This document shows, one piece after another, positions 1 through 64,000 of a stretch of 64,000 bases of DNA. The stretch is from Heterohyrax brucei. Its lineage: Eukaryota; Chordata; Mammalia; Hyracoidea; Procaviidae. Under the pieces are notes generated by a model. It worked only from the letters and a program-made list of their open reading frames with translations. It did not search any database and was not told the DNA's origin. The number at the start of each line of letters is the position of its first letter. The stretch's first letter is position 1. Made by a program: the position numbers and the translations under genes. The DNA is taken from the NCBI GenBank assembly GCA_028571685.1, contig CM053141.1:134320833-134384832 (forward strand), given 5' to 3'.

Positions 1-640
1 GGACTGATCCCTCCTGGCAATGATGTCCAAAGTACGTTAGGTATAGTCTCACCATACTTGCTTCTGAGAAGTACTCTGGTTATACTTCTTTCAAGACAGA
101 TTTGTTCATTCCTCTGGAAGTTCATGGTATATCTAATATTGTTCCCCAACACCGCATTCAAAGACATCAGTTCTTCTTTCTTCCTTATTCACTGTCCAGC
201 TTTTGCAGGCATATGAGGCGATTGAATACACTGTAGTCTGGGTCAGGTACTCCTTGCTCTTTAAGGTGTCATCCTAGCTTTCAAATGCTTTAAAAATGCC
301 TTTTGCAGCACATTTGCTCAAAGCAATGTGTCTTTTGATTTCTTGACTGCTGCTTCTACGGGTCTTGATTGTGGATTCAAGGAAAATGAAATCTTTAACA
401 ACTTCCATCTTTTCTCCATTTATCACAATGGTGCTTATTGGTCCAGTTGTAAAGAATTTTGTTTCCTTTTTGAAGTGTAATCCACACTGAAGGCTGTGGT
501 CTCTGATCTTCATCAGTAAGTGCTTCAATTCCTCTTCACTTTCAGTGTGTAAAGTTGCTGTATTATCTGCACAGTGCAGGTTATTAATGAGTCTTCCTCC
601 AGTCTTGATGCCCATTCTTCTTCATGGGGTCCAGCTTTTA
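1..640 (-). mobile_element. RTE/BovB-like LINE fragment, 3' part of the ORF
   Basis: The minus strand encodes part of an RTE-clade reverse transcriptase-type polyprotein. Residues such as ESEEELKHLLMKIRDHSLQ and INGEKMEVVKDFIFLEST, read between 615 and 274, match the thumb/connection region that follows the catalytic RT core in BovB-type proteins, and the usual YADDT appears degraded to CADNT just before it. The element runs off the left edge, so its 3' end lies outside. Its 5' end breaks off near 640. The same DNA segment occurs at 23541-24335. Family assignment comes from remembered RTE protein motifs; the exact subfamily is inferred (elephant RTE1-type). Confidence 0.85.
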
Positions 641-1069
641 AAGCAGATGAAGATAAAAATAAACCAACTTATAATGAAAATGAAGAATGATAATTATAGA
701 AGTGTTACAAAATTTCATGTATTTAAATATTCAGCAAATATACCTTAAATGCAAATAAGAAAAAATTTTAACTAGGCAAGCTGTTTTAAGTTCATATGGA
801 AAAGTGGACAAGAAAGTATAGACAGAAAAATTCTCAAAACAGAGAGTAACAAAAGGAATTAGCCCAACAAGTTTGGTGTCTTCGAATAAAGTCAACATGC
901 GCAGGCAGATTTCTTCCTGATGGAAGAAAATAGAATATTGAGAGGTAGACTCGAATGTGTAAGTGAATAACCATAATGAATAATAACTTAGTATATGACA
1001 AAAGTGCATCTCAAATTAGTGGGAAAATAACACTAGACTGTTATATAGTTTATTATGTGCCTAGAAGTG
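641..1069. other. No recognised feature
   Basis: AT-rich DNA between the RTE fragment and the first SINE cluster. Short frames on both strands show no family motif. It may hold old unrecognisable repeats. Confidence 0.5.
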
Positions 1070-1455
1070 TTCTTTGTTGTCTTCTTCTTGTGTGCCTTTG
1101 CATTAATTCTGGCTCATAGTGACCCCTGGAAACTTTGGTGTCGTAGTGGTTAAGTGCTGCCTTTGCTAACCCAAAGGCTGGTGGTTCAAATCCCTCAGAT
1201 GCTCCTTGGAGACTCTATGGGGCAGTTCTACTCTGACCTATAGGGTAGCTATGAGTTGGAATTGACTCCACAAGGATGGTTTTTGGGGGGCAGGTGGTTT
1301 GTGAGACTACAACTGCCATATAGAGTTTTCTTGGCTGTAATCTTTACAGAAGCAGATTACCAGCTCTTTCTCCAGGAGAGCAGCTGAGTGGGTTTGAACT
1401 GACAACTTTTTGGTTGGCAGACAAGTGCTTAACCATTTGCATCACCAAGGCTCTT
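1070..1455 (-). mobile_element. AfroSINE (-), interrupted by another SINE
   Basis: Antisense tRNA-derived SINE of the longer variant. Its tail half (GGCTCATAGTGACC) is at about 1070-1126. Its body and tRNA-like head (GTGGGTTTGAACTG, then GTGCTTAACCATTTGC) are at 1301-1455. The two parts join in consensus order once 1127-1300 is skipped, so the plus-strand SINE there inserted later. Confidence 0.8.
1127..1300 (+). mobile_element. AfroSINE (+) nested in an older SINE
   Basis: Sense SINE with head GTAGTGGTTAAGTGCTGCC, a box-B-like GGTTCAAATCC, the middle motif CTATGGGGCAGTTCTACTC, and the tail GCTATGAGTTGGAATTGACT. It splits the antisense SINE on either side. I could not define a clear target-site duplication. 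Confidence 0.85.
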
Positions 1456-1615
1456 TGAGCACTTTGCACGTATCAGAGTGTTTCATCCTCTCCAATACCC
1501 TCTGCAGAAAGTAATATTGTTAGCCCCAGTTTAGAGAAGAAGAACTTGAGCCTAATAAGTGGGTAGAGCTTGGATTCATACTCAGGCTACATATCCTGTA
1601 TTTAAACCTCTCGAA
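1456..1615 (+). repeat. MIR-type SINE
   Basis: Contains a decayed copy of the MIR core and 3' portion (AGCCCCAGTTTAGAGAAG followed by AAGTGGGTAGAGCTTGGAT). This is the usual 'tally of bases, gapped lymph of GAGGAAACTGAGGC' style motif in diverged form. MIRs are ancient in mammals and immobile today. Confidence 0.5.
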
Positions 1616-1830
1616 CTCATCAAACTGTTACATAAAAATATTCAGTAAGGAATTATGGGTAAGTAAAAAAAAAAAAAAGTCAGGTTATATGTAAGAGGAT
1701 GATCTCAAATTGCATCTATCTAGTTATATTAATTGCATACTTAAATATAAGAAAATGACTCGAAGGGAATGCACTAACAATATGTGGGAATTGTAGGTAA
1801 GTCTGATTTTTTAATTTGTAATTTGGCATG

Positions 1831-1945
1831 TTGTTGTTAGGTTCTGACCATAGTGACCCTATAGGAAAGAGTGGAACTGACTCAGGATTTCCAAGGAGCA
1901 GCGGGTAGATTTGAGCCTTTAGCTGCTATGCTACCAGGCCTCTGT
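1831..1945 (-). mobile_element. AfroSINE fragment (-)
   Basis: Antisense SINE: the tail side begins TTGTTGTTAGGTTCTGACC, followed by CATAGTGACCCTATAGG and TTTCCAAGGAGCAGCGGG, and ends in the tRNA-like head CTGCTATGCTACCAGG. The TTGTTGTTAGG start is the RTE-like 3' end rather than the common SINE tail, which illustrates the link between the two families. Confidence 0.7.
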
Positions 1946-2645
1946 CAATTTTCTATAATGACACTGCTTTTATCTCAGGTGTCCTAGATGGTTTGCTGTA
2001 TAAAAGGGACAATGCTGAAGATCTACCCAATACTTCCCTGTACAATGAAGCCTGTGCGGTTCCAAACTCCATGTGACTGTCTCGCTTTTCCCGCTCTCAA
2101 AGTTTTCCACCTTTGACAGGATGCAGTCTTAACACTTTTCTATATTCTTTATTAGTGGAAAACATTTGAGTTTTCCTTCTTCGACAGGTTTTATCTTACA
2201 CAGGCTCCAGCTTTTGCCGGTTTTACTGTATTACAACTCTATTAGGATTGGACATGAATAATACTAAAAATGTAGAACTCATCACAAACCTTTACAATTT
2301 GTTTTGGCAGGAAAAAAAATCTGGGTTTTCTGGAACAAACTTCAGAAATTTGAGCCTATGATCATTCTTTCGCAAGATATCTTAGTAATTTGCCATGAAG
2401 CAGAAAGTTATAGAATCAGCATGATCAGTTTTAGCATTATGAATACCTAATTCTACAATTTCTAGACTCACCTTAGTGCTTCCCAAATGTCTTCAAGTGC
2501 CACTAACATCAGAGGAGAAGAGCAAATACCCTTGAAGGACCCAGGATAGACTGGAGCCATCCACAAGCACATTTCTTCTCCCTCACTCTTTTGTAAAAAC
2601 TGAATGGTGAATGTCCTGTTTGCTGTTGGGGATCTTGCCCGCTAG
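1946..2645. other. No recognised feature
   Basis: Unique-looking sequence with no repeat or coding motif that I can name. Confidence 0.5.
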
Positions 2646-2800
2646 GTAATCCCGGTGGTGTAGTGGTCAAGTACTATGTCTGCTAAGCGATAGGTCAGCT
2701 GTTCAAATCTGACAGGTGCTCCTTGGAAGCTCTAGGGGCAACTATACTCTGACCTATAGGGTTGCTGTGAGTCAGAATAGGCAGCAGTGGCTTTGGCCTT
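2646..2800 (+). mobile_element. AfroSINE (+)
   Basis: Near full-length sense copy: GGTGGTGTAGTGGTCAAG head, GTTCAAATCTGACAGG, TGCTCCTTGGAAGCTC and CTATAGGGTTGCTGTGAG. An open frame of 208 codons starting at 2716 merely reads through the SINE into flanking DNA and is not regarded as a gene. Confidence 0.85.
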
Positions 2801-3369
2801 TATTTGTTTATTCATTTATTTTTGCCTCATTACTGGTGAGCAAAAGGTTTTGTACAGGCTGGGCCTTTGCTTTAGGACCTGCCCCAAATCAGAAGTGTCA
2901 CTTCTCTCTTGTTCCTCTATGCCTTGGTTCTTTTCCTTGCACAAGAAAAAAATTTCAGGAGATCAAGAGGCACAGAAGAATCAGACAAAGGATTTCACCT
3001 GCTTTATTCCATACTAAATGCAATGTCCAAGGGCTACTTGGCTTTGGCTTGGCTAAGTGCTGCTCCATTACTACCCACGATGTTTTCAGTTCTTTGCCAC
3101 ACAATGGTCCAATTCCATGTTTGGGTGAAGACAGGACAGAGGAGAAGAAGGTGCGCCCGATGCCTCCAGCTGAATCTATGAAGAACGTTCTGTCTACAGC
3201 TCCAGTAAATGGTGATGGGGGAGGGTCCAGACCACTTTCTATAACCACCTGGGGACAGATTGTGAAGGAAAGGTGTTGTAAATCGTACCTCTATGACAGT
3301 AATGATGGCAGTTGGGTTGCTGGGGGAGAACTAGATGTGTAAGACTGTAGTGTGCCCTGAAGCCATTTC
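2801..3369. other. No recognised feature; overlapping open frames without motifs
   Basis: Several overlapping frames on both strands show no domain. The segment abuts a MaLR-like LTR and could be part of an unrecognised older repeat. Confidence 0.4.
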
Positions 3370-3678
3370 TTGGGATGTAAAGAAAGAAGTTAGCAGAGAG
3401 ATTTTGGAACCTCCCATCACCAAGAAGCAGTGCCAGCGAGAGAGAACATTCTTTGGAAAGAACCCAGGGTCCCGGTACCTCAGAAGCTGCCAGTCCAGGG
3501 AAAGACAGATGACAAGGGGCTTCCTCTAGAACCAACAGTGAAAGCCTTCCCTTGGAGCTGATGCCCTGAATTTGGACTAGTAGCTTAGCACACTGTGACA
3601 AAATACATTTCTCTTTCTAAAGCCATCCACTTATGGTGTTTCTGTCATAGCAACACTAGACAACTAAGACAACTACCC
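3370..3678 (+). mobile_element. MaLR-like LTR, partial (fossil)
   Basis: The 3' half of an LTR of ERVL-MaLR style. It has the conserved end block around AATACATTTCTCTTTCTAAAG and AAGCCATCCACTTATGGTG, then TAGCAACACTAGACAACTAAGAC. The same LTR type lies at 60360-60790. It is an old, broken remnant of which only the distal portion is recognisable. Confidence 0.65.
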
Positions 3679-5239
3679 TGCCCTCTGCCAGGACTCAGTC
3701 CCATTGGAAATTTAGGCAAATGTTGTCTGAGAAGATAGAATTTAACCAAAAGGATATGTCTCTCAGTACATAAATTGCGAGACATTCTCTAGTGCCAGCC
3801 AGTGAGAATTCTAAGAAAAGTCCTGTGGTAATCATGGTATTTGTTTCCCACTGGTGTAACCCTGCAGATACTTTACATGGAAAAGTGATGTGCTCACACC
3901 ATATATCATTTAAGAACAGTGGCTGCAACCAAATATTCTCTATTCCAACGAGGAAAATTTCGCTGCTTGCCTAGCAGCAGAACTTCAGGTCTCCTGGGGG
4001 AATTTTCCCGAAAATCCCCTATATCAAGCTTCCTTTTAAAATAACATTTCTCTGTGGGAATTGTAGGTTGAATCCCATGTCAGTAAATGGTCCCCTAATA
4101 GCTCTCCATGGCAAAGTTACGACTTTTCCTTAAAGAAAATGCTGCCTCATGAGCATGTTTTATCGAGGCTAAGCGTCAAGTCATAAAACATCAGCTTTCA
4201 CATCTGAGTGCCTGTTTGCTAAAACACTATTTATTTGTACATAAATATGTGTCTTGTCTTTGCAGGGCCATATTTGCTTGTGTACTTAAGTAGACCATAT
4301 GCATAAATTAAAAGGGCCCCAAGTGTTATAACGGGAATGTAGATTAGGGGCAGATTATTTTGACTGCTAGTGTTTCAAATATATTAAATGGCTTCTTGCT
4401 TTATCTAAAGAATACATACAAATACAGTTCTCACACTGCAGGGCTGGAAAATAGTACCAGGCTCTGTGTGTCTAATTAAACCAACACAGGCCACACAGTG
4501 CTTTACTGCTTTTGGGATTCCCTGCTGCAAAATTAGTTTTCATTCATTATGTGTTCAGTCTGTTCCTTGTGACAGAAGATTCATTTCCATTTATCTAATT
4601 TCATAAAAGCATTATAGTAAACTATAATAATCGTGTGAATATGTACATTAGGCACTTTAAAAGAACACATCCTAAAATAATGAAAGAACCACAGGAAATC
4701 ATGTCTGTCTGTCTTTCTATGTATTACTTCACATGGTCTCGGGATCTCTTGTTTTCCCAGTGTTTGTTACAAAACTATCCTTAAATTACTAAAGACATAA
4801 CCACCTTACTTCCTGACCTCCACTGACAGAGCATATGTATTTCCCAAGTAGAATAGTATGTTATAATTGCTTGGGGTTACTTCTTGAAGCCAGCACAAAA
4901 GTGGAGTTGTTTCCATGACTCCTTTCATTTTTTTTCTCCAGAGCGACTGTAGCATGAAGCTATTTTTCTCAGAAATGTCTAGCATTGCTAAGACATCAAG
5001 GTAGATTATGAAAACGATATGCATAAAAAGTAGACGGAAATAATCCGTGCTGCGCTTTCATAAGGAAAGCATAAGCAGTCTTGTCAAGAGGGTGTTTGAA
5101 TATATTCATCATTACGTTCTTTTCTTGTGAGGTGTTGATAACAGGATCATTACACTTAAGTTTGAGCTTAAACGTGGAATGCAGAATTTGAAAAGAAGGC
5201 GCTGAAAGCAATTTTAAAACTTCTTTATGTCTCTGCTAA
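3679..5239. other. Long unique stretch, no gene seen
   Basis: About 1.5 kb without a recognisable repeat. AT-rich blocks such as CATATGCATAAATTAAAAGG near 4300 are suggestive of non-coding regulatory DNA, but nothing proves it. Confidence 0.45.
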
Positions 5240-5622
5240 AAATAATTAAATGGAACAGAAGAAGAAAAGAAACCCTGTCACCTTTGTGTCAAATCGGCTT
5301 AACTCGGGGCTCTGACACAAAGTAGAAACCGGAAAGGAAACGCTGTTCAGTCTTTCAGAGTGAAATAAATTTGGTGTTGGTTCCTTCTGCACCGTGCCCA
5401 AGGACGTTGACAGAAATTGCAAGTGAGATTCTAATGGCCCGAAAGGAGCTGCATTTCGCTGTCTGTGGGAGAACCGTACAAAGCCACTCACACAAAAGGA
5501 TCAGTACATTAAAAGTAAACCGCGGAAGACTTGAATTTGATACTTTCTCGACCGAAAAATCAAGTGAGAACTCTACAATAGGAAGCTGTATTACCGTTAC
5601 TATGTACTTCCAACTAGTCTGG
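5240..5622. other. Repeat-free block with retained CpGs (candidate conserved element)
   Basis: This block keeps CpGs in an otherwise CpG-poor region (GTAAACCGCGGAAGACTTG, CTTTCTCGACCGAAAAATC, GCATTTCGCTGTCTG). Overlapping frames of 81-96 codons on both strands lack motifs. It could be a conserved non-coding element, but alignment to other mammals would be needed. Confidence 0.3.
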
Positions 5623-5822
5623 GGAAAGGAGCACTGGTGTGGCACAGTGGGTTAAGCACGGGGCTGCTCACCAAAAAGTTGGTGGTTCAAACCTACCAGT
5701 TGCTCCACGGGACATCTGCAAAGATTTATGGCATCAGGAAGCCTAGGGCATAGTTCTAGATGATTCTATAGCATCTCTATGGGACAGAATTGATTTGACG
5801 GCAATGGATTTGGGTGTTGTTT
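5623..5822 (+). mobile_element. AfroSINE, long variant (+)
   Basis: Sense copy beginning GAGCACTGGTGTGGCACAG, with GGTGGTTCAAACCTACC and an extra middle segment (CATCTGCAAAGATTTATGG), ending GGGACAGAATTGATTTGACG then GCAATGGATTTGGG. Confidence 0.85.
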
Positions 5823-6329
5823 CTCGGTTGTTGGTTGGGAGGTAGGGGATGACAATTATGCTCCTCAAAAGCCTCTCACATCTGGAACCCCGGAAACAGA
5901 AATCACCCGAACACTTAAAATACACCTAAAGAAGTGATTGTACATCAAATGCAGTCATATGCTGGGAAAGACAAAATTATAAAGACAGACACAGATGAGT
6001 GTTTACCAAAAACTCGGGTGGGGAAGGGGCTGACTGCCAAGGATGACGGGGTATTTTGTTCTCTTCATTGTGGTAGTGGTGGTGACAGGCTCTGCACTTG
6101 TCAAAATACACAAAGAGAGTGATGGTCACTGCATGCAAGTGAAAAAGAATCAAGTATATTAAAAGATCATTATAACCCAAAGTAATTTTAGGTTAAATTT
6201 AAGGGGTAAGAGTTCATCACTACTTCTTTTTTCAATCTGGTGACATATTCACTGACTTAAGGCAAGGGGAGGCAAGAGAGACAAGTGAGAGGTAAACCCT
6301 GCCTGGAGGTTGGTTTGTTCTGACTTCTT
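5823..6329. other. No recognised feature
   Basis: Unique-looking DNA. Short frames only. Confidence 0.5.
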
Positions 6330-6500
6330 ATTAGAGCTTATTTTTAATTTTAAGAAAAAATAAAAATATTTTAAAATGTAAAAAATATAGGGAAATGAAT
6401 ATAATAAATACTGGACTAGTCACCACCCAGAATTAACAAATGCTAGCATTTTGTCATTTGTTGCATCAGATTTTGATATGTAATAAAGTGGAACCTGTAG
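6330..6500. repeat. Possible ancient LINE-derived fragment
   Basis: A-rich text containing CACCACCCAGAATTAACAAATG resembles the CACCCAGCTTCAACAATT block of old L1-derived repeats, also seen at 20655. Assignment is tentative. Confidence 0.3.
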
Positions 6501-6627
6501 ATGAAGGTGAAGTCGTCTTGTATTTTCCTCTCCGAGCTCATTCTACCACCTCCAAAAATAATGTTGAAAAAAGTAACAGAGTAGGCAAAAAGAGGGGGAG
6601 GAAAGTCTGAATGCTTCCTTCAGTCAG

Positions 6628-6772
6628 GGGCCCTGATTAAGAGCTCAGTTGTTCACCCAGAGGTCAGCAGTTTGAATCTACTAGCCACTCCTTGGAAACC
6701 CCATGGACCAGTTCTACTGTATCCTACAAGGCTTCGATGAGCCAGAATCAACCTGATGGCAATGCGCTTTTT
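6628..6772 (+). mobile_element. AfroSINE (+), diverged
   Basis: Sense copy: GGGGCCCTGATTAAGAGCTC head, GTCAGCAGTTTGAATCTAC, CTCCTTGGAAACCCCATGG, GAGCCAGAATCAACCTGATG tail followed by a T-rich end. Confidence 0.75.
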
Positions 6773-7955
6773 TTTCTCTTCAGTAAATGGAATAAGTCAT
6801 CACATAGTCACTGGATGCAGATCCACACAGTGGGTGCCCTTGGGAAAGCCAGATGAACACTCACATGTTAGCATACAGCACACATGAAAATACATGGTGA
6901 CTGGTTGGCTATATAGCACTAAATGCAGTCCTAGGGATTTGCACATTTAGTTTGAATGAGTCAAGCAGATAAAGTTAATAAAACCTGTGAGGTCATTAGC
7001 AACATCCAATTTCCAACTTTCTCGTCCACTTCCATAGCAACCGTTCCAGCAGAATCAATCCAGTCTAGAAGTGAGTACCAAGACACAACAGGTCTGTACT
7101 TAGCAGTGTCAAGGAAGTTTTGAGCTCTAAAGAGTATCACACCAAAAGGACCACAAGAGAAAACAAATTTGGTGCTAACACTGAATCTGCCATGTTAATT
7201 TAAAGGAAAATAACTGTAGATGTCTTCTCAGACTGCACTCTCTGAGCTGTCCAGATTTCCCCACTCCTTTTCTACTGTGTGCCTGTCTCTGACAAGAAAA
7301 TTGCTAGTCTTAATCTGAAATAAAGCAATTACCAGAGATGTGTCATATTTATGGTCTGCCCAGAGTTACTGGAATAACTTGCTTGGAGCACTGACAGAGT
7401 TACTCTAAATTGCTTTCTTGAATGTTCTGTAGCATTATCAGAGTCCCAGAGTAGCGTATTAGCCTAACCTGTTTTATATGACTCTATTTGTATAAGGCCT
7501 GGGTGATGTGACTACACGAACTGACGTCATCTTACCATCAACTCTGTGGATGACTAGATTCCCTCTAGACTGTCATGAACAAGAATTGTTTCTTCAAGTC
7601 CAAATTCTTTAAAGTGGCATTTGAGTCCCATTACAACTTGACTTCCATCTCCATCTCCTGTTTCAGACAGTTTTCAAAAGGAGCCTTTTGTCCAGCCAAG
7701 TGTGCTTACATGAAGGGGATCAACAGCACTCTGCTCCTTGGTCTTCTCTTTTCTCTCCACACTTGCTCTTCTGCTGACTTCAGGCAGCCTCATGGCTTTA
7801 AATGCCACCCATATAAAATAACTCTCCAGATTCTCCGTCCTATACCTTTCTTCCACAACTCCAGCCCATGCACCCAGCTGCCTAACTGACATCTGCATGT
7901 GGATGTCCAGCGCCTCATCACTCAAGGTGTGAACTTTAGATCACACCATGGCTCC
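6773..7955. other. No recognised feature
   Basis: About 1.2 kb of unique-looking sequence. A 104-codon frame at 7575-7889 (+) has no motif, no clear splice context and an overlapping antisense frame. Confidence 0.45.
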
Positions 7956-8062
7956 CCTCTGCGAGGTTGTTAGAAATGCAGAATCTCAGGCCCCTCAGAA
8001 TCTGCACTGTAACAAGGTCCCCAGATTCATATGCACATTAAAGTTTGAGAAGCCCTGGTCTG
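7956..8062 (-). repeat. MER5-type hAT MITE fragment
   Basis: Diverged MER5A-like text: GGTTGTTAGAAATGCAGAATC then CTCAGAATCTGCACTGTAAC and the terminal ATTAAAGTTTGAGAAGCCC. MER5 elements are non-autonomous hAT-Charlie remnants shared by placental mammals. Strand follows the usual MER5A consensus orientation and is tentative. Confidence 0.6.
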
Positions 8063-9165
8063 GATTATGACTGGGGATTTAGCACATTCTGCCCTTATGA
8101 TGTTATTTATTTCAGGCAGTTAGTCTACCACATTATCAACTCTGTGTGATCAGAGACCATGACTCGTTTATCTCCAGCCAACAAGACACTAAACATATTA
8201 GATACACGATGTGTTTGTTCAATCACACAGAAACGCAAACGGGCAATTTTACATAAAAGCATTTTTTACAAAAGCATTTTTTTACAAAAAGCATTTTACA
8301 TAAAAGCCTGGGATGGAGGAAAGGTGACTAGCTCATATTGCTGGTTATTCACAGACAAAGGCCTCATTACCTACCACTGTGGCTTCAAAAAAGCCTGCAA
8401 GGGGCACTCTGTGACTGGTTCTAGGAGTTATATTGTTTTAGGATGGAATTCAGTTATGCTTTTGCAAGAAGCTACTGCTTAATGATGCTACAACAGTCTC
8501 ACTCTTTCTCTAACTTATTCAAAATTTCAATTTGTCCAAGGAACCAATTAGAGTTGCTCCCCATTTGTCCTGCTCTAACCTGGACATCTATACAATAATT
8601 GGGGTCATACCCAAGGCTTTTCATGAAAATATATGTTTACCAAGAGTCAGCCTGGCCATCAGCGGATCACCCTGGGCCTGTGTTTTTCAGCAGAACAGAT
8701 GAACATGCACACTGCACTCTGAGCTATGGTGTTTCCTGTTCAATTTCCCAGTTTTGTTCCTGTATCTGATACTCATTTAAGAAGATTTCAGGGGACCTAC
8801 AGGATTTGTGAAAATCAATGGGCAGTAAATTCACCTCTCAGACAACCTCAGAATGGCCCTCATTTACATCAGGAATTGAAACAGGGAGATGGTATAGTAG
8901 CAATCGGGCTGCCAGAGTCCGGCAGACTCAGAAGGTGGGGTGCCAGGCCTCCCGGGCCAGGGGCAGAGGCACATCTGCTTAGTGAGATGCTGCAATGGAG
9001 AGCACAGCTGGCTCTGAAACAGAACTTGTATTTAAAGGAATTAAGTAAGTGTATTTTAGGGGGCACTGCTTATTGCCCATACGTATAAGCCTTCAGTTGA
9101 AATATCCTTCTGTATTTTCCAATTTGTCTTGCATGTGCTGCACAGATACTTTACTTCAGGGTGGA
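8063..9165. other. Mostly unique DNA with a short tandem block
   Basis: No gene recognised. A short run of near-repeats of the kind ACATAAAAGCATTTT / ACAAAAGCATTTTTTT lies at about 8245-8305. Moderately GC-rich text sits at 8890-9000. Confidence 0.45.
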
Positions 9166-9310
9166 GTTTTCCAAATGGGCCTGATGATAAGAATCCTCTG
9201 GGAAGCTTATTTAACACTTGTGTTCCTGAGACCCACCCCAGATCAAATTGAGACTTCCTGGGATGACCCAGGAAAGAGCATTTAAAATCGAGTCTATAGG
9301 TGATTCTTAA
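9166..9310 (-). repeat. MER5-type hAT MITE fragment
   Basis: Matches the MER5A pattern in decayed form: AAGAATCCTCTGGGAAGCTT, then GTTCCTGAGACCCACCCCAG, then GGTGATTCTTAATAAA. Strand is tentative. Confidence 0.5.
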
Positions 9311-9384
9311 TAAAATTACCTCCTGGTGTTTATTCTAGAAACATGTTTCGTTAGTGATACAAATTTGAAAAGCTCCTCTGTTCT

Positions 9385-9560
9385 TATTTATTTATTCATC
9401 TATTCAAGAATTTCTTGAGCAATTTCTATGTCACAGGCCCTGTGCCAAGCCCTGGAGAGACAAAGATGAATAAGACCCATCCCTGCTTTGAAGGAGATGA
9501 AATCACAAGGTGGGCAGAAACCAAATAAAATACACACAGCACACTGTGGTGAGGGCCTGT
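9385..9560 (+). repeat. Ancient interspersed repeat of L2/MIR age
   Basis: The text ATTCAAGAATTTCTTGAGC, GGCCCTGTGCCAAGCCCTGG and GACAAAGATGAATAAGACC follows a mammal-wide old repeat pattern (feeding into TTTATTGAGCACCTACTATG type copies). I cannot name the exact family with certainty. The 165-codon minus frame across 9400-9897 is a shadow. Confidence 0.45.
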
Positions 9561-9714
9561 TGAAAGGGCACAAATCAAACCCCACAGTCTCACCTCTCCG
9601 AGAGAAAAAATAACCCTGTGAATTTAAAATTCTCATGGAATCAGCATGCCTGCCTTTCCACATTAAAATGGGATTCTGTTTTTTCACGGTGAAGCCAAAA
9701 GAGGAAGTCACGTG

Positions 9715-9790
9715 TTTGAAGCTCAGCACAGCACCTGGTATAAAACTGGCACTGAATAAATATGTATTGAAAAAATTAATGAAGAAGCAT
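9715..9790 (+). repeat. L2 3' tail fragment
   Basis: GCACAGCACCTGGTATAAAA followed by CACTGAATAAATATGTATTG is the typical decayed L2 3' terminus (CACTCAATAAATATTTGTTG). Confidence 0.5.
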
Positions 9791-11091
9791 GCCTCCCAAA
9801 TGATGTAATAAAAGCAGACCAAAGGGTTTCCTTTAATCAAGCCATAAGTGCAGTGGACGGCCAGGGCCTGATCGTCGTGATCCAGGAAGTCACACAAGAA
9901 GATTCTGAAACCGTGGTCTCTTTCCCTGCGCCCCGCTGCTGTCCGAGCGCTCCGTTTCCAAGGAGTGAAATGTTATGCCAGGAGCCTCTTTGTTCTGTAC
10001 CATCGGCTCGGCAGAAAGAAGTTGCCCTTACTCACACTTCTCTTGCTTCTTCTCCTTCCTCTACTTTTCTCTTTTTTCTTCTCTTGCTCCTTTCTCTGTC
10101 TCTCTCTGCTTTTGCAACTCCATTTTCTCGCAAAGGCTGACTATTTAATATGACTGTTATTCTTTCCACATAGGGAATGATGTCTAATACTGCACTTTCT
10201 ACCAGGGGAATTTACCTTACTAAATAGAGTTAGTGCCGTATATTTTTAGGCCTAGATTTAGTTTTCATGGAAAAAGTTTCTAATCCGCTGTGGGGGAACT
10301 TCAGGTTGAAAAGTTTTCATGATAAAAATAAATACATAAATAATAAAAAAAAATCTAAAGCTAGGTTCTCTGCTATCTACATTTTCATTTCAAGAACACC
10401 ATTTGAACCAGAAGTGAGTACAAGAATATTTGTGCCCTGTCTCATTCTCTCTATTTTTCTAAATAACTGTATTTTAAATATCTTAATTACAGATGTAAAG
10501 CAATTAAAGGAAACACTAGAGACCCCGTGGCCAGCTTTTGAGAAGCTGAAATGCAAACGGAGAGGTATCCTCTCATTAAAGTCCTTTTTTCCATGTTTGA
10601 GGGAATCCGGCTCCAACCCTGTCATAACACAGCTGTATTAACACACGATTCGGGCAGACTCAGCAACAGAGGTGCAGCAGGTGCAGGGATGCTAGTTATA
10701 TCGGAGTAATGGTGGCATACAGGGACAGCTGCCGTGCCGCCGTGTGGCCCAGTGGCCTTACACACATGAGCTCTCAAGGCCAGATAAGTTACATAACAGG
10801 GTGTTTTATACTGCCAAATCACTCTCATTCAGAAGGCCTGTACCCAGCTAGAAGGCCTGAGCAAGACAACCTTCCATGCTATCCCCACAATTACTCATAA
10901 ACTTCATAAGCAGTAATATTCATACAATAGTCGTGTCTGAGCTCTCTGGGAAGTCATAATAAATGACTGCACTCAGAATTAGGGAGGATGAGTGGTCAGT
11001 GTCTACATGGAAGCCACATTGCTCTCTGGCCAACCAGCCACCTGGGTCTGATGGTCCAGGGTTGCCCTGAAGCAGTTGGATCTCCCGAGGA
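9791..11091. other. Unique DNA with a pyrimidine-rich tract
   Basis: A C/T-rich stretch at about 10035-10115 gives a leucine/serine-rich chance frame. A 124-codon frame at 10267-10641 (+) has no motif. No gene or repeat is recognised. Confidence 0.45.
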
Positions 11092-11272
11092 AGGCTTGTT
11101 AGGTGCTGCCAAGTCAGCTCCAACTCCAAGTGACCCCAAGTGACACAAGAAAAGCAGATGGCCCAATCATTCTCCCACAAAGCTTTCAAATAGGTTCAAA
11201 CCACCTATGTTTTGGTAGGTTAGCAGCCAAATGCTTAACTGTTTGAGTCATTAGGGTTCCTTACAGAAATCT
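11092..11272 (-). mobile_element. AfroSINE (-), diverged
   Basis: Antisense copy: GTTAGGTGCTGCCAAGTCAG tail side, CAACTCCAAGTGACCCCAAG, then the head side GGTTAGCAGCCAAATGCTTA and TTAGGGTTCCTTAC. Confidence 0.8.
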
Positions 11273-11429
11273 AACAGTCCGGGAGGGACTAACGTATTCC
11301 TCCATGCTGTGTGGCCATCATATTTATTTCCATTAATTTTTGATACCAAAGAAAACTAAGATCATATTAAAAAGAGTTCAGAGGATGAAACAACAATAAT
11401 ACTGAGGATGATGACAGTGGCATGGCACT

Positions 11430-11700
11430 GCTGAACCTCACAGACCTGATACCATGCAAAACAAGCGAGACAGAAAACAGCGTGTACTGTATGACTCCAC
11501 TTACACAAAGTTGTAAAACAGGCAAAATTACCCCCATGGTGATAAAAATCAGATCAGTAGGTGCCTGGGAAGGAATGAGGCAGGACTGCATTGGGGAATA
11601 AAGGAGATTTTTGAAGGGAGGAAAATGTTCCATATGTTGATTGGGGTGAGTAGTTACATGTGTACACACTTCCGGAGACCAGAGTATCTTTGCTATCAGC
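11430..11700 (+). repeat. Old L1 (L1M-type) 3' UTR fragment
   Basis: Sense-strand 3' UTR text of ancient mammalian L1: TGTATGACTCCACTTACACA, AAAACAGGCAAAATTACCC, ATGGTGATAAAAATCAGATC, TGGGGTGAGTAGTTACATGT. The same block appears at 41490-41745. Confidence 0.65.
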
Positions 11701-14109
11701 AAATTTTCTGCCCTAAAGAGATGGGGCCATGGACTACACCTCTAAGAAATGTGGTTCTCAGTCTTTGTTTTTTGTTTGGTATGAGACCCACCTGGAATGT
11801 TTGCTTCAAATTTAGATTTCTAGTCTTTTCTCAGCCTAACTAAATAGAACTCTGGAAACAGGCCCCTGACATCTAAACTTGAAGCCACCATCCAAACTGC
11901 TTCTGAAGCAGAAACTCAAGGCCCATGCTGCCTGGCTTAGACTTAGGCTTCCTGCCTTCACTGGTTGTAGTGAGGATCAGGTGTATCCATGGATGGCTCT
12001 GCAAAAATCCATCTCTGCTCCTAGAAAAATCATTCAGACCACACGATAATGGTAAGTAATGACATTTTTTGTGTGTGTTTGAAGGAATGGATTTTATCTG
12101 AAAGAAAACTGTGATGCATGGAAGTGACCAGTAATTTCTAGGCCTTCACCTCAGCAATGCTCCCCCCCACTTCCTTTCATTAGCAGTCCTCTCTTCATGC
12201 TCTGGTGATGCTTTTTGTTTACCTGGGGCAACTGGTTTTTAATTGATTTTTTAATAAAGGTATTTCTTGCTCTCTTTCACTCTGATTAAGAACCATAGCA
12301 TGATCTCATCAGGCCTGGACAAGTATTGATGGGCTGGGGTATCATGGGGCTAATAAAGAGGGTTATCCAGTATTTTTCAGTGACACATAAAAACTCCCTC
12401 ATGAAAGACACGGCAGGCAGAGCGTAATATAAATGCCACTCTAGAAACAGCGGTGTTATGGTGCATACAGTCAGACATCAGTGATTGCATTAATACATTA
12501 AGACAGGCCTTCCCCAGGGAGAAAGTGGCGGTGAGTGGACACTTGGGGTGAGAAGGAAGGCAACAGAGAAGCAACTGCACAACAAAGCAAGCCCTGTAGA
12601 CCTCCAGGTTTTTACAGATAATGCTGCAGCAGTCTGATAAAGTGTTTCAGCTGAGTAGAAGAAGAGGCCCTTAATCCAACTCTTCATTACCCCTCTTCAC
12701 CTATTCCTTCCTCCAAAATACTATTTAAAATATTTCAGAAGGGATGAGGTGTTGAAAGCCGAGATTGCTTTTGGATTTCATGTCTTTCATTCCTTAAATC
12801 TTTAAAGTCACTGTTATTCTCTCTACTTCTTGGATTACCGAGGGAAAGAAGAACTGAAGGTCTGTGAGAGAAATCGTTGGGGCATTCCCAGCTGTTGCTT
12901 TGTATTTCATTTCGTTAACAAGTATTAGTTGGTGCAGAGGAAGAAAACGGCCATGGCCATGTGTTACTGCAAAGAGACCCTGCTGTGCCATGAAATGACT
13001 GGTTTTGCAGAGTCCAGGAAACCCTACTGGACCAAAAGGCAGGAGACACTATAAGGCTTTTTCCCAGGTTAAAAATGTGGTTATTCCATGATATCATGTG
13101 CTGAGTAACTCTCCTGGGGCCCCAGGAAATAGAAAATATTTAAGTCCATCAACTTCCCTTCTTGGAAAAGATTAGTTGAAGGACACAAACAGGCACACAC
13201 ACTCACACAACACTCAGATTTAAAAGACACAAGAATTTAATAGCCCTTCCAAAGCATATATTTTGAAAATTATTTTTACTGATTCATGTGTGAGGAATCA
13301 ATTAAGAAAAACTAAGGACAATTGAACATAATTTCCTTTTTATGATTTACCTCTACTCTTTCATGGTCTGTTGACTTCGTTACTTGCAGTGGATTCTGTG
13401 TTGTAGGTAGGGACAAGTGCCGGTAGAATTTGAACTGACACCATTAATGTAATCCCATTTGTACATACAGGGTCTAAGGCCTATGAAGATTGAGGATGTT
13501 TGTATGTGAGGGTGTGTATGTGTGCTTTCCTGCACAATTGGGGTCCTACTAGAAGTCATGTGAAGGAGTGTGAATTTTATCCTGTGTATAATCAGTAGCA
13601 TGTCATGCAATCCTACCTATGGCATCTCATTCACTCATTCACTTAACACATTATTATCATGTGCATCCTCCTCATGTCTCAGTTTCCCACTGACTCGTCA
13701 CTTGGCTGGGCTTTTTGCCATGGTTGTTCTTGTTGCAACTAGAAGCCTGGAAATTACTTGTGAGAATAACTTCCAAATAGAGAAGTATAAAATGAAAATG
13801 ACTTGGAGTCCCAGATAATGAATGATCTGATTACAAAAAGCCATTGACAAACACGACATCCTCTTCAAGCAATTGATCCCTCCTGATGGCACATCCACAG
13901 CCAGTGAGTCTAGCAATGCTCTGTTGTGTTTCACTGAAAATTAGCCACTTAGATTAGACCTTTCTTCCTAGTCTGCCTAAGTTGAGAAGCTCCACCAGAC
14001 CCTATCTACCATGCATGACCTGCTGGCGTTTGAAATATTAGTGGCATAGCTTCCAGCAGCACAGCACACATACACCACCGCAGCACAACCAAGTGACAGA
14101 CAGGTAGTG
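11701..14109. other. Unique DNA; possible weak MER5-like trace at 11745-11850
   Basis: GTGGTTCTCAGTCTTTG followed by ATGAGACCCACCTGGAATG hints at a decayed MER5. The rest has no recognisable gene or repeat. Short frames on both strands have no motifs. Confidence 0.4.
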
Positions 14110-14265
14110 GTTGCTTTTCATAGATTATCCCTTTTAATCTTCAAATCAGCCTTGTGAGGCTCATTTTACGAACGAGGAAATTGAGGTACAAAGAGAAGAG
14201 CATTTAGCTAACACATGGTAAAGTCAAGACGGGAACAAAGGCAATCTGACTCATGATTGTAAGCA
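14110..14265 (+). repeat. MIR-type SINE
   Basis: Core MIR text: CCTTGTGAGGCTCATTTTAC, GAACGAGGAAATTGAGGTAC, then AGCTAACACATGGTAAAGTC. Sense orientation. Confidence 0.7.
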
Positions 14266-15139
14266 CTATCCCTGTTATCTGAAAATGTCTGCAGATCTTC
14301 CAGATTTGAACAGGATTCAGAACCTCTTGCCCATCCATAAAGCTGTAAACAGCCTGGGAATCACCAAATCTGACCTTCTCAGTTTCAGTTCAGGAACTTG
14401 AGATCCAGCTCCCAAGTCACCTTCTGCTGTTCTCTCTACTCTACCACCCTGCCTTCCCACCATACACTTTATTTTTCCTTTTCAAAACTCTGGAGCTTGA
14501 GTGTTTTGGGACACGAAAGATTAATAACCTTGGTCTGGACCAGGATGACTGTGGGCAGGCTTTGTGAGAGCTTTTCCCACACTTTGGTGCCAACAGGTCT
14601 GGGGCCTGAACTGCACACCCCTGTTATTCTTTCTGGCTGTGAGGCTCTCTGGAGCCAACCAGACCCACAGTGACGAAGTGAACTGAGGTTTTGAGAGAGA
14701 GACTCATGGGACGCTGCTACCCAACATGTCAAGGCTCTAGCTCTGGATGTCTTTACCTTCACTCTGAAAACTAGTGTCAAACCAGAGACATGCTGGAAGC
14801 TTACCAAGCTGACACTAAATTCATCAGTTAAATACTAATGCTTCATACATTATTTTCCTTTCCTAGTCAATTATTAGCAGCCCCCAAAAAAGTTTGTTTC
14901 GAGGAATTCATTTCCTCCAGGATCATATTCAAGTGCCACAGATGTGAATGAAAAGAATGTGAGGGCTTATCTTCAGGTCCAGGGCTGGGTTTTGCTGGTA
15001 GTTCAGTGACTCTATGCAAATCATTTCTCCCTGTGCCTTCATCAATAAACCAAGTACCTTGGCTTATATGGGGTGCAAATTTTTTCCAACCTGGAAGTTT
15101 CTGTGGTCATCGCCAGCCTTGGTCAAATAAACTCTAAGC
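14266..15139. other. No recognised feature
   Basis: Unique-looking sequence with motif-free short frames on both strands (14398-14673 and 14469-14807 overlap antisense). Confidence 0.45.
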
Positions 15140-15640
15140 TTGCTTCATTAATTTATACATTTATTCAGTGATACTGTTTGGCTGCCTAAACTGTGCCCAA
15201 TCCCAGGGATTAGAGTGGTTTATGAAGCAGCATATAATCAAGTTATTTCTACTATGATACATGTTACACAGGAGAAATGTAAGCAGATATGCGAGTGAAT
15301 AATAGGACCTCACCTGACCTTCAAGGACAAGCATGGCCATTCTAAGGAAGTGGCATTTCAGCTGATACCTGGAGGATATATTCGTATCAACCAAATGACA
15401 AAAGAAAAACTCAGCTTTCCAGGCAGAGAAAACTCCACATTTGTATGGCCCAAGATCAGGAAAGATATTGACCCACTCAAGAAAATGAAAAAGCCTCAAT
15501 ATGGTTTCCCATTGATCTAGGAATAAAACCCCAGCTCCTCCCTTGACCATGGCTGCAAGGCACTGCCAAAATCCATAACCTCATCTCAAGCCAGTCCACC
15601 TCACTTATCTCCAGCTGCAGTGCCTTTCGTTTTCTTTCCC
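15140..15640 (+). repeat. Ancient repeat block including L2-like 3' text
   Basis: Starts with the mammal-wide style ATTCAGTGATACTGTTTGGC / CAATCCCAGGGATTAGAGTG, passes through GGAAGTGGCATTTCAGCTG and ends in L2-like CTCATCTCAAGCCAGTCCACC. It is very diverged, so the family names are tentative. It explains the 129-codon minus frame. Confidence 0.45.
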
Positions 15641-16149
15641 TACTATGTGACTAATTTTAGCCTTAAGGCTGCATGTACTTAAATCTTAAACCAAAAATAT
15701 CCCCTGAAATCTTAAAACAAATCATTTAACTTAACTAGTAAAGAATGTTTGCCCTGAGGACTGTTATTTTTATTTATTTTTTTTTTGAGATCTATCTGTA
15801 TGTTGTTTTGGCTTATCTCTATGGATGGGGTTGAAGTGGTAACAGCAATGTGAAAGATGGAAACCCTAGGGGACAAGGAGTTGACGCTGATAGGGAGGAA
15901 AAATTAAAAAGAAAAGAGAGAATGGGTGCACAACCGGAAGAATGTAATGAATGCCACCAAATTGCGTGTGAAGAAACAGTTGAATTGGTATGTGTTTTGC
16001 TGTATATATTCTCAACAACAATAGCAAAATAAGTTTTTTAAAAAAGAAGAAAGTTGCATTGCTGAAGCACTTTTACTTCTGCTCTCAGAACGCCTAGTAC
16101 CTCCTCCTGCTTCTGAAGTCAGCCTACTATATGCTGGATAGAAAGACAG

Positions 16150-16262
16150 ACAGCTGTCACGGAATTAACACTGATTCATAGTGATCTTATGCACAACAGA
16201 ATGAAACATTGCCTGGTCTGGTGTCATCCTCACAACTGCCAGCAAGTTTGAGGTAACACTCT
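16150..16262 (-). mobile_element. RTE 3'-end fragment (-)
   Basis: Antisense RTE terminus: GATTCATAGTGATCTTATGC, ACAACAGAATGAAACATTGC, then GGTGTCATCCTCACAACTGC. It lines up with the RTE 3' end at 23550-23640. Strongly 5'-truncated. Confidence 0.65.
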
Positions 16263-16329
16263 CATCCAAGAGATGGGATGATAACTTCCCATCCCATTGG
16301 TCTACATCTTACAACCTATTCATTTCTGT

Positions 16330-16445
16330 CCTGATACTTAGCAGGGTGCTATTATTTTATTTAATGGTTTATTTGTTTATTTTCCTAAGGCTGGTACCAT
16401 GTCTGTGTTGGACATCTTATTAAGTATTTGGGAAATGAAAGAATC
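16330..16445 (+). repeat. L2 3' fragment
   Basis: GTTTATTTGTTTATTTTCC, AAGGCTGGTACCATGTCTGT and TTAAGTATTTGGGAAATGAA recall the L2 3' end. Diverged. Confidence 0.4.
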
Positions 16446-17639
16446 TGGAATGAAAGAATTATAAAAGGGCTCAGAGGGCTAAGAAACTTGGGCTTTATGC
16501 TGCAGGGAAAGATCTGTGTTTGGGGAATCTTGAGGAGGACATGATCATCTGACCACTCCATGTATCTAGGACTGCTGTGTGGACATCAGATAGAAAACAG
16601 GTATGAGAGGGGATAGGAAACAAGGTGGGGTGGTTTCAGTAGACTATCTGAGAGATTAGGATGGTGGAGTAAAGACGAACAAGGTAGCTGGACTCAAGGG
16701 ATACTAAGAGGTAGGGCCTATAAAATTTAGTGACAGTTGGATATTGGGGTAAGGAAGAAGAAAGTGTTGTGGGCATCTGAGGTTTCTGGCATAAGTAGAC
16801 CGCTTTACTGAGATGGAAATCGCCAGAGGAGAAGTTGGTTCGTAGAAAGAAACTGAAAGACTGGGCTTGGGATATTTTGTGTTTTAGGTTGCACATGAGG
16901 CATCATGGTGAATGTTCTGTTAAAAAAAAGACTGTAGGATAACTCAATCTAGAGTATAGAAGAGAAATCTGTGCTGGAAGATAAATGTATGTGGGAGTCA
17001 TAGTGATTTGGAAGTGGCAGTTTCATGACAGGGAGGAAGTAGACCTGCCACTGAACCCCTTGAGGGGTAAGGGCCAATAGAATGAACAACCTTCTTTTGA
17101 GAGACCTGATGGGGCAGTCTGGCAGGACAGACAGATTGGATTAAGGAAGTAGATAGTGTTACTAAGAGAAGAGTTTGAAGACACCAGGAAGTTGTGGCTC
17201 AGTGTGGGCCAGTTCTAGAGAGCATATATGAAGAGTCGGGGGAACGTGGAGGAGAGGGGGAGACTGAGTTAGGGTCTGGAGAGAATTAGAACAGGCCCAT
17301 AGAAGAGAACTACGAGTCATAAATCCATGGGGCTAACATGAGAAATTGTTGAAGAAAGCATAAATTTGGAGCAAGGAGGAAGTACGGTTTGCACAACTGC
17401 CAAGCAAAAAAGCTGGTTCTCTGGATATTTAATGGAGTACTTCTTAGTGAGGCTGGCCAACAAGGAGGCAAGCCTCCAGAATTTTTCTTCTGGATTTCAG
17501 GATATTTATGGATCCAAGGTCGTGGTTTCTGGGTTAGTTTCAGACTTTGCCTTACCTTGCTTTGCTCTCCAGTGACCCACTGCGAGGTACACAGGTGAAT
17601 TTTTAGTTTAGGGTTAAAATAAACTGAAAAAATTTGTGC
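16446..17639. other. Purine-rich unique or very old repeat DNA
   Basis: G/A-rich text typical of some old mammalian repeats (GAGAGGGGATAGGAAACAAG, GGAGGAGAGGGGGAGACTGAG). A chance 116-codon frame lies at 17310-17660 (-). No gene recognised. Confidence 0.35.
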
Positions 17640-18000
17640 GCTGACTTTCCTTTGTCTCAATTATTTCAAAGTGGTAAAAGTCATGCAAGCATGTTGCGGA
17701 AAATTTACATAATAAAGGGAAAAAATCCCCCATAATTTTATCATCAAATAACAAACCATTACAATCTGGAAGCCTTCTGTTCCTTTTACTTTTCATATGA
17801 ATTTTCAATGAAAATTCAATTTTGTCTCATGGTTACCATCCTGACCATTTCCTATAGCTTCTGAAGTTTTCATAACTATCACTTTGAATTTTTATATTAT
17901 AAAAGTAATATATACTTGTCTGAATTATCAGGCTACACAGTTACAAAGAGTGAAAGGTGATTTCACCTGACTCTCTCTCATCCATGACCCATGTCCCAGA
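17640..18000. repeat. Possible ancient LINE-derived fragment
   Basis: AAAATTTACATAATAAAGGG, AAAAAATCCCCCATAATTTT and AAAGTAATATATACTTGTC resemble old L1/L2-derived 3' text. Orientation and family are uncertain. Confidence 0.35.
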
Positions 18001-18244
18001 AAGTCAATGCATGCAGGCCAGTATTCAAATCCTCCCATACACCTTCTAAGCACTTGTGGACACAAACAAATGCATATATATACACATATGAACCTATATG
18101 CACATAGGTGTTTTTATTCCTACACACACAACAAAATTTGGAAGCCTTTTTCCCATACTTACTATATCATAGGCATTACCTCATGCTAGCAAGCAAACAC
18201 AGAGCTGTCTCATTTTTGTTAACAGCTGGATAATGTTTCATTCT

Positions 18245-18331
18245 ATTTACCAACAGTTTCCATCAAGTTGATTCTAACTCACGGCTACTCCACCTGTGTT
18301 AGAGTAGCACTGTGCTCCGTAGGGTTTTCAA
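18245..18331 (-). mobile_element. AfroSINE fragment (-)
   Basis: Antisense tail half: CCATCAAGTTGATTCTAACT, CACGGCTACTCCACC, ending GCTCCGTAGGGTTTTCAATGG, where L1 sequence begins directly. The head half is missing. Confidence 0.6.
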
Positions 18332-19765
18332 TGGAGAAATGCAAGTCAAAACCATAATGAGATGCCACCTCACCTGGCATTACTATTATGAATCAAAAAA
18401 CCAGAAAATAACAGATGTTAGAGAGGCTAAGGGGAGCCTGGGACTGCTGCTGGGAAGACAAAAGGGTACAAACGTTCTGGAAAATGATACGACACTTCCT
18501 CAGAAAGTTAGAAATAGAAATATCATATGATCCAGAAATTCCACTCATAAGAATATATCCTAGAGAAATAAGAGCCATCACATTAATAGACAAGTACACC
18601 TATTCATATAGCAGCACTGTTCACAACAGCAAAAAGAGAGAAACAGCCTAGATGCCCAGCAACAGATGAATGGACAAATAAATCATGGTACATGCACACG
18701 ATAGAGTGCTACACAACCATAAAAATCAATGACGAATCTGTGAAGCATCTCACAACGTGGATGAATCTGGCGGGCATTATGCCAAGTGAAATCAGTCAAT
18801 TATAAAAGAACAAATATTGAATGAGACCATTACTATAAAAATTCAGAAAAAGGTTTACACACAAAAGAAAAAACCTTTAGTGGTTATGAGGTACGGGAGA
18901 GGTGGGGAGGGAAAACCATTCAACAGACAATAGTTAAGTGGTATCTTTGGTGAAGGGTAAGACAAGACCCAGTACTGAGGAAGGCAGCACAATGTGTGCA
19001 AGCCAAGGTGATGGACACCCCATAGATGCATCCAAACACCCTGAGGGACCTAATTACTGGGCTGAGGGCTGAGGGCTGAGGAGACTGTGGTCTTAACTCA
19101 ACTGTTATAACAGTTTTTAAAGAAAATGTTCTACCTTCTACTTTGATGAGTAGTGTCAGGGGTCTTAAAAGCCTGTGAGCAGCCATCTACGATACTCCAC
19201 TGATCTAACCCCTTTGGAAACAAGAGAGAATGAAGCAAAATAAAGACACAGGGTAAAGTTCAAAGACCCAATGGATCACAGGTACCACGGCCTCCACCAG
19301 ACTGAGTCCAGTACAACTAAAGGTTACCTGGCTCCCAGCATGAACTGCTCAGACAGGGATCGCAATAGAGGGCCCCTGACAGAGCTGCAAAAACAAGCAA
19401 GACAAAATTCTAACTCACAGAAAAAGACCAAACTCACTGCCCTGACAGAGGCTCAAGAAATCCTGAGAGTATGGCTCCTGGACACCTTTTTGGTTTAGTA
19501 ATGAAGTCACTCTTGAAGTTCACGCTTCAGCCAAAGATTAGACTGACCCATAAAGCAAAATGAGGCTGCAGGTACACATCAGATCAGCAGCAAAGGCTAG
19601 AAGACAAAGACGGACAAGAAAGCTGGGAATAGAGGACCCAAGATCAAGAAGGGTGAGCGTTGACATGTTCTAAAGTTTTTAACCAACGCCATTAAACAAT
19701 ATGTGTATTAACATTTAAATGAGAAGCTAGTTTGTTCTGTAAACTTTCATCTAAAATATAATTTT
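18332..19765 (+). mobile_element. 5'-truncated afrotherian L1 with long 3' UTR
   Basis: Sense L1. The first ~460 bp encode the extreme C-terminal part of ORF2: text such as ATATCATATGATCCAGAAAT and CAACAGATGAATGGACAAAT corresponds to the PFDPAIPLL and PT-EEWI region. The rest is a roughly 900-bp 3' UTR including CTGAGGGCTGAGGGCTGAGG near 19060, TTAAAAGCCTG and CTGACAGAGGCTCAAGAAATCC. The 3' UTR is shared with 25821-26600 and, in antisense, with 30945-31378. It differs from the 3' UTRs of the 31-kb and 43-kb L1s, so at least two L1 lineages with different 3' ends are present. ORF2 here is interrupted by stops. Confidence 0.8.
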
Positions 19766-20654
19766 TAAAAGAGAAAGCAAAAATGATCTGCCCCCCAAAA
19801 TTTGTCCAGGTTTGTCTGTATTCCGATTGTTTGTTTTATCTCTTTACCAAAGTTTCACATGTTCATGCAAGGAAGTATTTCAAGGTTTTCCTTTACAGCA
19901 TTTTCTTATGGGTTATAAAATGTTCTAGCAATTAGATGTACTATATTTTATCATTTAACATATGTATGTTGCTTCCTTTTTAGATAATACAAATACTGTT
20001 GTGGTAAACAACTTTATACAGGTAGTTTTCCATGTATTGAATAAGAACATGTTTGTAAGTTAGAAGTGCTAGTTAATCTAGTAAGCACTCACCACTAAGA
20101 GTTTATGATTACCATGAAAGCTGTCTTTCTGTATTTCCAAAAGAAGGACATCTGGGGTTCTGACATTCAGTTGTAATAAGAAATTTATACAAATGGTCTT
20201 TGGGTTTACCAGTAAAAGAGGGAGGGGCAAGAACCGCAGGAGGAAATTTTTATAAAACAGTGGCCAGTAGGGTTAAAGAGTTCACTTAAAGTTTATTAAA
20301 AGCAAACAGACAAAAAAGAGAGAAACAGATACAACCAATACTTTTTACTTTGTCTGTCTGCCCTCAGCACCCAGTCTCTTGGAAACAGCTCAGCTCCCCT
20401 CCTCTGGGAATGTAAACGCTTCTAACTCTGGCATGATCTTTTCACTTCATAAAACACATAATCCTCCTGAAGTGGGTTCTTAGGGCTTGAGGTCTGTTGT
20501 GCTTATCAAATAACCAAAACAAATAAGTCATCTTACTTGGGTTGAAGTCAGTGGCTGTGTGATCCCGTTGGGGAGGAGTGGGGTGGGAGAGGAAGAAGCG
20601 GGCTCGCAAATTACTGCTTGGTGCCTTAGCAGAAAAGCCGCCTATGATAAACTG
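19766..20654. other. No recognised feature
   Basis: AT-rich unique-looking DNA, somewhat GC-richer around 20560-20640. No gene recognised. Confidence 0.45.
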
Positions 20655-21120
20655 TGTCCCACACTGTGTCTTTTTCTAGTAAAAGTTTTTCTCATAGAAA
20701 TGTTCAAAAGTGCCCCAAAGTGAAAGCAGTAACATATGAACTCCTATGTACCTCTTACCCAGCTTCAATAATTGGCTATGTTTTGTGTTTTGCTAACTGT
20801 GTTTCATTTATCTCCTTCATTTACCTGCCCCCCACCGCCCCTGGTGTTTCTAAAATAAACCCTGGACATCGTATCAGTTCACAGGTAAATACTTCAGTAT
20901 GCATCTCTGTTTAAGAATTTAAAAAACAAACAAACAAAAAAAGAATCACTGGGCTATTCTTTCACTTAACAAAACTATCACTAGCCATACTCAGATCTCC
21001 CTAGTTGTCTCCAAGAAGGGGTTGCTGGTCTGTTTGTTCGTTTACAGAAATTTAAATCAAAATCCAATACCTATGTGGTTGTCACTTCTCTTAAGTGTCT
21101 TTTATTCTAGAACAAACCCT
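20655..21120. repeat. Ancient LINE-derived fragment
   Basis: CCTCTTACCCAGCTTCAATA, CCTGGACATCGTATCAGTTC, TAAATACTTCAGTATGCATC correspond to a common old L1-type 3' block (CACCCAGCTTCAACAATT ... AAATATTTCAGTATGTATC). Orientation is not fixed here. Confidence 0.5.
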
Positions 21121-21664
21121 GTCTTCTGCTCTGTATTTGTTGTATTAATTTATGGGAAAAAAAAGAAAAGAAAAGAATTGTTTGTCATGCAGAATACCCC
21201 ACATTCTGAATATGGTTTATTGCTTCTTTCTGACGTTGTTTAATGTGTGCCCCTTCCCCTTATATTTTCTGTACTTTGGTAATTACACTTAGAGGCTTGG
21301 TAAGACTTGGGTTCAGTATTCTAGGAAAGAATATTTCATATGGTTATAATTTTGGATTAGAAAATGCTGGAACAACCAACAGTTTATTTTCCCCTTGAAA
21401 TGCATGAACTCCACATGAAAACCATCTTCAATAAGTAGTATAGACTGTCTGATTTTACATGCCAAACACCCAAATAAAGAAGATAAAATGAGAGAAATAC
21501 TGCAGATTTTGCAAATGTCATCACTGTCATTAAGCGACTATGACCCCTTGATGTCAGGAACCACTACCATTCACTTTTGAAGTTAACAAGAGTTTATATC
21601 AAATTGTCTTATTTTTCTCGTTTATTTTAGGAACATATGGATATGGTGTGACAGCTAGACACCC

Positions 21665-21880
21665 AAAAAAGTACTCATTACTTCTGAGCTGACTCACAGG
21701 GACCTGATAGGACAGAGTAGAACTGCCTCACAGAGTTTCCAAGTCTGCGCATCTTTACGGAAACAGACTGCCACATCTTTCTCCTGCACGAGATCTGGTG
21801 GATTCTAACCCCTGAACTTCCGGTTAGCAGTTGAGCACTTAACCACCACACTACCAGGGTTCCTTGTGTGGTAGCCACAC
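21665..21880 (-). mobile_element. AfroSINE, long variant (-)
   Basis: Antisense copy with the extra middle block CTGCGCATCTTTACGGAAAC / AGACTGCCACATCTTTCTCC and head GGTTAGCAGTTGAGCACTTA, ACCACCACACTACCAGGGTT. Confidence 0.85.
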
Positions 21881-22145
21881 AGTTGTAAATAGGAGGCCCC
21901 CAAACAAAAGTGTGTCCAGCCCACCTACCTTCACTTTTCAAGGGCTACCTTCTCCTATTAGCCATCAGAAGCATGCAGTTTCCATCCCAGGAAACTTTCA
22001 GAGCTCCTTTCCCTCACTGCAAATCTGGACTTCACTGGGACACTGCTTAAAACAGCAGAAGACCCAGAAATGACATATATATCCATCAAAAAGGAACTTA
22101 CTAAATAAGCTCGCAATACTAAGTAGCATTTCAAAATATTTCTTT

Positions 22146-22300
22146 AGAACCACTGCCATCAAGTCAATTCCAACTCAAAGTGACCCTGTAGGACAGAGTT
22201 GAGCTACCCCATAATGTTTCTAAGGAGTGCCTGCTGGATTTGATCTGCAAACCTTTTGGTTAGCAGACACAACACTTAACCATCACACCACCGGCTTTTA
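22146..22300 (-). mobile_element. AfroSINE (-)
   Basis: Antisense copy: CACTGCCATCAAGTCAATTC, AAAGTGACCCTGTAGGACAG, GGTTAGCAGACACAACACTT, ATCACACCACCGGC. Confidence 0.85.
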
Positions 22301-23540
22301 TGTTATGTATGTGTGTATATTCTACTACAATCAAGAAGAAGAATTTAAAAATAGTATGTAAAAGTAGGCTACCATATATGCATTACAGTGTTTACATTAT
22401 TTTAAGACTGCACAAGAAACTAGGAAGAACTATTGGAGGACCAAGAGGCTGGTCTACAAGATAGACTTGCTTTGTGTGCAGACCCTTGTGTGCTGTTTGA
22501 AATTTTAGCTGTATGTATAAATTACTTATTCAAAAGTAAATTTTTAACAGTGGACACAGGGATGAACGGGGTGGTTATCGGTGATGCTGGAGATCTGAGC
22601 CCATCATTTCCAGGTCTTGCCGTGTTTATCAGGGTCTGGAGGTGACAGACAGCTGGGGGGGGTTTCACCTGAAGTACTTTTCATCTTAAGTTTGACCGCT
22701 TGGAAGAGGGAAACCAAACAGACTTTCATAATGATTTTCAAGAATCAAACATGCTCTGTATTTCAAAGGATTTTAACTCACAAATAGTGCTTTCTCTGCA
22801 CTGATGCCCCCAGCTTTGAGAAACTAAACCAAGTAGCTTGTACAAAATACATATATCTATGTATATATGTGTGTGTGTCTATATATATATATATATAAAT
22901 TATGAAGACTTCTGATCAAACATGTAATGTCAAGTCTGGAAGAAAGAAAAAGAAACTTGCAAAACACAGTCCATGTTAGTGTTTCCATAAAACATGACAT
23001 ATTCTATACATTGCAGCACACAGCTAAGGAAGTCTATTAATAGAACTAAGAAAACAATAACAGGGACCCACAGGACCTGGGCCTTTTTAAAATGTAAGAA
23101 TGAGTTCTTGGTTTTATGACTTTAGAGCTGTTAAAACACCTGCCAGCGGGATGTCTTGTTTGTGTGGATATTTTTTTCCATTACACTGTGTGTGGAAAGA
23201 CATTTTCAAACAAAGCATGAAAACCATTCAAGAAAACTCAAATAAAGTCCCGGTTATGAAGTTTGATAGTGTAGTCCACAAAAAAAAAACGGTTTATAAA
23301 TCTGAAAACAGTCATTGGGTGCCTTTCTTAACCCACAATCCCCTGTGTTGCAGGGAAATCTAACTACAGCAGTAAACTCTCTAAGTAGGAACTGTCAGGA
23401 AGAACAACCATGTGGAGCAGAAAACAACGATTTCAGCAAACAAGATTTTAAGACATTTTTCACAGACTTACCCTATCAAGACCCTGAACCGCCTCTGTCA
23501 CTGTGACAAGAGCACATAGCCACTGCTGGGAGGTGCTTCT
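22301..23540. other. Unique DNA with a TA/TG microsatellite
   Basis: No gene recognised. A simple repeat of TATATATG/TGTGTG/TATATA type is at about 22850-22898. Short frames between 22433 and 23506 have no motif. Confidence 0.45.
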
Positions 23541-25447
23541 TGCTTCTTTGTTGTTAGGTGCTGTCCAGTCAGTTCTAAGTCATAGGGCCACACGTACAAC
23601 AGAGTCCAGCCCTTGCGCCACCCTCACGATTGTTGCTATATTTGAGCCCATTGTTGCAGCCCCTGTGTCAATTCATCTCATTAAAGGTCTTCTTTGTCAC
23701 TCACTCTCTACTTTTCCAAGCATGATATCCTTATTCAAGGACTGGTTCCTTTTCATAACATATCCGAACAAAGTCTCACTATCCCTCCCATTAAGGAGCA
23801 TTCTGATGTACTTCTTTCAAGACTAATCTGTCCGTGGTATATTCAATATTCTTGGCCAATAGCACAAATCAAATGCGTCAATTCTTCAGTCTTCCTTGTC
23901 CAGCTTTTCCATGCACATGAAGTGATTGAAAATACCATGGCTTGAGCCAGGCACACTTTAGTTCTCTAAGTGGCATCCTTGCTTTTTAACACATTCAAGA
24001 GGTCTTTTTTATCAGATTTGCCCAATACCTTGTTGATTTCTTGATGTTGTTGCCATGGATGTTAGTTGCAGATCTAAGTAAAATTAATTCCTTGACATCA
24101 ATATTTTCTCCATTTATCATAATGTTGCTTACTGATCCAGCTGTGAAAGATTTTTGTTTTCTTCATGTTGAGATGTAACTCATATTGAAAGCTGTAGTCT
24201 TTGATCTTCGTCAGTAAGTTCTACAAGTCTTCTTCACTTTCAGCAAGCTAAGTTGTGTCATGTGCATATTATAGGTTGTTAAGATGTTTTTCAGATCCTG
24301 ATGCCACTTGCTTCTTCAAATAAAGAGTTTTCCAGTAAGGGAGTCCTATCTTTGAATTTGAATAAAACAAATTGTGTAAATGATACAATTTTAATTGTCT
24401 TATTGTGCATGGAAAAGAACTTTGGGTAAAAGGTTGCCGCAGCACTTTCCAAATGGAGACAAAAATAATCAGTTATCATAGCCTGATATCTTTCTCCATT
24501 GACAGTCACAACATCTCCTCATTTATCTTGGAAATAATAAGGGCCAGTGATTCCACTGGGCCAAAATCCACACCAAACAGTAACTTTTGAGGGATGAAGT
24601 GGACGTTCTTCAATCTCCATTGGATCCTCATCTCTCTAAATGTGACAGTTTTGTTTGTTAACAAAGACATTCTTCCCAAAATGGGCCTCATCACTGAAGA
24701 TGTTTTTTTGGCCAAAAGTAGAATCAATTTCCAACTGCTCCAGAGCCTGGTAGCAAATGTACGGCACAATGTGTGGTCGCTGGCTATCAGTTCTTGAGAT
24801 ACGACTATTTCGTAAGGGTAAAGCTTCAAGTCCAGACACAAAATCCATCAAATTGTGGTAGACAAAAGGCCCAGTTCTTGTACTCTTGTGAGAAATTGAT
24901 TGGGCTGGGTGCTCGTGTACACTCTGCCGAATGGTGGCCGTGTTTTCGTTGGAATGTGCGATTCATTGCCGCACAGGCGTTGTGTGATTGGCAGCAGACC
25001 CAGTTGTCTCAAATTTTTTGATTAAATGTCGAATTGTTCTCTAGGTGGGACGTATGTACGTTGTAAATTTCACACAATGCATGGGATGTTTGGCAAATGA
25101 AACACTCATTTTTATAAGGATAAACTTTAATAATTTCTATGTGTTGTAGAATCATGTAACTTTTAATGGCTATTGGTCAAGACTAATCAAAAAAATTGAT
25201 AAATATGGCCATTATAGCTTCACAAATGCTGCTACCATGAGTTGTCAAAAATAGGACATCATTGTTGGAAGATCCTTTAGTGCAGCTTCTTGGAATATTT
25301 GTTCATCATACAGACTGAACAGGCAAAATAAAAGGATACAACATTTATGCACATCTTTTCTGATTTTAAACCTTGTTCTTACCAAACTGTCTCAGTCTAT
25401 GTACGGGTCTGTATGAGCACCATTAAATGTTCTGGAATTCTCATCAA
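23541..25447 (-). mobile_element. RTE/BovB-like LINE, 3' portion, split by a mariner
   Basis: Antisense RTE. The 3' terminus starts at 23541 (TGTTGTTAGGTGCTGTCCAG). The segment runs to about 24335 with the same order of blocks as 1-640 (for example CCATTTATCATAATGTTGC). It resumes at about 25265-25447 with the next upstream RTE text: TTTGTTCATCATACAGACTG, AAAGGATACAACATTTATGC, AATGTTCTGGAATTCTCATC. About 930 bp of a different element lie between the halves. The RTE is 5'-truncated near 25447 and its frame is decayed. Confidence 0.8.
24336..25264 (-). mobile_element. Mariner/Tc1 (IS630) DNA transposon, internally deleted
   Basis: The minus strand encodes transposase text: a helix-turn-helix-like region near 25000-24870, EQLEIDSTFGQKNIFSDEAH then FGKNVFVNKQNCHI (24740-24640), LHPSKVTVWCGFWPSGITGP (about 24590-24530) and VTVNGERYQAMITDYFCLHL (24506-24445). 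The D of SDEAHF is the first catalytic Asp. The region carrying the second (QQDGA-type) and third (DLTPLD-type) acidic residues is absent, so the copy lost about a third of the gene. Two in-frame stops interrupt the part that remains. Candidate terminal inverted repeats share GTCCTAT-TTTGA: 24343-24355 on the left and, reversed, 25246-25258 on the right, with a likely TA target (24336-24337). It sits inside an RTE, so it is younger than that RTE. The group is identified from motifs only. Confidence 0.75.
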
Positions 25448-25820
25448 GAGGACTATCGATTTGGACAAATTACAAGATACTGATTAGATCACAGATATGA
25501 ATGGACAGAATCATGTTTATTAAATGATGACGTATCTCTTCTTTGACTCTCAGGTAACTTTTTACTTCCTGATTCCCAGATGGCTGCAAGTCCCAAAGCC
25601 TCACAAGATTTCATTTACCATACTAGTGTGATTGTAGCTTGTCATATTTTTTTCTGGCTAGACTGAAATGGGGATACTCTTGAGGAAAGGAACCCATGTA
25701 AGTTCCCTCTGAAGTCCCAGGGTCCACTATAGGACATGTAGTGTGTAAGAGATACTCAACAAATACTGCTTTAATTGAAAATTTTTACAGCTACGAGAAG
25801 CTCCATTCTCTTGCTTTCAA
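25448..25820. other. No recognised feature
   Basis: Unique-looking DNA between the RTE and an L1 3' UTR. Confidence 0.45.
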
Positions 25821-26600
25821 ATGCTTGTGTATTCATGGAAGCTCCGTAGACGCATCCAAACGTCCCAAGGGACTGAAACAGCACAGGGCTGAGGCTGTGA
25901 GGACCGTGGTCCTTGGCACTCAACTGGCATGACATAGTTTATAAAGAAAATGTTTTACATCCTACTTTGGTGAGTAATATCCGGGGTCTTAAAAGCCTGG
26001 AAGCAGCAATCTAAGATACTCCACTAGTCTCATCCATGAGGAGCAAAGGAGAATTAAGAAAACTAAAGACACAAGGGAAAGATTAGCCCAAAGAATTAAT
26101 GGGCCACAATTACCACCTCCTCTACCAGACTGACTCTAGTATAGCTAGATGGTGCCTGACTACCGCCACTGACTGCTCTGACAGAGGTCACAATAGGAAG
26201 TGTTTGACAGAGCCAGAAAAAAAAAGTAGAACCAACTTCTAACTCACAAAAAAGGACCAGATTTACTGGCCTGATAGAGACTGAAGAAACCCTGAGAGTA
26301 TGGTTCCCAGATATCCTTTAGCTCAGTAATGAAGTCACTCCCGAGGTTCACCCTTCATCCAGAGATTGGACAGACCCATAAAACAAAACAAGATTAAAGG
26401 GGGCACACCCACCACAGGGCAAGGTCTAGAAGGGAGAAGGAAACAGGAAAGCTGGTAATAGGGAACCCAAGGGCCAGAAGGGACGGTGATGGCATGCTGT
26501 GGGGTTGCTATCAATGCTATAGAACAACGTATGTACTTATTGTTTAATGAGAAACTCATTTGTTCTATAAACCTTCATCTAACCTACAATTTTAAAAAAA
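25821..26600 (+). mobile_element. L1 3' UTR fragment (+), same lineage as 18332-19765
   Basis: Shares a collinear series of blocks with 19010-19760: GACGCATCCAAACGTCCCAA, CTTAAAAGCCTGGAAGCAGC, TCTAAGATACTCCACTAGTC, GAAGTCACTCCCGAGGTTCA and the 3' end AACCTTCATCTAACC. The ORF2 portion is absent, so it is a 5'-truncated insertion of 3' UTR only. Confidence 0.75.
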
Positions 26601-26956
26601 TGCTTGTATTTGGCATAATACAAGATGCTGACCCTAGGTTCAACATAGTTATGATTTAGACAGATAATGAATTTTCTTGGAAGCTATTATTGGCCTCAGA
26701 CTTGGATTACAGATAAATCAGTTGTCATAGTTTTCATCACTGTTGAATGATTTGATGTCATTAACATGCCTGAGTCAGTCAGTTTTTTCTATCTTGCCTA
26801 TGTTTAAAGAACATACTCAAGTTATTTCTGAGGCACCTACAAACTGAAAGCACCTACTTTTGTGCAGATTAACTTGGGTGCTAAATAGCTTAGGAGTTTC
26901 CCAGTTCAGGGTCTGGGGAAGAAGATCTGACACAGGAGGCAGGTTATACAATATGC

Positions 26957-27297
26957 AAGGTAAGCACAGACTTCTTTGTGCTTACCTACTAACATGTAGT
27001 GAACAATTTCATGTGAATTTCACCACATGAGATTCACCATCTGAAACTGTTCACTACAGATTAGTAAGTAAGCATAAGTAAGCCTGTGTTTACCTTACTT
27101 ATTGAGTCATCTATCCCTGACAGGTATTGCAAATTTGAAAATAGGCTTTGACCTGTAGGACAGTGCTGTGGGGTTGGAAGAGGGACAGATGCCAGCCATG
27201 CCTAGAAGCAGAATCTTTAACGTAGAAAAAAGATGAAATCTTTCACTGAAGATGATCTGGTAAGTAAGGTAAGCACTGTGCTTACCTTGCTTATTAG
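26957..27297. repeat. Fold-back (palindromic) element
   Basis: An imperfect inverted repeat spans 26957-27096. Left-arm blocks GGTAAGCACAG, TGCTTACCTACTAA and TGTAGTGAACAATTTCA pair with TGAAACTGTTCACTACA, TTAGTAAGTAAGCA and CTGTGTTTACC on the right. Arms are about 65 bp. A second short palindrome, TAAGTAAGGTAAGCAC facing TGTGCTTACCTTGCTTA, lies at 27261-27294, so related GTAAGCAC/GTGCTTAC blocks bracket about 340 bp. A MITE or a hairpin-forming low-copy repeat is possible. I do not recognise the family. Confidence 0.6.
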
Positions 27298-27635
27298 ATG
27301 ATATGCCACCAGTTGACACTGTTACTGACATCGTGAGGTGGGTCCTATGGTCAGGAAAGCACCTATAGCAAAAGCAGTCATTTTTCTGGTGAAGATTTCC
27401 ACAAATGTGAACTGGTTCTGGAGCCATTAACCATGGCAGCAGCTTCCTATTCCCATGACAGCTTCCTTTTTGTGGCACAGGCCACTGTTCTTCCCTGTGA
27501 CTTTGAGGCTCATTCTGGGAAGCTCACCCGAGATTCTGTCTCTTCAGCCATTTCAACAGTTTCAAAGAAGCATATAAAAGTGTCTGCATGTTATAATGTA
27601 GGGAATTAAAGAGCAATGAAAATCATTTTTTAAAA
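27298..27635. other. No recognised feature
   Basis: The 123-codon minus frame at 27107-27478 overlaps the fold-back element and has no motif. Nothing else is recognised. Confidence 0.45.
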
Positions 27636-27805
27636 AAACAGTTGTCATCAAGTTGATCTGTCTATGGGTGACACATTGTGTGTCAGAGGTTTTCAGCCAA
27701 TGATTTTTTGGAAGTTAGATTGCCAGGCTTTTCTTCCAGGGGTCTTCTGGATGGACTCAAACTGCAAACCTTTCACTCAGCAGTTGAGCGTATTAACTGT
27801 GTGCC
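27636..27805 (-). mobile_element. AfroSINE, diverged (-)
   Basis: Antisense copy: AGTTGTCATCAAGTTGATCT, AGATTGCCAGGCTTTTCTTC, ATGGACTCAAACTGCAAACC, AGCAGTTGAGCGTATTAACT. Confidence 0.7.
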
Positions 27806-27875
27806 CATTCATGGATCTGATGAAAAGAATGGATACACCAAAAGACAGAGACCAACTAAAAACTTTTATTGGCAT

Positions 27876-28371
27876 GTGTTAGTCATCTAGTGCTGTTATA
27901 ACAGAAATACAAACGGATGACTTTAACAAAGACAAATTTATTCTCTCACAGTCCAGTAGGATAGCTGGAATTCAGGGCACTGGCTCCAAGGGAAGGCTTT
28001 CTTTCTCTGTTGGCTCTTGAGGATGGCCCTTGTGATGCATCAGTCTTCCCGTGGTCTTGGAGCATCTCAGCAAGGGAACCTCAGGTTCAAAGTTTGCATC
28101 TGCTACCCGTACTGATGTCTTGGTGGTATGGGGTCCCCATGTCTGCCGGCTCACTTCTCTCTTTTATGTCTGATAAAGATTGGCTCAAGACACTGTGTTA
28201 CCTTACACACCTCGTTAGTGTGACTCCCACCAATCCACCCTATTTCATCAGAGTAATAGGATTTACAACACATAGAGCAATCCCCCAAAACTGTGGACAG
28301 TGACACAACACCGGGACCCATGGCCCCACCAAGTTAACAGGCATTTTGAGGGGTATAACTCAATCCACAAC
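27876..28371 (-). mobile_element. MaLR-like solitary LTR (fossil)
   Basis: Antisense LTR. It begins TGTTAGTCATCTAGTGCTGT and includes the AAATTTATTCTCTCACAGTC block near its left end. It ends near ACTCAATCCACAAC. This layout (LTR end reversed at left, start at right) matches ERVL-MaLR LTRs. No internal gene region is attached, so it looks like a solo LTR. It is old and degenerate. Confidence 0.75.
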
Positions 28372-28474
28372 AAGAAAAAAAAACAAAACAATGGACCTGG
28401 AAAAGAGAAAGGTGATTCCAGAGCTCCTAGACTTACATCCTGTGGTTCTGACATCCAGCCTCTCTTTCAGTTTT

Positions 28475-28800
28475 CTTTCAGATAGCCACATGGTTCACTC
28501 CCTCACCATAGTCAGGTCTCTGCTTAAAAATCAGAGAGGCCTACCCTGACCTCCTATCTGCAACAACTCGTCTTCCCAGCAGGTGCTCTCTTTCCGCAGG
28601 CTCTCCTTTAGCTTTGTTCATAGCACTTGTCCCCACCTGACACAGTATATATTTATGTATTTATTGTCTGAGCCCTCCTGCTAGCATGCAGTCTTCGTGA
28701 GAGCAGGGACTTTTATTCGCTGCTGGATCCTCAACACCTGAATCCGTGCCTGGTGCATGGTAAGCACTCAGTAAATGCTTGATAGACAAATGAATGAATA
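28475..28800 (+). repeat. L2 3' end
   Basis: Collinear L2 text: ACATGGTTCACTCCCTCACC, GGTCTCTGCTTAAAAATCAG, AGAGGCCTACCCTGACCTCC, TTCATAGCACTTGTCCCCAC, and the terminus GTAAGCACTCAGTAAATGC. L2 is an ancient inactive LINE. Confidence 0.8.
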
Positions 28801-28849
28801 CTAGCTGACACGTAGTATGCCCTTCATCTGTGTTAGTCATTTTATATTT

Positions 28850-28990
28850 GTCCATCAAGTTCTTATACCAATATCATGAGAGGGATGCTATAATTACCCA
28901 TATTTTACAAATAAGAAAACTGAGGATAAGTGAGGTTAAGGAAGTTGCCCAGGGTCATACAGCTAGTAAGTGGTAGAAACTAAATGCAAT
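28850..28990 (+). repeat. MIR-type SINE
   Basis: TATTTTACAAATAAGAAAAC, TGAGGATAAGTGAGGTTAAG, TTGCCCAGGGTCATACAGCT and AGTAAGTGGTAGAA are the standard MIR core/3' motifs, little decayed. Confidence 0.85.
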
Positions 28991-29185
28991 CTTGGGTAAG
29001 TTAACCACAAGTGCCACACTCTTCCACATGCCTTAGGCACACTGAGATTTTCCTTCTTAACCCTCCTCAGAATCACAACAATAACTTCTGCACTGTCCTT
29101 TGCCACTTCCCTCCGGAAAAAAGACAACGTGAATTTCTATATGATATTTTTGGAAAATATTTAAAATAATTTTGTACTAAAAAAA

Positions 29186-29332
29186 AAGTAAACTCACCGC
29201 CATTGAGTCTGGCTTCTAGGAACGCTATAGGACAGAATAGAATTGCCCCATAGAGTTTCCAAGGTGAATTTGAACTACTGACTTTTTGATTAGCAGCTGT
29301 AGCACTTAACTACTAAATCCCAGGATTTCTAA
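29186..29332 (-). mobile_element. AfroSINE (-)
   Basis: Antisense copy: ACTCACCGCCATTGAGTCTG, GCTATAGGACAGAATAGAAT, TAGAGTTTCCAAGGTGAATT, AGCAGCTGTAGCACTTAACT. Confidence 0.85.
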
Positions 29333-29985
29333 TTCCCTACTGGTAGTTCTTACATGAAAAATTATCCTAAAGACAAATACAGCTAATAATAAAAGAGAAA
29401 ACAAGTAAAGATCAACAAAGTATACGAGCAGAGGAAATCTGACCCCAAGATTTCCATTCTTATATTTTTATTCATTTAAATGATTGAATTACTTTGAGAT
29501 GGACAATTAGCTAATGTGTTAGACTTGAGCAATTTTACAGAAATGTTAGATAAATCAGTACTTGTAGGTGCATTTCCGTGGGGCTGGATGTTCAAGGGGA
29601 GTGGAAAAGAAGCCCTGAGTCCTGTGCTCCTCACCATAGACACCAATACTGCCTCTTGGGCAGTTTTGCTGGTGCATGGATGGATATAACCTTAGCTACT
29701 CGTGAATTAGCTCTTGCTAAAATATATCTCTTGAGTCTTCTTAGTCTTTACTTGATTGTATCCAATTGTTCAAGAAAACATTTTTTATACTAGGAAGAAA
29801 GATGGAGAGAACATAAAGAACTGCATTCTAGCATGAGATCAAGTATCCTAAAAAGGCAAAAAGAAGGAAAATAAATAAGCATGTGTCCACCTAGCTCTGC
29901 CTGACACATCAAAATTGGAAGCTAAGATGAGTCTGCTGGCGAAAATAAAAACCCTAGTTTCTTTTGAACCTTTTCTTCTGCCCTT
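29333..29985. other. No recognised feature
   Basis: AT-rich unique-looking DNA. No gene recognised. Confidence 0.45.
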
Positions 29986-30300
29986 CTTTGTTCAGCCTGT
30001 GTGCCTCCCGCCTAGCACAGAGCCTGGCACGCAGCAAGCCGCTTGCTGCTGGTTCTATTCTGACTCATGCTGATCCAGTAGGTATCAGAGCAGAGGTTAG
30101 CTCTGCGGAAAGTTCAATGTCTATAATGTTACAAAAATAGATCACTGAGCCTTTCTTTCAAGGTACCTAAGAGTGGATTCGAACCACCAAACTTTCAGTT
30201 AGTGTTGAGCAGTTAACTGCCTGTGTCACACAGGACTAATTGGCATGTGCTAGAAGCTCAGTAAATACTCGTTCGGTGGATGAATGAGCCATGCTCTGAG
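29986..30300 (+). repeat. L2 3' end split by a SINE
   Basis: L2 terminus text CCTAGCACAGAGCCTGGCAC at 30012-30033 resumes at about 30240 with TTGGCATGTGCTAGAAGCTC and AGTAAATACTCGTTCGGTGG. The SINE lies between the two parts. Confidence 0.65.
30038..30238 (-). mobile_element. AfroSINE (-) inside L2
   Basis: Antisense copy: CTGGTTCTATTCTGACTCAT, TGATCCAGTAGGTATCAGAG, AGTGGATTCGAACCACCAAA (B-box side) and GTGTTGAGCAGTTAACTGCC. It divides an L2 3' end. Confidence 0.75.
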
Positions 30301-30944
30301 AGGCACTTCAGGCTCTCATCTCCTCCAGCCTTCCCATCCTTCAGGTAACATTCCGCTTTCTTTTTCCCAGCAACCCTTTCACCTGTATTGTGAATTTCTC
30401 TAGCAATTTTCTCCAGTAAACATCATTTCTGCTGCAAGTTTTAAGAAAAATTAATCGTGTGTAAACAGTGACATCTCTTCAAATGTTTTGTTGAAGTATT
30501 TGTATCATCTTTTATAGTAAAAATGTTCTATATGCTTGTATCTTATCTCCCCACCTGGAATTTTAATCTCCTAAAGGCAGAAGTTGACAACCTTGTTTCT
30601 GCAGTACTTATAAGAGAGGCATAAATAATGGCTGAATTTTTATAAGAAAATGTCACCTTTAAATTTAAGCAAACTAAAAGGAAATGCAAAAACTGAGACA
30701 TCAGGTACATTATCTTACTTCCTTGTGTGTTTCAAAAATGGGATTTGGAATTATTGAATTAAATCAGTATATTTGTCTTTAGTAACACACTGATCTCAAC
30801 TGAATATGATAACTGATTTTCAAATACCAGGGTAATCCTTATTTATCTGGACAGGCAATTCAGGATCTTGCCATACACACTGTGACTTTACCTCAGAAAG
30901 TTAAGAGAAAAAGTCAGGAGCTGTTCATTAGTCTCTTGTATCTA
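30301..30944. other. No recognised feature
   Basis: AT-rich unique-looking DNA. Confidence 0.45.
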
Positions 30945-31378
30945 ATGAAGCCAAGAAGCTCACTCCCCACTGGTATCTTATTAGGTCTTAATAGACCAGT
31001 TTAGTCTTTGTCTAAGGATGTGACTTCTGGAATAGTTTTGGTTCTGGGTTAACAGAGTCCCAGGGTCATGTCTTCCAGGGATCTTCCTGTCTCTCAGATC
31101 ATCAAGTCTGGTGTTTTTACTACAGTTCGAGTTTTGTACCTCACATTTCTCCATTCCATCATGGACTCTTTGTTGCGTTCCTGGTAAGGGGAGTCATTGG
31201 TGGTAGCTGGGTACCATCTAGTTCCTCTGGTCTCAAGTGAATGTAGTCTCTGATTTATGCAGCCCTTTGTGTCTCTTGGGTTCATGTTTTTCTTATGTCT
31301 TTGATGGTCTTGATTCTCTTTTCCCCTAGGTGTGTTAATACCAATCAATGTGGAAGACCTGCATTTTGATAGCAGTGA
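30945..31378 (-). mobile_element. L1 3' UTR fragment (-)
   Basis: Antisense text resembling the 3' UTR of the 18-kb and 25.8-kb L1 copies: CAGAGTCCCAGGGTCATGTC, GTACCATCTAGTTCCTCTGG, GATTTATGCAGCCCTTTGTG, TCTTATGTCTTTGATGGTC. It ends just left of the 31.4-kb L1. Diverged; assignment rests on shared block order. Confidence 0.55.
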
Positions 31379-32307
31379 GGCTGATTAAACACTTTCCCTT
31401 TGGGTTACATATTGGAATTATTATTATTATTTATTATGAATGAATGAAAATGTACATTCCCATATAAATTTGCATGCTCACCTATATGCAGCTTCCACTG
31501 TTGTCCCTGCACGGTGACAGCATACTCTTCCTCTCTGCTCCATATGTGTTCTATCTTCCCAACAGTCTCCTATCTCTTTCTCCCCACCCACTCCCCTTCT
31601 TGCAGTATGAGGTCAGCAGGATGACATCCTATAGATGCCTAGAACCACAAAGTGCCCACAAAATAGGGTCACCCTACATCGCCAAGTCCAATCCCTTGCT
31701 GTTCAAAAAGTTGAACTTCATTATGATTTATGGACCGGGGCAGCATCAGGGCCAGGGGCCATGCCCCCAAGGGAACCCTGAAGCCCCTGGACCATCAGTT
31801 GTGTTCTTTTTGTGGAGATCTCAGAGTGCACCCCTATTTATTCTTGTGTTGCCAGTGAGATTCAACTTGGTGAGCTCCCTCGGGGCTCTCACTGGTATTG
31901 GCTGAGCACCATCTGGTTCTTCCTGTCACAAGTCAATGTAGACACCCACTCACCTGGGTCTCTCTGTCTTCTGGGTTCTCTGCCTCCATGTCATTATGGA
32001 CCTCGGTGATCATCCGTTCCTGCTGAGCTGGAACCATTTGCTGTACCCTCAGATGGCAGCTTGGCAGCTTTTAAGACCCCAGACGCCACTCACCAATGTG
32101 GGGTGCAGGGAGACCTCATTAGCAAAATGCTAGTTATGAGAGCATGGCCCCCAGCCCCCCGCCCCAGCTACACTGTCCTTGCAATATTGGGTTAGGATGG
32201 GAGGAGTATTCAAGTTGTGTTGAAGTCCAGTTAATATTGATCTTCTTACTAATGTGTTCTGTTACCGATTTCACTCAACCAAATTTCTAACAACTATCTA
32301 ATCTAAA

Positions 32308-32340
32308 CCCTCCCCCCCCCACCCTTTACCCTCCCCACCC
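32308..32340 (-). other. G-rich tract in the L1 3' UTR (copy A)
   Basis: C-rich on the plus strand (CCCTCCCCCCCCCC, ACCCTTTACCCTCCCCACCC), so G-rich in L1 orientation. Several G runs of at least three could form a quadruplex, a known recurrent feature of mammalian L1 3' UTRs. The longest C run has expanded relative to copy B. Confidence 0.7.
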
Positions 32341-32394
32341 TTGCAGCCATCAAAGAGAGTCTTTTCTTCTATGGATGAGTCTGATATTAAGTTC

Positions 32395-35300
32395 TTATAG
32401 TAAGGGGTCTTGTACAATATTTGGCCTTCTGTCGCTAACTACTTTCACTCAACATAATGTCCTCCAGTTCAAACCATGTTATGGGATGTTTCCTGAAATC
32501 ATTGCTGTTATTTATCATTGCATAGTGTTCCACTGAGTATATATACCATAGTTTACCTATCCATTCCTCTGTTGTAGGGCATCTGGGTTTATTCCATCTT
32601 TTTGCTATTGTGGACTGTGCTTCAATAAACATTTGTATGCATGTATCAGTTGGTGTGAACGGCCTTGATTCTGTGGGATATATTCCAAGCAGTGGAATCA
32701 CTGGGTCAAATGGTATATCTATATCCATTTTTTAAAAGGAGCACCAGATTGCTTTCCAAAGAGGTTGCACCATTTTGCAATCCCACCAACAGTGTAGGAG
32801 AGTTCCAATTTCTCCATAACCTCTCCAACATTTGTTGTTTTGCAATTTTTGGATCATGGTCAATCTTGTTGGGGTGAGGTGGTATCTCATTGTAGTTTTG
32901 ATCTGAATTTCTTTAATAGCTAATGATCATGAGCATGTCCACATGTGTTTTTTGGCTGTCTGGATCTCCTCTTTAGAGAAGTGTCTGTCCTTCTCCTTTG
33001 CCCATCACTTAATTGGATGATTTATCTTTTTCTTATTGATATTTTGTAGTACCTTATATATTATGGAGATCAGGCATTGGTCTGACATACAGTTGCCAAA
33101 TATTTTTTCCCATTCTGTAGGTGGTCTTTTAATTCTATTAATAAAGTCTTTGAATGAGCAAAAGTGTTTGATTCTTAATAGTTCCCATTTATTTATTTTC
33201 TCTTCTGATGATTGTGGTTTGTTTGACAGATTCTGAAGTCTGTCTACGTTGTGTATTAAAACTTCCTTTGTTTTTCCTACTTTTTCTTGGATGAGGTTTA
33301 TTGTTTTAGATTTAATATTTAGGTCTTTTACCTAGTTTGAGATGGTTTTTGTGTAAGGTGTGAGACATGGGTCTTGTTTCAATGTATTGGACATGGGTCT
33401 TGTTTCAATGTATTGCAGGTAGACATCCAATTTTGCCGGTACCATTTGTTGAAGCAATTGTTTTTACCCCAGTTGAATGTCTTAGGGCCTTTGTCAAATA
33501 TCAGCTGTTCATAGGCAGATGATTCTGTTCCATTGATCTGTCTGTCTCTTTTTGTACCAGTACCTGGCTGTTTCTACTACTGTGACAGTGTAATAGGTTC
33601 TGAAACTGGGTAATGAGAGGCCTCCCAGTGTGTTCTTCTTCTTTAGTTGTGCTTTACTTATCTGGGGCTTCTTCCCTTTCCAGACAAAGTTGGTAATTTG
33701 TTTCTCCATCTCATTAAAAAATGTCTCTGGAACTTGTATCGGGATTGCATTATATAAGTAGATTGCTTTGGGTAAAGTAGACATTGTGACAACGTTAAGT
33801 CTTCCTGTCCATGAGGAGGGTAGGTTTCTCCATTTATGTAAATTTCTCTTAGTTTCTTGTAGCAAGGACTTGTAGTTCTCTTTGTAAAGGTCTGTTATTT
33901 TTCTGGTTAGATTTATTTCTAGGTACTTTATCTTCCTAGGAGCTATATTAAATGGTATTGACTTGGTGATTTCTTTCTTAATAATCTCATTGTTAGTCTA
34001 AAGGAATCCTACTGATTTACTTATGTTTATCTTGTATCCTGAGACTTTACTGAACTCTTCTATCAATCTTAGTAGTTTACTTATGGATTCTTTAGGATTC
34101 CCTGCACGTACAATCATATCATCTGCAGATAGGGAGATTTTTACTTCTTTTTTTGCTGATGGAGATGCCCTTTATTTCTTGGTCTTGTCTAATTGCTCTG
34201 GCTAGAACTTCTAGTAAAATATTGAATAGGAGCAGTGAGAGTGGGCATCCTTGTCTAGTTCTTGTTCTCAAGGCAAACTATTTCAATCTCTCTCCATTCA
34301 GGATGATGTAGGCAGTTGGCTTTGTATAAATGGCCCTTATTGCATTGAGGAATTGGCTGTCTATTCCTGTTTTGCTGAGAGTTTTCAGCACGAATGGGTA
34401 TTAGACTTCATCAAATGCCTTTTCTTCATCAATAAACAAGATCAGGTGACTCTTGTCTTTTGTGGTATTTAAGTGGTTGATCACATTAATTGTTTTTTCT
34501 GATGTTGAACCAGCCTTTCATCCCTGGTATGAATCCAGCTTGGTCATGATGGATTATTTTTTCAATATGTTGTTATTTTCTACTGGGAAGAATTTTGTTG
34601 AAGATTTTTGCATCTAGATTCAGGAGTGATATCAGTCTGTAGTTCTCCTTTTCAGTTGGATCTTTCCCCAGCTTTGGTATCAGGGTTATGCTGGCTTCAT
34701 AGAATGCATTTGAGAGTATTCCATCCCTTTCTATACTGTGAAATAGTCTCAGTTGTATTGGAGACAACTCTTCTCTAAAAGCTTGGTGGAATTCTGCAGT
34801 GAAGCCATCTGGGCCCAGGCTTTTTTTGGTTGGCAGTTTTCTGATGATCTTTTCAAACTCTTCCTTTGTGATGGGTTTATTAAGTTGTTCTGCTTTACCT
34901 CATGATAATTTTGGTAGGTGATATGAATCAAGGAATTTGTCCATTTCCTCTAGGTTTTCAAATTTGTTAGAGTACAGTCTTTCATAATATTCTGTTATGA
35001 CATTTTTTATTTCTGTTGGATCTGTTGTGACAACCCTCCTCTCATTTCTAATTTGGGTTACTTGTTTCTTTTTCTGTTTTTCGTTAGTAAGTTTAGTCAA
35101 CGGTTTGTCAACTTTGTTGATCTTTTCAAGAAACCAGCTTTTGGTCTTTTCAATTTTTTCAATTTTTCTTTTATTCTCTAATATCTTTAGTTTTCCTCTA
35201 ATCTTTATGATCTGTTTTCTTCTGGTGCCTGAGGGGTTCCTCTGTTGTTCTCTCTCTCTAGTTGTTCAAGCTGTAGGGGTTAGTTCTTTGACTTGGTTTC

Positions 35301-36225
35301 TTTCTTCCTTCCAGATGTGTGTATTGATGGAGATAAACTGACCTCTGAGCTTTGGCTGTATCCCACAGGTTCTGGTAGGAAGTGTTTTCATTCTCATTGG
35401 AATCCATAAATTTCTTTATTTCATCCTTGATTTCTTCTATAACCCATGGCTTTTTGAGCAAGATGTTGTTCAGTTTCCATGAGTTCCACTTTCTGTCTAT
35501 GTTTTTCCTGCTATTGATTTTAACTTTCATGGCTTTGTGATCTGAGAAGATGCTTTGCAGTAATTCAATGGTATGGATTTTGTTGAGAATTGCTTTATGT
35601 CCTAACATATAGTCTATTCTGGAGAATGTTCTATGTGCACTGGAGAAGAAGGTGTAGTTGTCTGCTGATGGATAGAAAGTTCTGTATATGTCAGTGAGGT
35701 CTAGTTGGTTAATTGTAGCAATAAGGTCTTCTGTGTCTTTACTGACCTTTTTTCAGATGATCTGTCCAATATTGAGAGTGGAGTGTTGAAGTCTCCCCCT
35801 ATTATTGTGGAGTGATCTATCTAATTTTTGAGTGTAGTTGGTGTTTCTTTGACATATTCAGGTGCTCTAATATTAGGTGTATAAATATCTAATATTGTTA
35901 AGTCCTGTTTGTGTACTGAACCTTTCAGCAATAATTAGTGTCCATCCTTGTGCATAATGGTGGATTTTACATTAAAATCGATTTTATCTGAAATTAGAAT
36001 TGCCACACCTGCTCTTCTTTGTTCATTGTTAGCTTGATATATGTTCTTCCATCCTTCAATTTTCAGTTTGTTCATATCTTTAGGTCTAAGGTGAGTTTCT
36101 TGTAGGCAACATATAGTTGGGTCATGTCTTTTGATCCAAGATGTCACTCAATGTTTCTTTACTGGAGCATGCAGTCCATTCACATTCAATGTAATTAGTG
36201 ATAGGTATGTGTTCGGTGCTGCCAT
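32395..36225 (-). pseudogene. L1 ORF2 (endonuclease-reverse transcriptase), copy A, broken
   Basis: ORF2 encodes the L1 endonuclease and reverse transcriptase that nick target DNA and copy L1 RNA into it. The start ATG at 36225 begins MAAPNTYLSLITLNVNGLHA, followed by a TGA at codon 26 (36150-36148), then WIKRHDPTICCLQETHLRPK with the catalytic Glu43 kept. The RT YADD-like motif reads SADD rather than FADD near 34120. The C-terminal part ([19 protein letters not shown], 32435-32728) is readable. It breaks into many short frames, so it cannot make a full protein. A 26-bp tandem duplication (33364-33389 repeated at 33390-33415) adds one of the indels. The total span of 3,831 bp is close to the usual 1,275-codon L1 ORF2. 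Confidence 0.9.
33364..33415. repeat. 26-bp tandem duplication within L1 ORF2 copy A
   Basis: GACATGGGTCTTGTTTCAAT plus GTATTG occurs twice in a row. Copy B has a single unit at the matching place (near 45185), so the duplication is private to copy A. Confidence 0.9.
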
Positions 36226-36659
36226 TGTGATATGTTTAGTTTTGTGTTGATGTTTTCTCCGTTGTTCTGTTTCTCTCTTGTTCTTCTTTTGAGACATTCT
36301 TCTTTGTGAGTTGATTTTTCACCTTTTTCAGGGTTGGTTCTGTGGTTGTTGAGACTCCTTTATTACATTTCTTGGTATGGTATATTGCATCTTTGTTGTG
36401 TTTTACGGCTGCCCCATCATCCTGCTTAATAAACTATGTGTAAACCCAATTTTAATTACTACTAGTCTTGTCAACTTCCTCCCATCTGGAAGAACTATAA
36501 CAATTGTAGTAAATCCCTCTTTTTAATATGTTGACATCATAGTTTTCCTGATATGATCACTGGATTATTTCTTTCACTATTATAGCTTTGAGTGAGTTTG
36601 GAGCCTTCCCTAACTGAGTAGGATTCTGGATGATGTGTTCTTCTACAGTATAAAGTTAG

Positions 36660-37612
36660 TGGTTTTGTTCTTCTAATCCAAAGCCAAGAGATTCTTTCAG
36701 TATTTCTTGTAGCTTTCAGCTGGTTTTTGCAAAGTCTCTGAATTTCTGTTTATCTGCAAATGTTTTAATTTCATTTTCATATTTGAAAGATAGTTTCGCA
36801 GAATATGTGATGCTTGCTTGAAAGTTCTTCTCCTTCGAGGCTTTGAATATGTCACACCACTGTCTCTGTGCCAACATCACTTCTGCTGAGAAATCTGATG
36901 AAAGCCTATAGGGTTTCCCTCTGAATGTTACCCTTACTTTGAGTCTTGCTGCTTTTGAAATTTTCTGCTTATGTTTCATTTTGTTAAGTTTGATGATAAT
37001 ATGTCTTGGGGTCTTTCTTTTGAGATCTGTATTAAGTGGAGTTCGATGTGCATCTTGGATATATTCTCTTCCTTCAAGATTTCTAGTAAGTTCTCTGACA
37101 GCAGTTCGGAGACAATACTGTCTGTGTTCTCAGGTGTCTCACCCTGTTTGGGGACTCCAATTAATCATAGGTTGTTCCTCTTAGTAGAGTCCCACACGCT
37201 TCTTAATGCTTCTTCATTTTTCTTCTTTCTTTTTTCCAATTTTTCCTCGTAGATGCTGGAGTCAGTAGCTCTGTCTTCCATGTCAGAAAGTCTATTTTCC
37301 ATTTGTTCCATTCTGTTTTCTTGGCTTTGGATTGAAGTTTCTATGTCTTTGATTTTGTTCTTGATCTGTTGGATTTCAGAATATTGTTGTTCCATCAGAT
37401 GGAACAGCTTGCTTAATTTTTCATTTCGCTCTGTTGCATTTTGTATAAAGTCTAGGAGAGCTCTACATACAATCCTTTTGTATTCACCTTTTGATAATTT
37501 CAGAAGTTTCTTCGTCTGGAAAGCTCTTTGGTTGTTTCATTTGGGGGCCTTCTGAAGCCATGGATGATTTTCTTGTTACTGCTTTCTCCAATGTCTGTTG
37601 CTTTCTGGGCAT
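36660..37612 (-). pseudogene. L1 ORF1 (RNA-binding chaperone), copy A, broken
   Basis: The ATG at 37612 starts MPRKQQTLEKAVTRKSSMAS, related to copy B. A coiled-coil-like segment follows (SEIQQIKNKIKDIETSIQSQ, 37385-37300) and ends in an RRM-like beginning (STKRNNL). The C-terminal domain is seen in ARLKVRVTFRGKPYRLSSDF and KEKNFQASITYSAKLSFKYE (36979-36716). In known L1s this protein trimerises through the coiled coil and binds L1 RNA. Here the reading frame is interrupted between the parts. The 3' limit near 36660 is approximate. Confidence 0.85.
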
Positions 37613-38645
37613 CACGTGAGTTAGTAACAGCTGGGAGAGATGCTGTGAGGATGGACCGTAGTTGCTTCTCTAAGTCATCTTAAAATCAAAAGTGAATAGT
37701 ATCTGACCACTTCCTGGGTCAGTCAGGTTTTCAGATGTACAGGGCCCTCTTCCCACTGGCACAGTAAGCCCTCTATATGCAACCCCAGATGTTATGAACT
37801 AGTTCAAAATGCAGCAAGGCTACTGCCCTGTTGGCCTCTGCTGACAGGCCCCAACTGTAGGGGACACTTTACTTTTCTGCCAGCAAAGCTCTCTCTGGCA
37901 GGCAAGCACAGAGGCTTCCATACTCAAGGAATTAGGTCTCACTGAGGCTTCCATACTCAAGATGGCGTCCTACACAAGATCTCATCCTGGCACCTCCATA
38001 CAAATTGGACCATGACAGAGGTGGAAAGAGAGGCCAGATGTGTTGAAATGCACAGAGTCCACAGTCTCTGTTGCTGGGCCCCAGCTGTAGGCGATGCTGT
38101 GTAAACTACTGCTTTTCTGGTGGAAAAGCACTATCTTGCAGTCAGGCTCTGCCTCTCAGGCTAAGAATTAGGTCCAGCCTAGGCCTCCATAACCAAGATG
38201 GTGTCCCATACAAGCTCGCCACCTGGCATCTCTGTACAGGCTTCACCATGGCAGAGGCAGAAAGAGAGGCCAAAGGTGGCCAGATGCATCGAGTCCCAAG
38301 CGGGGCCCCCCAAATATGGCAACTTCACCCACTGAGCCCACCAGCAGCGTGTCTGAGACTAGCTGCTAGTCAAGACCCAGCTCCACAGGCCAGCCAAGAC
38401 AGAGGGAAAAAGAAAAAAAGTCAAAATGGTGAGTTGCCTTCAGTCTGTGAAAGCAAGGACTAGCCAGGAACAGGAGTCAACTAAAGACAGGAGGTTTTCT
38501 GTTCAGTGGTATGAAGTCCAAATTGACAGCCCTATGCCGTGTCCTAGGGTGACCAGAAGGCTCCATTTAATTGTCAGTTCAGGTCTTAGTTTCCAGAGAG
38601 ATTTAGAGAGATGTGTGCTTAGTCTGCCGTCTTGACTCCAGCTCC
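37613..38645 (-). promoter_or_regulatory. L1 5' UTR, copy A, with two monomer-like units
   Basis: Two related units lie about 235 bp apart (about 37846-37975 and 38078-38210 on the plus strand). Each carries a GGGCCCC-like start, a TCTGG-GGA-AAGC middle, AGAATTAGGTC and CAAGATGG-GTCC. In known L1s the 5' UTR holds the internal promoter. The 5' end carries a YY1-like site that has changed to GCCGTCTT (38626-38633, versus GCCATCTT in copy B). Confidence 0.65.
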
Positions 38646-38656
38646 TGGAATTATTA

Positions 38657-39145
38657 ACATTTGTATAAGCTGTAAAATTTTAACATGTTTTTGAAATTTC
38701 TGTATATATTCTTCTTATCTATTTTCTTCCAATATATCAGCTCTCAGGGCTGCTGAAAACTTATGTTTTATTTTTCTTACAGACTATTACTTAGAATTTC
38801 TTTGTATCTCTGTGAAATGTGGGAGCCCATAGAGTGCTACTATGCATCAGCATTCATATAATAAAACTAACTCTCTACCACCCACCATCTTCTCTATTCG
38901 TTATGATGAGTTCGCAAGTTCAAAGCCACAATGATTCAGGATTTGCACCCTCTTCATAATCAAATAAGTCACTGACAAATAAAAAAAGAAATCCAACTAC
39001 CACATCAATGGTCAGCAGAATGTTATGAACAGATTGATGCAGCTCTTAAGATACTGCTGCAGCTGAGACATTGAGCCTGCCAGCATTGGCAGTGCTGTCT
39101 CTTAAAGAAGACAGGTTTCCCATGTGATCAGACAGTGAACCACCA
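38657..39145. other. No recognised feature
   Basis: AT-rich unique-looking DNA right of L1 copy A. Confidence 0.45.
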
Positions 39146-39320
39146 CCATGACAACTCATAGTCCGTGCTGTCAAGTTGCTTCCAACTGATAGTGACCCTA
39201 CAGGACAAGGGAGAACTGCCCCTATAGAGTTTCCCAGAAGTGTCTGGTGGATTTGAACTGCCGACGTTTTGGTTAGCAGCCATAGCACTTAACCACTGTG
39301 CCACCAGGGTTTCCTGACAA
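39146..39320 (-). mobile_element. AfroSINE (-)
   Basis: Antisense copy with well-kept consensus text: CTGATAGTGACCCTACAGG, GTCTGGTGGATTTGAACTGC, GGTTAGCAGCCATAGCACTT, AACCACTGTGCCACCAGGGT. Confidence 0.9.
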
Positions 39321-39661
39321 CCCATGGCACGTTAAAAAAGTCTGTAGTGGTGGCGCAGCAACATGATGTCTTAGCTGGCTCAGTGGTGTTCAAACAAAGG
39401 AGAAAATTCAGTACACCTTAAAAAAGACCATGTATACTTATAAATAAGGATTTACTCTGACTTCACACATCATGATTTAGACACAATGGGGGAACAGAGT
39501 TGTATTTTCTTTTCATATCAGAAACCATGTAAGAATAGTTTCATTTACTCTCTCTCCAGGAAACCGAGTCTTCAAGGTTATTTTCTTCTTATGAAGTGGC
39601 AAAACCACTCCTGATGTTTTCTTTGTGTTCAGTTTAGAGACATTCAGAAGGCCTCTCCCTC

Positions 39662-39832
39662 CGGAAAACCAGCATTTAGTGGTTGAGAGTTTGGCTGCTA
39701 ACCAAAAGACTTGCAGTTCAAATCCACCAGCTGTTCCATGGAAACCCTATTCAGCAATTCTACTCTGTCCTATAGGGTTGCTATGAGTTAGAATCAACTC
39801 TACACAGCAGAGTTGGGGTTTTTTATTTGTTT
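39662..39832 (+). mobile_element. AfroSINE (+)
   Basis: Sense copy: GCATTTAGTGGTTGAGAGTT, GGCTGCTAACCAAAAGACTT, TTCAAATCCACCAGCTGTTC, TCTGTCCTATAGGGTTGCTA, TGAGTTAGAATCAACTC. Confidence 0.9.
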
Positions 39833-39844
39833 TATTCACAGATT

Positions 39845-40065
39845 CCAGAGCTGTCTAAGAACTTTGTATGTGTTTAATCCTTGTAACAATGCTCTAAGAC
39901 TGGTGATTTTATTATCATCCCATTTTAAAGATGAAGAGACTCAGTGGAGTTCAGGAAAACTTGTCTAAGCTATTCTGCTGAGAAGTGACTGTCAGGATTT
40001 AAACCCAGACCCTCAATGTCAGAGCCTATCTAAGCTTTAACTCACTGCACAATGAATCCTCTTAA
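39845..40065 (+). repeat. MIR-type SINE
   Basis: TTGTAACAATGCTCTAAGAC, CATTTTAAAGATGAAGAGAC, TCAGTGGAGTTCAGGAAAAC and AGGATTTAAACCCAGACCCT are MIR motifs in order. Confidence 0.8.
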
Positions 40066-40313
40066 TACCAAACAACAGAGTAGAAGTGTGCTCCCAAGCA
40101 AGTCAGTCCCCCTGGTCCCCATCTCTGGCTCCTTTTATTTATGTATTTATTTATATTAGAAGCATAGTTAAGGATGATGTCAACTTGGATATTCCACTTT
40201 AACTCAAACAAAAAGGTATCTCATCATTTTCTGCTCTTCAAAATCATCCTAGAATACCTACAACCTAGTACTTTAATTAAAAGCTATTTTAAAAATATCA
40301 AAGGTTTGTATTA
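40066..40313. other. No recognised feature
   Basis: Unique-looking DNA adjoining the candidate exon. Confidence 0.4.
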
Positions 40314-40480
40314 TTATTGCTTCATCTTCTTGAATGCCTTGGTTCTCTTTAAGAGCTTATCTTTTTTCCCAAACGCGAATTTGGGGGGAAAGCAGTACGT
40401 CTTCTGGCTCTTGAACGCTGGTTGCCTCTGAAGCTCATTATGACAAGTCACTTTCTGAAGCTGGATCTGTAGCTCTGGAC
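40314..40480 (-). other. Candidate last coding exon (unproven)
   Basis: A minus frame ends in a double stop (TAATAA, about 40312-40318) after a strongly basic end: TYCFPPKFAFGKKDKLLKRT then KAFKKMKQ. It follows a possible splice acceptor (ATGCTCATTTGTCCAG/AG near 40477). The codons keep several CpGs (GCGTTC, ACGTAC, TTCGCG), unusual in this CpG-poor region. I do not recognise the protein, no other exon was found in the window, and it may be a chance frame or a pseudogene piece. Confidence 0.22.
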
Positions 40481-40517
40481 AAATGAGCATACAAAGCTTT
40501 AAATAAACATACAACAT

Positions 40518-41489
40518 TTACATTATGCTGTTTCTTAAAATGATTTATCATCATTTTCTTCTTTCAGTCCCGCTCTCTGAACATAAAAGACGTGCGCTTT
40601 TGCTGTTTATACAAACCAAATCCTCTGTTTGCTCTGATTAAGCATTCATAGGTCTTTAATATAGTACAGGCATTAGATTTGGAATTATTCCCTTTGGGGG
40701 GGTGGTGTTAGATACATTAGCCAACAGAGATAAGGAAGGGCACCAGGGTTTAATTGCCATTAAAATAGATACTGAGAACAACAAAAATAGAAGGCAGGAG
40801 AACAGTCTGTCTTCTCATTTTCTGGCATGGTGAGTGAAGTTCTAGGATCCTTTGAAGATATAGGAAATAGGTGCTTGGGACAGGTTAATTCCTGAGTTCC
40901 TAATCGGCTGGTGTTTAAAACATTATTAAGAAGAGAGAGAACCTCAAAGCTGCCAGGGAAGAGCCTTCATTCAGCTCTGCCTGAACTGGGCACGGCTGTC
41001 CTTCAGTGGGATCCAATCACACCATCCCCAAATCTACTGACCCTCAGAAATGATTTCAGAAACGGGGAGACAGAAACTTTCTTCTTCTGTGTCCCCAGGA
41101 AGCTGGCTGGACAGAAAGGAAGTTTTCACAGGTATTTCAACTGGAAACTTTATTTTTCACTGTTTCATAACCAGCAAATCTGTCAGCTTTTTCTTTTTCA
41201 TTCTATTCATGAAAATTGTGAACAGATCTTGTCGGTCTGCCCCAGAAGCAGACACTTGTGGTCGATCACAGGTTTGAGCAACTTGACCTATTAACTCACA
41301 GGGATGTAAGTGCTTTTGTTTTTAGAATGACTATGTAAATCCCACATATTTTTGCTTTAGTTTAGAAATCTTTAACTTTCCTGGGTTTTAATACAGAAAC
41401 AGGGGGTCAGGATGCAGGGCAATAAAACAAAGACTTGCCATTTGAGTAGGGCCCAGCAAGAATTTATCAGAATGGGGAAAATTTTAAAC
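40518..41489. other. No recognised feature
   Basis: A 127-codon plus frame at 40911-41294 has no domain. It overlaps a second frame and no repeat is recognised. It could contain conserved non-coding DNA. Confidence 0.4.
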
Positions 41490-41745
41490 TAAAAATATAC
41501 TGGGTGGCTCCATTTATTTGGAATTCTAGAAGGAGCAAAACTAATCTACAGTGACAGAAAGCAGATCAGAGGTTGCCTGAGACTGGGGGTGGGGTTAGGG
41601 GTTGGCTGGGAAGGAACACAGGGAACGTTGTTGGATGATTGAAATATTCTGCATCTTAATTGTAGTGGTTGCACAAATTAAAGTCATCAAGCCATAAACT
41701 TAAAAGTGAGTGTATTTTATGTAAATTATACCACCATACAGTTGT
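41490..41745 (+). repeat. Old L1 (L1M-type) 3' UTR fragment
   Basis: Sense L1 text: GCTCCATTTATTTGGAATTC, GAGCAAAACTAATCTACAGT, GACAGAAAGCAGATCAGAGG, TTGCCTGAGACTGGGGGTGG, AAATTATACCACC. Collinear with 11430-11700. Confidence 0.7.
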
Positions 41746-41785
41746 TTTTTAATACATATATATATACATACATATATATATAGGC
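41746..41785. repeat. TA-rich microsatellite
   Basis: ATACATATATATATACATAC and ATATATATAGG follow the end of the L1M tail. Confidence 0.75.
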
Positions 41786-42224
41786 ATAAATTACTCAGAA
41801 GCCATGGGAAACCTTTTTAAATCATCTTTTATTTTAATACAAAAGAAAATACTTGAGCTAATACTCCAGGAGTCATTAATGGTTGAACGGATTTTTTTCC
41901 AAACAAAAATAACATATATCCATCAGCTTTAAGTGCTGTAGCTGACAGGCCGAGCCTGCTGTTGCCAACCAGTGTCTGGGAAGTTTGAGGGTGCCTTTGC
42001 AGGCCCAGCTCCCTGCTGTCTCCCAAATAACCTGAGGTTTTTGTACTGTGCATGACAGTGTGACAATGGATCAGAAGGCAACCAAATTAATTGCATTGCT
42101 TGTGGCGCAAGATGTGCTTTTTATCTCCCACATGGGCATGGAATTAAGTATCCATCAGCCATGTGGCAAGCACATCTTTCTCATTTCTCAAGTGAGAGTG
42201 CTGGAATATTATCCGTGTCTCCAT
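41786..42224. other. Unique AT-rich block (candidate regulatory DNA)
   Basis: No repeat recognised. Includes homeodomain-like text CAACCAAATTAATTGCATTG near 42079. Whether it is conserved cannot be told from one sequence. Confidence 0.3.
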
Positions 42225-42880
42225 TCACCGGGGCCAGTATGATGGTGGAGCAGGAAGGCGCTTGTCGTCAATCCCCGCCCTTGCAAGCGTCTGCAGTCTG
42301 CAAGAGGCAGGCCACGGCTCAGAGAGAGGGGCCCGGGCAAGCCCTGTGGTCAGCTCTATTAGAAAAAAAGGAGCCCCTGCAGGCTGATCCTGACCTGTGG
42401 CCCAGCCCGGGATCCTGGAACCCGAGGTGACAAGGGCCCCACTGTCGGGAGTCCCTTGCAGGCCTTCCACCCGTCTGTCCCTCCCTCTCCTGGCTGCCCC
42501 GGAGATTCTACCCAGGCCAGTAGCACAGCACACAGCCCTTGACAGATGGAGAGGTTTAGGTTTTGTGATTCAGCAGTTGATAGTGAGCGTTTCCCCCCCC
42601 AGAGAAAAACCATCCAGAGCCAAGCTGTTTCTTTCTCTGTGGTCCTGCAGGCCCTTGGAGTGTTTACACTAACTCCAGGCCAGGGAGGAGAATTTACAGC
42701 CTTATCACAGGAATTAAAGGCACTGTCGGCCGGCGGGGGGATGTGTGTCTCCCGTGCTTTTTTTCCAAGGGAGACTTTCGGTTTGGCATTCTCTCTTTCC
42801 TCTTCGGCCCGGAGTTCCTCTTTGAAGATTTTCTGTCCTGTTTACTGGGATCATGAGGATTTATTTATTTATTTATTTTA
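42225..42880. other. GC-rich unique block
   Basis: A locally GC-rich, repeat-free segment with several CpGs (CACCGGGGCCAG, GTCGGCCGGCGGGGGGATG). Four overlapping frames of 84-111 codons occur on both strands without motifs. It is more like a small CpG-richer regulatory patch than a coding exon. Confidence 0.35.
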
Positions 42881-43080
42881 AAACTTCTATCCCGATATTA
42901 ATGTTAAGGAAACGGTTTAAGAAAGTAGTCTCTTAAAAACTACTGAATTAAATTGACTCAACAGAAAGATATGCTTCAGACTGGCATTTCTTTTTTAAAA
43001 AATGCATTCAACCTGAAGTTTATACAAACGACTGTTTAAAATGTATGTACAGTATAAAGAGCAATGATACAACGGATACC

Positions 43081-43167
43081 TGTGTACCTAGAACAGACAA
43101 AAACTCGCAGCCGTCTAGTTGACCTGTGTACCTAGAACAGACAAAAACTCAGAGCCGTCCAGTTGAT
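43081..43167. repeat. 44-bp direct duplication at the edge of a SINE
   Basis: TGTGTACCTAGAACAGACAA and AAACTC-AGCCGTC-AGTTGA occur twice (43081 and 43125) with three differences. The unit covers the SINE's target-site duplication and the start of its tail, so it arose after the SINE inserted. Confidence 0.85.
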
Positions 43168-44127
43168 TTTGATGCAGAACAACCTTACAGGATCTGCCCC
43201 ATAGGGTTTCTTTCTTTTTTAATTTTTATTTGACATAACTGAGTGAAAATGTACATTCACATATAAATTTACATGCCCCCCTATATGCAGCTTCCACTGC
43301 TCTCCCTGTCCGGTGACAGCACACTATTCTTCTCTGCTCCATATATGTCGCATCCTCCCAACAGCCTCCTTTCCCCTCCTGTCGGTCCATTCCCCTTCCT
43401 CCAGCCAGAGGTCAGCAAGATGATATCCTATATATGTATAGAACCATAAAGTGCTTCCAATATATGGTCACTCTGCTTTGCCAAGTCCAATCCATTCCTG
43501 TCCAAAGAGTGGACCTTTGTTATAATTTATGGGAAAGGGCAGCATCAGGGCAGGGGGCAATGCTCTCAGAGGAACCCCAAAACCACTGGACCATCAATTG
43601 AGGTCTTTTAGTGGAGATCTCATGATGCACCTCTTTATTCTTGTGTTGCCAGTGAGACTCCTCTCTGTGAGCTCCATCGTGGCTATCACTGGTGGCGGCC
43701 AGGCAACATCCGGTTCTTCCGGTCCCAAGTCAATGTAGGCACCCACTCTTGTGGGTCTCTCCATCTTCTCGATTGTCTTTACCGCATGTCATTTTGGTCC
43801 TCGGTGAGCATCCGTTCCTGTTGAGTTGGGACCATTTGCTGTGTCCTCGGATGGCAGCTTGGCAGCTTCTAAGACCCCAGACGCCACTCACCAATGTGGA
43901 GTGCAGACAGCTCTCTTAGCAAAATGCTAGTTGTGCCAATTGGCCTGGAATTCGCCTAAGAGCATGGTCCCCCACCCCCTGCCCCAGCTACTCTATCCTT
44001 GCAGTATTGAGTTAAGATGGAAGGAGTACTCAAGCTATGCTGAAGTCCACTTAATGTTGTTCTTGTTCCTAATGTGTGCTGTCACCGCTTTCTCCCAACT
44101 AGATTTCTAGTAACTATCTAAACTAAA

Positions 44128-44158
44128 CCCTCCCCCCTCACCCTCCCACCCTCCCCTC
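44128..44158 (-). other. G-rich tract in the L1 3' UTR (copy B)
   Basis: Plus-strand text CCCTCCCCCCTCACCCTCCC followed by ACCCTCCCC. In L1 orientation this gives six G runs of at least three separated by 1-3 bases, a strong quadruplex pattern, conserved in position with copy A. Confidence 0.8.
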
Positions 44159-44212
44159 TCTTGCAGCTGTCAAAGACTCTTTTCTTCTATACACAAGTCT
44201 GTTTTTGAAATC

Positions 44213-47200
44213 TTATCGTAGAGGTCTCATACAGTATTTGTCCTTTTGTCGCTGACTACTTTCACTCAACATAATGTCTTCCAGTTGAAACCAGGTTAGG
44301 AGATGTTTCCTGGAATCATCGCTATTCTTTATCATTGTGTATTGCTCCATTGAGTATATGTACCACAGTTTACCTATCCATTCTTCTATTGTTGGGCATC
44401 TGGGTTGATTCCACCTTTTTGCTATTGTGGACTGTGCCGCGATGAACATTCTGGTGCATGTGTCCATTGGTGTGAAAGGCCTTGAATCTGTAGGATATAT
44501 TCCAAGTAGTGGAATTACAGGGTCAAATGGTATATCAATATCCATTTTTTTAAGGAAGGGCCAGATTGCCTTCCAAAGAGGCTGGACCATTTTGCAACCC
44601 CACCAACAGTGTAGGAGGGTTCCACTTTCTCCACAGGCTCTCCAGCATTTGTTGTTTTGTGTTTTCTGGATCATGGCCAATCTTGTTGGGGTGAGATGGT
44701 ATCTCATTGTTGTCTTGATTTGAATTTCTTTAATAACTAAAGATCATGAACATGTCCGCATGTGTTTTTTGGCTGCCTGGATCTCCTCTTTAGTGAAGTG
44801 TCTGTCCATCTCCTTTGCCCATCGCTTAATTGGATGGTTTATCTTCTTGTTGTTGATATTTTGTAGTATCTTATAGATTATGGAGATCAGGCGTCGGTCT
44901 GACATAGAGTTGCCAAATATTTTTTCCCATTCTGTGGGTGTTCTTTTAATTCTATTAATAAAGTCTTTGGGTGAGCAAAAGTGTTTGATTCTTAATAGTT
45001 CCCATTTATCTATTTTCTCTTCTGTTGATTGAGGTTTCTTTGACAGATTTTGGAGTCTGTCCTCATTGTGTATTAAAACTTCCATTGTTGTTCCTACCTT
45101 TCCTTGGATGAGCTTTATCGTTTTAGGTTTGATATTTAGGTCTTTTATCCAGTTGGAGTTGATTTTTGTATAAGGTGTAAGATACGGATCTTGATTCAGT
45201 TTATTGCAGATGGATAACCAATTTTGTCAGCACGATTTGTTGAAGATACTGTTTTTACCCCAGTTTAATGTCTTAGGGCCTTTGTTGAATATCAACTGTT
45301 TATAGGCAGATGGTGTCATCTCTGGGGTCTCAATTCTGTTCCATTGATTCATCTGTCTGTTCTTGTACCAGTGCCAGGCTGCTTTGACCACTGTGGCAGT
45401 GTAGTATGTTCTAAGGTGAGGTAATGAGAGGCCTCCCAGTGTGTTCTTCTTCTTTAGTAGTACCATACTTATCCGGGGCTTCTTCCCTTTCCAAACAAAA
45501 TTGGTGATTTGTTTCTCCATCTCATTAAAAAATGATGCTGGAACTTGTATTGGGATTGCGCTGTATAAATAAATTGCTTTGGATAAAATAGACATTTTCA
45601 CAATGTTAAGTCTTCCTATCCATGAGCAGGGTAAGTTTTTCCATTTATCTAAGTCTCTCTTAGTTTCTTGTAGTAAGGGCTTGTAGTTCTCTTTGTAAAG
45701 GTCTGTTGTTCCTCTGGTTAGATTAATTCCTAGGTACTTTATCTTCTTAGGGGCTATCATAAATGGTATTGATTTAATAATTTCCTCCTTAACAGTCTCG
45801 TTGATGGTGTAAAGGAAACCTACTGATTTACTTATGTTTATCTTGTATACTGAGACTTTGCTGAACTCTTCTATAAGTTTGAGTAGCTTACTTATAGATT
45901 CCTTGGGGTTCTCTGCATATACAATCATATCATCTGCGAACAGGGAGATTTTAACTTCCTCTTTCCTGATGCAGATGCCCTTTATTTCTTCATCTTGTCG
46001 AATTGCTCTGGCTAGAACTTCTAGCACAATGTTGAATAGGAGAAGTGAGAGTGGGCATCCTTGTCTAGTTCCTGATCTCAGGGGAAAGTCTTTCAGTCTC
46101 TCTCCATTCAGGATGATGTGGGCAATTGGCTTTGTATAAATGGCCCTTATTGTGTTGAGGAATTTGCCGTCTATGCCCATTTTGCTAAGAGTTTTTAGCA
46201 TGAACAGGTGTTGGACTTTATCAAATGCCTTTTCGGCATCAATGGACAAAATCAGGTGATCTTTGTCTTTTGTGTTATTTATGTGGTTAATCACATTAAT
46301 TGTTTTCCTGATGTTGAACCAGCCTTGCATCCCTGGTATGAATCTCACTTGGTCATGATGGATTATTTTCTTGATATGTTGTTGTATTCTGTTGGCCAGA
46401 ATTTTGTTGAAGATTTTTGCATCTAGGTTCATGAGTGATATTGGTCTATAGTTCTCTGTCTTTGTTGGATGTTTCCCTGGCTTAGGTATCAGAGTTATAC
46501 TGGCTTCATAGAATGAGTTTGGGAGTACTCCATCCCTTTCTATACTGTGAAATAGTCTCAATAGTATTGGGGATAACTCTTCTCTAAATGCTTGGTAGAA
46601 TTCTGCCGTGAAGCCATCTGGGCCCGGACTTTTTTTGGTTGGCAGTATTTTGATGACCTTTTCAATCTCTTCCTTTGTGATGGGTTTATTAAGTTGTTCT
46701 GCTTCACGTTGTGATAATTTGGGTAGGTGGTATGAGTCAAGGAATTTGTCCATTTCCCCTAGGTTTTCAAATTTGTTAGAGTACAGTCTTTCATAGTATT
46801 CTGTTATGATAGTTTTGATTTCTGTTTCATCTGTGGTGACCACTCCCCTCTCATTTCTAATTTGGGTTATTTGTTTCCTTTCCTGCTTTTCTTTAGTAAG
46901 TTTAGCCAGTGGTTTATCAATTTTGTTGATCTTTTCAAAAAACCAGCTTTTGGTCTTTTCAATTTTTTCAATTGTTTTTCTATTCTCTAATTCATTTAGC
47001 TCTGCTCTAATCTTTATGATCTCATTTCTTCTGGTGCCCGAGGGGTTCCTCTGTTGTTCTCTTTCTACTTGTTCAAGCTGTAGAGTTAGTTCCTTCATTT
47101 GGTTTCTTTCTTCCTTCCAGATGTGTGCATTTATGGAGATAAACAGACCTCTGAGCACTGCTTTGGCTGTATCCCATAGGTTCTGGTACGAAGTGTTTTC

Positions 47201-48060
47201 GTTCTCATTGGAATCCATGAATTTCTTTAATTCATCCTTGATTTCCTCTATAACCCATGTTTTTTTGAGCAAGATGTTGTTCAGTTTCCAAGAGTTCCAC
47301 TTTCTATCTATGTTTTTTCTGCTATTGATTTCAACTTTTATGGCTTTATGATCTGAGAAGATGCTCTGCAGTAATTCAATGGTATGAATTTTGTTGAGCA
47401 TTGCATTATGGCCTATCACGTGGTCAATTCTGAAGAATGTTCCATGTGCACTGGAGAAGAAGGTGTAGTTGTCTGCTGATGGGTGGAAAGTTCTGTATAT
47501 ATCAATGAGGTTTAGTTGGTTAATTGTGTCAATGAGGTCTTCTGTATCTTTACTGAGCTTTATTCTAGATGATCTGTCTAGTAATGAGAGTGGAGTGTTA
47601 AAGTCTCCCACTATTATTGTGGAGTCATCTAACTCTCTTTTGAGCGTAGTCAGTGTTTCTTCAACATATTCAGGCGCTCTGACATTGAAGCCAAGTGCCG
47701 TCTGACATTAGGTGCATGAATATTTAATATAGTTAAGTCTTGCTTGTGTACTGAACCTTTCAGCAATAAATAGTGTCCATCTTTGTCCACGATGGTGGAT
47801 TTGACATTAAAATTGATTTTGTCTGAGATTAGAATTGCTACCCCTGCTCTTCTTTGTTCATTGTTAGCTTGATATATATTCTTCCATCCTTTAATTTTCA
47901 GTTTGTTCCTGTCTTTAGATCTCAAGTGAGTTTTTTGTAGACAACATATGGATGGGTCATGTCTTTTGATCCAAGATGACACTCAGTGTCTCTTTACTGG
48001 AGCATTCAGTCCATTCACATTCAATGTAATTATTGACAGGTATGTCTTCACTGCTGCCAT
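44213..48060 (-). pseudogene. L1 ORF2 (endonuclease-reverse transcriptase), copy B, nearly open
   Basis: It encodes the L1 nicking endonuclease (N-terminal), reverse transcriptase (centre) and Cys-rich C-terminus. The start ATG at 48060 gives MAAVKTYLSIITLNVNGLNA. Landmarks: [22 protein letters not shown] and SDHKAI (endonuclease); [51 protein letters not shown] at 45929-45940 (RT active site); and [20 protein letters not shown] near the C-terminus. The span minus a 23-nt insertion is 1,275 codons, the usual L1 length. Breaks: TGA at codon 26; a 14-nt SINE-tail insertion plus 9-nt duplication at 47678-47709; TGA at codon 937 (45229-45227); TGA at about codon 1098 (44746-44744). The endonuclease Glu43 is Lys (CLQKTHL), expected to block nicking. 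Confidence 0.95.
47678..47709 (-). mobile_element. 14-nt SINE-tail micro-insertion with 9-bp TSD in L1 ORF2
   Basis: The plus strand reads TCTGACATT (47678-47686), GAAGCCAAGTGCCG (47687-47700), TCTGACATT (47701-47709). In L1 orientation the inserted 14 nt are CGGCACTTGGCTTC, the 3' tail of the SINE subfamily seen at 62231 (GACGGCACTTGGCTTGG). Removing insert plus one TSD copy restores the frame (NIHAPNVR then [16 protein letters not shown]). It is a very short retrotransposition-like footprint. Confidence 0.8.
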
Positions 48061-48481
48061 TGTGATATTTTTATTTTTATGTTGAGGTTTTCTCTGTTGT
48101 TCTTATTAGTCTGTTCTGGGACACTCTTTTTTGTGAGTTGATTTTTCACCTTTTTCAGAGCTGGTTTTATAGTTGTTGAGACTCGTGTGTTAGATTTCTT
48201 GAAATGGTATGATACATCTTTGTTGTGCTTTACAGTTGCCCCTATGAACCCCCTTAATAAACTATTTATAAACCCAATTTTAATTACTACCAGTGTTGTC
48301 ATCTTCCTCTCCATCTGGAAGGACTGTAATGACTGTAGTACATCCCTCTTTTATTATGATGACACCATAGTTTTCATGATGATCACTGGATTGCTTCTTT
48401 CCAAATCAAAGCTGTGATTTACTTCGGAGCCTTCCCTAAATGAGTAGAGTATTGTGTAGTGTGTCGTTCTAAAATATAAAG

Positions 48482-49440
48482 TTAGTGGTTTCGTTCTTCT
48501 AAGCCAAAGCCAAGAACTTCTTTCAGTATTTCTTGTAGTTTGGGTTTGGTTTTTACAAAGTCTCTGAGTTTCTGTTTATCTGGGAATGTCTTAATTTCAT
48601 TTTCATATTTGAAAGATAGTTTTGCAGGATATATAATTCTTGGTTGGAAGTTCTTCTCCTTCAAGACTTTGAATGTGTCGTGCCACTGTCTCCGTGCCAG
48701 CATGGTTTCTGCTGAGAAATCTGACGAGAGCCTACAGGGTTTCCCTCAGAATGTTAGCTTTGCCTTGAGTCTTGCTGCCTTTAAGAGTTGCTGCTTATGT
48801 TTCATTTTGTTAAGCTTGATTATAATATATCTTGGAGTCTTTCTTTTTTAGATCTATATTGGGTGGCGTACGATATGCATCTGAGATGTCTATAGTCTCT
48901 TCCTTCATGATTTCTGGGAAGTTTTCTTTCAGTAGCTCAGCAACAATACTCTGTGTTCTCAGATGTCTGCCCCTGTTCAGGGACTCCAATTAATCGAAGG
49001 TTGTTCCTCTTAATAGAGTCCCACATGCTTCTTAATGTTTCTTCATTTTTCTTGTTTATTTTTTCTGATTTCTGCTCATAGACGCTGGCCTCAGTAGCTC
49101 TGTCTTCCGAGTCAGAAATTCTTTTTTCCATTTGTTCCATTCTGTTTTCTTGGCTTTGCATGGAAGTTTCTATGTCTTTGATTTTCTTCTTGATCTGTTG
49201 GATTTCAGAGTACTGGTGTTCCATCAGATCGAACAACTTGCTTAATTTTTCATTTTGTTCTGCTGCATTTTGTATAAGGTCTAGAAGGACTCTGTATATA
49301 ATCAATTTGTATTCACTTCCTGATGCTTTCATAAAAGTTTCTTCATCTGGAAAACTCCTTGGTTGCTTTGTTTGGGAGCCTTCTGAAGCCATGAGTGATT
49401 GCTTGTATGCCGCAATTGTCTGTTGCTTTTTGGGTCCCAT
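48482..49440 (-). pseudogene. L1 ORF1 (RNA-binding chaperone), copy B, broken
   Basis: The ATG at 49440 starts MGPKKQQTIAAYKQSLMASE. A coiled-coil segment follows (YSEIQQIKKKIKDIETSMQS, ENRMEQMEKRISDSEDRATE), then the RRM start SIKRNNLRLIGVPEQGQ (to about 48960), and the C-terminal domain GKPCRLSSDFSAETMLARRQ, LKEKNFQPRIIYPAKLSFKY (to 48482). In known L1s the protein trimerises and coats L1 RNA. Breaks: a 2-nt loss near 48950 (copy A keeps them), one extra A in the A run near 48846, and a TGA in the TF-GKP position (copy A has Arg). Without the indels the ORF would be 320 codons including stop. Confidence 0.93.
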
Positions 49441-50441
49441 GTGAGTATATAGAGGCTGGAAGAGGTACTGTGAGGATGGATTGCAAATGTTTCTCTAGGC
49501 TCTCTTCAAATGTAAAGCAAAAGGTATCTGACCAGTTCACAAGTCAGTTAGGTTTTCAGGTGTAGAGGTCCCTCTTCTCATCTGACAAAGTAAGCGCCAC
49601 TGTATCCAACCCCAGATGATAACAAACTAGTTCAGAATACAGCAATGCTACTGCCCTGATGGCCTCTGCTGACAGGGCCTAGCCTTAGCCAACACTGCGT
49701 CGAGTACTGGTTTTGTGATAGAAAAGCGCTCTCCTGTGGGCAGGCTCTGGCTCCCAAGCTAAGAATTAGGTCCAGCTGCGGCCACCGTATCCAAGATGGC
49801 GTCCTCCACACAGGCAGCAGACAGAGGGGCTAAAGGTGCCGAGAGGCAGTGATTCCTCTGCTTCTGTTGCAGGGCCCCCAAATGCAGGCAGCACTGTGCA
49901 AAATCACCACTTTTCTGGTGGAGAAGCGCTGTCCCGTTTGCAGGCACTGGCTCCCAGTCTAAGAACAAGGTCCCACTAAAATCTCGGTACCAACATGGAG
50001 TCCCGCACCCTCACCGTTGAGCTCCGCACAAATCCCACTGAGGCAGCTACAAAACGAAAGGCTCAAAGTGTCCAGATTAACAGAGTCCCGAGCCTGGCTC
50101 TCAGAATATGGGAATTTCGCCTGCCTATCCCCCCAGCAGCGCGTCTGAGTCCAGCCGCCAGGCAAGACCCAGCTCCGCCCGCCAGCCGAGATCGAGGGAA
50201 AAAAAAATTCAAACTGGTGCGTTTACCTTCCGTCTGTGAGAGCCAGGGCTAGCCAGGAGCGGGAGTCAGCGAAAGAGAGTAGGTTTTTCGCTGAGTGGTA
50301 TGAAGTCCCAATTAACAGCTCTGTGCTGTGTCCTGAGGCTGATTAGGTGATCAGAAGGCTCTGTTTGATTGTCAATTCAGGTCTTGGTTTCCAGAGGGAT
50401 GTAAGGAGACGTGGGCTTAGTCTGCCATCTTGACTCCGCCC
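49441..50441 (-). promoter_or_regulatory. L1 5' UTR, copy B, with two monomer-like units
   Basis: Two related blocks (plus-strand 49672-49805 and 49871-50000) are offset by about 200 bp. Both hold AGGGCC-start text, AGAAAAGCGCT / AGAAGCGCTGTC, TGGCTCCCA, CTAAGAA-AGGTCC and end in ATCCAAGATGGCGTCC / ACCAACATGGAGTCC. Repeated promoter monomers are known from mouse L1; here only two survive. The region is GC-richer than the rest of the element. Confidence 0.65.
50424..50431 (-). promoter_or_regulatory. YY1-like site at the L1 5' end (copy B)
   Basis: In L1 orientation the 5' end reads GGCGGAGTCAAGATGGCAGA, with AAGATGGC about 11 bases from the start. Human L1 has a YY1 site in nearly the same place (CAAGATGGCCG). 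YY1 is known to fix the human L1 start site, so a similar role is inferred here. Confidence 0.6.
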
Positions 50442-50534
50442 CCCCATAGGGTTTCTAAGGAATAGCTAGTGGATTCCAACTACAGCCTTTTGGTTAGCAA
50501 CCTGTAGCTCTTAACCAGAGCTCTGTGTACCTAG

Positions 50535-50712
50535 TTAAAACCCAAAACCAAATCCCCTGCCCATCAAATACATTCCCACTCATAGCGACCCTATAAGACA
50601 GAGTAGAACCGCCCCATAGCATTTCCAAGGAGTGCCTGGTGGATTTGAATTGCTGATTTTTTAGTTAGCAGCTGTAGTATGCCACCACTACATCACTAGA
50701 GTTTTCTGAACC
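50535..50712 (-). mobile_element. AfroSINE (-)
   Basis: Antisense copy: CCAAAACCAAATCCCCTGCC tail, ACTCATAGCGACCCTATAAG, AGTGCCTGGTGGATTTGAAT, TTAGCAGCTGTAGTATGCC. It starts directly after the TSD of the SINE split by L1 copy B. Confidence 0.85.
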
Positions 50713-50816
50713 TTATTACTCAAGTTAAATAGAGAACATAACTGGTTTATTTTAAGACATTTGAACCCTTCCCTGATCCAATGTCCCTCTATAACCCCAT
50801 CACCTTTCCATCCTGA

Positions 50817-50985
50817 ATTTTTGATTGCCTGTTGCCATAGACCCCAAATCCACTGCCGTAGAGAACAGAGTAACATTGCCTCACAGAGTTTCTGAAGAAC
50901 CCCTGTTGCACTCAAACTGCTGACCTTTTGATTAGCAGTAGTAGCACTCAGCCACTGTGCCACCAGGGGTTCCAGATTTTTGATT
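50817..50985 (-). mobile_element. AfroSINE (-) with 10-bp TSD
   Basis: Antisense copy between direct repeats ATTTTTGATT (50817-50826 and 50976-50985). The body has CCACTGCCGTAGAGAACAGA, CTGACCTTTTGATTAGCAGT, CAGCCACTGTGCCACCAGGG. Confidence 0.88.
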
Positions 50986-51420
50986 AGCAGTTTCTTATTT
51001 CTCTTATATGAATTTGTAACATGTGGTTTATATATGTAAAAATATATATTGTTTTTGCTTGTTTTCAAGCTTCATATACATAGACTTCTATCTTATGTAT
51101 TCTTTGTAGCTTGTTTTCTTCAAGTAACGTTATATCCCTGAGATACATCTACTTTACTGCATGTAGCTATAATTTATTCGTGTTCACTGCCATCTTCATT
51201 AATTCTATTGTTGGTGGACATTTGGCTTATTTCTAGTTTTTTTCTTTTAGATCTGCTGTTATGATTGTTGATACACATTTCTTTTGGGATATACTCTAGA
51301 ATTTCTCTAGAGCAAGGGTAGATAGCTGGGAGTGAAATTACTAGGTCATGGGTATGTACATCTGTATTTACTAATAATGCCTTCCTTTTCCACAGTACCT
51401 CTTACTAGCAATTTATCTAT

Positions 51421-51475
51421 CTGTATGTGTGTGTATATATATATGTATATATATATGTATATACATATACACAGG
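51421..51475. repeat. TA/TG microsatellite
   Basis: GTATATATATATGTATATAT and ATATGTATATACATATACAC lie within the old L1. Confidence 0.8.
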
Positions 51476-51782
51476 TGCATCTGTATAATTTTATGTGGCT
51501 GGGATTCTCATTGTGACTTTAACTTGAATTTTAACTTGAATTTCTCCTGTTACTGATGAAGATTAGCATCTTTTCATATGTTTATTGGTCATTTGGGTTT
51601 CTTCTTTTTCTGAGGAGCCTATTTTCCATCGCCCGTTTCTACTTTTTAGTGCTATATATATTGCAAATATTTTTTCTTGATTTGTGACTTGTCATTTCAC
51701 TATCTTTATGGTGGCTTTGATGAACAGAGTTCATTAGTTTTAATGTAGTTTAATTTATCAATCTTTGTCTAGATAAAAGCCA

Positions 51783-51828
51783 GGAAAGCCAAGTGCCGTC
51801 GAGTCGGATCCGACTCATGGCGACCCTA
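51783..51828 (-). mobile_element. Strongly 5'-truncated SINE (about 45 bp)
   Basis: Antisense tail only: AAAGCCAAGTGCCGTCGAG, TCGGATCCGACTCATGGCGA, CCCTAG. It inserts in the old L1. Same tail subfamily as 62231. It has no SINE head, and no clear TSD was found. Confidence 0.75.
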
Positions 51829-52417
51829 GTTTGTAGTTTTTGTGTCTTATTTAAGAAATTCTTCTCTAATCCTAGGTTATGGATAAATACAATCTCTCAT
51901 ATCGTCTTCTAAGAGTTTTCTAACTTCACCTTGCATATTTAAGTCTTTAATCCATCTGGAATTGATTTTCATGTGTGGCTTAAGGTACAGACCAAATTTT
52001 ATTTTATTTTTCTGTATGGAGCACCATTCACTCAGAAGTGCATGAAATACAATGGCCACTATCATAAACCAAGTATCCATATATGAAGACTAATTTCCCC
52101 CACCAAAGCTCTCTATTTTGTTCTTCTGATTAATTTATCTATCCCTAAACTGATTTCATACTACATCGATTATTATACTTTCACTGTAAATGGTGATATC
52201 TAATAAATTAAACTCCCCTTTGGACCCTCGAGGTTCCATTTAAGGGTTAGAATCAGCTTATCATTTTCATGGGGGAAAAATAAAAACACTCTTTGGGATT
52301 TTTATTGGAATTGTAGTGAATCTAAATATCAATTTGAGGAAGACTGAGACCCTAATAATGGCATTGAAATTTTCAATCCATGAACATAGTGTGTGTTGTG
52401 ATTTAAGCCTTCCCTAA

Positions 52418-52436
52418 GACGGCACTTGGCTTGGCC
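52418..52436 (+). mobile_element. Solo SINE tail (about 17-19 nt)
   Basis: GACGGCACTTGGCTTGG is present with no SINE body before it, next to CCCTAA. It adjoins the TSD of the following SINE. It may be an earlier tail-only insertion used as a later target. Confidence 0.5.
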
Positions 52437-52590
52437 AATATATTTTGGGAAACCCTGGTGTGTAGTGGGTTAAGTGCAGTTCAAATCCACCAGGCACTCC
52501 TTGAATACTCTGGGGGTCAGTTCTACCCTGGTCCTTAGGGTCGCCATGAGTCAAATCCGACTCAATGGCACTTGACTGGCTAATATATTT
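52433..52590 (+). mobile_element. AfroSINE (+) with 13-bp TSD
   Basis: Flanked by GGCCAATATATTT (52433-52445) and GGCTAATATATTT (52578-52590). The body is head-shortened: AAACCCTGGTGTGTAGTGG, GTTCAAATCCACCAGGCACT, CCTTGAATACTCTGGGGGTC, GGTCGCCATGAGTCAAATCC. Its CCTTGAATACTCT text marks the same young subfamily as 62231. Confidence 0.85.
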
Positions 52591-53585
52591 CAGTAAAGCT
52601 GTATATTTTCTTCAGAGATTTTCACATCTTTTCTGAAATTCTCAGAATGTTTATATTTTGATGCTATGTAACTGATATCTTTTAAAAATTACATTTTAAC
52701 TACTCAGTACTGCAATATAAAAATGCAATTAATTTTGTACATTTATTTTTGTGTTTAACAACTTGTAATTCTAATACCTTATCTGTAGATTTTTTTTTCT
52801 ACAAGTAGTTTTATTTGTGAGTTACAATAGCTTTGTTACTTTTTAATCCTTGTACATTTTATTTATATCCCTTACCTTAACTGCGTTGGAGAAGACCTCT
52901 AATATAAGATTCAATAGAACTAGTGGTAGCAAGCACCCTTGTCTTATTTCTGACTCTAAAGGAAGTCATCTTCACATTTCATCTTTAATTGTGATATTTG
53001 CTGTAGATAACCTTTATCGAGTTAAGTCCAAGTATAGTTCTATTCCTTCTTTGATAATAAGTTTTTGTCATGAATGGATATTCCATTTTATCAAACACTT
53101 TTGATTACTGAGATAATCACATGAATTCTACTGCTGATGAATTTCTGTAATTGATTTTTCTAATGTTAAATTAACCTTGCATTATGGGATAACCTCAGTA
53201 TCATCATGATACATAATCTTATTTTATGTTATTGGGCTTGGCCTGCTAGTATTTTTCTTAGGATTATTTCATCTAATATTCCAAGCCAGTATTTCTTAGA
53301 AACAAAATAATCTCACCAGTCTTTGCCCAGTCTCCAATGATTGTGAACCTTAGATGAGTTGCTATTAAAGCTACATTCCATTTTGTGACGTTGAAACATA
53401 AGCTTCCAGATCAAAATCTTCTTCAGGATCATCATGGAAGTCTGCTACAAGACTTGCATTTCAATCCCCAAATGTGTTCTGCAAATATATGAAGGTGTGA
53501 TGTGGAGATATACATATTTTTACCAGATTCATAGGTATCTTTAGCTATCTAAAAGTTTCAGATTTTTAATCCCTGTATAAATTAG

Positions 53586-53818
53586 GAAAAACCAAAACCA
53601 AAAGCAAACCAGTTGCCATGGAGTCAGTTCCTACTCATGACAACCCCGTGTGTTTCATAGTTATGTTTTCCCACTAGGTGCTCCATAGGGTTTTCAAGGC
53701 TTTAACCTTTTGGAAGCAGATCACCAGGCTTTTCTTCAGAAATACTTCCAGGTGGCTTCAAACAGCGATCTTTTGGGTTAGTAATTGAGTGCTTAACTGT
53801 TTGCATCACCCAGGACTC
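53586..53818 (-). mobile_element. AfroSINE, long variant (-)
   Basis: Antisense copy: AACCAAAACCAAAAGCAAAC tail, AGTTGCCATGGAGTCAGTTC, GATCACCAGGCTTTTCTTCA, AGTAATTGAGTGCTTAACTG. Confidence 0.85.
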
Positions 53819-55122
53819 CTATATAAATGAAAGTTTTTTGCGTGTGTACTTCCAAGCAACTGTTTTCGGATGGCTTTTCCTCACAAGTAGCTGTAAGTGT
53901 TTTTAGAATGGGGACTGTGGTCTCTATTCCTCATCTGTCCTTCAGTAGAACACATGCATTGTGCTGCCCCACAGAGCAGAGGCATTTGGGAAATAGAAAC
54001 TAATTGTCTCTTCCTTAGATAAAGAGGTAGTGTTGGGCAGTGGTTAAAGCCAGACTGCCTCAGGCCTTCATGCTTCTCGACAATCACTTAAGAATTCAGA
54101 AATGTTTGTCTAGCTTCTCACTCAGACTTCCTAGAGGGGAAAGCCAAAAAAAAAAAAAAAAAAAAAACTAGGCTGAATATGCATACTCTGGAAAACAAGG
54201 TAAACAGCATCTCTCTCATGTGAACTCCTAAAATAATATGTGGTTCAGATGTGTTCAATCAGAACTTTCCGCCAGCATCTATCTTTCTATACCTTTCTGG
54301 TTGACTTCTCACCTTTCCCTTGCTGATTATCCCTTTTTGTTTGGAACCCCTTTTGGGGAGGACCTCTTTTTGGCAATAGACCCTCCTTTCTAATAGAAGT
54401 GTCAGGGAACATGGTTGTTTGGAAATGAGAATGATTGAACATAGCCATTATTTGGAAGAATTTTTGAAAAGTGAGAGCATAGCAAAACAAGTACTATTTT
54501 AAAATCTGGATCTCCTGACCTTGGGAACCAAAAAAATCACCATGTACTAGGCAATGTTGCACAGCTTGCCATTGCTCATCTGAATCCTGGAGGCAAAACA
54601 CACTAATTGGCCCCTAATTGGCTTGGCTGGTATTGGGGCCCACTGTTTCCAGTATAAACTGAATCCCACACTTCATGGTTTCCTAGTATGGGATGAAAGA
54701 GGGGACAGTGAAAATTTCTGAGACTGAAGATGTTTCTTCGGAGCTTCGTGAGAAACCTCTGAAATGAACTTACGGAGGCAAAAAGCACCACAAGACTATG
54801 TTATTGATATTGTGATTAAAATAATATTCTAATCAATGGAAACCTACCAAATTATGGATGCCGTGAATAATCTATACTATTTTGAATTTAATCAACCACC
54901 AGTGATATATCTTGGGTTTGCTTTAAATTACTCCAGCAGAGAAAAAAAACGTAGGAGTGGGGAATATGGAAAATGAGAATGGTGACATGTAAATCATCAG
55001 GCTAGGGATGGATATGTGGGAAGTCATTATATGATTTTCACTACTGTTATAGAATTTTGAAAATTTCCATAATGAAAAAAAATTTTAAAGCAGTGATTGA
55101 AATGTAAAGAAATATGTCAACC
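53819..55122. other. Unique DNA with a 22-A run and a possible old LINE tail
   Basis: A pure A22 tract is at 54146-54167. Text GAATTTTGAAAATTTCCATA near 55052 looks like an old L1 3' end. A basic 67-codon minus frame at 54287-54490 (KEGLLPKRGPPQKGFQTKRD) matches no family I know. No gene is claimed. Confidence 0.4.
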
Positions 55123-55317
55123 TTTAGTTGTTAACACAGACATAGTGGTTAAGTGCTATGGCTGCTAACCAAAAAGGTTTGTAGTTTGAATCTACTAGAC
55201 ATTCTTGGAAACTCTATGGGGCAGTTCTACTCTGTCCTATAGGGTCACTATGAGTTAGAATCTGCTCAGTGACAATAGGTTTGGGTTTTCGTTTTTTTAT
55301 TTTTAGTTATTAACACA
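55123..55317 (+). mobile_element. AfroSINE (+) with 16-bp TSD
   Basis: Flanked by TTTAGTTGTTAACACA (55123-55138) and TTTAGTTATTAACACA (55302-55317). Body: AGTGGTTAAGTGCTATGGCT, GCTAACCAAAAAGGTTTGTA, CTATGGGGCAGTTCTACTCT, GTCCTATAGGGTCACTATGA. Confidence 0.92.
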
Positions 55318-56884
55318 AGCATACTCTGTTCCCTTCCATGAAGGGTGCTGTGATGTACTGCTCGGCTGCCCTTTCAGGAATAAAGACATAGTCCCCAGGT
55401 GTTGGGAGTGCTGCAGGGAGAAAGCTCTCACCATCCACTGAGACACTGATTGTCTCAACTGGAGAGACAGCTACTTACCCCAAGATCACAGATGCTTCCC
55501 AGGGCAGCCTGTCTCAGTGACTGACGGAGTAGAAAGGCCCGGCTGCCTCATGCCAACCTCGCAGCTTCACAAGTCCCCGCAGATTTGTCTGAGGCCTCCA
55601 CTGAGACCGCATTGCAGTTCACCTTCTCCTATTTCTTCCCTCCTCTTCCACAGATGTTGATCTAAACAGCATGTCTTCATAAGCCTCCCCCAAACTTCAC
55701 TCATTCAGACTCTACTTCCAGGGGAAGCCCCACCAGTGACACTACTACAGACACGCTATCAGAGAACATTAGTGATGCGAGGGACCTAAGTGGATGTTCA
55801 ATCTGTGTCCCTCATTTTGCAGGGAAGTGTACTCTAGGGAGGTTACGTGACCTACCCAGTATCAGTCCAGTACGCAGCATCCATACAGTTGATGCCACAA
55901 CAGACACTGAAGTCCACAGTTCCTAACTCCAATGAGCCAGGCCATTACTATGTTCTAAACATTTCATTGATTCACATGGGCTGGTTTTGAAAATAAGTTG
56001 CTTAGCCTCATATTTTAATGGCCAAGGAATACTGATGGCACATAGTTTTGCTTGCTTGTATCAGAAGAGTCAACTAAAGGAGGTTAGCAGCAAGTACATT
56101 TATTTTCTTACACATCAGGAAAGTACGTGTAGCAATTTGAGGATGTCATCAGAAACCTAGATTCTTTACATGTCTGTCATGTCACTTTTTATCCTCAAGT
56201 CTCGGAAAGCATTACTAGGGCTCCAGGTACCACATTCTTTCACAACCATGTAAGAACCGTGTCAAAGAAGAAAGAGTATGTTTATTATTATTTTTTTTTA
56301 AATTACGTACAAAAGCCTTTCCAGAAGTTTCTCAGCTGACTTCCCAGATCCCACTGGGTCTTATGCCTTAGCACCTGCTGGGCAGAAGGCTGGGAATTCA
56401 AGTATCTGGTATGTGGGGCCTCTCTAGGGAGATAAGCGCTAGTAACAAGTTAGAGAGGGCTGAGAGGTCACCAATTAGGCAACACAGTGACTACCACATC
56501 TGATCTAGTTTTTATCCTCTGAACTCATCTGCTCAAGGAAGCAAAGGTGTTTATCAGATATAATAGTGTTTAATTAGTACTTTTAGGATAGCTTCTCACC
56601 TACGAGGCTTAACTGGCCAGATGAAGTGGTCAACATTTAAACCACAAACTTGGAACATACATTTTTTTTTCATACTTCACTGAAACAGAGATCCAATAGA
56701 AGGATGCATTTTATATGAACTAATTAAAGTAAGTAAAAATTCTCTTTAAAGTGTTAAAAAGCAAAGATATCACTTTAAGGACTAAGGTACGCCTGGCTGA
56801 AGCTGCTGTGTTTTCAGTCAAGTCGTCTCATGTGCATGTGAAAGATGAACTATGAATACGAATGATGACAGAAGAATCAACTTT
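55318..56884. other. Unique DNA; possible MIR at 55790-55930
   Basis: CTCATTTTGCAGGGAAGTGT and GGAGGTTACGTGACCTACCC resemble a decayed MIR core. Otherwise no repeat or gene is recognised. Confidence 0.4.
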
Positions 56885-57182
56885 TTTTATTACGATTGAA
56901 TGAAAATGTACATTCCCTTATAAATTTACATGCCCACCTATATGCAACTTCCACTGCTCTCCCTGCCCGGCGACAGCACACTATTCCTCTCTGCTCCATA
57001 CATGTCTCATCCTCTGAACAGTCTTCTTTCCCCTCCTCCCCACCCACTCCCCTTCCTCCAATAAGAGGTCAGCAGGATGATATCCTATAGATGCATAGAA
57101 CCATAAAGTGCACCCAAGATACAATTACTCTGCGTCGCCAAGTCCAATTCCTCGTTGTCCGAAGAGTGGGCCTTCATTATGA
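56885..57182 (-). mobile_element. 5'-truncated L1 tail (-)
   Basis: The same 3' UTR end as L1 copies A and B, antisense: GAATGAAAATGTACATTCCC, TATATGCAACTTCCACTGCT, CTCCCTGCCCGGCGACAGCA, AGGTCAGCAGGATGATATCC, ending near GTGGGCCTTCATTATGAG. It is closer to copies A/B than to the 18-kb L1. Confidence 0.85.
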
Positions 57183-57242
57183 GACTACATGACTTTGAAT
57201 TATAGTGTTGGCAAAGAGTGTTGAATATACCATGGACTGCCA

Positions 57243-57305
57243 AAAAACCAAAACAACCAAACCCACTGCCACTGAGTCGATTCCAACTCATAGCAATCTA
57301 TAGTG
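57243..57305 (-). mobile_element. SINE tail fragment (-)
   Basis: AACCAAACCCACTGCCACTG, AGTCGATTCCAACTCATAGC, AATCTATAG: the last ~50 bp of a SINE in antisense, abutting the RTE 3' region. Confidence 0.6.
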
Positions 57306-57595
57306 CTGGATTGCCAGAGGAACAAAGAAATCTGAGTGCTCCTTGGACGTGAGAATGGCAAGACTTTATCTCACATACTTTGGACACTGTTAGCAGGAGG
57401 GACGAGTCCCTGGGGAAGGACATTATGCTTGGTAGAGTGGAGGATCAGGGAAAACGAGGAAGGAGATGGATTGACACAGTGGCTGCAACAATGGGCTCAA
57501 GCATAACAATTTTGAAGATGATCCAGGACTGGGCAGTGTTTCGTTCTGTTGTACATAGAGTAGACTTGATGAAACCTAACAACAATTAAAATAAA
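57306..57595 (+). mobile_element. RTE 3' end (+)
   Basis: The plus frame at 57380-57589 reads DESLGKDIMLGRVEDQGKRG then RRWIDTVAATMGSSITILKM, the C-terminal end of a BovB/RTE-type ORF. The element ends ATGAAACCTAACAACAATTA, the short repeat-like 3' end of RTE LINEs in place of a poly-A. Text upstream (GGAACAAAGAAATCTGAGTG) is shortened. It is 5'-truncated. Confidence 0.8.
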
Positions 57596-57844
57596 ATCTT
57601 GCTGCTTCAGTGTGAGCTTCCTTTTTATATTTACCATCATTAGAATATTTTGGTCTTTATAACTAAGAAAATTGATAATGTGGAAATGAGTAAGAAATGG
57701 ATTTGTATCTATAAAACCTTAGACCAAATCATTAGGTAAACAATAGCATATACAGGACAGAACAGGGCTGCAAGAAAAATAACTCAGTCATTTCACATTT
57801 TAACAAAATGGTGAACTTGGTATAGGGGAAAACCAAACTTGTGT

Positions 57845-58262
57845 GTCTTAGATCCTTAGTGTCTCTGTAACAGAAATGCCACAAATGGAAGGCTTTAACA
57901 AACAGAAATGTGTTTCCTTAAAGTTATAGGAGGCTAGAAGTCTAAAATCAAGGTACTACTAGTTTACCAGAAGTCTCTTTCTGTCTGTCCTGGGGGAAAA
58001 TTCTTGTCTCTTTCACCTTCTCTTCCTCAGTTATTTAGTAATTCCCAAACCATCAGTCTTTCTCCATTCGTGCTTCCTTGCCCCTGTGCCTCACCTGTTC
58101 CTTTCACATCTTAAAAGTGATTGGTTTAAGGCATACCCTAAAGGAGTATAGGTTATTAACCTAACAAAGAAAATGCTATTCCCAGATGGGATTACATCCT
58201 CATGAACAGGGTTTAAAATTTACAACACAATATCCTGGGAGAGACAATTCAATCTATAACAG
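57845..58262 (-). mobile_element. MaLR-like solitary LTR (fossil)
   Basis: Antisense LTR. It starts near CTTAGATCCTTAGTGTCTC and GTAACAGAAATGCCACAAAT and ends GACAATTCAATCTATAACAG, with TAAAATCAAGGTACTACTAG inside. ERVL-MaLR layout, solo and old. Confidence 0.7.
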
Positions 58263-58924
58263 TGAGTAACTTTGAATTTTCGCATCTTCCTTGATCTGTG
58301 ACTGAAAGTTCTCTACTATGTCCCACCACCACACAGAACTTGTCTACTCTCATTTGGTACTTGTCCACTTCTCTTTTGGTTACTTATGGGAACTTTGCTT
58401 AATACAGTTACAATTTTCACGTTATGACTGCTTCCCAACCAGCACTTTGAATAGAGATGATCACTCTTTTTTGATGAATGCCTTGCAGAATTCTTTGTAC
58501 TCTGGTCAATGTCTGTTGATTGCTATTTGCTTCATAACAACTAACTCCTAACTAGGCAGTACCAACTGAATGCAAGTTCACAGTGCATGCAAATAACTGA
58601 CAGGGATTTAGCTATGACTCAGGAGGAATAATTCCTCTAAAAATTTGGGTTTTAAGCCCTTTGCTGTTTAATATTTAGATGATCTAATGTGACATGGATT
58701 AATGGAATAAACATCATGATTCCTGCATTTTAAGATGACAGGTTTAGAATTTAAATCCATTAGTTCAATTATTCATTATTACTTTCAACCAAACTTTATG
58801 AAACATTTATTATAAGCCAGGCATCATACTTGTTCTTGAAAGAGAGGGCATGTTTCTAGTGGGGCTTCCGTTCTAGCCGTGGATGGAGACATAGGAATAG
58901 CACTCACCCTGATGGCAGGCAACA
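58263..58924. other. No recognised feature
   Basis: AT-rich unique-looking DNA. A 77-codon frame at 58318-58551 has no motif. Confidence 0.45.
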
Positions 58925-59075
58925 GCCGCTTAGGGCTGACCATGTGCCCAGCAATTTCATTCAGTTCATTTAATGCATTTACTGCTCACCACAATTCTAA
59001 GCGGTAGGTGCTGTGATCATTTTTTTCAAATAGGTGCAGAAACTGAGGCACAAGTAGTTTGATGCCAGAGATAAA
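58925..59075 (+). repeat. MIR-type SINE
   Basis: GACCATGTGCCCAGCAATTT, CACCACAATTCTAAGCGGTA, AGGTGCAGAAACTGAGGCAC. Confidence 0.75.
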
Positions 59076-60005
59076 CTTTCTTTCAAAAATAAAATAATTT
59101 TATAAGTCAACAGAAAATCATAACTGTCTCAAAATCCAAAGAGGAGGAGATGTTCAAGATGCTATAAAGTATATTTAAAGGAGAAATTACCCCATGAGGA
59201 GCCAGGAGAGCCTTTCTGAAGTAGAGGCAGTAAACATGACATCTGAAGGCAGTGGAGGCATTAACGAGGAGAAAAGGCGCTAAAGGAATATTCCAAACAA
59301 AGGAATACTTTTGACAGGCAGTAGTAAGTGCCATAAAACTCACTCCCTACCCCCTAAAAATGCAAAGTGGAACAGAAGAGGGTCTTTGTGTTTCTGCCAA
59401 CAGTTCCTAAAGCATCTTCACATTCGCTCTCCCACTTGAACACCCTCAGTCGCCCATTGCTGGCACAGAGAACTTGTGCGATTTAAGCAAGGCCAAGAGA
59501 CCATAAGCACCAGTTCCAGAGCCTAAAACCAGTCCCTGTGACTATTCCCTTGAGCCCACTGTGGTTTAGCAGCCAGTGAAGAATAAAGCCATGTGTGTAT
59601 GTGTGTAGACAGCATGTGTGAACATGGCAGAAAAGACAAGTCACGAATAATTCAAAAGATCATATAAAGCTGGTAACCCTGGGGCCTAAGGAAATCTTTA
59701 TCTGGACATAAAAATAGAAGACTAATTCAAAATCAGAACCAAGAGGTAATTATCCTGTGAGAACTGACAGACTTTAAACATCTACTTACAACCTACAGCT
59801 TCAGGAGGGTGTGAAGTATTAGAAAACGTTTCTACTGAAAGCGTTTCTGCTGATAATAATAGTGTTAGAAAATACGGACTCATGAGGCAAAGTCGAAGAA
59901 ATTTGTGTTCTCTTGATCTGGAACATTCATGACAGATGATGACTGCTGTTTTTTATCATCTCTCAGGAGGCAGAGAACAAGAAGGATTTCCACCAGCCTT
60001 GTGAA
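59076..60005. other. No recognised feature
   Basis: Unique-looking DNA. No gene recognised. Confidence 0.45.
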
Positions 60006-60170
60006 CAGTGGAAACCCTAGTGGAGTAGTGGTTAAGTACTATGGCTGCTAACCAAAAATTGATGGTTCGATCCACCAGGCATTCCTCAGAAACACTTTGG
60101 GGCAATTCTACTGTGTTACTGTGAGTTGGAAATTGACTCAGCAACAATGAGTTTGGTTTTGGGGTTTGCA
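60006..60170 (+). mobile_element. AfroSINE (+)
   Basis: Sense copy: GAAACCCTAGTGGAGTAGTG, GTTAAGTACTATGGCTGCTA, GGTTCGATCCACCAGGCATT (intact box-B form), GAGTTGGAAATTGACTC. Confidence 0.9.
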
Positions 60171-60359
60171 GACTGTTCTGTTTCCTGGAGAGAAAGAGGC
60201 ACCCTAGGACTAAATGCCCCAAACAATGAAACTAAATCATTTATGCATGACTCTGGAAATGTAACACAATTCTCCTTCCTATTCCAGATTTACCTATTTA
60301 TGTTTCACTCAAATCAATCTTAAAGTTATTTTGAAATCCTCTAAACATATGCGATGTTG

Positions 60360-60790
60360 TGTGTGTCATGCATTGAACCGTGTTCCACCCCAAAAGTCCG
60401 TGTAGCCATTTAACTAGGCCGTGATTCCTGGTATTGTATGGTGTTCTTTCATGTTGTAAATCCTGCCTCTCTGATGTTAGTGACGGAGGATAGGCAGCAG
60501 TTGTGTTTGTGGGACAGGCTCAGTAAATAAGGTCGTTTTGTGCCTTGAGCCAGTCTCTTGAGAAATAAAGGAAAGGAGCAAGCAGAGAGGTTCAGAGACC
60601 TCATACCACCAAGAAGCGGTGCTGGAAGCTGAGCATGTCCATTGGAAAGGATCTGGGGCCCCTGCGCCTCAGAAGCACAGGGGAAGACTGACAATAGGGA
60701 CCTTTTTCGAGATCCAGCAAAGAAAACCTCCCCGTGGAGGTGATGCGTTTGTGGTAGTTCTGTTAAAGCATCACTAGCTAAAATACTTTG
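60360..60790 (+). mobile_element. MaLR-like solitary LTR (fossil)
   Basis: Sense LTR. It begins around TGTGTCATGCATTGAACCGT and contains TTTAACTAGGCCGTGATTCC, AGAGGTTCAGAGACCTCATA and CACCAAGAAGCGGTGCTGGA. It ends TTAAAGCATCACTAGCTAAAA. The same family as 3370-3678, but more complete. No internal region is attached. Old. Confidence 0.75.
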
Positions 60791-60837
60791 CTAAAGGAAA
60801 AGTTAATCAAGGATTAAAATCAGATAAAAAAAATACT

Positions 60838-61168
60838 CCCAATAAAATACAGACAGGAGTCCATCAGGGTATCAGCCATGTTGATTGGGTCTCTCTCTTA
60901 GCTTCTGGTGATGGTCAGGGATCCTTGGCCTTCATGGCCATAGATGACTCACTCTTGTCACTCCTGGTCTTCATATGGCTGTCATTCCTCTTGTGTCTCT
61001 GTTTTGTCTTCTCATCCTTCAGAACAGTCATGTTAGATCAGAAGCCACCCTAATCCAGTTAGTTTAACTGATACCATCTTCAAAGACCTAATTTCCAAAT
61101 AAAATCACATTTACAACTACAGGGTTAGGAATTACGTTCCGGGGGGACATACTGTAAGCCATAACAAA
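60838..61168 (-). mobile_element. MaLR-like LTR fragment (fossil)
   Basis: Antisense LTR text: CTCTTAGCTTCTGGTGATGG, CACCCTAATCCAGTTAGTTT, CTAATTTCCAAATAAAATCA, TACAGGGTTAGGAATTACG. This is the MST/MLT-like block order. It lies next to the sense LTR at 60360 but has its own subfamily. Old and partial. Confidence 0.7.
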
Positions 61169-61289
61169 GGAAAACGCTCCTGTGTTGTCCTTCCCTAAGA
61201 ATTCCAACAACTTCTTCCTCCTCATTTGCCCTGTCTTCTTATATAGACTATCTGAGTTGGCATAGCAGGACCAGTTCTGGTAATTCCTT

Positions 61290-61600
61290 TTAATGTCTGT
61301 ATGTGTGTATGCGTACGTGTGTAGCCAAGTGTGGAGTGTGTGTGTGTGCTTGTGTGTGTGTGTGTGTGTGCGCGCACACGCCTGCGCGTGTGTGTGCCTG
61401 TGCGTGTGTGCCTGCGCATGTGTGTGCCTGTGCGTGTGTGTGCCTGTGTGTGTGTGTACCTGTGCGTGTGTGTGCCTGTGTGTGTGTGTGCCTGTGCATG
61501 TGTGTGCCTGTGTCTGTGTGCCTGTGCGTGTGTGTGCCTGTGCATGTGTGTGCCTGTGCATGTGGGTGTAGCCAGGTGCGGAATATCTGTGGGTGTGTGT
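61290..61600. repeat. TG-rich minisatellite
   Basis: A (TG)n core followed by about a dozen units close to GTGTGTGCCTGTGC, between 61391 and 61565. GTGTAGCCA-GTG occurs at both edges (61320 and 61566). Long frames on both strands here (up to 182 codons) are products of the repeat. Confidence 0.95.
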
Positions 61601-61624
61601 GAGGGGGGCATGACTTTCTAGTAC

Positions 61625-61765
61625 AGTGCTATTCAAATTTTACTGCCAATAGAATACACCTGGATATGTTTTTAAAATGCAAATTCAGATTCAGTAAGTC
61701 TGGGTGGAATCTGATTCTGCATTTTTAACAAGTGTGGTTCCATAATCCACAATTTGAAAAGCAAG
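61625..61765. repeat. MER5-type hAT MITE fragment
   Basis: GTGCTATTCAAATTTTACTG, AGAATACACCTGGATATGTT, AACAAGTGTGGTTCCATAAT and CACAATTTGAAAAGCAAG follow the MER5 layout. Confidence 0.5.
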
Positions 61766-61984
61766 AGCCTATTGAGCTATTTAAACATCTCATTGTATTT
61801 AGCTGGGGCCCAGGTCTTAAATTCTGGGACAATTTGCTCTATTCTCATAGAATCACATTGCACATACATCACGCAACTGTAATGTATAGTATGGTACTAT
61901 ATGCATTATTCTGCATGTTGCTTTTTATTAATGGATATTGTGCGTGTATTTCTAAGACTTACCCATAGTGGGAGATACAGCTCT

Positions 61985-62180
61985 ATTTTAGCAGTTCTCG
62001 AATTTTAGCATAAATTAGAATCACCTGGAAGGCTTGGTAAACTGCAGATTGCTGGGCCTTACCAACAGAGCTTGTGCTTCAGTAGATCTGGGGTGGGGCC
62101 TAAGGAAATTGTATTCCCAGGTGATGCTGATGCCACTGACTGGGGAGAGAACGGGGAGGCACACTGAGAATTATTGCTTT
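61985..62180. repeat. MER5A-type hAT MITE
   Basis: GCAGTTCTCGAATTTTAGCA, TAGAATCACCTGGAAGGCTT, CTTCAGTAGATCTGGGGTGG, CCAGGTGATGCTGATGCCAC, CACTGAGAATTATTGC: near-complete MER5A between inverted ends. Confidence 0.85.
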
Positions 62181-62218
62181 TGTGTGTTCATTTTAATGGC
62201 TGTATGATATTCCTCTCT

Positions 62219-62354
62219 ATAACAGAACACAAGGTCAGCAGTTCAAATCCACCAGGCGCTCCTTGAATACTCTAGAGGGCAGTTCTACTCTGGCCTCTAG
62301 GGTCGCCATGAGTCGGATCCGACTCGACGGCACTTGGCTTGGCTAATAGAACAC
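62219..62354 (+). mobile_element. Young-subfamily SINE (+), 5'-truncated, with imperfect TSD
   Basis: Body 62231-62342: AAGGTCAGCAGTTCAAATCC, CTCCTTGAATACTCTAGAGG, GGTCGCCATGAGTCGGATCC, GACTCGACGGCACTTGGCTT. It lacks the tRNA-like start. It keeps several CpGs, so it looks young. TSDs are ATAACAGAACAC and CTAATAGAACAC. It is the window's best source copy for the tail found in the micro-insertion at 47687. Confidence 0.85.
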
Positions 62355-62668
62355 GTGATATAATGTGTACGTTGTTAAAGCATCATTTATCTTTGAATAA
62401 ACATTTAAATTATTTCCTATTTCAAAATTACATCACTGAAATTATACAGTTTCAAGATGGTGTCATGAAGGTTTTAATTTATGTTTTTTTCAGTGCACTC
62501 ATGAGCTTTTCTAGGTGCTGGTTCTCACTGCCATCAGACCCAGAGCCTCTTTTTTTAAACAAATACTTTGTAATTCTTTCTTCACTATCCTAAAATGAAA
62601 TTCTTCGGTAATATTGCCCACCAAAATACACAGTTTAGAAAATAAAGTTAGTACCTAGCTGTAATATC

Positions 62669-62958
62669 AAGAAATAGTTTTCTGGCAATGCAGAGTGACC
62701 ATATATTGGTTGCACTTTATGGTTCTATACATCTGTAGAATATCAGCCTGCTGACCTCTGGCTGGAGGAAGGAGAGTGGGTTGAGAGGAGGGGAAAGGAG
62801 ACTGTTGGGAGGATAAGACGTGTAAGGAGCAGAGAGGAATAGTGTGCTGTCACCGACAGGGAGAGCAGTGGAAGCTGCATAGAGGTGGGCATGTAAATTT
62901 ATACAGGAATGTACATTTTCATTCAATCATGTTAAATAAAAAAAAAGAAATAGTTTTC
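62669..62958 (+). mobile_element. 5'-truncated L1 tail (+) with 14-bp TSD
   Basis: Direct repeats AAGAAATAGTTTTC at 62669-62682 and 62945-62958 enclose 262 bp of L1 3' end: GCAATGCAGAGTGACCATAT, GACCTCTGGCTGGAGGAAGG, GGGCATGTAAATTTATACAG, ATTCAATCATGTTAAATA, then an A tail. Same lineage as L1 copies A and B. Confidence 0.95.
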
Positions 62959-63302
62959 AATAAATTGGTATCTGTTCCAATTTGTAAATGTCTGAGTGTA
63001 TCAGAATGCAAGATGTAATCAGATGGAAACACTTAAAATAGATGTTTGAATTTCACAAACCTATAAAAATTGAAAAGCCTCTAGAAAGTACAGGAAAATG
63101 ATAGAATAGAGAATAGGTGGACACTAAAATAAGGATCAATAAATCGTAAGCAATTTTAGACTGACCTATTTATGTATGAAAGACAAGGGAGGAAAGATCC
63201 TTAATTGAGGTGATGTTAATATGACAATGCAGGTGACAGAATGCCCAAGGGCAGAAAATCAGTAAGTGTGGTATGCCTGCAGAGAATCTGAGCTTTATTT
63301 TT
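62959..63302. other. No recognised feature
   Basis: AT-rich unique-looking DNA. Confidence 0.45.
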
Positions 63303-63465
63303 AATTGTTAGTTGCCCTTGAGTTTTAAGTCCACCGCATAGCCATCCCATGTGTGCACAGTAGAACTTTTTCACAGCGTTTTCAGGGTTGTGATCTTCAG
63401 AGACACCTCTGGGTGAGTTAGAGCTGCCAACTTTTGGGCTAGTAGTTGAGCACTTACCATTTGAG
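63303..63465 (-). mobile_element. AfroSINE, diverged (-)
   Basis: Antisense copy: ATTGTTAGTTGCCCTTGAG, CCCATGTGTGCACAGTAGAA, GAGTTAGAGCTGCCAACTTT, TAGTAGTTGAGCACTTACC. Confidence 0.75.
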
Positions 63466-63674
63466 CCACCTTATAATTTGTTCTTGTGTGCAACTGAGTC
63501 AGTTCCAATTCATAGCAATGCTATAGGAACTTTCTCATAGGGCTTCCAAGGCTTTAATCTTTATAGAAGCAGACTGACATATCTTTCTCCCTCAGTGGGT
63601 TTGAACCACTGAACTTTTGGATAGTAGCTGAGCTCTTCAGCACTGCACCACCAGGGCTCCTCCCACCTTATAAT
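63466..63674 (-). mobile_element. AfroSINE, long variant (-), 12-bp TSD
   Basis: Direct repeats CCACCTTATAAT at 63466-63477 and 63663-63674. Body: GTGTGCAACTGAGTCAGTTC, AATCTTTATAGAAGCAGACT, CAGTGGGTTTGAACCACTGA, CACTGCACCACCAGGGCTCC. Confidence 0.92.
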
Positions 63675-63828
63675 AAACCAAAGCCAAACCCATTACTGGC
63701 AGTCATAGGTACCCTATAGGACAGAGTTGAACCACCCCAGAGAGAGTTTCCAAGGAACAACTGGTAGATTTGAACTGCTGACCTTTTAACTAGCAGTAGA
63801 GCTCTTGGCCACTGAACCATCATGGCTT
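63675..63828 (-). mobile_element. AfroSINE (-)
   Basis: Antisense copy: ACCAAAGCCAAACCCATTAC, GGTACCCTATAGGACAGAGT, AACTGGTAGATTTGAACTGC, CTCTTGGCCACTGAACCATC. It begins right after the TSD of the previous SINE. Confidence 0.85.
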
Positions 63829-64000
63829 CTATCTTACATAAGTGGTGTCAAAACAATGCCTTTTGTCATGATAGGAGACAGGACAATGACCAAGTATCAA
63901 AGAAAATGTATCTCTTACCTTGAAACTCCAAGTATCAAGGTGTAAGTTCAGTCTCTAAGACTGAAAACAATCTCCTTGGTTATACAACATATTGAAAAAA

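Follow-up and report, generated by a model that had tools for sequence, protein, structure and literature searches.

How did 14 nucleotides that resemble the very end of a SINE come to lie between two copies of a 9-bp repeat inside an L1 element? The locus belongs to a stretch of 64,000 nucleotides of the Heterohyrax brucei genome (hereafter the window), and an earlier reading of the letters alone had proposed a retrotransposed SINE tail that disrupts L1 ORF2. We consider that the insert most probably arose when a SINE RNA, or the RNA of its partner LINE, underwent target-primed reverse transcription that halted prematurely, after about 14-16 nt (probability of roughly 0.8).

Structure of the insertion site

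Positions 47678-47709 read TCTGACATT-GAAGCCAAGTGCCG-TCTGACATT, an arrangement found at this place only in the window, even when up to three mismatches are allowed. The minus strand is the sense strand for the L1 and the SINE tail alike, and on it the site reads AATGTCAGA-CGGCACTTGGCTTC-AATGTCAGA or, with its flanks, CACCT-AATGTCAGA-CGGCACTTGGCTTC-AATGTCAGA-GCGCC (Table 1). The 9-bp duplication is exact and abuts the core on both sides, and the original prediction of a SINE-tail-like 14-mer within such a duplication is thereby confirmed. In reverse complement the core agrees with the SINE ends at 51785, 52420 and 62328 except for a single mismatch, which in every case is the last base; the claimed identity with the final bases of the SINE thus holds at 13 of 14 positions and fails at the final C, which is absent from the SINE copies. 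What is retained is the extreme 3' end of the element, the 5' part being missing and no internal SINE piece being present, and the GA that precedes the insert, inside the duplication, is SINE sequence as well. The core ends in CTTGGCTTC rather than in the poly(A) of an L1-mobilised insertion, and an insertion driven by L1 was ruled out, there being no run of A before the duplication.

Table 1 Features at the insertion site, SINE copies and L1 copies in the window (blank cells, no entry)
Feature	Position	Strand	Basis
Target-site duplication (9 bp), 5' copy; reads AATGTCAGA in SINE sense	47701..47709	-	
Inserted 14 nt, CGGCACTTGGCTTC, 13/14 identical to SINE 3' end	47687..47700	-	
Target-site duplication (9 bp), 3' copy	47678..47686	-	
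Host L1 copy, stretch aligning to the second L1 copy	43222..50437	-	
Part of second L1 copy (paralogue), lacking the 23 nt	35391..36373	-	blastn and alignment
5'-truncated SINE of the same subfamily as the insert, duplication AACAGAACAC/AATAGAACAC	62231..62343	+	
Perfect palindrome GAGTCGGATCCGACTC, predicted hairpin, immediately 5' to the tail	62310..62325	+	
Short (~44 nt) 5'-truncated SINE copy, no clear target duplication	51785..51829	-	
Second detached tail fragment, GACGGCACTTGGCTTGGCC, 18-19 nt	52418..52436	+	
Longer SINE copy (near 52449), AATATATTT duplications	52437..52590	+	

The only other copy of this L1 found in the window by blastn is 86% identical to the host copy over ca. 1 kb, and its gap in the alignment across the site is exactly 23 nt, i.e., the insert plus one copy of the duplication. 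Because it is a paralogue, this empty copy gives no date for the event.

Weight of the evidence against chance

In the window, 46 direct repeats of 9 bp or more flank a core of 8-60 nt, 17 of them within a GT-rich array near 61.4 kb, as against a mean of 18 (range 10-25) in 20 simulated first-order Markov sequences of window length. The 9-bp repeat by itself, common by chance, was therefore rejected as proof, and the case is the conjunction of a repeat with a SINE-end core, together with the paralogue. A 13/14 match to the young SINE end is shown by a single core among the 46. Repeats of at least 9 bp that exactly abut a 14-nt core are seen at three loci: the present site, the GT array and, at 33.4 kb, a tandem duplication. 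The array itself (61320-61587) has an 8-bp register and is the origin of many direct repeats in the controls. At 19374, an 11-bp direct repeat, another of the 46, surrounds a 55-nt core with a 12/14 match to an older SINE-tail string.

An unrelated length change of 23 nt that merely looks like a SINE tail could be imagined, given that the two L1 copies differ elsewhere too, among others by 23 nt at 43936 and by 20 nt at 45313 (host copy coordinates). On inspection neither of these differences resembles a SINE tail. We regard such a coincidence as highly improbable, since 13 of 14 positions agree with one fixed SINE end, matches to the core with at most two mismatches number four in the window (itself included) where 0.23 would be expected from shuffles, and the repeat abuts the core without a base to spare. 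A scan of the window with a single 9-mer, allowing up to one mismatch, yielded no further tail-only case that was convincing on inspection, and the matches at 13700 and 3036 look fortuitous to the eye. A 22-nt SINE end had no exact match in collections of viral, bacterial and archaeal contigs, among which the genome of the window may be missing.

SINE copies of the same subfamily

The subfamily, which may be AfroSINE, has tails of the CTTGG type, and its readable duplications in the window (62231 and the copy near 52449) start with AA. The ca. 44-nt piece at 51785 is identical over 44 nt to the copy at 62231, and the longer copy near 52449 has, by inspection, an internal deletion. Of the three copies with a body, two (62231 and 51785) lack their 5' part, and truncation is therefore common in the subfamily. 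Duplications were scanned at 24 loci, namely the insertion site and 23 of 39 SINE matches: nine, the present site among them, have a duplication at p <= 0.055 against shuffled flanks, whereas chance predicts about one, and at the 15 remaining loci there is none at that level. The usable duplications at the other SINE loci are roughly 9-16 bp long, leaving out 63818, where the 20-nt match with several mismatches is probably SINE aligned against SINE.

Afrotherian SINEs go with RTE LINEs and are counted among the SINE/LINE pairs with common 3' ends (PMC5322556 and PMC3747384). As such pairs share their 3' ends (PMC3747384), the template of the insert may have been the partner RTE LINE rather than the SINE.

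The original prediction had also listed a matching SINE end at 52418. The sequence there is indeed SINE tail, but as the end of a longer copy it had to be rejected: it is a detached fragment directly upstream of the 5' duplication of the neighbouring SINE, which has its own AATATATTT duplication. Around the fragment no duplication was found, the best repeat near the junctions being 2 nt and the best anywhere in its flanks 5 nt, a length reached by 84% of shuffles. This may be what is left after a deletion, and the same has to be weighed for the insert itself, i.e., a longer SINE would have been inserted and a later deletion would have taken its body along with any portion at the 3' side of the left duplication. 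The GA common to the left duplication and the SINE (CTCGA/CGGC) could have served as deletion microhomology, and as 9 bp is among the shorter lengths in the window, a longer duplication may have been trimmed. However, the deletion would have had to end precisely at the foot of the palindrome and to leave a duplication of ordinary length, and 5' truncation is in any case frequent in those copies of the subfamily that have a body, so that we judge a secondary deletion unlikely, though the least so of the alternatives to a premature stop.

The target site

Gilbert et al. (2008) reportedly analysed the target sites of elephant RTE1_LA/AfroSINE. At 47678-47709 the junction is T/A, with three T at positions -14 to -9 and the letters ATATTC, the same as at 62231. 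Duplications of the Bov-B LINE, as PMC13295347 describes them, start at TA (first base A) with T's about ten bases upstream ("Tn-TA"), a signature reported there from squamates and cattle, and the present site is alike in starting with A after T and in its upstream T's. The Sauria SINE duplications of that paper differ in that their first base is T, and the duplication studied here accordingly begins as in the LINEs, not the SINEs. Among seven sites chosen by hand from the nine better-supported ones (without 50961 and 63818, and with start points in part fixed manually), a TA junction is present at four, at least three T at five and both at four, against a background of 1.9% for both. The T's at 63.65 kb belong to the tail of a neighbouring SINE. 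Compatibility of the target with the RTE Tn-TA pattern is thus suggestive only. For human 5'-truncated trans insertions (Alu, SVA and mRNA copies), PMC2912911 reports no association with duplications of 9 bp or less; these data, which come from the L1 system and not from RTE, do not favour a premature stop at a site with a 9-bp duplication.

A palindrome at the common boundary

The insert and the fragment at 52418 start at the same SINE base, just 3' of the palindrome, and in both GA precedes CGGC. The palindrome, GAGTCG-GATC-CGACTC, is predicted to form a hairpin, at the foot of which copying could have stopped; that reverse transcriptase stalled there after some 14-16 nt is only a hypothesis. 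The predicted folds are only mildly stronger than those of shuffled sequences (z = -2.36 for 116 nt and -1.58 for 48 nt). Moreover, GGC, within the copied tail, has a predicted pairing probability of at least 0.97 in both folds and CTTGG is largely paired in the 48-nt fold; since part of the copied tail is itself predicted to pair, nothing compels the stop to fall exactly at the palindrome. The fragment at 52418 backs the common boundary and not the mechanism, as it has no duplication of its own.

Truncation points of Alu insertions coincide with stem-loops, and 15.1% of the truncations have at least two shared bases at the 5' break (PMC4666360). A bolder proposal is that the hairpin acts as a built-in barrier at which a fixed share of reverse transcription would be aborted, always at one and the same base. 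This we hold to be doubtful, and slightly more so because part of the copied tail is predicted to pair. If it were true, tail-only micro-insertions of 14-20 nt with a common 5' boundary should recur and would constitute an unannotated group of germline indels wherever a genome has the SINE and an RTE partner.

Proposed course of events

The sequence of the site, its agreement with the SINE end, the absence of the insertion from the paralogue and the location of the palindrome are observed; the enzyme, the nick, the stall and the way in which the ends were joined are inferred, as follows. RNA of the young SINE subfamily, or of an RTE LINE sharing its end, would have been used on this L1 copy after an endonuclease nick between T and AATGTCAGA. 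Reverse transcription would then have started in the CTTGG-type tail and come to a halt after ca. 14-16 nt, where the hairpin has its foot. The short cDNA may have been joined to the displaced end of the target (...CAGA), possibly aided by the shared GA, and fill-in would have duplicated the 9 bp. That the hairpin caused the stop is held with less confidence than the premature target-primed insertion itself, and against this account stands the fact that the window offers one clear case only with a duplication.

Short templated fillers are known in general from the repair of double-strand breaks. The site could therefore be read as a staggered break whose filling gave the 9-bp repeat, a scrap of SINE DNA or RNA having served as filler, and the frequency of 9-bp repeats by chance speaks for such a reading. 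Yet a filler need not consist of the terminal SINE bases in the order in which reverse transcription copies a tail, and we find break repair quite improbable, ranking it below a secondary deletion and above coincidence.

Comparison with known truncated insertions

The suggestion of an extreme 5'-truncated retrotransposition stands as the best reading, with the paralogue lacking the 23 nt, although extreme 5' truncation as such is already documented. 5'-truncated Alu insertions, as PMC4666360 describes them, resemble the present case in truncation at the 5' side, in duplications, in occasional shared bases at the 5' break and in breakpoints at stem-loops (here a predicted one). They differ in using the L1 machinery and a poly(A) tail, whereas here ca. 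14 nt were copied from a CTTGG-type tail without poly(A). The shortest Alu insertion, that of SERPINC1 (6 Alu nt and 40 A; PMC4859970), also consists of hardly more than copied tail. There, however, the target duplication is given as N/A, a 1.4-kb deletion is involved and the event is visible through its poly(A); the insert at 47687 is shorter overall. A poly(T) stretch in NF1, possibly a severely truncated Alu, L1 or processed pseudogene in the reading of its authors (PMC3219598), is likewise tail-only, but is ca. 120 bp long, L1 endonuclease-mediated and situated in a gene whose splicing it affects. By analogy, the insert at 47687 would be the same kind of event as these tail-dominated insertions, with a tail that is not poly(A) and is for that reason hard to see. 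Among the matches listed in a search of literature titles, none concerned tail-only RTE-SINE insertions, a weak indication given that subscription papers were thinly covered.

A wider, hidden class of frameshift mutagens may exist; here the idea rests on one duplication-flanked case. If such scraps recur, a share of the small insertions scored as random indels would be products of retrotransposition, and their number would measure how often reverse transcription is aborted just after initiation, an outcome that ordinary repeat annotation is likely to miss.

ORF2 of the host L1 copy

ORF2, on the minus strand, shifts frame at the insert, running in one frame to ...NIHAP and then continuing in another. 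The claim that the insertion breaks ORF2 is thus correct in that the frame is lost at the site, but three in-frame stops are present besides it, one upstream (RH*VS) and two downstream (KSC*QN and TCS*SL). The insertion is one of at least four ORF2 lesions; on account of the three stops the death of the element is not creditable to it, and no functional consequence is to be drawn from this locus alone, as the copy has other stops anyway. As to other small repeats in and near the two L1 copies, the tandem duplication at 33376-33406 (26-bp period) lies inside the second L1 copy and is absent from the 47-kb copy, and a 44-bp unit that occurs twice in tandem at 43078-43166 (93% matches) overlaps a short minus-strand SINE-like match at 43143-43210.
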